Source of the DNA: Candidatus Cacconaster scatequi
GTDB lineage: Bacteria > Bacteroidota > Bacteroidia > Bacteroidales > UBA932
NCBI GenBank assembly: GCA_018065305.1
Contig: JAGHTO010000017.1
Coordinates: forward strand, 1-34,133
DNA: 34,133 bases
Direction of reading: 5' to 3'
Of the stretch, positions 1-34,133 are shown in pieces. Under the pieces are notes generated by a model. That model ran no database searches. It was not told where the DNA came from and saw only the letters and a program-made list of their open reading frames with translations. The translations under genes were made by a program, and so were the position numbers. Every line of letters starts with the position of its first letter. Within the stretch, counting starts at the first letter, position 1.

Positions 1-108
1 CATGAGCCTAACGTTGAAACGATTGAGGCTTTGGAGGAGGTGAAGAGTGGAAAGAAACTTGAAGCCTTTAATCGCAGTGAACTGGAGAAACTTATAGCTT
101 CATTGTAG
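1..108 (+). CDS. C-terminal end of a RelB/DinJ-type antitoxin (partial, cut by window edge)
   Basis: An open frame enters from the left edge and runs 35 codons to a TAG at 106-108. The visible tail is acidic and helical (ETIEALEEVKSGKKLEAF, then ELEKLIASL), as in the toxin-binding end of RelB/DinJ-type antitoxins. The main support is context: the next gene starts 4 bases later on the same strand and resembles a YafQ/RelE toxin, the usual antitoxin-first order. Such antitoxins neutralise the ribosome-dependent mRNA interferase and repress the operon through an N-terminal DNA-binding domain, which lies outside the window. The family call is therefore inference from the tail and the neighbour. 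Confidence 0.6.
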   Translation, partial: HEPNVETIEALEEVKSGKKLEAFNRSELEKLIASL

Positions 109-112
109 GGCT

Positions 113-334
113 ATGTACACAATTGAACAAAGTGGAAAGTTCAAGAAGGACTTCAAAAAGTATTTGCATGACAAGGAGAAATTGATTGCCCTGAATGAGA
201 TAATCAAGCATCTGGAAGAGACAGGAGAAGTACCTAAGGAATATTATCCGCACCCGCTTTTGATATGGGTTGACAAGGATACTAAAACAATCAAGCTCGT
301 CAGATTGGGCAGTCATTCCGAATTGTTCAGATAG
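113..334 (+). CDS. YafQ/RelE-family toxin with an internal in-frame deletion (likely inactive)
   Basis: 73 residues. The N-terminal half (MYTIEQSGKFKKDFKK, then a long helix) and the C-terminal end (IKLVRLGSHSELF) match YafQ-type mRNA interferases, which cut mRNA on the ribosome. Family members are about 90 residues long and carry, between a PHxLxG-like loop and the strand LLIW, a segment of the kind GxYxGxxECHIxPDxL that supplies the catalytic His and Asp. Here PHPL runs directly into LIW at about residues 47-52, so roughly 17-18 residues are missing without loss of frame. The terminal His and Phe (HSELF) remain. The gene follows the antitoxin by 4 bases. It is probably a decayed or detoxified module; an assembly artefact cannot be excluded from sequence alone. 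Confidence 0.75.
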   Translation: MYTIEQSGKFKKDFKKYLHDKEKLIALNEIIKHLEETGEVPKEYYPHPLLIWVDKDTKTIKLVRLGSHSELFR

Positions 335-353
335 TATTTTTGTGTTCATATAT

Positions 354-394
354 GTACAGGCGGATGACGCAAGTCATCCACGCCGACGCTGTAC
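354..394. other. Imperfect palindrome between the toxin gene and the tRNA-Lys terminator
   Basis: GGATGAC (362-368), loop GCAA and GTCATCC (373-379) form a perfect 7-bp stem. The outer arms GTACAG (354-359) and CTGTAC (389-394) are also complementary but separated by an asymmetric internal loop. There is no U-run on either side, so it is not an ordinary intrinsic terminator. It could be a transcript end for the toxin gene, a protein-binding palindrome or a remnant of a mobile element. The rest of 335-455 shows nothing I recognise. Confidence 0.4.
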
Positions 395-455
395 TTATAC
401 CGAAGAGCCAGAAAGGGATAAGATCTTCCCCAGAAAGCAACCCAAGAGCCCCTAT

Positions 456-487
456 AAAAAATAAGTCACTGATACTCAGCGACTTAT
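456..487 (-). terminator. Intrinsic terminator of the tRNA-Lys gene
   Basis: On the minus strand, ATAAGTC and GACTTAT (481-487 and 461-467) form the base of a stem. It continues as CTGA/TCAG after one A·C mismatch, with a 3-base loop. The stem is followed on the minus strand by a run of T (positions 461 down to 456). It begins 4 bases past the mature 3' end of the tRNA. Confidence 0.85.
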
Positions 488-490
488 CTG

Positions 491-563
491 TGCTCCCTCA
501 GGGGCTCGAACCCTGGACCCCAACATTAAGAGTGTCGTGCTCTACCAACTGAGCTAAGGAAGC
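491..563 (-). tRNA. tRNA-Lys(CTT)
   Basis: The minus strand folds as a 73-nt cloverleaf. The acceptor stem is GCTTCCT with AGGGAGC plus discriminator A. The D arm is GCTC/GAGC with loop AGTTGGTA. The anticodon stem is CGACA/TGTTG with loop CTCTTAA, so the anticodon is CTT. The T arm is CAGGG/CCCTG with loop TTCGAGC. CCA is not encoded. It lies 31 bases downstream of the last gene of the acyltransferase operon but has its own promoter and terminator. Its 3' side faces the toxin-antitoxin remnant. Confidence 0.97.
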
Positions 564-579
564 GTTCCGTTTGGGACTG

Positions 580-610
580 CAAAAGTAATTAAAATTAATT
601 ACTATGCAAA
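580..610 (-). promoter_or_regulatory. Bacteroidota-type promoter of tRNA-Lys (TTTG-N19-TACTTTTG)
   Basis: On the minus strand a TTTG at 610-607 is followed after 19 bases by TACTTTTG at 587-580. This fits the sigma-ABfr consensus of a -33 TTTG and a -7 TAnnTTTG. The next bases, GCAGTCCC, are shared with the leader of the tRNA-Leu gene at 26697. It is the best-formed promoter in the window. Confidence 0.85.
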
Positions 611-1461
611 ATATTTTTCTCTATTTTGATTTCAGCTCCATCCGGCTGCATATCATAGACACATCCGCGCAGAAACTCGCCCAACTCGGCGTCGCTGCTG
701 AAACCGGAGATAGTTTCGGGGCTTATCGGCTCCCCTATCCCTACCCTGCACCGCTTTCCGGCTTTGTTGAAAATCTCGCCCGGCAAACGGAGTGTCCTCA
801 ACTTCCAGTTGACAAGGCCCAGGGCATAGAAAAGTGCGGAGTTCCTGTCAAAGAAGCGGACCGGAATAACCTGTACGCCAAGTTTGCGTATCACGCGAAT
901 CATCCCCTCCTGCCACTGCCTGTCACGAATCCGCCCCGTCTTCAACCTGAAATCGGACACTGCGCCGGACGGAAAGAGGCCCAGCGGCTTGCCCGAAACC
1001 ACGTGTTCCATCGCCCGCCTGATTGTCGTAATGTTGGTTCTGGTCACCTCGCTGCTGTTGTTGTTCTTCGGATTGACCACGAAGCAAGCCGGCATCAACG
1101 CTTCCAAGTGAGAGAGAATCTCATTGACAATCATCTTGAAATCAGGATTGACCCGGGTGAACAGGTCTGCCAGGATGATACCGTCAATTCCACCGTACGG
1201 ATGGTTGCTGACGGTGATGAAAGGCTTGTCGGATAAAGTTCCGAGAATGTCGGTACGGCCGCTGAGAGTATAGTCCAGACCGAGGCACTCTACAAGTTTT
1301 CCGGCAAACTCCCCTCCCCGATATTCGCAACAACTGTCATAAACAGAAGAGACTTTGTCGATTGCGAACATCTTCCGCAAAACATCCAGCAGATAACCCC
1401 CGACCTTGGAATCCAGGGACGGAATCATACGCTGCAGTTCCTCTGTCGACAGTACCGGCAT
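595..1461 (-). CDS. PlsC-like lysophospholipid acyltransferase family protein, last gene of the sphingolipid operon
   Basis: 288 residues. The LPLAT signature is seen as SNHPYGGIDG (residues 85-94). It is the NHPxGGxDG variant, with the catalytic His87 and Asp93 spaced HX5D rather than HX4D. The second motif is LFPSGAVSD (162-170), in place of the usual FPEGTR. There is no signal peptide and no clear transmembrane helix, so it is probably a peripheral inner-membrane enzyme moving an acyl chain from acyl-ACP or acyl-CoA to a lipid acceptor. Similar Bacteroides enzymes act in O-acylation of glycine lipids. Here the gene lies 16 bases after a GNAT-like gene in an operon headed by serine palmitoyltransferase, so an amino- or sphingolipid acceptor is plausible. 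The acceptor cannot be read from the sequence. Confidence 0.85.
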   Translation of the reverse strand: MPVLSTEELQRMIPSLDSKVGGYLLDVLRKMFAIDKVSSVYDSCCEYRGGEFAGKLVECLGLDYTLSGRTDILGTLSDKPFITVSNHPYGGIDGIILADLFTRVNPDFKMIVNEILSHLEALMPACFVVNPKNNNSSEVTRTNITTIRRAMEHVVSGKPLGLFPSGAVSDFRLKTGRIRDRQWQEGMIRVIRKLGVQVIPVRFFDRNSALFYALGLVNWKLRTLRLPGEIFNKAGKRCRVGIGEPISPETISGFSSDAELGEFLRGCVYDMQPDGAEIKIEKNILHSN

Positions 1462-1477
1462 CCGCCAAAAGCTTCAA

Positions 1478-2602
1478 CTATATGGATTTTATGAAGCAGC
1501 GGGCCCGCTTGTGCAGCCTGTATTCGAAACGGTTCCAGAGATTGTGGACACTGGTGTTGTCCTCAAGTTCCCTCGTTGATTCAATGTACTTGATGCCGTA
1601 TTCCTTGATAGGCTTGCTGAGAGCATCGAAAATAAGTGACGTGACACCTTTCGATTTATATTGATCGTCCACACCGATCAGCAGACAATCAAGGGTGTCG
1701 TTATGATTCATTGCCTTGAGAATATGCCTGAATCCTAATGGGAAAAGTTTCCCTCCGCATTTCTGAAGAGCCGCCGCCATCGAGGGAGCCGTTACGGCAA
1801 AGGCCACCATCCTGCCTTCCCCGTTGCGTATGACAGAGACGAACTCCGGCTTGAGGATGGAGGTGAACTGCTTTTTCAAGTCCTCTATCTGTCCCTTGTT
1901 CAATTCGCTGTACCCGTGTATCTTGCTGTAGCAACGGTTCATAAGGTCGGCCATCTCGTCAAAGCAGGCCGTCAGCTGACGTTTGCTGCGGAGATAATCC
2001 ACGTGGACGTCATATCTCTTGGAGATAAGTTCCGCGCCTCTAGCGTAGGCTTCAGGGATCACGTCCGGCATCAATATTCTGAACTCAACCCAATCCGTGT
2101 CCTTTGAGAAACCGCGGCGCAGCAGCTGCTTTTCATAATACGGGTAGTTATATTTCCCGTATGCCGTGGGGAGCTCCTCGAATCCTTCAACAAGCACTCC
2201 GGAAGGATCGAATTCCAGAAATCCCAACGGTCCGTTGAGATATTCCATCCCCTTGGACAAGGCCCATTCCTGTACCGTGTCAAGAAGAAGGTCCACAACG
2301 GTGTCATCATCTATGAAATCCATAAACCCGAATCTGGCCAGCTTCTTGTCAACCTTACGGTTGTATTCCCTGTTGATGATGCCGGCAATCCTGCCGACGA
2401 TTTCTCCATCTTCATTGACGACCAACCAGCATTTGCATTCACAGAATTCAAAGGCGTGGTTCCTGCGAGGGTCAAACAAGTCAAGATCTCCGCTCTCAAT
2501 TGTCGGGACATAATACTTGCATTCCTTGTACATCTCATTTGGAAAATGGACAAAGCGTTTGAGGTCACGCCTGCTGCTTACTTCAAGAACAGTGTATTTC
2601 AT
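1478..2602 (-). CDS. GNAT-fold acyltransferase (YghO-like); candidate ceramide synthase
   Basis: 374 residues, soluble. The protein resembles the YghO-like GNAT family. It has an N-terminal region with WLVVNEDGEIVGRIAGIIN (GNAT strands β2-β3) and a central GPLGFLEFDPSGVLVEGF block with PYYEKQLLRRGF. A C-terminal GNAT repeat includes LLIGVDDQYKSKGVTSLIFD (an acyl-CoA or acyl-ACP pyrophosphate-loop-like segment) and ends in a NRFEYRLHKRARCFIK tail typical of the family. In Caulobacter a GNAT-like protein encoded near spt performs the N-acylation step of bacterial ceramide synthesis. Position in this operon makes the same role likely here, but that is inference. The start is ATG at 2602, 6 bases after the stop of the reductase gene. 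Confidence 0.75.
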   Translation of the reverse strand: MKYTVLEVSSRRDLKRFVHFPNEMYKECKYYVPTIESGDLDLFDPRRNHAFEFCECKCWLVVNEDGEIVGRIAGIINREYNRKVDKKLARFGFMDFIDDDTVVDLLLDTVQEWALSKGMEYLNGPLGFLEFDPSGVLVEGFEELPTAYGKYNYPYYEKQLLRRGFSKDTDWVEFRILMPDVIPEAYARGAELISKRYDVHVDYLRSKRQLTACFDEMADLMNRCYSKIHGYSELNKGQIEDLKKQFTSILKPEFVSVIRNGEGRMVAFAVTAPSMAAALQKCGGKLFPLGFRHILKAMNHNDTLDCLLIGVDDQYKSKGVTSLIFDALSKPIKEYGIKYIESTRELEDNTSVHNLWNRFEYRLHKRARCFIKSI

Positions 2603-2608
2603 AGCTGA

Positions 2609-3403
2609 CTACTGTTTATAAAACCACCCTATCATTCTGCTGAAAGTTCTTCCGGGAAGAATCACCTTTAAAGGTAGCGATAATTTCTGAATAAAGGTAG
2701 CTATCCTGTATCTGAATTTCGGATTTTTACAGACAACTATCCTGGAGATGCGCCCGGCAAGATATTCAGGTTTCAGGCCGGACCTCTCATCATTTTCAAA
2801 GCTTCTTACGGAATCAAGGACCTTCGGATATGCCTCCAGAGCCTCTTTGGACAGGCTTTTCCGCCTTGCAGAGGTGAACCCCGTCGCAAAATCACCCGGT
2901 TCGATGAGGACAATTTTTATCCCCATTCTTGCAGTCTCTATCTGGAGACCTTCGGCAAAACCCTCAACAGCAAACTTCGAAGCACTGTAATACGCCTGGA
3001 ACGGCAGCCCCATTACGCCTCCGATGGAGCTGAAACAGAGAATCTTTCCGCTTCGCCGCGAGCGCATATAGGGCAATACGGCCTTGCAGAAATGGACCTG
3101 CCCCATAAAATTGGTCTCCATCTGAAGTCTGATATCATCTTCAGGGATAAATTCCGCAGGGCCGCCCACACCCATACCGGCATTGTTTATCAGGACATCT
3201 ATACGGCCTTCCGCATCGACGACAGACTTCACGGCGACACGGGCATCCGCTTCATTGCGTACGTCAGCTTTCAGATAATGCACACCCGGAAGTTGTTCAA
3301 CCTCTCTTCTGACAGTGCCGTAAACAATATGCCCGTCGTCAGAAAGACGCCGGGCCATTGCAAGTCCGAATCCAGATGAGATACCGGTAATCAGGATTAT
3401 CAT
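2609..3403 (-). CDS. Short-chain dehydrogenase/reductase; candidate 3-ketosphinganine (or 3-ketoceramide) reductase
   Basis: 264 residues, a complete classical SDR. The cofactor motif is TGISSGFG (6-13), NNAG is at 73-76, and the catalytic residues are Ser126 and the Tyr139-x-x-x-Lys143 pair. PGDFATGF follows at the usual position. The C-terminal 40 residues (RIATFIQKLSLPLKVILPGRTFSRMIGWF) are hydrophobic and basic, as in membrane-associated ketosphinganine or ketosteroid reductases. The ATG overlaps the stop of serine palmitoyltransferase as ATGA, so the two are translationally coupled. The most economical role is NADPH-dependent reduction of the 3-keto group made by the upstream enzyme. Whether it acts before or after N-acylation is not decidable here. 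Confidence 0.8.
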   Translation of the reverse strand: MIILITGISSGFGLAMARRLSDDGHIVYGTVRREVEQLPGVHYLKADVRNEADARVAVKSVVDAEGRIDVLINNAGMGVGGPAEFIPEDDIRLQMETNFMGQVHFCKAVLPYMRSRRSGKILCFSSIGGVMGLPFQAYYSASKFAVEGFAEGLQIETARMGIKIVLIEPGDFATGFTSARRKSLSKEALEAYPKVLDSVRSFENDERSGLKPEYLAGRISRIVVCKNPKFRYRIATFIQKLSLPLKVILPGRTFSRMIGWFYKQ

Positions 3404-4587
3404 ATTATTTCAAATTTCTTGAACGCCTTCGTAATCTTGTCAACCGCTATGTCAACCTGTTCGAAGGTATGGGTTGCCATCAGCGCAAACCTCACAAGCG
3501 TCGATTCCTTGGGGACAGCGGGAGAAAGAATCGGACACACGAAGATGCCGTCTTCCAGAAGGTCTCTGGTAAGAGTAAGAACCTTGTCGTTGTCTCCCCT
3601 GACAAAGAGAGGAATGATAGGTGTTTCACTGTGACCCGTGTCGATACCGACGGACTTGAAGGCATCGCGCGCATAAGTGGTCAGAGCCCAAAGATGTTTG
3701 ATTCGTTCAGGCTCCGAGAGCATAATGTCTATCGCACAGCTCACAGCCGCCACGTTCGCCGCCGGCATACTTGCGCTGAACATTACGGAACGGCTTGTGT
3801 TCCTGAGGTAATGGATGATTTCGTGATCCGCGGCGATGAACCCTCCGAGAGAGCCGAATGATTTGGAAAAAGTTCCCATAATCAGGTCCACGTCATCGGT
3901 GAGACCGAAATGGGAAGCGGTTCCGCGACCCTGTTCTCCGAGCACTCCGATGGAATGGGCATCGTCAACCATTATGCTGGCATTGTATTTCTTTGCCAGT
4001 TCAACCATCCTGTCAAGCTTGACGATATCCCCCTCCATTGAGAAGACCCCGTCAGTAACTATGAGTTTCACGCTTTCAGGCGCACAAATCTTGAGCTTGT
4101 GCTCAAGCGCATCCATATCGTTGTGGGCATACTTGAGAACTCTGCTGAAGCTCAGACGGCTTCCTTCGATTATCGAAGCGTGGTCCAGAGAGTCCAGAAG
4201 AACGTAGTCCTCACGGCCTCCAAGGTCGGACACTACTCCGAGATTGGTCTGGAACCCGGTGCTGTAGCAGAGGGCTTCCTCCTTGCCCACCAGTTTTGCA
4301 AGTTTTTCTTCAAGCTGGACGTGGGCGTCCAAAGTTCCGTTCAGGAACCTTGAGCCGGAACAGCTGGTTCCATATTTGTCCGTGGCCTTCTTGGCCGCTT
4401 CCTTCAATCTGGGATCGTTGGAAAGTCCGAGATAACTGTTTGAGCCGAACATCAGGACATCCTTGCCCTTTATCTTGACCACTGTGCCCTGTTCCGACTC
4501 TATCGCACGATAATACGGATAAATACCTTTGTCTATAAGTCTCTGAGGTTCAGTATATTTAAGACAGAATTCCTTTAATGGTGTCAT
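3400..4587 (-). CDS. spt: Serine palmitoyltransferase (PLP-dependent α-oxoamine synthase)
   Basis: 395 residues from the ATG at 4587. A TTG at 4608 is in frame, but it lies only 5 bases from the -7 element at 4613-4620, so the ATG is preferred; it also gives the usual family length. The enzyme condenses L-serine with a long acyl thioester to 3-ketosphinganine in the cytoplasm, the committed step of sphingolipid synthesis. Visible features are FGSNSYLGL, SGSRFLNGT, the PLP-stacking His136 (LDHASI), Asp208/His211 in VDDAHS and the Schiff-base Lys242 in GTFSKSFGSLGG. The PYYR region near residues 24-26 and the LVRFALMATHT block are close to Bacteroides Spt rather than to KBL or BioF. It is first in a four-gene minus-strand operon with ATGA coupling to the reductase. 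Confidence 0.92.
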   Translation of the reverse strand: MTPLKEFCLKYTEPQRLIDKGIYPYYRAIESEQGTVVKIKGKDVLMFGSNSYLGLSNDPRLKEAAKKATDKYGTSCSGSRFLNGTLDAHVQLEEKLAKLVGKEEALCYSTGFQTNLGVVSDLGGREDYVLLDSLDHASIIEGSRLSFSRVLKYAHNDMDALEHKLKICAPESVKLIVTDGVFSMEGDIVKLDRMVELAKKYNASIMVDDAHSIGVLGEQGRGTASHFGLTDDVDLIMGTFSKSFGSLGGFIAADHEIIHYLRNTSRSVMFSASMPAANVAAVSCAIDIMLSEPERIKHLWALTTYARDAFKSVGIDTGHSETPIIPLFVRGDNDKVLTLTRDLLEDGIFVCPILSPAVPKESTLVRFALMATHTFEQVDIAVDKITKAFKKFEII

Positions 4588-4612
4588 CGGTTTCGATTTT
4601 AATTCCAATCGG

Positions 4613-4620
4613 CAAAGTTA
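4613..4620 (-). promoter_or_regulatory. -7 element (TAACTTTG) upstream of spt
   Basis: The minus strand reads TAACTTTG, a match to TAnnTTTG, 25 bases before the chosen ATG. A TTTG occurs further upstream at 4635-4632, but the spacing of 11 is too short for a -33 box, so only the -7 element is supported. Confidence 0.55.
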
Positions 4621-4663
4621 TAAAAATAGTTCAAAATGTTACTTATCCGGCTGAAATATTTAA

Positions 4664-6007
4664 TCAGGGAAGCGGATTTTTGAAAGTCAGAGTGATTATT
4701 CTGTCAACAATCTCTTTTCCGGCAACAGGAACAGTGAGGACTATACCTTCCTTAATCTGGGTGAAGGGCACTTTCGAGCCGTCGTCAAAGGAAACTGCGG
4801 AAACAGCCTTGTTTCCACCTTCCAACGGCAGGAATACCGTCTTGGAGCCATCAAGCACGTGGACGAACAGTTTGTTGTCTTTCTGAGTCGTGACACCCCA
4901 GGACTGCTCGGGAACGCATCCTCCCTTCGTTCCATAGATTGTCCCTCCATATTTCTCGAGCCACTTGCCGATGAAGAGGAGCCGTTCCACTGATTGTCCG
5001 GGAAGTGTCCCGTCGGGACGGGGACCGATATTGAGCAGGAGGTTAGCGCCCTTGCCCGCTGTTTCCACCAGATACCTCACAAGATATTCGGGGCTCTTGT
5101 ACTCACGGTCGGTCACGCTGTATCCCCAGGCATTGTAGATAGTCTGGCAAGTCTCCAGAGGAAGTTCGTCCGAAACCTTTGACGTTCCGGAAAAGCCTGC
5201 CGTGTTCTTGCCGGGCACATCTTTCTCGAATATCTGTATATCCTCCCCCTCGAATACGGGAAGATGGTGATTGTTTCCAACAAGACAGCCGGGCTGGAGA
5301 GAGTGGATAAGGTCATATTGTCTACGCAACTGCCAGAGTTCCCCGTGGGCCTTGTGATCAGGAAGAGTCTTGTCCCAGATACCGTCAAACCAGATGCAGC
5401 CGACAGGACCGTAGTTTGTCAGGAGTTCGGTCAATTGGGTGCACATGAAATCGAGATAGTGGCCCCAGCTCTTCTCATCCCCTTTCGGACGGCCTGCCTC
5501 GTGGCCGGTATTGCCGAGAGGATAATAGTCGTTACGGCCCCAGTCAAGATGAGAATAGTAGAAGTTCAGTGTAAGACCCTCCTCTGCGCAGGCTTCGGCC
5601 AGTTCCTTGAGAACGTCACGCTTGAAAGGAGTGGCGTCGACTATGTTGTACGGACTGGCCTTGGTTCCGAACATCGAGAATCCGTCGTGATGGCGGGAGG
5701 TGATGGTGATGTATTTTGCTCCGGCAGCCTTGAAGGTACGTACCCACTCACGGGCATCGAACTTGGAGGGATAGAATCCGGATGCGAAGTTCTTGTATTC
5801 GTCATACGGAATGTCGTTGGTGTTCATAATCCACTCTCCGTCGGCAAGCATCGAGTAGATGCCCCAGTGGATGAATACTCCGAACCGGTCCTGTGAGAAT
5901 TTCTCTCTGGCGGCAAGATTTTCAGGAGACGGAACATAAGGTGTCTGTGCGGACAGCGATGTTGCCGCAAACAACATAAAACTTAAAAAAAACGCAACTC
6001 TTTTCAT
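4664..6007 (-). CDS. Secreted GH29 α-L-fucosidase
   Basis: 447 residues from ATG 6007; longer in-frame starts would place extra residues before a normal Sec signal peptide (MKRVAFFLSFMLFAATSLSA, cleaved after about residue 20). GH29 features in order: RFGVFIHWGIYS (41-52), ITSRHHDGFSMF (102-113), NFYYSHLDW (148-156) and the nucleophile Asp208 in CIWFDGIWD. A β-sandwich region follows after about residue 350. The acid/base residue is poorly conserved in this family and I do not assign it. The enzyme releases terminal α-L-fucose from glycans in the periplasm or outside the cell. It lies downstream of a Tat-exported oxidoreductase on the same strand, separated by a probable terminator. Confidence 0.92.
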   Translation of the reverse strand: MKRVAFFLSFMLFAATSLSAQTPYVPSPENLAAREKFSQDRFGVFIHWGIYSMLADGEWIMNTNDIPYDEYKNFASGFYPSKFDAREWVRTFKAAGAKYITITSRHHDGFSMFGTKASPYNIVDATPFKRDVLKELAEACAEEGLTLNFYYSHLDWGRNDYYPLGNTGHEAGRPKGDEKSWGHYLDFMCTQLTELLTNYGPVGCIWFDGIWDKTLPDHKAHGELWQLRRQYDLIHSLQPGCLVGNNHHLPVFEGEDIQIFEKDVPGKNTAGFSGTSKVSDELPLETCQTIYNAWGYSVTDREYKSPEYLVRYLVETAGKGANLLLNIGPRPDGTLPGQSVERLLFIGKWLEKYGGTIYGTKGGCVPEQSWGVTTQKDNKLFVHVLDGSKTVFLPLEGGNKAVSAVSFDDGSKVPFTQIKEGIVLTVPVAGKEIVDRIITLTFKNPLP

Positions 6008-6036
6008 AGCAATATCTAATAATATGGTTTCATTTA

Positions 6037-6074
6037 CAAAAATCTCCGGCCTCGACAGTATCGGAACCGGAGAT
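6037..6074 (-). terminator. Intrinsic terminator after the MocA-family gene
   Basis: On the minus strand ATCTCCGG (6074-6067) pairs with CCGGAGAT (6049-6042) around a 17-base loop. The stem is followed directly by TTTTTG (6042-6036). It starts 24 bases after the oxidoreductase stop and ends before the fucosidase start, so the two genes are probably not one simple operon. Confidence 0.7.
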
Positions 6075-6098
6075 ATATGGAGAAAAAATGTGTTCGGA

Positions 6099-7436
6099 TT
6101 ACACGTCAAGAAGTTTCTCGTAGCCGCTGCGGTATTGGTAATGCATCAGCTTGTTTGCCTCAGGGTCATCCTGGAATTTCTGGACGATAGGATTCCATAC
6201 AAGGGGACGGCCGAGTTCTCCTGCGATGATACCGATATTGCACATCGTGCAGGATGAATGTCCGACCTCTACGGGCACGTTGGGATCGATGCGGGATTTC
6301 ATCGAGTCGATGAATGCCCTGTGGTGAGGAGAGCAGGACTCGTAAGGACCCTCTTTCTTCTCGCCCTTTTTCATTTCGAACTTGGGATCTGAAGCGTAGA
6401 GCATTCCGCGGTGAACGGCAAGCCAGCCCTTTTCTCCGTAAATCTTCACGCCCTGACCGTGCTCGTCGAACGTTGTCTCCTCAACTTCGATGCCGTTGTC
6501 ATACCTGTAAGTGAGGTTCTTGTAATAGCTGTATCCGGGAGGGATGACGTCGACGGGACCAGTAAGATCCTTGCCGACCATCCACTGTGCGATGTCGAAC
6601 ATATGTGCACCCCAGTCGGTCATATAACCGCCGCCTGTGGGTTTGTACCAGCGCCATGCACCCCAGCATTCCTCGCGTCCGTCAGCATTGAGAAGCGGGT
6701 CGATGTCGGGGAAGTAGGTGACTTTGGCAGGATCCAGAGGTCCGAGCCACTTGTCCCAGTTGAGACCTGCAGGAGGAGTCTGTGCAGGGAAGTTATGAGG
6801 AACAGGGAAAGGCTTGCCTTCCCAACGGCCCACGAACACTTCCATCTTGTGAATCTTGCCGAGGTCTCCTTCGCGGGCTACGTTGGCGGCGTGGATGAAT
6901 TCATCGCTTGAACGCTGCATACTTCCCACCTGGAGGATTCGGTTGTATTTACGGACAGCTTTCACGAGTTGTTTGCCTTCATAGACGGTGAGGGTCATAG
7001 GTTTCTCCAGATAAACATCCTTCCCTGCCTTGCAGGCGGCAATAGCGATGATTGCGTGCCAGTGGTCAGGAACTGCAATCACAACACCGTCAATGTCAGG
7101 ACGGGCAAGAAGTTCCTGATAGTCCTCGTACATTGTGGGAGCGCATTTCTTCTTTCCCTTTCCCTGATAATACTCTGTCACGGCTTTCTCGAAGCGGTTG
7201 CGCTTGATGTCATAGACATCACAGCCGGCGACCACCTGAACGTCATCCATCTCGATGAAGCTGCTCATCAGATACATACACTGCTGGCCAAGGCCTATGA
7301 AACCGAGGTTGATCTTGGAATTGGCCGACTTTGACTTCGCAGGTGCGGCAAATCCCGCAGCGGCAGCCATCTTCGGCATTACCATAGCACCGGCCATACT
7401 TAAGGCAGATGCTTTCAAAAAGTCTCTTCTTTGCAT
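6099..7436 (-). CDS. Tat-exported Gfo/Idh/MocA-family oxidoreductase
   Basis: 445 residues. The N-terminus MQRRDFLKASALSMAGAMVM carries a twin-arginine motif (RRDFLK), so the folded NAD(P)-bound protein is probably exported to the periplasm. The Rossmann motif at 48-53 reads GLGQQC; the third glycine of GxGxxG is a cysteine. The family block VYLEKPMTLT has EKP at 144-146. The second domain has RWYKPTGGGYMTDWGAHMFDIAQW. These proteins oxidise, reduce or rearrange sugars; some relatives with Tat signals (GH109) hydrolyse glycosides by an NAD-dependent route. Substrate is unknown, but the GH29 and GH43 neighbours suggest sugar processing. A TAAATTTG element 34 bases upstream is the likely promoter. 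Confidence 0.85.
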   Translation of the reverse strand: MQRRDFLKASALSMAGAMVMPKMAAAAGFAAPAKSKSANSKINLGFIGLGQQCMYLMSSFIEMDDVQVVAGCDVYDIKRNRFEKAVTEYYQGKGKKKCAPTMYEDYQELLARPDIDGVVIAVPDHWHAIIAIAACKAGKDVYLEKPMTLTVYEGKQLVKAVRKYNRILQVGSMQRSSDEFIHAANVAREGDLGKIHKMEVFVGRWEGKPFPVPHNFPAQTPPAGLNWDKWLGPLDPAKVTYFPDIDPLLNADGREECWGAWRWYKPTGGGYMTDWGAHMFDIAQWMVGKDLTGPVDVIPPGYSYYKNLTYRYDNGIEVEETTFDEHGQGVKIYGEKGWLAVHRGMLYASDPKFEMKKGEKKEGPYESCSPHHRAFIDSMKSRIDPNVPVEVGHSSCTMCNIGIIAGELGRPLVWNPIVQKFQDDPEANKLMHYQYRSGYEKLLDV

Positions 7437-7470
7437 AATTATATGAATAGTTAGATTTTCGATATTCTCA

Positions 7471-7478
7471 CAAATTTA
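7471..7478 (-). promoter_or_regulatory. -7 element (TAAATTTG) of the MocA-family gene
   Basis: The minus strand reads TAAATTTG at 7478-7471, 34 bases upstream of the ATG at 7436. An identical element on the plus strand at 7505-7512 faces the other way toward the GH43 gene. No good -33 TTTG is visible at the expected spacing. Confidence 0.5.
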
Positions 7479-7504
7479 ATGATTTTCCGTGAAAGAAAAA
7501 ACAC

Positions 7505-7512
7505 TAAATTTG
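7505..7512 (+). promoter_or_regulatory. -7 element (TAAATTTG) close to the GH43 start
   Basis: TAAATTTG ends only 5 bases before the ATG at 7518. If used, transcription would begin at or within a few bases of the start codon, giving a leaderless or near-leaderless mRNA. It may also be a chance match. Confidence 0.4.
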
Positions 7513-7517
7513 GCTAT

Positions 7518-8810
7518 ATGAAAAAAAACACAGCAATCCTCACCGCAATGCTTGCGGCAATCTCCCCTATCATTTTCGCCCAGAACCCGATATCCCCTGA
7601 AGGAGTCTTCATCCCCGACCCTTCCGCACGAGTAAGTCCTGACGGGACTTTGCTGATATACGGCTCACTTGACATAAAAGACGGGGAATACTGCTCCGAC
7701 CGCTATCATCTTCTTTCCACAAGAGACCTTGTCCACTGGACTCTTACGGAAGACATATTCCGGAACGAAGAGACTCTATATGCTCCGGATATGTATTATT
7801 CCGACGGCAGATATCACTTGTATTACGACTGTCCGGGAGGAACTGAATGGGTGGCGACAGCCGACAGTCCCGCCGGCCCCTTCACGAAAAAAACCAGAAT
7901 AGAGGGCCCGGAACAGATAGACCCCTGCATCTTCGTCGATGACGACGGACAGGCATATTATTTCTGGGGGCAGTTTTCAGCCAAGGGGGCCAGGATGAAT
8001 CCGGATTTCAGGACGCTTGATCGCTCCTCCATAACAGACAGCCTGGTTACCGAAGAAGAACACAGTTTCCACGAGGGAAGTTTTGTCTTCAAACGCGGGG
8101 GCTACTACTACTTCACATACGCTTCCGTCAAGAGGCGCAATATGCCCACCTGCCTCTCCTACGCAATGTCCACTTCCCCCTTGGGACCCTATGAATACAA
8201 GGGTGAGATTATTGACAATGCCGGCTGCGACCCCGGGGTATGGAACAACCACGGAAGTGTTGTGGAGTTCGGCGGGAAATGGTATGTTCTCTACCACAGG
8301 TCCACTCACGGCGACAGGTTTATGAGGAAGGCCTGCATCGAGCCGATAACCTTCCGGGAGGACGGCACAATCGTGGAGGCGGAGATGACCTCGCAGGGAG
8401 CCTCCTCCCCTCTTGACGCATACTCCCGCACGGATGCTTTCAGGGCTTGTCTGCTTCACGGAAACACCCGGATCAGACTGGCGGAGGAAGGTGGCTGCCA
8501 TGAGATTCTATCCGGTCTGCACAACGGGGACTGGGCTGCGTTCAAATACCTTGACTTCGGAGAGAAAAGCCCCTCTTCCGTGACTATCCGTATCAGACCC
8601 CGGAAAGGCGGCAGGCTCGGTATCGCAACCGACCAGGTCTATCAAGGTGATTTCGTTTCAGTGGATATCCCCGGAGGCGACGGGTCTAAATGGATTGAAC
8701 TCTCCGCACGGATTGAAGATGACATCACAGGTAAAAGAGCTCTCTTCCTCCACTTCTACGGTGATGACGGTGACCTTTTTGACATCGACTGGATAAGGTT
8801 TGACAAATAG
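7518..8810 (+). CDS. Secreted GH43-family glycosidase with C-terminal CBM6-like domain
   Basis: 430 residues. ATG 7518 is chosen because it begins a clean Sec signal peptide (MKKNTAILTAMLAAISPIIFAQ); an upstream in-frame ATG at 7479 would add a charged extension. The five-bladed β-propeller residues of GH43 are visible: general base Asp34 in FIPDPSARV, Asp135 in IDPCIF and general acid Glu186 in FHEGSFVF. DLVHWT and YAPDMYY are also typical. From about residue 300 a β-sandwich resembles CBM6 (DWAAFKYLDFG, VTIRIRPRKGG, GDLFDIDWIRFD). Such enzymes act on arabinose- or xylose-containing side chains, and some on galactan. The exact specificity cannot be read. It is transcribed alone and converges on the epimerase gene. 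Confidence 0.88.
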   Translation: MKKNTAILTAMLAAISPIIFAQNPISPEGVFIPDPSARVSPDGTLLIYGSLDIKDGEYCSDRYHLLSTRDLVHWTLTEDIFRNEETLYAPDMYYSDGRYHLYYDCPGGTEWVATADSPAGPFTKKTRIEGPEQIDPCIFVDDDGQAYYFWGQFSAKGARMNPDFRTLDRSSITDSLVTEEEHSFHEGSFVFKRGGYYYFTYASVKRRNMPTCLSYAMSTSPLGPYEYKGEIIDNAGCDPGVWNNHGSVVEFGGKWYVLYHRSTHGDRFMRKACIEPITFREDGTIVEAEMTSQGASSPLDAYSRTDAFRACLLHGNTRIRLAEEGGCHEILSGLHNGDWAAFKYLDFGEKSPSSVTIRIRPRKGGRLGIATDQVYQGDFVSVDIPGGDGSKWIELSARIEDDITGKRALFLHFYGDDGDLFDIDWIRFDK

Positions 8811-8876
8811 TCAGTGTATGGATTGCTATCGAGATGGGAGCACAACAGACAGGTGCCATTTCGAATTGTCCGAAAA

Positions 8877-9923
8877 TCAAATGCCGTAGTAGGTGCCGTA
8901 CCAGTTGGCGAAGCGGCGGAGGCCTTCACGAAGAGTGATTTGCGGCGTGAAGCCGAAATCGCGTTCAAGAGGCAGGCTGTCCGCATAGGTTTCAACCACG
9001 TCACCCAGCTGCATCGGCACAAGCTTCTTGTGTGCCTCAAAGTCATAATCGGGCGGCAGGACACCTGCCCTGACAAGCTCCTCCTGAAGTATCGTCACGA
9101 AATCAAGAAGATTCTCCGGACGGGAGCCGCCGATATTGTAAACCGCATAAGGTGGAACGGGAAGCCCGTCAGGACCGACGGCCCGCTTCGGGGCACCCGC
9201 CATCACGCGGACAATACCCTCCACAATATCATCGACATAGGTGAAATCCCTGCGGCAATTGCCATAGTTGAATATCTCTATGACCTTGTCGTTCACCAGC
9301 TTGTCCGTAAAACTGAAATATGCCATATCCGGACGTCCCGCAGGCCCGTAAACGGTAAAGAAACGGAGCCCGGTGGAAGGTATGTCATAGAGTTTGGAAT
9401 ATGCGTGCGCCAGCAGCTCATTCGATTTCTTTGTGGCGGCATAAAGACTTACCGGGGAATCCACCTTGTCATCCGTGCTATATGGCACCTTCGCATTGCC
9501 GCCATATACACTGGATGACGATGCATAAACAAGATGCTCCACAGGGAAGTTACGGCAGGCTTCAAGAATATTGTAAAAGCCTATGATATTGCTTTGGATG
9601 TATGCATCCGGGTTGATGATACTGTACCGGACCCCCGCCTGGGCGGCAAGATTGACGACTATATCGGGTCTGAAATCACTGAAAAGGCCATCCAGTTTCA
9701 GCTTGTCGGAAATGTCCATCCGCACGAACTTCCAGTCACCGCCGACATTTTCCAACTGCTCGAGACGCCATTTCTTGAGCGAAACGTCGTAGTAATCGTT
9801 CATATTGTCAAGCCCGACGATACGGGCACCGGGAAACTCCGACAGAAGGCGTGCCGTCAACGCGGCTCCTATGAAGCCGACCGCCCCGGTAATCAGTATT
9901 TTTTTGCCGTTGAAGTCCATCAT
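8877..9923 (-). CDS. NAD-dependent epimerase, probably UDP-glucuronate 4-epimerase
   Basis: 348 residues, an extended SDR. The cofactor motif is TGAVGFIG (12-19), followed by LDNMNDYYDVSLK, which is typical of UDP-glucuronate/UDP-GlcNAc epimerases. Catalytic residues are in SSSSVYG (135-141) and Tyr161-AAT-Lys165. LRFFTVYGPAGRPDMA and NYGNCRRDFTYVDDI are diagnostic of the UDP-GlcA 4-epimerase branch, which makes UDP-galacturonate for surface polysaccharides in the cytoplasm. Two ATG codons lie side by side (9923 and 9920). The first overlaps the stop of the hydrolase gene as ATGA. UDP-GlcNAc 4-epimerase (WbpP-like) is the main alternative. Confidence 0.85.
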   Translation of the reverse strand: MMDFNGKKILITGAVGFIGAALTARLLSEFPGARIVGLDNMNDYYDVSLKKWRLEQLENVGGDWKFVRMDISDKLKLDGLFSDFRPDIVVNLAAQAGVRYSIINPDAYIQSNIIGFYNILEACRNFPVEHLVYASSSSVYGGNAKVPYSTDDKVDSPVSLYAATKKSNELLAHAYSKLYDIPSTGLRFFTVYGPAGRPDMAYFSFTDKLVNDKVIEIFNYGNCRRDFTYVDDIVEGIVRVMAGAPKRAVGPDGLPVPPYAVYNIGGSRPENLLDFVTILQEELVRAGVLPPDYDFEAHKKLVPMQLGDVVETYADSLPLERDFGFTPQITLREGLRRFANWYGTYYGI

Positions 9924-10672
9924 CTGATATTATGCTTTTCAAGAAATTTCAAAGTAGCCCTGCCCAGTCTGGGGTTGCGCTTGATATAACTGCTGTGGCT
10001 CGCCCCCTCGAAGACAATCAGTTCCGCCCCGGGAATGTTCCCGGAAATGAGCTTGGTATGCTCTACGGAAATCAAGTCCTTCCCCCCTACCGTGACAAGT
10101 GCGGGACATTTGATGGCGGCAAGATCCGCCGGATTGATGTCAGGTTCGCTGAGCATCATCATCACGAGAGGCGTTCCCTGCTCGAGAATCCACGCCTTGA
10201 ACTCTTCGAACCCCTCTCCGCAATCGGGAAACAGATTTGCCCCTGCCACGACAATCGCCGCACAGGTTCCGGGATGCGCCATCTCAAGAAGAAGAGTATT
10301 GATACCTCCGTCACTCCATCCGCCGACAACGGGCCTTTGCAGTCCGAGTTTCAGGATGAACTGATAACAATCCTCGGCCATATCGGCATAATGATACTCC
10401 TCCAGAGGAGCATTGGCCCCCTGCCCTCTCGAATCGGGACAATAGACTCTGTAACCGGCCTTTGCGAGCTGGAGCTGCTGTGTAGCCATACTCTTGTGGG
10501 AGCCTCCGTTGCCGTGCATCAGCACGACGGGGTATCCGTCCTCAGGACCACGGACCGAATAGAGGAGAGTCTGTCCGTTGACTTCGACGGTGTCGATTTC
10601 TTCTTTAAGCCCGCAGCAACTGGCCAACAGCGGAAGATAGTAGAAATATGACAATACTTTTCTGATGCTCAT
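9920..10672 (-). CDS. Lipoprotein α/β-hydrolase
   Basis: 250 residues. The N-terminus MSIRKVLSYFYYLPLLASCC contains a lipobox (LASC, Cys19), so the protein is probably a lipid-anchored envelope protein. The hydrolase fold is clear: HGNGG oxyanion loop (53-57), nucleophile Ser120 in GGWSDGG, Asp199 in VGGKD and His226 in GASHSS. It is small for the family because the lid is short. Substrates may be esters such as acetylated glycans or aryl esters; the sequence does not decide. It is the first gene of a two-gene operon with the UDP-glucuronate epimerase (ATGA overlap), and a TAACTTTG -7 element lies 25 bases upstream. Confidence 0.82.
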   Translation of the reverse strand: MSIRKVLSYFYYLPLLASCCGLKEEIDTVEVNGQTLLYSVRGPEDGYPVVLMHGNGGSHKSMATQQLQLAKAGYRVYCPDSRGQGANAPLEEYHYADMAEDCYQFILKLGLQRPVVGGWSDGGINTLLLEMAHPGTCAAIVVAGANLFPDCGEGFEEFKAWILEQGTPLVMMMLSEPDINPADLAAIKCPALVTVGGKDLISVEHTKLISGNIPGAELIVFEGASHSSYIKRNPRLGRATLKFLEKHNIR

Positions 10673-10697
10673 AACCTTCTATAACGAATCAATCTTA

Positions 10698-10705
10698 CAA
10701 AGTTA
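10698..10705 (-). promoter_or_regulatory. -7 element (TAACTTTG) upstream of the hydrolase-epimerase operon
   Basis: The minus strand reads TAACTTTG at 10705-10698, 25 bases before the ATG at 10672. The spacing matches that at spt. The repeat element begins 25 bases further upstream. Confidence 0.55.
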
Positions 10706-10729
10706 TAAAAATTATGTCTCCTACGAAAT

Positions 10730-10921
10730 CCGCCACTGATTTGGCGGATTGTCTGTCAATTAAAAGGACCTAAGCACCCGCGCTTAATTAATACGCCATC
10801 AGGCGTTAGCGGAGGGCAGGCAGGGCAAGTTTGCGGGATAGCTGCCCGTAGCGGCGGGGTTCGGGGCAGAGCCCCGTATAAAAGCGAAGCGAAGTCCGAC
10901 TTAATTGACAGACAGGAGCCA
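10730..10921. repeat. Modular structured intergenic repeat, copy 1
   Basis: This copy shares with 29019-29149 an outer hairpin (CCGC..GCGG), TTGGCGGATTGTCTGTCA, ACCTAAGCACCCGCGCTT, TAGCGG, AGCGAAGCGAAGT-CGA and TGACAGACAGGAGCCA, in the same order. The ends TGTCTGTCAATTAA (10750-10763) and TTAATTGACAGACA (10901-10914) form a perfect 14-bp terminal stem. Three extra hairpins occupy the interior: ACGCC/GGCGT (10793-10806), GGGCA/TGCCC (10823-10847) and CGGGGC/GCCCCG (10862-10876). There is no coding potential. It lies just past the 3' end of the FeoB operon. It may be a structured RNA or a MITE-like element; transcription strand is unknown. Confidence 0.85.
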
Positions 10922-10935
10922 GAAGTGGCGGATTG

Positions 10936-11070
10936 TCATTTCTGCTTCTTCCGGCACACCGACAAAAGAAGGCATCCGCTACATCCTGATTTATGATGTA
11001 TGATATGATGCACAGCCGCAACCACACCGATTGCCAGCAGAACCAGAACTATGACCGTCACAACATTCAT
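10936..11070 (-). CDS. FeoB-associated Cys-rich small membrane protein
   Basis: 44 residues from ATG 11070, whose ATGA overlaps the feoB stop. One transmembrane helix (VVTVIVLVLLAIGVVAAV) is followed by HHIIHHKSGCSGCLLLSVCRKKQ, a His- and Cys-rich tail with CxxC. This layout and position match the FeoB-associated Cys-rich membrane protein family, thought to assist Fe(II) uptake, perhaps as a metal ligand near the FeoB pore exit. The usual length is 40-60 residues, so the gene appears complete. The stop codon lies within a GGCGGATTGTC sequence also present at the start of the adjoining repeat. Confidence 0.85.
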   Translation of the reverse strand: MNVVTVIVLVLLAIGVVAAVHHIIHHKSGCSGCLLLSVCRKKQK

Positions 11071-13361
11071 AACAGAAGAACCGCAATGGAATATACTGCA
11101 AAGGCCGCAAGATAAGCCACAGCACACTGAAGGATGACCATCCCGGCGGCCCATTTGAACCCTAGTTCACGCTTTACTACGGATATCGAGGCGACGCAGG
11201 GCGTATAGAGGAGGATGAATACAAGCAGAGAAAGCAGGGCTGCAGGCGGAAGGAACGATGCAAGAGCAGAAGGCCCCTGCCCCAGAAGAACCGACAACGT
11301 GGACACTACGCTTTCCTTAGCCATAAAACCTGTTATCAGAGCCGTTGACACCTGCCAGTTTCCGAATCCGAGCGGAGTGAACAGAGGGGCGACAAGGCCG
11401 GAAATAACAGCCAGCATACTCCCTTCCGGATCCGAAACCACGTTGAACCGGAAATCGAAAGTCTGAAGGAACCAGATTACGATGGATGCCACGAAAATCA
11501 CCGTGAATGCATTAGTGACAAAATCCCGGGCCTTCTCCCAAAGAAGCCTCATCACATTCTTCAGGGATGGCATCCTGTATGGAGGAAGCTCCATCACAAA
11601 CGGAACTGGCTCTCCCTTGAAGATGGTCTTGCGGAACAGAAAGGCGACCAGAACCCCGCACAAAATTCCGAAGAGATAGAGACCGGGTATCAGGTAAGCC
11701 CCCGACCCGGCCAGAAAGGCCGCCGCAAGCAGAGTATACACAGGCAGTTTGGACGAGCAACTCATAAAGGGAATAAGCAGAATCGTCATCTTGCGGTCAC
11801 GTACGGAAGGCAATGTGCGCGTGGCCATTACAGCAGGGACGGTACATCCGAAACCGGACAGCATAGGGACTATGCTTCCCCCGGAAAGGCCTATTTTTCT
11901 AAGCGGCGAATCCATCACGAAAGCGATGCGAGCCATATATCCGCTGTCCTCGATAATCGAAAGGCAGAAGAAAAGGATTATGATATACGGAAGGAAACAG
12001 AGGACTGTCCCCACCCCGTTGAAAATGCCGTCCGTCACAAGAGACTGGACAACAGGATTGAGGCCATAGGCCGTCAGCAATGCATCCGTCTCAGACCAAA
12101 GCCAGCCTATAAAGTTCTTGAGAAGATTTTCCAAAGTGCTGCCCACCGGCCCGAACGTGAGATAGAAAACAGAGGCGACTATCAGCACCATTGAAGGAAG
12201 CGCGGTGAACCGGCCGGTAAGGACCCTGTCAATCCTCCGGCTGCGCTTCTGCTGACGGCTTTCCACGGGCCTAATCACGGTAGCGGCACACAGGCGGGAG
12301 ATGAAATCGAACCTCATCTCCGCTATCGCGGCGTTGCGATCCAGCCCCCTTTCGCTTTCCAGCTGCGAAACAAGATGTTCCAGCATCTCCTTCTCGTTGG
12401 CGTCAAGTTCCAGCGCCTGAAGGATTGCACTGTCCCCTTCCACGAGTTTTGTGGCAGCAAAACGGCAAGGAATATCTGCGCGATGCGCGTGGTCCTCGAC
12501 AAGATGCATTATCGCGTGTATGCAGCGGTGGACGGCGCCCCCGTGGGCATCCGAGCCGCAGAAGTCATTTCTTTGGGGAGTCTCCCCATATTGGGCGACG
12601 TGAACGGCGTGCTCCACCAACTCCCCTATACCTTTCCCACGAGCCGCCGATATCGGAATGACCGGCACCCCGAGTATTCCCTCCATCTCGTTGACCAGAA
12701 TAGTCCCGCCATTGGCGGAAACCTCATCCATCATATTGAGTGCCACTACCATAGGTATCCCGAGCTCAAGCAGCTGGAGAGTCAGATAGAGATTGCGCCC
12801 GATATTGGAGGCATCCACTATGTTGATTATGCCGTTAGGCTTCTGCTTGAGGATGAAATCACGGGTAATGACCTCATCATTGCTGAAAGGAGAAAGAGAA
12901 TAACTCCCTGGCAGATCGACGACCGAGTAGAGGTCCGAACCCTTGATTTGATTGAAGAGGGTGGTTTTGCCGCTGTCCTGATTACCCACAAGTGCGAACG
13001 AAATCCGAGTCCCGGCAGGAAGCGGATGCTCGTCCTTTCTGTTGTGATGGATGCCGTCCTCACCCAGACCGGGGTGAGAAACCTGCTGACGCAAAGGTTT
13101 TTCCTCATCCGGGCCACACTCCGTGCATGCAGTGGACTGCTGAAGGGTTATCTGAATCTTATGGGCGTCCGCCGACCTGAGTGTCAGTTCATAGCCATTG
13201 AGCCGGAATTCAATCGGGTCCCCCATGGGCGCAGTCTTGACGAACTGCACTTTCGCGCCAGGGATAATACCCATATCCAAAAAATGCTGGCGCAGAGCGC
13301 CGTGACCGCCGACGGCGTGAATGATGGCCGTCTGTCCTGACTTCAGGTCTTTGAGTGTCAT
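11067..13361 (-). CDS. feoB: FeoA-FeoB fusion, ferrous iron transporter, lacking the G2/switch I segment
   Basis: 764 residues. Residues 1-75 are an SH3-like FeoA domain, a linker with CTEC (79-82) follows, then the FeoB GTPase domain and a polytopic transport domain with about ten membrane helices, starting near residue 390. FeoB imports Fe(II) through the inner membrane. G1 is GNQDSGKT (126-133), G3 DLPG (149-152), G4 NMMD (209-212), G5 SAA (238-240). Between G1 and G3 relatives carry about 24 more residues (xxQxVGNxPGVTVxxKxG) holding the G2 threonine and switch I. Here LFNQIKGS runs straight into DLYSVVDLPG (junction near 12936). Frame is kept. GTP-dependent gating would be expected to fail unless this is an assembly error. 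The gene overlaps both neighbours by ATGA. Confidence 0.93.
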   Translation of the reverse strand: MTLKDLKSGQTAIIHAVGGHGALRQHFLDMGIIPGAKVQFVKTAPMGDPIEFRLNGYELTLRSADAHKIQITLQQSTACTECGPDEEKPLRQQVSHPGLGEDGIHHNRKDEHPLPAGTRISFALVGNQDSGKTTLFNQIKGSDLYSVVDLPGSYSLSPFSNDEVITRDFILKQKPNGIINIVDASNIGRNLYLTLQLLELGIPMVVALNMMDEVSANGGTILVNEMEGILGVPVIPISAARGKGIGELVEHAVHVAQYGETPQRNDFCGSDAHGGAVHRCIHAIMHLVEDHAHRADIPCRFAATKLVEGDSAILQALELDANEKEMLEHLVSQLESERGLDRNAAIAEMRFDFISRLCAATVIRPVESRQQKRSRRIDRVLTGRFTALPSMVLIVASVFYLTFGPVGSTLENLLKNFIGWLWSETDALLTAYGLNPVVQSLVTDGIFNGVGTVLCFLPYIIILFFCLSIIEDSGYMARIAFVMDSPLRKIGLSGGSIVPMLSGFGCTVPAVMATRTLPSVRDRKMTILLIPFMSCSSKLPVYTLLAAAFLAGSGAYLIPGLYLFGILCGVLVAFLFRKTIFKGEPVPFVMELPPYRMPSLKNVMRLLWEKARDFVTNAFTVIFVASIVIWFLQTFDFRFNVVSDPEGSMLAVISGLVAPLFTPLGFGNWQVSTALITGFMAKESVVSTLSVLLGQGPSALASFLPPAALLSLLVFILLYTPCVASISVVKRELGFKWAAGMVILQCAVAYLAAFAVYSIAVLLL

Positions 13362-14014
13362 ATTTGCATCAGTCTGATAATTCCTTGTATTGCGGATACA
13401 GCGCCCAACACTGCGATGACAACGCCGGAAATCCTGTTTATCACTATCAACTGCCGTAATTTGAATTTCTTACGGAAAAGATTTATTACTGAGGTGAACG
13501 CCACCCACCACACATTCGTGCCTATTATCACGCCTAGAATAGAGGAGACGACTCCCGAATAATACGACGGCGCAGCATCTATGTCAAGGTGAAAGAAAGC
13601 CACAAGACCGAGCATCAGGACCAAAGCCCCGGGATTCGCCAATGTCATCAGGAATCCGTGAGATGCGCCCTGAAGCATTCCGTTCCCAAAGAACCCCTTC
13701 TTCACCTGGTTCTTCTGACGTATCTCCGCGACAGGGTTGGTCAGGATTATACCTATTCCAATTATCAGTATGATTATGCCTCCCACTACAAGAATCCAGT
13801 CTTTGTGTTCATCAAGAAACTGACTTATGAAGGCAATCGAAAGAACCGATATTGCGGCAAACAGAGTATCCCCGAAAGAGGAGCCTAAACCCACGGAATA
13901 GCCTGTCTTCCAGCCCCGGCTGAGTGTCTTCTGCAGGGCCAGGACAGCGATGGGTCCCAACGGCATGGCGGCACAAAGGCCGACCAGTATAGACTTGAGA
14001 AATATCTCTATCAT
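13358..14014 (-). CDS. LysE/RhtB-family exporter
   Basis: 218 residues with six predicted membrane helices. The N-terminal LKSILVGLCAAMPLGPIAVLALQKTLSRGWKTG block, with the PLGPI motif in helix 1 and a conserved G-rich start of helix 2 (VGLGSSFGDTLFA), marks the LysE superfamily. NPGALVLMLGLVAFF supplies the second family signature. LysE proteins export amino acids or, in other branches, cations. The gene is first in an operon with feoAB (ATGA overlap) and the small FeoB-associated protein, so a role in metal or amino-acid balance under iron uptake is possible but not shown. A TATATTTG element 24 bases upstream is a likely promoter. Confidence 0.85.
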   Translation of the reverse strand: MIEIFLKSILVGLCAAMPLGPIAVLALQKTLSRGWKTGYSVGLGSSFGDTLFAAISVLSIAFISQFLDEHKDWILVVGGIIILIIGIGIILTNPVAEIRQKNQVKKGFFGNGMLQGASHGFLMTLANPGALVLMLGLVAFFHLDIDAAPSYYSGVVSSILGVIIGTNVWWVAFTSVINLFRKKFKLRQLIVINRISGVVIAVLGAVSAIQGIIRLMQI

Positions 14015-14038
14015 TGAACGTCAATCCGGATTAACCTG

Positions 14039-14046
14039 CAAATATA
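14039..14046 (-). promoter_or_regulatory. -7 element (TATATTTG) of the LysE-feoAB operon
   Basis: The minus strand reads TATATTTG at 14046-14039, 24 bases before the ATG at 14014. It lies back to back with an identical plus-strand element at 14059-14066. I see no Fur-like palindrome in the 73 bases between the two start codons. Confidence 0.6.
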
Positions 14047-14058
14047 GCTTTTTTTTGT

Positions 14059-14066
14059 TATATTTG
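14059..14066 (+). promoter_or_regulatory. -7 element (TATATTTG) of lnt
   Basis: TATATTTG lies 21 bases upstream of the lnt ATG at 14088. The divergent LysE promoter core is only 12 bases away, so the two polymerase sites overlap and probably compete. Confidence 0.6.
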
Positions 14067-14087
14067 GGCATCTCTTATGAGACGCCT

Positions 14088-15689
14088 ATGAGAGGAAAAT
14101 CCTTAAAACCGCTGATTCCCGTCACCGCTTTCGCGCTCTTGCTGGGGTTGCCATATCTGGTCCCCCACATAGGTTTCCTGTCCCTGACAGCATTTGTCCC
14201 CTTGTTCCTGATGGCCGACACATTCGTCAGAGAAGGAAGAAGGCGCACGTTCCTTTTGTACTATGCAGCATTCCTGCTGTTCAACATCCTGACCACATGG
14301 TGGATATGGAACGTTTCGGCAGTCGGGGCAGTGGCGGCGATAATCCTCAACGCCCTGCAGATGGCCACAATTTTTGCATTGTCGGTACGGGCGGGAAAAG
14401 CAATCGGCAGAGTACCGTCGCTTCTGTTCTTCGCAGTATTCTGGACGGCCTGGGAACACATATACTATGAAATAGAGATCTCGTGGCCCTGGCTTGCTCT
14501 TGGCAACACCTTCGCCGGAAGCGTCAAATGCGTACAGTGGTATGAGATTCTCGGGACGACAGGCGGAACCTTCTGGATTCTGCTTTGCAACATAGCAATA
14601 TTCCTGGCCATCACGACAGAGGGGCAACACAGGAATAAAATTTGCAGCACAATCGCAATATCCCTGACTGCCATTCCTATCATCGCATCTTTCCTGCGTT
14701 ACCATACAGTCAGCGAGCAGGGTGAAAAGATGGAAATCGCCGTCATCCAGCCTAATGTCGACCCTTTCGGCAAATATGGTGTCATACGGCAGGACTCCCT
14801 TGACAGGCTCCTGATCAGGCTTACGGATGAAACTGTCACTCCGTCCACGAAACTTGTGGTAACCCCCGAAACCTTCACCTACGGCATCGATATCGACAAT
14901 CCGACGGGGCACCCCTCCATATCGGCATATATGGACTATCTCCGTTCCAAAGGTGACTTGAAAATACTTCTGGGCGCTCTTTCGACCCGTTTCTACACGA
15001 CGGCGCTGAAACCGACGAAAAGCGCGAGACACATAGGAGAGAGGAAATGGTATGACGCATACAACACGGCAATGGTCCTTGACTCGTCAGGTGTCCTAGG
15101 GTCTTATTTCAAGTCCAAGCTGGTCCCCGGGGTCGAGATTGTCCCCTACTCCAATGTTCTGACCTTCTTCGGTCCTCTTCTTGAATTTTTCGGAGGTTCG
15201 GCTGCAAGCTATGCCACTCAGGACAATATGGAAGCCATTCCCTGCGGTGACGGACTCAAAGTGGGCGCAATGATATGCTACGAATCAATCTACGGAGACT
15301 ACAGCAGGGATGCCGTAAAGGACGGAGCCGGTTTCATGGCAGTGATGACTAACGACGGTTGGTGGGGTGATACGCCCGGATACCGGCAGCATTTCAACTA
15401 TGCAGCCTTGAGGGCTGTTGAATACAGGAGAGATGTCATACAGGCTGCGAACACAGGAACCTCAGGCCTGATCAACCAGCGGGGAGACATTGTTATGTCA
15501 ACAGAATGGTGGACAGAGCACGCATTCACGGCACAGGTACATTACCGTACCGACGTCACTCCTTTTGCACAATACGGAGACGTTATCGGCAGGCTCTGTT
15601 CAATAGCCTTCATCCTCTGCCTGATTGCTATTTGTTTCTCGAAGGGTAAGAGATTCTCGTGTGGTAGATATGCTGCAGATAAATCTTGA
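14088..15689 (+). CDS. lnt: Apolipoprotein N-acyltransferase
   Basis: 533 residues from ATG 14088. Earlier in-frame starts would overlap the LysE gene and the promoter, and an ATG at 14077 stops after four codons. Lnt adds the third acyl chain to the N-terminal cysteine of lipoproteins at the periplasmic face of the inner membrane. The N-terminal 200 residues contain about six membrane helices. The nitrilase domain follows with the catalytic triad Glu261 (VTPETF), Lys344 (KSKLVPGVE) and Cys397 (MICYES). NDGWWG, AALRAVEYRR and ANTGTSGLI are family blocks, and a last helix lies near residues 505-520. Its 3' end overlaps the end of the convergent pgpH gene by 62 bases. Confidence 0.95.
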   Translation: MRGKSLKPLIPVTAFALLLGLPYLVPHIGFLSLTAFVPLFLMADTFVREGRRRTFLLYYAAFLLFNILTTWWIWNVSAVGAVAAIILNALQMATIFALSVRAGKAIGRVPSLLFFAVFWTAWEHIYYEIEISWPWLALGNTFAGSVKCVQWYEILGTTGGTFWILLCNIAIFLAITTEGQHRNKICSTIAISLTAIPIIASFLRYHTVSEQGEKMEIAVIQPNVDPFGKYGVIRQDSLDRLLIRLTDETVTPSTKLVVTPETFTYGIDIDNPTGHPSISAYMDYLRSKGDLKILLGALSTRFYTTALKPTKSARHIGERKWYDAYNTAMVLDSSGVLGSYFKSKLVPGVEIVPYSNVLTFFGPLLEFFGGSAASYATQDNMEAIPCGDGLKVGAMICYESIYGDYSRDAVKDGAGFMAVMTNDGWWGDTPGYRQHFNYAALRAVEYRRDVIQAANTGTSGLINQRGDIVMSTEWWTEHAFTAQVHYRTDVTPFAQYGDVIGRLCSIAFILCLIAICFSKGKRFSCGRYAADKS

Positions 15690-17643
15690 AAGATTCCACG
15701 ACAATACTCAATTCCTTGTTGGAGATATCGGCCTGAGAGAACTGATTTTCCCGGTTCTTTTTTTCGAAGATTCCGTCGACAAGGGATGACACCGTCTCTT
15801 CATTATAGTCCTCGATTGTGCGGGCGGCGGCCTCCACTGCATCTGCCAGCATAAGGATGGCGTGCTCCTTTGTCTGGGGCTTCACCCCGTGATATGTGAA
15901 ATCAGAGACTTCGTCCGGGTCTCCTCCGTTGTTGCAATGGACATTGTAGAAATATTCCACACGGGTGGTACCGTGGTGGGTCTGGATAAAATCCGACACC
16001 AGAGTCGGAAGCGCAGCTTTCCGGGCCATCTCCATACCGTCATCGACGTGTCTGATGATTGCCATCGCACTCTCCTTCGGTGTCAGCTCCGAATGGTAAT
16101 TGACCCCGCCTGCTGTATTCTCTATGAAGCACATGGGGTTGTCTATCTTGCCCACATCGTGGTAAAGTGCACCTACCCTGACGAGCAGGACGTTGGCCCC
16201 GATCTGCTTAGCCGCATTCTCAGCCAGATTTGCAACCTGCAGTGAATGCTGGAACGTGCCGGGAACCGTATGCTGCAACCTCTGAAGCAGTTTGTTGTCC
16301 GTGTCGGAAAGGTCTTTCAGTTTTGAATAGGATACAAAACCGAATATCTTCTCAAACAGATAAACGAACGGGTACAGAATGATTGTACCGACAGCGTTGA
16401 TTGCCAGTGAATACAGATAATATGACTTGATTATCTGAGAGAAATTCATTCCTGCGGACAACTCGAAAGAAATCATGACGACGGACATACCAAGGAAGGC
16501 GATAGCCGCATTTATGAACTGATGCCATCCGCGATAGAACCTTCTCTGGGTAAAAAGGATGAGAAGACCGCCGGTCAGATTGATAAGATACAGCTGAAGA
16601 CCTCTTTCGGGAATCACCAGCACAGGGAGAATGATAGCCGGGAAAAGTATGGCGGTAGTTGTCTTGTTGAAAAATGCATAGATATACATCGCAACCACCG
16701 CATACGGTATCAGGCCCAGAAAGTCACGGTGTGTCTTGTATACCTGTACGGTCACAAAGAACACTATCAGTTCCAGCAACAACATGAAAATGACATTCCT
16801 GCTGTCAGTATCCGATGATTTGAAAACGAACGAGAGGCAAATGCACAGAATCAGGACGAGTACAATAACAAGCAGGATATGGCTCGTCCAAAGGGCGAAA
16901 CGGGACCCTGTAAATCCGAAATTGTTGATATACTCCGTCTTGTATGACTCAAGCGTCTGAAAAATATCAGGTGTGATTATCTCCCCGTTGCTGACGATGA
17001 GTTGTCCGGAGTACACCATTCCTTTCGTCGGTGAAATATTGTTGACCGACTCCCTGTGGGACACCTTTGTAGAATAATCATCAAAGAACAGGTTCGGTGA
17101 GATGAAACTCCGTATGTTGAGTCTGTCAATGATGGAGTCACAGGCTTCGCGCGGAAACGATGAGCGCATACTGGCACAAATATCGTCATAAACCATGGAA
17201 ACGGTGGACAGCTCCTGCATAGGAATCTCCTGCATCCTTTTGTCCCGTTTGATAATCACCACCTTGTCTGCAATCTGCTCGTCCTCAAAATCGGCAAGTA
17301 TCCCCGAGCTGTACTCCTGTGCAATTCTTCTGGCAATCGTATCTACCAGAATCGACGGAACTCCGGCAGATATTGCGGAATGAGTGAACTGCGACACTTT
17401 CTTCGAAGCAATGGACGGCTCCAGATTGTAATAATCGACAATCCTGTTCGACCGCTGCTCTATCTCATTATGAAGTTCCTGCTCTGTCTTGAGAATGGGA
17501 AAGTCAAAAGAGGTTATGAGTGTGGGATAGACCCAGGGACTTCCCTTCTGATATTCATACTCGAACTTCCCCTCCCTCGGATAGAGAAATATCATTGCCA
17601 GAAGGAGAAGGAATAATGAAATATATACCCAGCGGTTCTTCAT
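15628..17643 (-). CDS. 7TM-HD (PgpH-type) phosphodiesterase, probably for c-di-AMP
   Basis: 671 residues. The N-terminal helix (8-20) is followed by a long extracytoplasmic 7TMR-HDED domain (about 25-245), then seven membrane helices (about 250-435) and a cytoplasmic HD domain. The HD motif is clear: GTFQHSLQVANLAENAA (His466), ALYHDVGKI (His495-Asp496) and TPKESAMAIIRHV. TQTHHGTT-like IQTHHGTTRVEYFY adds the later metal ligands. The domain order is that of PgpH, which hydrolyses c-di-AMP to pApA in Listeria. It starts 16 bases after gyrB and is probably co-transcribed with it. The last 62 bases are antisense to the end of lnt. Confidence 0.9.
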   Translation of the reverse strand: MKNRWVYISLFLLLLAMIFLYPREGKFEYEYQKGSPWVYPTLITSFDFPILKTEQELHNEIEQRSNRIVDYYNLEPSIASKKVSQFTHSAISAGVPSILVDTIARRIAQEYSSGILADFEDEQIADKVVIIKRDKRMQEIPMQELSTVSMVYDDICASMRSSFPREACDSIIDRLNIRSFISPNLFFDDYSTKVSHRESVNNISPTKGMVYSGQLIVSNGEIITPDIFQTLESYKTEYINNFGFTGSRFALWTSHILLVIVLVLILCICLSFVFKSSDTDSRNVIFMLLLELIVFFVTVQVYKTHRDFLGLIPYAVVAMYIYAFFNKTTTAILFPAIILPVLVIPERGLQLYLINLTGGLLILFTQRRFYRGWHQFINAAIAFLGMSVVMISFELSAGMNFSQIIKSYYLYSLAINAVGTIILYPFVYLFEKIFGFVSYSKLKDLSDTDNKLLQRLQHTVPGTFQHSLQVANLAENAAKQIGANVLLVRVGALYHDVGKIDNPMCFIENTAGGVNYHSELTPKESAMAIIRHVDDGMEMARKAALPTLVSDFIQTHHGTTRVEYFYNVHCNNGGDPDEVSDFTYHGVKPQTKEHAILMLADAVEAAARTIEDYNEETVSSLVDGIFEKKNRENQFSQADISNKELSIVVESFKIYLQHIYHTRISYPSRNK

Positions 17644-17659
17644 ATCCGGAGATCAGGAA

Positions 17660-19651
<1,992 letters not shown>

Positions 19652-21313
19652 CTAAAAACTTACACAGAGACCACCGCCGAAATTACGTCCGGGTTCAACA
19701 TACAACGGAACGTACTGATTCCTCCTGTCGAGAATATTGCCAATCTTTCCATATACGGCAAGGTGCCTGTTGATGATAAAATTCAAATTGAAATCCAGGT
19801 CCACGATTGCAGGGACAGAATAACTTTCACCGGCCTTACTCGCTCCGCTGATTCCGCTTCTGTAATTGAAATCAGCCTGGGCGATGATTCTTTCCCTGAA
19901 ACTATACCTGACAAATGCGTTTGCCTCGCATTCAGGCAACTCTGTAACATCATTTTTGTCAGAGTCCTTGTAATTATTAAGCTGTATCTTGCCTCCCAAA
20001 CTGAAATCCTGGGTCTGCAAGAAAGCTTCAGCCCCGAAAGCGAAATGATTCATATCCCGGTATACAGCCAAAATATGGGGAGCATCCGCATTCAGAACTT
20101 CCGGTACGAACGTCAGTTTGTCGTTGAATACCGTAAAAGAGCTGAATACGTTCAGGGATAAACGGCCGAATATATAACTTTCCAGGGCCAGTTTGGCATC
20201 AATCGGCCTGTTTCCGAATTTCAAATCGGTATACGGGACAAGTACGGGACACTCCTTCAGCAATTTGGAGTACTGATTGATATCATTGCCTCCACCAATG
20301 AGCGCTCTTACCCAGAGTACCTTCTGCGCCAAAGTGAAACGAGCGTCGATATTGGGGCAGAAAGTGCTGTAAGTCTCGCTCTCCATATCCGTATCCACCT
20401 CCTTGCCTTTGAGCAGATAGTTGTTTCCGAACTTGATTCCAAGCTTGGCATCGAGCCACTTGTTCCGCAATTGATACATAGGTGAAACCTCCACCACTCC
20501 GGTGGAGAAATCGTGCAGAACGGAATATTTGGCGAATTCCAGATTCATATCGATATACACCCTGTGTTTGTCAAAGGATGCGCCGACAAAACCGGCCGCC
20601 TTGAGATAATTCTCTCCCAATGAGTAAAGCGGTTCAAGGGAAATCAAATCCTTCTGAGTCATCTTCCGCGAGGTATTCCGATATGCGAGGGTAACGTCAT
20701 AAGAGATGCTGTTCTCCTCGGAATTCGTGGAACTGAACTTTGCTGAAACATCAACCGCATTGTTGCTGTGAAGGTTTGAAGGATAATCAAATCGGTCGAA
20801 TCCATAACTGGCGTCAAGGGTCATCTCTCCGGTTGCCCAGGCATAGGTAAGTGTAGCCCCCGCCTTGTTTTTCATCTTGCCGGCATCGTATGTCATATCC
20901 TCATTGACAGCTTGCGGAAGTGTACCCCAGAAGGAATCGTGCCTTCCATACAGAGCGAAATGGGCTCCCTTGTCCGTCCCCGCCTGAAGATAGAGTTCGG
21001 ATGAAGGAATCAGGGGATATTGAGCGCCTAATCTTGCGTAGAAGAAAGGTGGACGTCTGGTACCTTTGATGCCCAGGCTGGTCGCCTCGAACGGATTGAA
21101 TTCATAGAGTTCCGCATACCGCCTGTCGAATATCGAATAATCGAAACTGATGTCAAATCTGTGAAGCGAATCGGCCACGACTACCGGAAGGTCCGGCTTT
21201 GTTATATCTCCGATTGTCACATCGAAACTGCGGTCGACCTCCACCGTCGGTTCAATCTGGGCGAATGAGGAGAATGACAGAAGTAAAGCCGCCAACAATA
21301 ATATTCTTTTCAT
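19652..21313 (-). CDS. Outer-membrane β-barrel protein, TonB-receptor-like barrel without plug
   Basis: 553 residues. A Sec signal peptide (MKRILLLAALLLSFSSFA) is followed by a short periplasmic stretch and then many alternating amphipathic strands rich in Tyr, Phe and Gly (for example FYARLGAQYP, AHFALYGRHDSFWG, ATLTYAWATGEMTLDASYGF). It ends in a β-signal with terminal Phe (NFGGGLCVSF), recognised by the BAM machinery. The last 80 residues (VDLDFNLNFIINRHLAVYGKIGNILDRRNQ) resemble the end of TonB-dependent receptor barrels, but no plug domain or TonB box is seen. It starts 2 bases after the TPR gene, so the two products likely work together in the envelope. Function is unknown. Confidence 0.8.
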   Translation of the reverse strand: MKRILLLAALLLSFSSFAQIEPTVEVDRSFDVTIGDITKPDLPVVVADSLHRFDISFDYSIFDRRYAELYEFNPFEATSLGIKGTRRPPFFYARLGAQYPLIPSSELYLQAGTDKGAHFALYGRHDSFWGTLPQAVNEDMTYDAGKMKNKAGATLTYAWATGEMTLDASYGFDRFDYPSNLHSNNAVDVSAKFSSTNSEENSISYDVTLAYRNTSRKMTQKDLISLEPLYSLGENYLKAAGFVGASFDKHRVYIDMNLEFAKYSVLHDFSTGVVEVSPMYQLRNKWLDAKLGIKFGNNYLLKGKEVDTDMESETYSTFCPNIDARFTLAQKVLWVRALIGGGNDINQYSKLLKECPVLVPYTDLKFGNRPIDAKLALESYIFGRLSLNVFSSFTVFNDKLTFVPEVLNADAPHILAVYRDMNHFAFGAEAFLQTQDFSLGGKIQLNNYKDSDKNDVTELPECEANAFVRYSFRERIIAQADFNYRSGISGASKAGESYSVPAIVDLDFNLNFIINRHLAVYGKIGNILDRRNQYVPLYVEPGRNFGGGLCVSF

Positions 21314-21315
21314 AG

Positions 21316-24300
21316 TTACATGTTCATTTTGTTCAACAATTCGATACGGCTGTTGACCTGGTCGAGGACGTCATCGTTTTCGCGAGGAGAGTATTCCTGA
21401 AGAATGCTTTCAAACGTAGCTCTGGCCTGTGTATAATCATTACGGTCCGCGAACGAGTCTCCGAGGACAATGAAACTCTTTGCAAGCCAGTAAAGCTGCT
21501 TCGACCCTTTGTCCGCAAAAGCATATACCTTCAATTCAACATCGGGAAAATCGCCCTTGTCATAGGCTTCGAGAATGAGAATATATGAACTTTCCCCACC
21601 ATATTGGTCACTGCAATCCATAGCAAGATCCGTGAAGATGGCCCGTGCGAAATCGGCCTCCCCCATCATTCTGTATGATTTGGCCATCAGGAAATTGGCT
21701 TCCCTGCGCATCTCCTTCGACAATCCGCTCGATGCAGTCAGTTTCTGAGCATCCTTGACAGCGCTGGCATAGTGCTTTGTCTCATACAGTGCCTTCGTCC
21801 GTCCAAGCAGAGCCTCGTTTCTGACCTCTTCCTTTGAAGATTTCTCAATCAACTTGTCATAAGCCCTGGCTGCCTGGGAATATTGCTGAAGACCGGTCTT
21901 GATTTTTGCATAGTTGACAGTCGCAATCTCCCATACTCCGGAATCATCAGAATTCATCACCTTGAAGTAATAGTCGGCCGCAGCCTCTGGCCTTCCGAGA
22001 TTCCTCTGACATTCGCCGCAGTAATACAGAGCCTTGTCCCTGTCAGCCCCATTCGGATAAGAACTGAGGTACTTCTTCAGGGATGTAAGAGCCACTGAAT
22101 AATTGCCGGAAAGGAATTTCTGCTCCACCGAACGGAAAATCATCGATTCCTTTTCACCCTCACTCTTCAGATGTGACAAACCCATCATATCGATATAGGC
22201 AAGGAAATCCTCCGGCCTGTTCAAAGTCTGATACACGCTCTCCAATCCGGATATGGCATCCTGAGCCTCCTTGGCGTGGGGTCTCTCAGCAACAATTGTC
22301 TTGTAGTATTCAATGGCGGCATCATACTTCCGGTTGTTTGAACTCAGCATTGCGAGCTCCAGCAGTGTCTTTTCATAGTATGAACTGTCATTGCAGGCAA
22401 GAAGGGTGTAGAAACACTCGTTGGCCCTGCTGTCCTTCCCGGTCTGAACGTATGAACGTCCCAGTTCATACAGGGATTGCGGGTATAACTTGGCAGTTGG
22501 ATTACTGCGCACTATCTGGTTCAGCAGCGTTATCTTTCTGGACAGATCTCCCATAAGTCCATATGCGACGGCCGCCTGATAGCCGGGATAGACATCTCCG
22601 GAAACCGGGTCAGAAGAATAAAGGTCCTCATACAATGCGGACGCCTCCTCATAATTCTTCTGCATGAAGCAGACGTCGGCGAGTCGGCACTTGGCATCCC
22701 TGAGCATTGTCTTTCTCTTATACGGACCGTTCACATAATCGCTGAAAAGCTTCTGAGCCTCCCCATATTCGCCTGTTTTCAGGTAACAGTAACCCTGGTT
22801 CAGGAGTGCGGAAGCATATTCCCCGCTTTGCGAAAACTCATTTGAAGTCAGAATCCCGCGATTGAGATCTATAGCTTTCGCATACTGTTCGTTGCGATAG
22901 TAACATTCCGCCAGCCAGAATTTTGCCAGGTTCTGCAAATTCGGATTCCCGGCTCCCTTTTCTATCGAAATCTCCAGCATGGGAATTGCCGAGCGGTATC
23001 CGCCGTTCTCAATCAACTGTACGGCCCTGAAAAAGGAAGCCTTCTGCAGATTGGAGAGGTCCGATGCCGTAGGCCGCTTGATTTTGAGAAGAATGTCAAC
23101 AGCGGAACGGTAATCCTTGGAAAGCAGGAACGAATCGGCCATATATCCATTGATTATGTCCTCCTTCCCCTGATCAGGATACTTTCCCAGATATTCCGTA
23201 AACTGTGAAATATCCGAATTGATGTCGAAGGTCAGTTTTGCATAATTGAAACAGGCATCCTCCTTTATCACGGGGTCGAAATCCTTTTCTCCGGCCAGTT
23301 TGAACTGTTCCATCGCCGTGACCTTGTTCTTCATTTTAAGGTAGCAGTTGGCCATATGATAATGAGCGCTCTGCGATAATTCATCATCAGTTCCGAGAAC
23401 CTTGTTGAATGAGGCTATCGCATCATCGTATGAGTTGAGGTTGGAAGCCAGTATTCCGGAATAGTAATAATCTTTTCTTGACAGCTCCTTGCCGCTGCTC
23501 TTGTAGATGTCAAGGTATTTGCGCGCCTCCGTGTTATCCCCATCAGCAAAACAGGCCTCTGAAATTATTCTTGCCATATTTATCTGCAGATCCCTGTCAA
23601 GGTCATTCATAAGTTCAGGCCCGTGAGTGCGGACATATTGATAATTCTTCATCATAAACCGGGATTCAACCGCATAGTATCTGGCTAGCAGCGAGAACCT
23701 CTGGTCATTGAAACACTCGTCAAAAAGAGATGCCGCCTTTTCGAAATCCTTCGTCAGATAATACGAATAGCCGAGATAGTAGGTGCTGGGGATGGAGAAC
23801 TTGCTATACCGGCTGCCGCGTATCTTTTCAAATGTACGCTGGGCCACATCCCTGTTACCGTCTCTCAATTCACAGTAGGCGTTGCGGAATTCGAAGTCGG
23901 TTTTCTGACTCTTGTCTATATGGGTGGGATTGATTGTCCGGAACACTTCGAGGGCGGATTTGTACTCGCCCTTGTCGAAATATTTGGAAGCAAGAGCAAA
24001 CTTCACCTTGTCCTGCTGGGGCGCGGCCGGATAGTTGGAACAATAATTCGACACCAACCCCTCCATATTGGGTTTGTCGGTCGCAATCGCACACAACGCA
24101 AGAAAAGCATCAACCTCATACTTGTCAAGAGACTGGTTCTCCTGAAGTGACCGGCTCAACTCCCCGAAAGCCTTTTCAGCGGCATAATACGAACCGTTGT
24201 AGTAAAGTTTGCGGGCGGACTCCATTCTACTGGAAAGCTGAGGGTCCCGTTCCTGAGCCGAGAGCAATGCGCAGGACATCATAAGAAACAGACTTACAGC

Positions 24301-24333
24301 GGGTTTTATGAATATGTACGGACGTAATTTCAT
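21316..24333 (-). CDS. Large periplasmic tetratricopeptide-repeat protein
   Basis: 1005 residues from ATG 24333, chosen because it begins a signal peptide (MKLRPYIFIKPAVSLFLMMSCALLSAQ); the frame opens at 24393, but that would put 20 residues before the signal and overlap the divergent promoter. Almost the whole mature protein is a solenoid of TPR-like helical pairs, e.g. YYLGYSYYLTKDFEKAASLFDE, AHYHMANCYLKMKN, FWLAECYYRNEQYAKAID, LLNQGYCYLKTGEYGEAQKLF, ALYYCGECQRNLGRPEAA and SLYELGRSYVQTGKDS. The repeats resemble YbgF/Sel1-less TPR proteins of envelope assembly machines. It is coupled to the β-barrel gene 2 bases downstream. A TAACTTTA sequence at 24359-24352 may be its -7 element. Role unknown; a periplasmic scaffold for the barrel is plausible. 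Confidence 0.85.
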   Translation of the reverse strand: MKLRPYIFIKPAVSLFLMMSCALLSAQERDPQLSSRMESARKLYYNGSYYAAEKAFGELSRSLQENQSLDKYEVDAFLALCAIATDKPNMEGLVSNYCSNYPAAPQQDKVKFALASKYFDKGEYKSALEVFRTINPTHIDKSQKTDFEFRNAYCELRDGNRDVAQRTFEKIRGSRYSKFSIPSTYYLGYSYYLTKDFEKAASLFDECFNDQRFSLLARYYAVESRFMMKNYQYVRTHGPELMNDLDRDLQINMARIISEACFADGDNTEARKYLDIYKSSGKELSRKDYYYSGILASNLNSYDDAIASFNKVLGTDDELSQSAHYHMANCYLKMKNKVTAMEQFKLAGEKDFDPVIKEDACFNYAKLTFDINSDISQFTEYLGKYPDQGKEDIINGYMADSFLLSKDYRSAVDILLKIKRPTASDLSNLQKASFFRAVQLIENGGYRSAIPMLEISIEKGAGNPNLQNLAKFWLAECYYRNEQYAKAIDLNRGILTSNEFSQSGEYASALLNQGYCYLKTGEYGEAQKLFSDYVNGPYKRKTMLRDAKCRLADVCFMQKNYEEASALYEDLYSSDPVSGDVYPGYQAAVAYGLMGDLSRKITLLNQIVRSNPTAKLYPQSLYELGRSYVQTGKDSRANECFYTLLACNDSSYYEKTLLELAMLSSNNRKYDAAIEYYKTIVAERPHAKEAQDAISGLESVYQTLNRPEDFLAYIDMMGLSHLKSEGEKESMIFRSVEQKFLSGNYSVALTSLKKYLSSYPNGADRDKALYYCGECQRNLGRPEAAADYYFKVMNSDDSGVWEIATVNYAKIKTGLQQYSQAARAYDKLIEKSSKEEVRNEALLGRTKALYETKHYASAVKDAQKLTASSGLSKEMRREANFLMAKSYRMMGEADFARAIFTDLAMDCSDQYGGESSYILILEAYDKGDFPDVELKVYAFADKGSKQLYWLAKSFIVLGDSFADRNDYTQARATFESILQEYSPRENDDVLDQVNSRIELLNKMNM

Positions 24334-24371
24334 AAGTGGAATTTTAATTCGTAAAGTTAGCGATAAAATCG

Positions 24372-24379
24372 TAATTTTG
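24372..24379 (+). promoter_or_regulatory. -7 element (TAATTTTG) of the ftsE-nth-xerD operon
   Basis: TAATTTTG lies 19 bases upstream of the ftsE ATG at 24399 in the 65-base divergent region shared with the TPR gene. No -33 TTTG is seen at the expected distance. Confidence 0.5.
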
Positions 24380-24398
24380 CAATGAAAAAACACCTCTT

Positions 24399-25070
24399 AT
24401 GTTCACAGAAAACAACTGCATAGTTGAATTCAAAAACGCCGACATTACGAACGGTGAGATAGTTATCGTCGAGAACGTAAACTTCACGCTCGACCGCGGC
24501 GAGTTCGTTTATCTAACAGGCAAAGTCGGCTGCGGAAAGACATCCATCATCAGAACCCTGACAGGCGAGAATCCCCTCGCCGCAGGATATTGCCGCGTCG
24601 CGGATTTCGATTTGTCATCTCTGAAGAAGAAGCAGATTCCCTATCTGAGACGCAGCATTGGAATCATCTTCCAGGACTTCCAGCTCCTTATGGACCGTTC
24701 GATTGAAGACAATATGCGTTTTGTACTGCGCTCCACCGGATGGAAGGACAGAGTTCTGATGGACGAAAGGATAGAAAAGGTTCTCAAACTGGTCGGCCTC
24801 ACCTCCAAAGGCCACCGGATGCCCCACCAGTTGTCCGGAGGAGAACAGCAGAGGGCAGTAATTGCGCGTTCAATCCTCAATGGTCCGGAGCTGATACTTG
24901 CCGATGAACCGACGGGCAATCTTGACGAACAGACCGCACACGAGATAATGCAGCTGCTTCTCAAGATTAACTCTTCAGGAACGGCAGTGATAATGGTGAC
25001 CCACAACCAGAGCTTGATGAACGACTATCCCGCACGCACCCTGATATGCGAAAACGGTACCTGCAGATAA
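24399..25070 (+). CDS. ftsE: FtsE-like ABC transporter ATPase
   Basis: 223 residues. Walker A GKVGCGKTS (41-49), Q-loop in IIFQDFQLL, signature LSGGEQQR (145-152), Walker B LILADEPTG (165-173) and switch His in MVTHNQ. Length and the RRSIGIIFQDFQLL block fit FtsE, which with the membrane protein FtsX controls peptidoglycan hydrolases at the division site. FtsX is not adjacent here, so the call rests on similarity; LolD- or MacB-type ATPases are the alternative. The gene overlaps nth by 25 bases. Confidence 0.85.
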   Translation: MFTENNCIVEFKNADITNGEIVIVENVNFTLDRGEFVYLTGKVGCGKTSIIRTLTGENPLAAGYCRVADFDLSSLKKKQIPYLRRSIGIIFQDFQLLMDRSIEDNMRFVLRSTGWKDRVLMDERIEKVLKLVGLTSKGHRMPHQLSGGEQQRAVIARSILNGPELILADEPTGNLDEQTAHEIMQLLLKINSSGTAVIMVTHNQSLMNDYPARTLICENGTCR

Positions 25071-25684
25071 TCGACTGGTTCGGCAGAAATATGCCGCAGG
25101 CTGAGAGCGAACTGAATTTCGAGTCCCCCTACCAGCTGATTGTCGCCGTCATTCTGTCAGCGCAATGCACCGACAGGAGAGTGAATATGGTCACCCCCGC
25201 CCTCTTCAGGAGATATCCGGACATACGCTCTCTGGCAGAGGCTTCTCCGGAAGACATTTTCCCCATCATCCGCTCAATATCATACCCCAACAGCAAGGCT
25301 GCTCACCTTTCGGGTATGGCCAGAATGGTAGTCTCGGATTTCAACGGGGAGATACCGCAAGATATCGACAGCCTGATGAAACTGCCCGGAGTCGGCAGAA
25401 AAACAGCCAACGTCGTCTCATCCATCATATATTCCGAACCTGTCATCGCCGTGGACACGCATGTATTCAGAGTAGCTCACAGACTCGGGCTCTCAAACGG
25501 GAAGACCCCTTTCGCCGTAGAGAAAGATCTCGAAAAAGGGTTTCCTCCCGAATTGCGTCCCAAAGCCCACCACTGGCTGATTCTCCACGGACGGTATGTC
25601 TGCACCGCGCGCGCTCCCAAATGCGGGGAATGCGGCCTTGCCCCATTCTGCAAAACACACGTCGCCGATGAAAGGAAGCAATGA
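25046..25684 (+). CDS. nth: Endonuclease III (DNA glycosylase/AP lyase)
   Basis: 212 residues, the usual size. The helix-hairpin-helix is LPGVGRKTA (113-121) with catalytic Lys119, and the catalytic Asp137 lies in VDTHVFR. The C-terminal [4Fe-4S] ligands are Cys186, Cys193, Cys196 and Cys202 (C-X6-C-X2-C-X5-C). The enzyme removes oxidised pyrimidines in base excision repair. It begins inside the last 25 bases of ftsE in another frame and ends inside the start of xerD, so the three genes are one operon. Confidence 0.96.
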   Translation: MRKRYLQIIDWFGRNMPQAESELNFESPYQLIVAVILSAQCTDRRVNMVTPALFRRYPDIRSLAEASPEDIFPIIRSISYPNSKAAHLSGMARMVVSDFNGEIPQDIDSLMKLPGVGRKTANVVSSIIYSEPVIAVDTHVFRVAHRLGLSNGKTPFAVEKDLEKGFPPELRPKAHHWLILHGRYVCTARAPKCGECGLAPFCKTHVADERKQ

Positions 25685-26573
25685 CAGTTACGGAGATATC
25701 CTCTCGGAATACCGGAGTTATCTGACACTTGAGTGCAATCTGAGCGACAACACCGTAAAGAGTTATCTGTCAGACTGCAACAAGTATTTCGAGTTTCTCT
25801 CGGAGGCAGGTGCCGACCCATTGTCGGCAGGGTATGAAGAACTGTCGGAATTCATTGGACGGCAAGCTTCGGAAGGGGTCACGAAAAGGACTCAGGCGAG
25901 AATCGTAAGCGCACTGAAAAGTCTGTACAAATTTCTCTGCACGGAAGGCCTTGTCAGGGAGGATCCCTGCAGCAGGATAGAAGCGCCGAAAATCACCCCA
26001 TATCTGCCGGCCGTGCTTTCAGTGGATGAAGTGGAAAGGATACTGAATTCCGTTGATCTGTCAAGGAGCGGAGGTCATCGGGACAGGTGTGCCCTGGAAA
26101 TTCTCTACTCCTGCGGCTTGCGTGTAAGCGAACTGACAAATCTCAGGATATCAGATATTTATCTCGCAGAGGGATTCATCATGGTCACAGGAAAAGGGAG
26201 CAAGCAAAGACTCGTCCCCCTGGGGGATCCGGCGGCAAAAGCCATAAGGCTCTATCTTGACAGGAGACGTACGGCCCGCATCACCTCACAGGCGGAGGAC
26301 ATATTGTTTCTGAACGACCGGGGAGAAAAACTGTCAAGAGTTTCGATATTCAAAATGGTCAAGGCGCAGGCCGCCGCGGCAGGAATCACAAAGGAGATAT
26401 CCCCCCACACCTTCAGGCATAGTTTCGCCACCCACCTTATCGAAAACGGAGCTGACCTGCGCGCCGTCCAGCAGATGCTGGGACACGAGAGCATACTCAC
26501 CACGGAAATCTACACCCACATCGATTCATCGAAGTGGCAGTCCTCTGTCCTGAAATTCCACCCCAGGAGATAA
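25668..26573 (+). CDS. xerD: Tyrosine recombinase XerD (or XerC)
   Basis: 301 residues from ATG 25668, which overlaps nth by 17 bases. An earlier in-frame ATG at 25596 would add 24 residues with no family match. The N-terminal SAM-like core-binding domain (about 5-90) and the catalytic domain are complete: Arg152 (CGLRVSEL), Lys176 (GKGSKQR), His247/Arg250 (PHTFRHSFATHL), His273 (LGHESI) and Tyr282 (EIYTHID). Such proteins resolve chromosome dimers at dif together with a second Xer. Length, context with ftsE and a lack of neighbouring mobile genes favour the housekeeping role. XerC versus XerD is not certain. Confidence 0.9.
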   Translation: MKGSNDSYGDILSEYRSYLTLECNLSDNTVKSYLSDCNKYFEFLSEAGADPLSAGYEELSEFIGRQASEGVTKRTQARIVSALKSLYKFLCTEGLVREDPCSRIEAPKITPYLPAVLSVDEVERILNSVDLSRSGGHRDRCALEILYSCGLRVSELTNLRISDIYLAEGFIMVTGKGSKQRLVPLGDPAAKAIRLYLDRRRTARITSQAEDILFLNDRGEKLSRVSIFKMVKAQAAAAGITKEISPHTFRHSFATHLIENGADLRAVQQMLGHESILTTEIYTHIDSSKWQSSVLKFHPRR

Positions 26574-26610
26574 AAAAGAAGAGACCGACCTGAAAAACAG
26601 GTCGGTCTCT
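26572..26610 (-). terminator. Intrinsic terminator of the tRNA-Leu gene
   Basis: A perfect 13-bp stem, AGAGACCGACCTG (26580-26592) with CAGGTCGGTCTCT (26598-26610), closes a 5-base loop. On the minus strand it is followed by TTCTTTTTT (26580-26572). On the plus strand it lies 7 bases after the xerD stop but lacks a downstream T-run, so it serves mainly the tRNA. Confidence 0.9.
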
Positions 26611-26611
26611 G

Positions 26612-26697
26612 TGCCCAGGACAAGACTCGAACTTGCACGCCCTATAGCGGGCACCAGCCCCTCAAGCTGGCGTGTCTACCAATTTCACCACCTGGGC
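26612..26697 (-). tRNA. tRNA-Leu(GAG)
   Basis: The 86-nt minus-strand sequence has acceptor GCCCAGG with CCTGGGC plus discriminator A, and an anticodon stem CCAGC/GCTGG with loop TTGAGGG, anticodon GAG. It has a long class II variable arm (TGCCCGCTATAGGGCGT) and T arm AGTTCGAGTC region. CCA is not encoded. The promoter core TATATTTG lies at 26717-26710. Confidence 0.96.
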
Positions 26698-26709
26698 GAA
26701 TCGGGACTG

Positions 26710-26740
26710 CAAATATACTTCAATTTTTATTAAATACAAT
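26710..26740 (-). promoter_or_regulatory. Promoter of tRNA-Leu (ATTG-N19-TATATTTG)
   Basis: The minus strand reads TATATTTG at 26717-26710, with ATTG (26740-26737) 19 bases upstream as a weaker -33 box. The following GCAGTCCC is identical to the tRNA-Lys leader. The region between it and the DUF2207 stop is AT-rich with no clear terminator. Confidence 0.75.
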
Positions 26741-26754
26741 AATTTTTAAAAAAA

Positions 26755-28419
26755 TTATCGGGCTCCCCCGCCAAAGCCGCCGCCGGAAAAGCCGCCGCCC
26801 CCTCCGAATGACGAGAAACCTCCGTGACCGGCAACGGAAGAAGCTGTCTGAGCTGAAACCACCTTGGTCATTGACATACCGTAATGATTGGAGAGGAATA
26901 TCACCCTATGGAAAGTGGAGTAATCGTATCCGACAACCTCTTCGAATGCCTTTGGATTGATTTCCCTGAGTTCCTCCGCCACTTTATCCGCAATTCCGAA
27001 GAGAGCCGCATAGACAAGATAGTCCTGCCACAGGACAACCTCCGCGGATTTTCTCTCATTGATGAGAGTAGCCTCCTTGAGGAACTTGCGGAGACCTATC
27101 ACTCCCCTCGCCTGCTCCTGACCGGACGGCAGGAACCTGCCGCCCTCAGTATATCCGTCTTCCCTGAGATTGCCGGAGCCTTCGCTCTTGACAGAATCAA
27201 GCCAGGCCTGAATCTCCTTTGAGTGGCGGGAAGCCCAACGGGGAAATTCCTTCTCCTGAAGAATCCTGTCCGCTCCAGCTGCGGATTCGAGCAATCTGTA
27301 AAGTTCCATCATGGTCCCATTGAGGGAGTCCGGGCTGGCGGGGCCGTCGAGAACGATGTCCACCTTTTTCCTGCCATTGTTCGCAACGGTGATATACTGA
27401 TTCTGCAGAAGCCTGAGAATCATCGCCCCTGCAATGCCGCCTCCGGAACGGGCAACACTGCCCTGAACCAATACGCTTTCAGCCTCCAGCAGATTGCCCC
27501 GGAAAGGAATGTCGCGGAAGAATCCGATTTCCTTCAGGGACTTGACTCCGAAAATCCGAAGATTGCGCCTGCGGACAACAACGAATCCCAGCCAAACCAT
27601 AAAAACCGCGCAAAGTCCGAAAAAAGCGAACAATATCCACGGTGAAAAACCTTCATCCTGAGAATCCAGATATTCCTGATATGCACTTCCCTTGAAAGCA
27701 GTCTCCTGAAGTTCAGCGAAATCGACATCCCGAACACTGCCCGAATTGAAAATGCCCTTGTTGAAACGGGCGAGGAGAATAACCGAATACTGGTCCGAGA
27801 CAAAAGGAGTCTCTGTCCGGGCTCTGATTTCTCCATCCTCAAATCCTACCACCCCCTCGTATCCGAATGCCCATACCGCAGCGTTATCTTCATCAAAAGA
27901 TTGATTTTCAGACTTTAAAGTGACTGATATCTTTTGCGGACGGGGTCTGATGCCGGGCGAAACAAACTGGATATGCAGAGCATCATAGTCGTTCAGAGAT
28001 TTGACTGCATTCGTCATCGTATATGAAACGGTGAACGTGTGCTTTCCGTGAGATCCGAGCCCCCAGCACAGTTCGCAGCCCTCCCTTTTCGTCACGATTC
28101 CGCACTTGAAAGCCTTCTGCTCGATGGTACGGTCAACATCCCACTCCCCGACGTTTTCAAAATTGCGGCCGTCCCCATTTACAGACAAACCCGTTATCTC
28201 TATATCTCCCAGATTATTGCGGACAAGGTACCATTCCGTTCCCTCATAGATTTCCACACTCCACACTTCGGTCACGGCTGCGCTTCCGTCTCCGGAAAGG
28301 ACCGCCGTGATTGAGATGCTGTCCACAGACGACACCTCCCTGCCGTAAGAGAAGTCCGACAGGGAAACAAATGCCGCCACTGAGAGCAGGGCGGCAAATA
28401 TTTTCATAAGCCGGTTCAT
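26755..28419 (-). CDS. DUF2207-domain membrane protein with Gly-rich tail
   Basis: 554 residues. A signal peptide (ends near residue 26; ATG 28419 or MKIF at 28407 are both possible starts) is followed by a β-rich extracytoplasmic DUF2207 domain (about 27-240) with DGSAAVTEVWSVEIYEGTEWYLVRNNL. One membrane helix lies near 264-285 (SPWILFAFFGLCAVFMVWLGFVVV). The cytoplasmic part contains GGIAGAMILRLLQNQYITV, FLKEATLINER and LVYAALFGIADKVAEEL. The last 25 residues are almost only Gly, Ser and Phe. The domain order is typical of DUF2207 proteins, whose function is unknown. It follows the lemA gene by 8 bases. Confidence 0.85.
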   Translation of the reverse strand: MNRLMKIFAALLSVAAFVSLSDFSYGREVSSVDSISITAVLSGDGSAAVTEVWSVEIYEGTEWYLVRNNLGDIEITGLSVNGDGRNFENVGEWDVDRTIEQKAFKCGIVTKREGCELCWGLGSHGKHTFTVSYTMTNAVKSLNDYDALHIQFVSPGIRPRPQKISVTLKSENQSFDEDNAAVWAFGYEGVVGFEDGEIRARTETPFVSDQYSVILLARFNKGIFNSGSVRDVDFAELQETAFKGSAYQEYLDSQDEGFSPWILFAFFGLCAVFMVWLGFVVVRRRNLRIFGVKSLKEIGFFRDIPFRGNLLEAESVLVQGSVARSGGGIAGAMILRLLQNQYITVANNGRKKVDIVLDGPASPDSLNGTMMELYRLLESAAGADRILQEKEFPRWASRHSKEIQAWLDSVKSEGSGNLREDGYTEGGRFLPSGQEQARGVIGLRKFLKEATLINERKSAEVVLWQDYLVYAALFGIADKVAEELREINPKAFEEVVGYDYSTFHRVIFLSNHYGMSMTKVVSAQTASSVAGHGGFSSFGGGGGFSGGGFGGGAR

Positions 28420-28427
28420 AGGGAACC

Positions 28428-28976
28428 TCAGATTTTCATTGAAGGCATCCGGTCCTTGCCCTGATTCTCCACGAGATATTCCTTTACGGCATATCCGAGG
28501 ATTCCTGCAACCACGTTGCTGGGGAACTGGCGGACAATCCTGTTGAAGGAGGTGACGGAGTCGTTGTAGACCATACGGCTCATACGCACCTGATTTTCAT
28601 ACTGGTTGACGCTGTCCATCGTCTTGGTGTAGGTTTCGCTGGCCTTCAGCTGGGGATATTGTTCCGCAACAGCTACGATACGGCTCACCGCATTGTTGAG
28701 AAGAGACTCCTGAGCATTGGCATCAGCCGAGGTGCTGGATGCGGTGATGGCCTTGCGCTGGGCTATCACCTGCTGAAGAGTGTTGAACTCATATTCGGAA
28801 TAGGACTTGGTAAGCTCCGCGAGGGCTGTCAATGCATCCCAGCGGCTTGCCTGCTGGACGCCTATCTGACTGAGGGAGTTCTTGCAAAGTTCTTCCTTGC
28901 TGACAAGTCTGCGCTGCACGCCCACGAACCAGAGGACGATTAGCGCAACAACGGCGATAATTATTATTGTTGTCAT
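28428..28976 (-). CDS. lemA: LemA family protein
   Basis: 182 residues. One N-terminal membrane helix (IIIIAVVALIVLWFVGV) is followed by an α-helical domain with ELCKNSLSQIGVQQASRWDAL, QYPQLKASETYTKTMDSVNQYENQVRMSRMVYNDSV and FNRIVRQFPSNVVAGILGY, the standard LemA blocks. The pair LemA plus DUF2207 is common in bacteria; the biochemical role is not established. The family's usual TPM-domain partner is absent here. No promoter match was found in the 52 bases before the repeat element. Confidence 0.9.
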   Translation of the reverse strand: MTTIIIIAVVALIVLWFVGVQRRLVSKEELCKNSLSQIGVQQASRWDALTALAELTKSYSEYEFNTLQQVIAQRKAITASSTSADANAQESLLNNAVSRIVAVAEQYPQLKASETYTKTMDSVNQYENQVRMSRMVYNDSVTSFNRIVRQFPSNVVAGILGYAVKEYLVENQGKDRMPSMKI

Positions 28977-29018
28977 AGTGTATTATGTATGTTTTCTAAA
29001 TTCCACATTTACCTGTTG

Positions 29019-29149
29019 CCGCTGAAAATTGGCGGATTGTCTGTCACTTGTGAGAACCTAAGCACCCGCGCTTGATAGCGGGAGGGGCCCAGCGTCAGCT
29101 GGGAGGGATGAGCGAAGCGAAGTTCGAACGAGTGACAGACAGGAGCCAT
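29019..29149. repeat. Modular structured intergenic repeat, copy 2
   Basis: This shorter copy shares the ordered blocks of 10730-10921: CCGC..GCGG hairpin, TTGGCGGATTGTCTGTCA, ACCTAAGCACCCGCGCTT, TAGCGG, AGCGAAGCGAAGT-CGA and TGACAGACAGGAGCCA. The terminal stem is TGTCTGTCACTTGT with ACGAGTGACAGACA, one T·G wobble. Relative to copy 1 three pairs differ on both sides and remain paired. The interior has CCCAGC/GCTGGG (29088-29103) in place of the three hairpins of copy 1. It lies 11 bases past the guaA stop and upstream of lemA. Confidence 0.85.
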
Positions 29150-29160
29150 AAATCCTATTA

Positions 29161-30120
29161 TTACTCCCATTCTATTGTCGCAGGCGGTTTGGGAGAGATG
29201 TCGTAAACGACTCTGTTCACTCCCTCTACCTGAGAGATGATATCGGTGGCAACCTTCTGCAGGAATTCGAACGGAAGGTCGATGACCTGTGCGGTCACGG
29301 CATCCACTGAGTTTACGGCACGGAGGGCGATGACATTGTCGTATGTACGGCGACCGTCGGTAACGCCGGTACTGCGGACGGGGAGCAGCACTGCACCCGC
29401 CTGCCATATCTTGTCATACAGTCCGGCTGCACGCAGCGCATTGACATAGATTGCATCGGCCTCCTGAAGGATATGGATGCGCTCCGGAGTGACCTCTTCC
29501 AGACAACGGACTCCGAGGCCGGGACCGGGGAACGGGTGACGTCCGAGGAAATGGGCGTCCAGACCGAGTTCCGCCCCGACCTCGCGAACTTCATATTTAT
29601 ATAGATACTTGATCGGCTCCACAAGACCGAAATGGAGATCTTCGGGAAGGCCTCCAACATTGTGGTGGCTCTTGATGGTTCCCTTGTCGGAATGGGACTC
29701 GGCGATGTCAGGCCAGATTGTTCCCTGTGCAAGCCACTTAGCATCCTTGACCTTGCGTGCCTCCTCGGCGAAGATGTCGACGAATTTCTTGCCGATTATC
29801 TTGCGTTTCTGCTCCGGGTCGGTAACGCCCTTGAGGTCTGCAAAGAAACGGTCGGCGGCGCGTACGCCCACGACATTGAGGCCCATCCCTTCGTAATGCG
29901 CCAGAACGTCTTCAAATTCATTTTTGCGCAGAAGTCCGTGATCCACGAAAATACATACGAGATTATGGCCTATTGCCTTGTCTATCAGGCAGGCGACTAC
30001 AGTGGAATCCACTCCGCCGGAAAGTCCGAGAACGACGGTATCGTCCCCCACGGTATTCTTGATTTCAGCAATGGCATCAGCCACAAACTGCTTGGGATTG
30101 ATCTTTTCTCCGTTGTACAT
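29161..30120 (-). CDS. guaA: GMP synthase, ATP-pyrophosphatase subunit without glutaminase domain
   Basis: 319 residues from ATG 30120; longer in-frame starts run into the typA promoter region and match nothing. The protein aligns with only the C-terminal two-thirds of a normal fused GuaA of about 510 residues. It has the PP-loop [10 protein letters not shown] (31-40), [54 protein letters not shown] and the dimerisation end [19 protein letters not shown]. It would convert XMP to GMP using ammonia, or glutamine through a separate amidotransferase as in archaea. No amidotransferase gene lies next to it: the upstream neighbour is the divergent typA. The repeat element adjoins its 3' end. Confidence 0.93.
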
Positions 30121-30186
30121 AGATTTTGAGTTTAATTTCAACCCTGCGAAGGTAATAAAAAAATAGTTTTTAAGGATTATTATTTC

Positions 30187-30194
30187 TACTTTTG
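30187..30194 (+). promoter_or_regulatory. -7 element (TACTTTTG) of typA
   Basis: TACTTTTG lies 20 bases upstream of the typA ATG at 30215. It has the same 8 bases as the tRNA-Lys -7 box. A T-rich block at 30166-30171 sits near the -33 position, without a clear TTTG. Confidence 0.6.
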
Positions 30195-30214
30195 CGCGAC
30201 CAAAATTGAAAGGT

Positions 30215-32014
30215 ATGCAGGACACCAGAAACATAGCCATCATAGCACACGTGGACCACGGAAAGACCACGTTGGTTGACAGGATGATATATCAAGCCCA
30301 GCTCACACGCAAGGCCGAAGACCTCAAGGAGCTGATTCTCGACAACAACGACCTTGAAAGGGAGCGAGGCATCACCATTCTGGCAAAGAACGTTTCCGTG
30401 CCATACAAAGGCATCAAGATAAACATCATCGACACTCCGGGCCACGCCGATTTCGGAGGTGAGGTGGAGCGCGTGCTCAATATGGCCGACGGCGTGCTGC
30501 TGCTTGTGGATGCATTCGAAGGGACCATGCCACAGACCAGGTTCGTCCTCCAGAAGGCAATAGAAATGGGGAAGAAACCCATTGTGGTCATAAACAAGGT
30601 GGACAAGTTGAACTGCCGTCCCGACGAGGTGAACGAAGAGGTGTTCGACCTGATGTTCTCTCTTGGAGCCACCGAGGAACAGCTTGATTTCAAGACCGTT
30701 TTCGGAAGTGCCAAACAGGGCTGGATGTCTTTGGACTGGCGACGTCCGACAACTGACATCACTCCCCTTCTGGATACCATAATAGAAGAGATTCCAGCTC
30801 CTGAGGTCAGGGAAGGAACTCCCCAGATGTTGATTTCATCGCTGGAATACTCCCCTTATGTAGGGCGTATCGCAGTGGGACGCATCACACGGGGAAGCCT
30901 TAAGGCAGGAATGGCGGTATCCCTGTGCAAGCGCTACGACATCGTGGAGAAGCAGAAGGTCAAGGAACTGATGGTGTTCGAGGGTCTTGACAAGAAAAAG
31001 GTCGACAGCGTGCAGTGCGGTGACATCTGCGCCGTTGTGGGTATCGACGGCTTTGAAATCGGAGATACAATCGCGGACATCGAGAATCCGGAGGCCCTCC
31101 CCCCTATCGCCGTGGACGAGCCAACGATGAGTATGACCTTCACAATCAACGACTCCCCCTTCTTTGGCCGCGAAGGCAAATTCGTCACTTCACGCCACAT
31201 ACGCGAAAGGCTTGAGAAGGAATTGGAGAAGAATCTGGCCCTCAGGGTGAAGCCCGGTGTCAACGCCGACTCCTTCGTGGTCTACGGCCGCGGAGTGCTT
31301 CACCTCTCCATACTCATCGAAACAATGAGGCGCGAAGGCTTCGAACTTCAAGTCGGACAGCCCCGTGTCCTCGACAAGACAATCAACGGCCAGCGCTGCG
31401 AACCTATCGAGTACCTCACCATCGACGTACCGGAGGAGTTCGTGGGCAAGGCCATCGAGTTCTCCACAAGGCGCAAGGCCGCTCTGATTCATATGGAAAC
31501 CAGAGGTGACAGAACCCACCTCGACTTCGAAATTCCCGCCCGCGGACTGATGGGGCTCCGCAGCAACCTGCTGACAGCCACTCAGGGAGAGGCTGTTGTC
31601 GCACACCGGTTCAAGGGCTACGAACCCTACAAGGGTGAAATAGAGAAGAGGACCAACGGCTCTCTCGTGGCAAACGAAACAGGGCTTGCCGTGGCATACG
31701 CGATGGACAAGCTTCAGGACAGAGGCCGCTTCTTCATCGACCCCGGTGAAGATGTCTATGCCGGACAGGTGGTCGGAGAGCATATCCGCGACTTCGACCT
31801 CAACATCAACGTCTGCAAGACCAAGAAGCTGACCAACGTCCGCGCAGCCGGAACCGACGAGAAGGTTATGCTCCCTCCTGCCGTGAAATTCTCTCTTGAA
31901 GAGGCTCTGGAGTACATACAGGAGGACGAGCTTGTCGAAGTCACTCCCGTATCGATGCGTATGCGCAAAATCCTTCTTGACGAAAACGCCCGCAAGCGCG
32001 CCGCCCGAAACTGA
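30215..32014 (+). CDS. typA: GTP-binding protein TypA/BipA
   Basis: 599 residues from ATG 30215; a TTG three codons upstream is in frame but less likely. G1 AHVDHGKTT (11-19), switch I RERGITI, G3 [15 protein letters not shown]4 NKVDK and G5 GSAKQG are all present. The EF-G-like domains follow, and the BipA-specific C-terminal domain with [15 protein letters not shown] and [11 protein letters not shown] is complete. BipA is a ribosome-associated GTPase acting in 50S assembly and stress adaptation. It is transcribed alone. Confidence 0.97.
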
Positions 32015-32023
32015 TTCCGCTTG

Positions 32024-32041
32024 CGTAATACGCGAGTTTTT
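32024..32041 (+). terminator. Weak possible terminator after typA
   Basis: GCGT-AAT-ACGC forms a 4-bp hairpin followed after GAG by five T. A second hairpin, GGCAGTG..CACTGCC-like with a bulge, lies at about 32078-32101 but has no T-run. The stem is short, so this is tentative. Confidence 0.3.
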
Positions 32042-32120
32042 GCGCAACTAGTCGCGCTCCACCCTTCTTGGCATCAGTCAGGCGGGCAGTGGATGCTCAT
32101 CACTGCCGGAAGCAGGCAGT

Positions 32121-33068
32121 TCACTGAAGTTTCCTGCACAGCTCAGCTATGTACTCCGGAGTGAAGTTGTAGTCTTTCAACAATTCGGCGGGTGTTCCTG
32201 ACTCGCCCCAGCGGTCGGCTCCATTGAGAAGTTTCACCTTGCAGGCGGCTCCTTCCTGGGCGAGAACCGTACAAACGGCTTCTCCGAGCCCACCGGCAAG
32301 ATTGTGCTCCTCGCAGATCACACAACGTCCAGTCTTGTCGAGGGATGCAAGGATGGTCTTGGTGTCGAGAGGCTTGATTGTGGCAACATTGATTACTTCA
32401 GCACTAACGCCACCCTTTTCAAGAAGAGTGGCAGCCTGGAGGCAGGGCCATACCAGATGGCCGTAGCAGAGTATCGTCACGTCCTTGCCCGGATTCATAA
32501 CATAAGCTTTGCCTATCTCAAATTTCTGGTCGGGAGCCGTAAATACGGGAACTACGGGACGGCCGAAACGCAGATAGACGGGACCTTCGTATTCAGCTGC
32601 GGCAACGGTTGCGGCAACAGCCTGGTTGTAATCGCATGGAGCCACGACTGTCATTCCTGGAAGCGCTCGCATAAGGGCCACGTCCTCCATTGTCTGATGA
32701 GTGGCACCGTCCTCTCCGAGAGTGATGCCGGCGTGTGAAGAAGCAATCTTCACATTTGTGTTGCCATAGGCTATCTCCTGGCGCACCTGGTCATAGATAC
32801 GACCTGAAACAAACTCTGCAAAAGAGCCGATGAAGGGGATTTTACCTGTAATGGCAAGGCCTGCGGCCACACCTGCCATATTGGCTTCGGCTATACCGCA
32901 CTCATAGAAGCGTCCGGGATATTTTTTCGCAAAGTCGCCCATCTTCAGAGAAGGGGTAAGGTCGGCCACGAGGCCAACTACTGCGGGATTCTTATCTGCC
33001 GCGATGACAAGACCTGCACCGAATCCGCTGCGGGTGTCCTTGTTGTCAAGTATCTTGTATTCTGTCAT
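32121..33068 (-). CDS. Transketolase, C-terminal subunit
   Basis: 315 residues, matching the pyrimidine-binding and C-terminal domains of transketolase. The cofactor-activating Glu61 lies in FYECGIAEANMAGVAAG. SHAGITLGEDGATHQTMED, a transketolase block, separates it from DXS. VRQEIAYGNTNVKI and LRFGRPVVPVF also fit. With the N-terminal subunit 15 bases upstream it forms a split transketolase, which moves two-carbon units between pentose phosphates with thiamine diphosphate. It belongs to a pentose operon with the FGGY kinase upstream. Confidence 0.93.
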   Translation of the reverse strand: MTEYKILDNKDTRSGFGAGLVIAADKNPAVVGLVADLTPSLKMGDFAKKYPGRFYECGIAEANMAGVAAGLAITGKIPFIGSFAEFVSGRIYDQVRQEIAYGNTNVKIASSHAGITLGEDGATHQTMEDVALMRALPGMTVVAPCDYNQAVAATVAAAEYEGPVYLRFGRPVVPVFTAPDQKFEIGKAYVMNPGKDVTILCYGHLVWPCLQAATLLEKGGVSAEVINVATIKPLDTKTILASLDKTGRCVICEEHNLAGGLGEAVCTVLAQEGAACKVKLLNGADRWGESGTPAELLKDYNFTPEYIAELCRKLQ

Positions 33069-33083
33069 GATTGTGTCCTCCTG

Positions 33084-33926
33084 TTAAAAATCTCCAAGTG
33101 TTTCTTCCAACTGCTCCAGAGCCAGAGCCACTTCTTCGGCCTTGGGAGCCTTTCCGTGCCAGCCGTGCTTGCCGGCCATGAAGTCAATGCCGTGACCCAT
33201 CTCCGTGTGGAGAAGTATCATAACGGGTTTGCCCTTTACCGTGACGGCCTTGTCGAAAGCCTTGAGTATGGACTCCATATCGTTGCCGTCTTCCACTACG
33301 ATGGTCTCCCATCCGAAAGCAGCCCACTTGGCCTGCAAGTCACCCATTCCGGCAACCTCGTTGATGTCACCGTCAATCTGCTTGCAGTTCCAGTCAGTGA
33401 TGGCGACGAGATTGTCGATTCCGTGGTGAGCGGCGAAAATGGCGCTCTCCCAAACCTCACCCTCCTCCTGCTCACCATCTCCGAGAAGGCAGTAAACACG
33501 GGTATTATCACCGTCGAGTTTCTTGCCGAGGGCTATGCCGGCCGCACAGGCAAGTCCCTGTCCCAAAGAACCGGATGCCTGCACGACTCCCGGAAGGCCG
33601 TGGCTTACGCTGGGATGTCCCTGAAGACGGCTTCCGAACTTACGCAAAGTACCGAGCTCACTTAAAGGAAAATATCCCGCACGCGCAAGAGCGGCATAAT
33701 AGACAGGGGCAAGATGTCCAGCGGAAGGAATGAATACATCCTGGCCCTTGCAGTCGCGTGTCCAAGTGGCAGGGTCGTGTTTCATTACTGAGAAATAGAG
33801 AGCGGTAACAACGTCCGTTGAACTGAGCGATCCGCCCGGATGACCGCTCCCGGCCATATTCACCATACGCACGATGTCACGGCGTATCTGGGTTGCGGTT
33901 TTTATCAAAGTTTCAATGTTTGCCAT
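33084..33926 (-). CDS. Transketolase, N-terminal (thiamine diphosphate-binding) subunit
   Basis: 280 residues, the length expected of the split form. NMAGSGHPGGSLSSTDVV (23-40) and GHPSVSHGLPGVVQASGSLGQG are the substrate and cofactor loops. The thiamine diphosphate and Mg-binding motif runs from GDGEQEEG (149-156) to Asn180 in ITDWN. HGWHGKAP near the end is equivalent to the usual HKWHG block. It starts 2 bases after the kinase stop and is probably co-transcribed with it and with the C-terminal subunit. Confidence 0.95.
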   Translation of the reverse strand: MANIETLIKTATQIRRDIVRMVNMAGSGHPGGSLSSTDVVTALYFSVMKHDPATWTRDCKGQDVFIPSAGHLAPVYYAALARAGYFPLSELGTLRKFGSRLQGHPSVSHGLPGVVQASGSLGQGLACAAGIALGKKLDGDNTRVYCLLGDGEQEEGEVWESAIFAAHHGIDNLVAITDWNCKQIDGDINEVAGMGDLQAKWAAFGWETIVVEDGNDMESILKAFDKAVTVKGKPVMILLHTEMGHGIDFMAGKHGWHGKAPKAEEVALALEQLEETLGDF

Positions 33927-33928
33927 AT

Positions 33929-34133
33929 CTATTGTTTTAAATTACTGAAAATTCCAAGCGATGACTTGTAGGATTCCATATATCTGTCAAAGCATGAAAC
34001 ATCCTCCTCTGTGGGTTTGATTTCCACACCGTCGTTGCCCTTAAACACCTTTTCGTCCAGATAATCCGCAAGGCTCAGGCCATTTCCCTTCACCATATAT
34101 GCGGCAAGCAGTGCCATTCCCCAGGCTCCCCCC
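33929..34133 (-). CDS. FGGY-family pentulose kinase, C-terminal end (partial)
   Basis: The gene enters from the right edge and 67 codons plus the stop are visible. GGAWGMALLAAYM is the C-terminal glycine-rich block of ribulokinase/xylulokinase-like FGGY kinases, followed by SLADYLDEKVF and a tail EEDVSCFDRYMESYK found in the Bacteroides L-ribulokinase/xylulokinase type. These phosphorylate ketopentoses for entry to the pentose phosphate pathway. The 2-base gap to the split transketolase genes supports an arabinose or xylose utilisation operon. L-ribulose versus xylulose cannot be decided from this fragment. Confidence 0.8.
   Translation of the reverse strand, partial: GGAWGMALLAAYMVKGNGLSLADYLDEKVFKGNDGVEIKPTEEDVSCFDRYMESYKSSLGIFSNLKQ

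Follow-up and report, generated by a model that had tools for sequence, protein, structure and literature searches.

A dispersed family of palindromic elements with exchangeable pseudoknot tips in Bacteroidales, possibly miniature mobile DNA

The window, i.e., the whole stretch of 34,133 nucleotides of Candidatus Cacconaster scatequi that was analysed, carries two members of a dispersed family of hairpin elements. We are inclined, with somewhat more confidence than doubt, to interpret it as a new family of miniature non-autonomous palindromic mobile DNA elements, similar to ERIC, YPAL and TIR, in which the arms are homogenised by copying of one arm onto the other. The existence of the repeated element is far beyond chance: in the genome of origin we found 26 hits at E <= 1e-4 with a covariance model of the core (R1, built from 36 sequences), and a BLAST search with copy 1 returned 71 pieces, several of which covered most of a copy. 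The copies located by the original prediction at 10730-10921 (192 bases) and 29019-29149 (131 bases) were confirmed; its description of a two-copy element was wrong, since both belong to this larger family.

The element is one long imperfect hairpin of about 100-200 bp, reaching ~250 bp at most with extra tip modules, and the same plan recurs across subfamilies with seemingly unrelated arm sequences. From the outside in, an outer stem of ~7-11 bp and a loop are followed by a stem of 3-5 bp, an internal loop that is asymmetric (GGAT/GGA here, whereas other species have GGG/GA), and the inner stem, 12-28 bp long, which carries the tip; in most cases the tip opens with an H-type pseudoknot (Table 1). 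The paired arms of copy 1 extend slightly beyond the limits given above (10728-10737 with 10924-10933), and a convincing outer stem is absent from the sequence around copy 2 (29030..29148). Of the five ordered blocks reported to be shared by the two copies, four could be named, (T)GGCGGATTGTCTGTCA, CCTAAGCACCCGCGCTT, GCGAAGCGAAGT and TGACAGACAGGAGCCA, the fifth having been left undefined. The comparison of ATTAA/TTAAT with CTTGT/ACGAG was reproduced, with both sides changed in three pairs, one pair the same and one T.G. As for the neighbouring genes, GuaA beside copy 2 was recovered (Pfam GMP_synt_C), the 72-aa ORF beside copy 1, proposed to encode a FeoB-associated protein, had no Pfam match, and the gene that follows this ORF is, according to Pfam, a FeoA-FeoB fusion. 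A single frame of 764 aa on the minus strand of the window (11067-13361) holds both the FeoA and the FeoB domains.

Table 1. Parts of the two elements of the window (positions of the window; + is the strand carrying the pseudoknot motif).
Feature	Position	Strand	Sequence or partner
Copy 1, entire hairpin element	10728..10933	+	
Copy 1, outer stem, 5' arm	10728..10737	+	ATCCGCCACT; partner 10924-10933
Copy 1, short stem and 5' side of asymmetric internal loop	10742..10749	+	TGGC (partner GCCA 10918-10921) + GGAT
Copy 1, inner stem, 5' arm	10750..10763	+	TGTCTGTCAATTAA
Copy 1, conserved block; in other copies the 5' part of the pseudoknot	10769..10785	+	CCTAAGCACCCGCGCTT
Copy 1, exchanged tip module containing hairpins of its own, common to L002 and L003	10786..10883	+	
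Copy 1, conserved block	10884..10897	+	GCGAAGCGAAGTCC
Copy 1, inner stem, 3' arm	10901..10914	+	TTAATTGACAGACA
Copy 1, internal loop 3' side, short stem, outer stem	10915..10933	+	GGA, GCCA, AGTGGCGGAT
Copy 2, paired element	29030..29148	+	TGGC (29030-29033) to GCCA (29145-29148)
Copy 2, inner stem, 5' arm	29038..29051	+	TGTCTGTCACTTGT; partner ACGAGTGACAGACA at 29128-29141
Copy 2, H-type pseudoknot	29060..29082	+	
Copy 2, pseudoknot stem S1	29060-29063 with 29070-29073	+	AAGC with GCTT
Copy 2, pseudoknot stem S2	29065-29069 with 29078-29082	+	CCCGC with GCGGG
Copy 2, variable hairpin	29088..29103	+	CCCAGCGTCAGCTGGG
Copy 2, conserved block	29110..29125	+	GAGCGAAGCGAAGTTC
Copy 2, inner stem, 3' arm	29128..29141	+	ACGAGTGACAGACA

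Further copies were sought in related genomes and found: within the genus the covariance model gave hits in 30 of 40 genomes (genome of origin included), with 1-48 per genome, and a BLAST search with copy 2 matched 26 of 37 genus genomes and 0 of 24 genomes from other families. In the wider order the distribution is patchy, model hits occurring in 6 of 393 genomes, again including the genome of origin. The 38 named matches to the core pattern were Bacteroidales or Bacteroidia MAGs, many of them from rumen or hindgut, and one was titled Candidatus Cryptobacteroides fimicaballi. Contigs C60, C61, C27, C28, C24 and C29 of the assembly of origin (G000) start or stop at or near copies, so that there may really be more copies than the 26 model hits indicate. 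A genome of another family of the order (G214) contains numerous copies whose long, near-perfect arms have another sequence (GAAGGAATATGCTTTGAAGACC), some of the copies forming adjacent pairs (L214, L218, L223, L226, L229, L231, L233 and L235). Rfam had no match to the element (the window at gathering score, 16 loci at E <= 1), and a known RNA family was rejected on that ground. A phage or plasmid origin was rejected on the missing matches, copy 2 having none in phage or plasmid records and the exact core pattern of one subfamily being absent from IMG/VR. Our searches of the open-licence PMC literature did not turn up such a family, and it is on these searches and on Rfam only that we call it undescribed.

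Comparison of orthologous loci gave indications of movement. The genome of origin and a relative ~90% identical to it (G006) were comparable at five loci, three of which lack the element in G006; it is present there at L042 and L003. At the locus of copy 2 the genes are separated by 18 bp in G006 vs 192 bp, and the corresponding lengths are 23 vs 251 bp at C58:66k and 3 vs 161 bp at C58:71k; insertion or deletion fits in each case, and by eye no target-site duplication was recognised at the three empty sites, whose flanks are AT-rich. The interior of the element may be inverted or replaced. At C44:104.5k (L042/L075) the two modules and the arms are the same in both genomes, with both cores inverted in G006, a flip that is clear in the sequence; in L003/L115 the tip has been swapped within near-identical arms and flanks; in L053, compared with L076/L082, the whole interior is clearly flipped, internal loop included. 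For L051/L087 and L244/L250, matches of the flanks are the main evidence of inversion. Of the remaining orthologous pairs that contain a single element and match in both flanks, 15 show the same orientation and 6 the opposite one, a figure in which two of the opposite pairs join different elements and the pairs of one locus are counted repeatedly. When the G006 copy at C107 was sought in G000, synteny stopped at the element. Taken together, the dispersed family, the empty orthologous sites in a ~90%-identical relative and the inversions support the non-autonomous mobile repeat that had been proposed as one of two readings.

One question raised by the family is its mobilising enzyme, for which a Y1 (RAYT-like) protein acting in trans is a possible answer and the leading candidate. 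No Y1_Tnp was found in the genome of origin, and no mobilising gene was found beside the copies. Across the genus, Y1 matches are present in 26 of 37 genomes (64 matches, 24 genomes over the cut-off), mostly in frames of 300-360 aa; the core lies beside the Y1 gene in 0 of the 24 Y1 loci fetched, L187 and L188 having it further off, outside the flanks inspected. Copy number correlates with Y1 at 0.51 and with genome size at 0.48, so the link with Y1 is no stronger, and 6 of the 29 copy-bearing genomes are without detected Y1. As the Y1-flanking test failed, the family was not classed as REP/TIR of a RAYT, and a resident RAYT as its source was rejected. Many of 20 Y1 loci of the genus display by eye other hairpins of ~110 bp on one or both sides of the gene (L188-L193, L195-L200, L202, L203 and L205). 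Many of these hairpins have CTGATNATCAG-like palindromes in both arms, and their inner stems vary by gene yet stay paired (AATCGGTTGCG, AATCGTGTGCG, AATCCGCTTGCG).

Reverse transcription of a retron-like or other RNA would also agree with a structured core between inverted repeats, and one RVT_1 gene is present in the genome of origin. However, RVT_1 was detected in 10 of 37 genomes and is unrelated to copy number (Spearman 0.21, p 0.21), the 113 copies have no recurrent neighbour gene beyond orthologous loci, and a spread of the family in genomes without reverse transcriptase is suggested; we regard this origin as extremely unlikely.

The tip has a fold of its own. Stem S1 of the pseudoknot occurs as AAGC/GCTT, AACC/GGTT, AGCC/GGCT, TGCC/GGCA, GGCC/GGCC and AGAC/GTCT, and stem S2 as CCCGC/GCGGG, CCCTC/GAGGG, CCCGT/ACGGG and CCCAT/ATGGG. 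The RNAalifold model (14 pairs) does not contain the pseudoknot, which was therefore counted by a script whose anchors were chosen without regard to pairing; this parsed 113 of 121 cores, leaving 8 unparsed, into 26 unique combinations, some of them visibly misparsed composite tips. In this set, 72 of 104 S1 pairs are Watson-Crick, compared with a mean of 47.7 and a maximum of 64 in 2000 shuffles, and so are 42 of 52 at the two variable pairs of S2 (mean 22.5, maximum 33, 2000 shuffles). A pseudoknot with two covarying stems supports a tip that folds as a single strand, either RNA or ssDNA. Loop L1 is one base and L3 measures 4-7 bases in 110 of 113 cores, a geometry that presumably fits the + strand. 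The freely varying hairpin after the pseudoknot exists in 76 unique forms with 17 G.T against 1 A.C, nearly all at one position, and this excess favours the folded + strand. The motif GGGAGGGG is invariant in alignment A1, whose rows were picked with that motif, so nothing was drawn from it; among relatives in G214 it varies. A second tip module (ACTTTGGCTCCCGAAGAGGGAGGGGACCCACGTCAGTGGGGAGG) was observed in locus-specific arms of its own, beside or inside copies of the first module (L042:2100-2210, L036:2050-2180), and recurs in G006.

Compensatory changes in stems are the standard argument that an RNA is functional, and those in the terminal stem had accordingly been attributed to selection acting on a folded hairpin of RNA or DNA. 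A lack of covariation, named at that time as refuting, was not observed, and the arms do covary: matched arms (score >= 24) were found in 132 of the 147 copies with enough flank, with a median own-arm score of 36, whereas the null, in which the left arm of one copy was set against the right arm of another, had its 95% value at 22 and a maximum of 29. L010 is a counter-example, with arms from two subfamilies and the pairing lost. Once the 15 of 147 copies scoring < 24 (L010 among them) and 22 redundant ones were dropped, the arms of the remaining 110 non-redundant copies contained 3236 Watson-Crick pairs and 65 isolated mismatches, namely 20 G.U, 14 A.C and 31 other. The 20 G.U and 14 A.C do not depart from a ratio of 1:1 (p 0.39), whereas a ratio of 5:1 is rejected (p 0.0006). 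As a control, 20 tRNAs from the window and other loci (more than one genus, 3 of the 20 not cleanly parsed) gave 207 Watson-Crick, 15 G.U and 1 A.C at isolated pairs, and 400, 43 and 1, respectively, at all stem positions, the dots of ARAGORN, which leaves mismatches unbracketed, being counted as stem positions. Moreover, in a few copies of the genome of origin one arm end has been rewritten as the complement of the other, in one direction in L015 and L038 and in the opposite direction at C45:129k, as judged by which end form is common. The nearly balanced mismatches and the rewritten ends point to arm copying at the DNA level; hence arm covariation by itself is no proof of RNA selection, and of the earlier claim it is the folded single strand that stands, supported by the pseudoknot of the tip. 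The arms have the appearance of DNA palindromes whose matching is maintained strand-symmetrically, and not of RNA helices. Template switching is documented in the cited accounts as an origin of paired changes in hairpins (PMC8794818; PMC8604942).

The covarying pseudoknot, its loop geometry and the G.T excess of the tip hairpin are also what would be expected of an undescribed structured non-coding RNA or 3'-UTR RNA element, in which selection on the + strand RNA would keep stem and pseudoknot, the copies being duplications of a useful RNA. Sequence conservation at some loci agrees with this. At a radical-SAM / metallo-hydrolase locus the inner element is 96-99% identical and the flanking genes 81-88% (five species pairs), and the same holds for L088/L090/L091 (98-100% vs 82-92% for the flanking genes), L060/L259 (100% vs flanks at 89-91%) and L053/L076 (97.5% vs flanks at 86-89%); an inner element more conserved than its flanking genes suggests a function, not plain parasitism. 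Excess conservation was not seen in L094/L104 (element 86 vs 85-86%), L051/L087 (78 vs 82-89%), L256/L270 (75-83 vs 79-88%) and L293 at the radical-SAM locus (76-81 vs 81-85%), so these alignments suggest constraint on the inner element at certain sites and not in general. Against an RNA stand the strand-symmetric arm mismatches, the flips at some orthologous loci by which copies take the opposite orientation to the surrounding genes, the missing Rfam match, the unbiased orientation of the copies with respect to the neighbouring genes, and the antisense position of both window copies to the genes they follow. On the whole we consider a structured RNA unlikely, albeit worth serious attention.

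The placement of the copies was analysed using ORFs defined by a simple length rule, which overlapped 37 of the 113 copies; 79 of the 113 had ORFs on both sides and could be classified, the other 34 being at locus edges. The 79 comprise 30 convergent, 10 divergent and 39 tandem sites, the last divided between the two orientations as 17 and 22, i.e., with no orientation bias. A bidirectional intrinsic terminator or a 3'-end protector between genes would be in keeping with the prevalence of convergent over divergent sites; nevertheless, TTTT within 15 nt after the arms was found at 5 and 13 of 134 (the two sides), with a background of 8.5%. The missing T-run makes Rho-independent termination unlikely, and an intrinsic terminator was rejected; a role of the family as terminator or protector has very little to recommend it.

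A few copies have arms unlike those of their own subfamily, namely L041, L042, L103, L073 and L211. The common core lies inside 23 perfect arm pairs of its own in L041 and 28 in L042, and the L041 arms are unique in the genome, their next-best match there having E 1.67, nothing better than chance. L211 (positions 1480-1590), from a genome of the same taxonomic family (G404), has a related hairpin in frame within an lpxB gene (Pfam LpxB); the hairpin adjoins about three tandem coding repeats, the start of the repeat matching the right arm of the hairpin. Long near-perfect private arms could mean that arms are a by-product: a G-rich structured core would stall replication, and fold-back synthesis would build or rebuild inverted repeats of the neighbouring DNA, so that the hairpin would not be the mobile unit. 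The observed core flips fit this proposal, and template switching is known, from the cited text, as a source of such repeats (PMC8794818). Yet within subfamilies the arms, asymmetric internal loop included, are common to dispersed copies, meaning that they usually travel with the core, and no empty allele was seen for any of the five copies with unique arms; we therefore hold the by-product idea to be improbable. The same five copies would fit a mobile core that produces its terminal repeats itself, fold-back synthesis upon arrival at a site copying the adjacent target DNA in inverted form to give new long arms, and later arm copying keeping the match and flipping the core. This we put forward as a long shot.

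In the reading that we prefer, of a miniature mobile palindrome, the matching of the arms would be due mainly to copying of one onto the other as DNA, by template switching or cruciform conversion, and the apparently compensated changes would arise in one step. What moves would be a folded strand of DNA, processed by a transposase that acts in trans, the best candidate being Y1 (RAYT-like), and the excess of convergent over divergent sites may indicate that there a hairpin does no harm, or is of slight use, on whichever strand it forms. The family looks like a natural case of paired changes arising at the DNA level, and the same 100-200 bases also contain a folded tip. Because some genomes have dozens of copies and the related species are many, the maintenance of hairpins by template switching becomes directly countable, and a palindromic element family with exchangeable tips is added for Cryptobacteroides and, patchily, for other Bacteroidales.

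The known systems resemble this family in part. YPAL/RU-2 and ERIC/RU-1, as described in the cited articles, are miniature palindromic elements of enterobacteria, 127-168 bp long and gene-free; for YPAL both empty and filled sites are known, with targets near dyad symmetry (PMC2229807; PMC2267715), and analogous elements move without a gene of their own (PMC2229807). Our elements share with them, as far as these accounts go, the similar size, the long stem-loop, the intergenic position, the multiple copies without a gene of their own and the empty and filled sites. They differ in that the arm sequence varies by subfamily and locus, the tip has a covarying pseudoknot and is swappable, target duplication was not recognised, and the host phylum is another. 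The REP/REPIN and TIR repeats of RAYT/TIRYT transposases are reported as palindromes with conserved interruptions near the 3' ends of genes (PMC3733652; PMC6006769), and the Bacteroidetes subclass 2.6 TnpA_REP genes as having atypical flanking structures copied elsewhere in the genome (PMC6006769). The likeness extends to the palindromes, the conserved interruptions and the position near gene 3' ends, but not to a resident Y1, missing from the genome of origin, nor to a core beside Y1 genes in the 24 loci fetched. As in template-switch hairpins, one DNA event could explain the perfect stems, the multi-base paired changes and the spacer inversion; those were described, in the cited texts, for RNA genes and yeast coding sequences, whereas here they would concern a dispersed mobile family (PMC8794818; PMC8604942). 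The covarying pseudoknot tip, the tip exchange, the strand-symmetric turnover of the arms and the flips set this family apart from its ERIC/YPAL/TIR kin.
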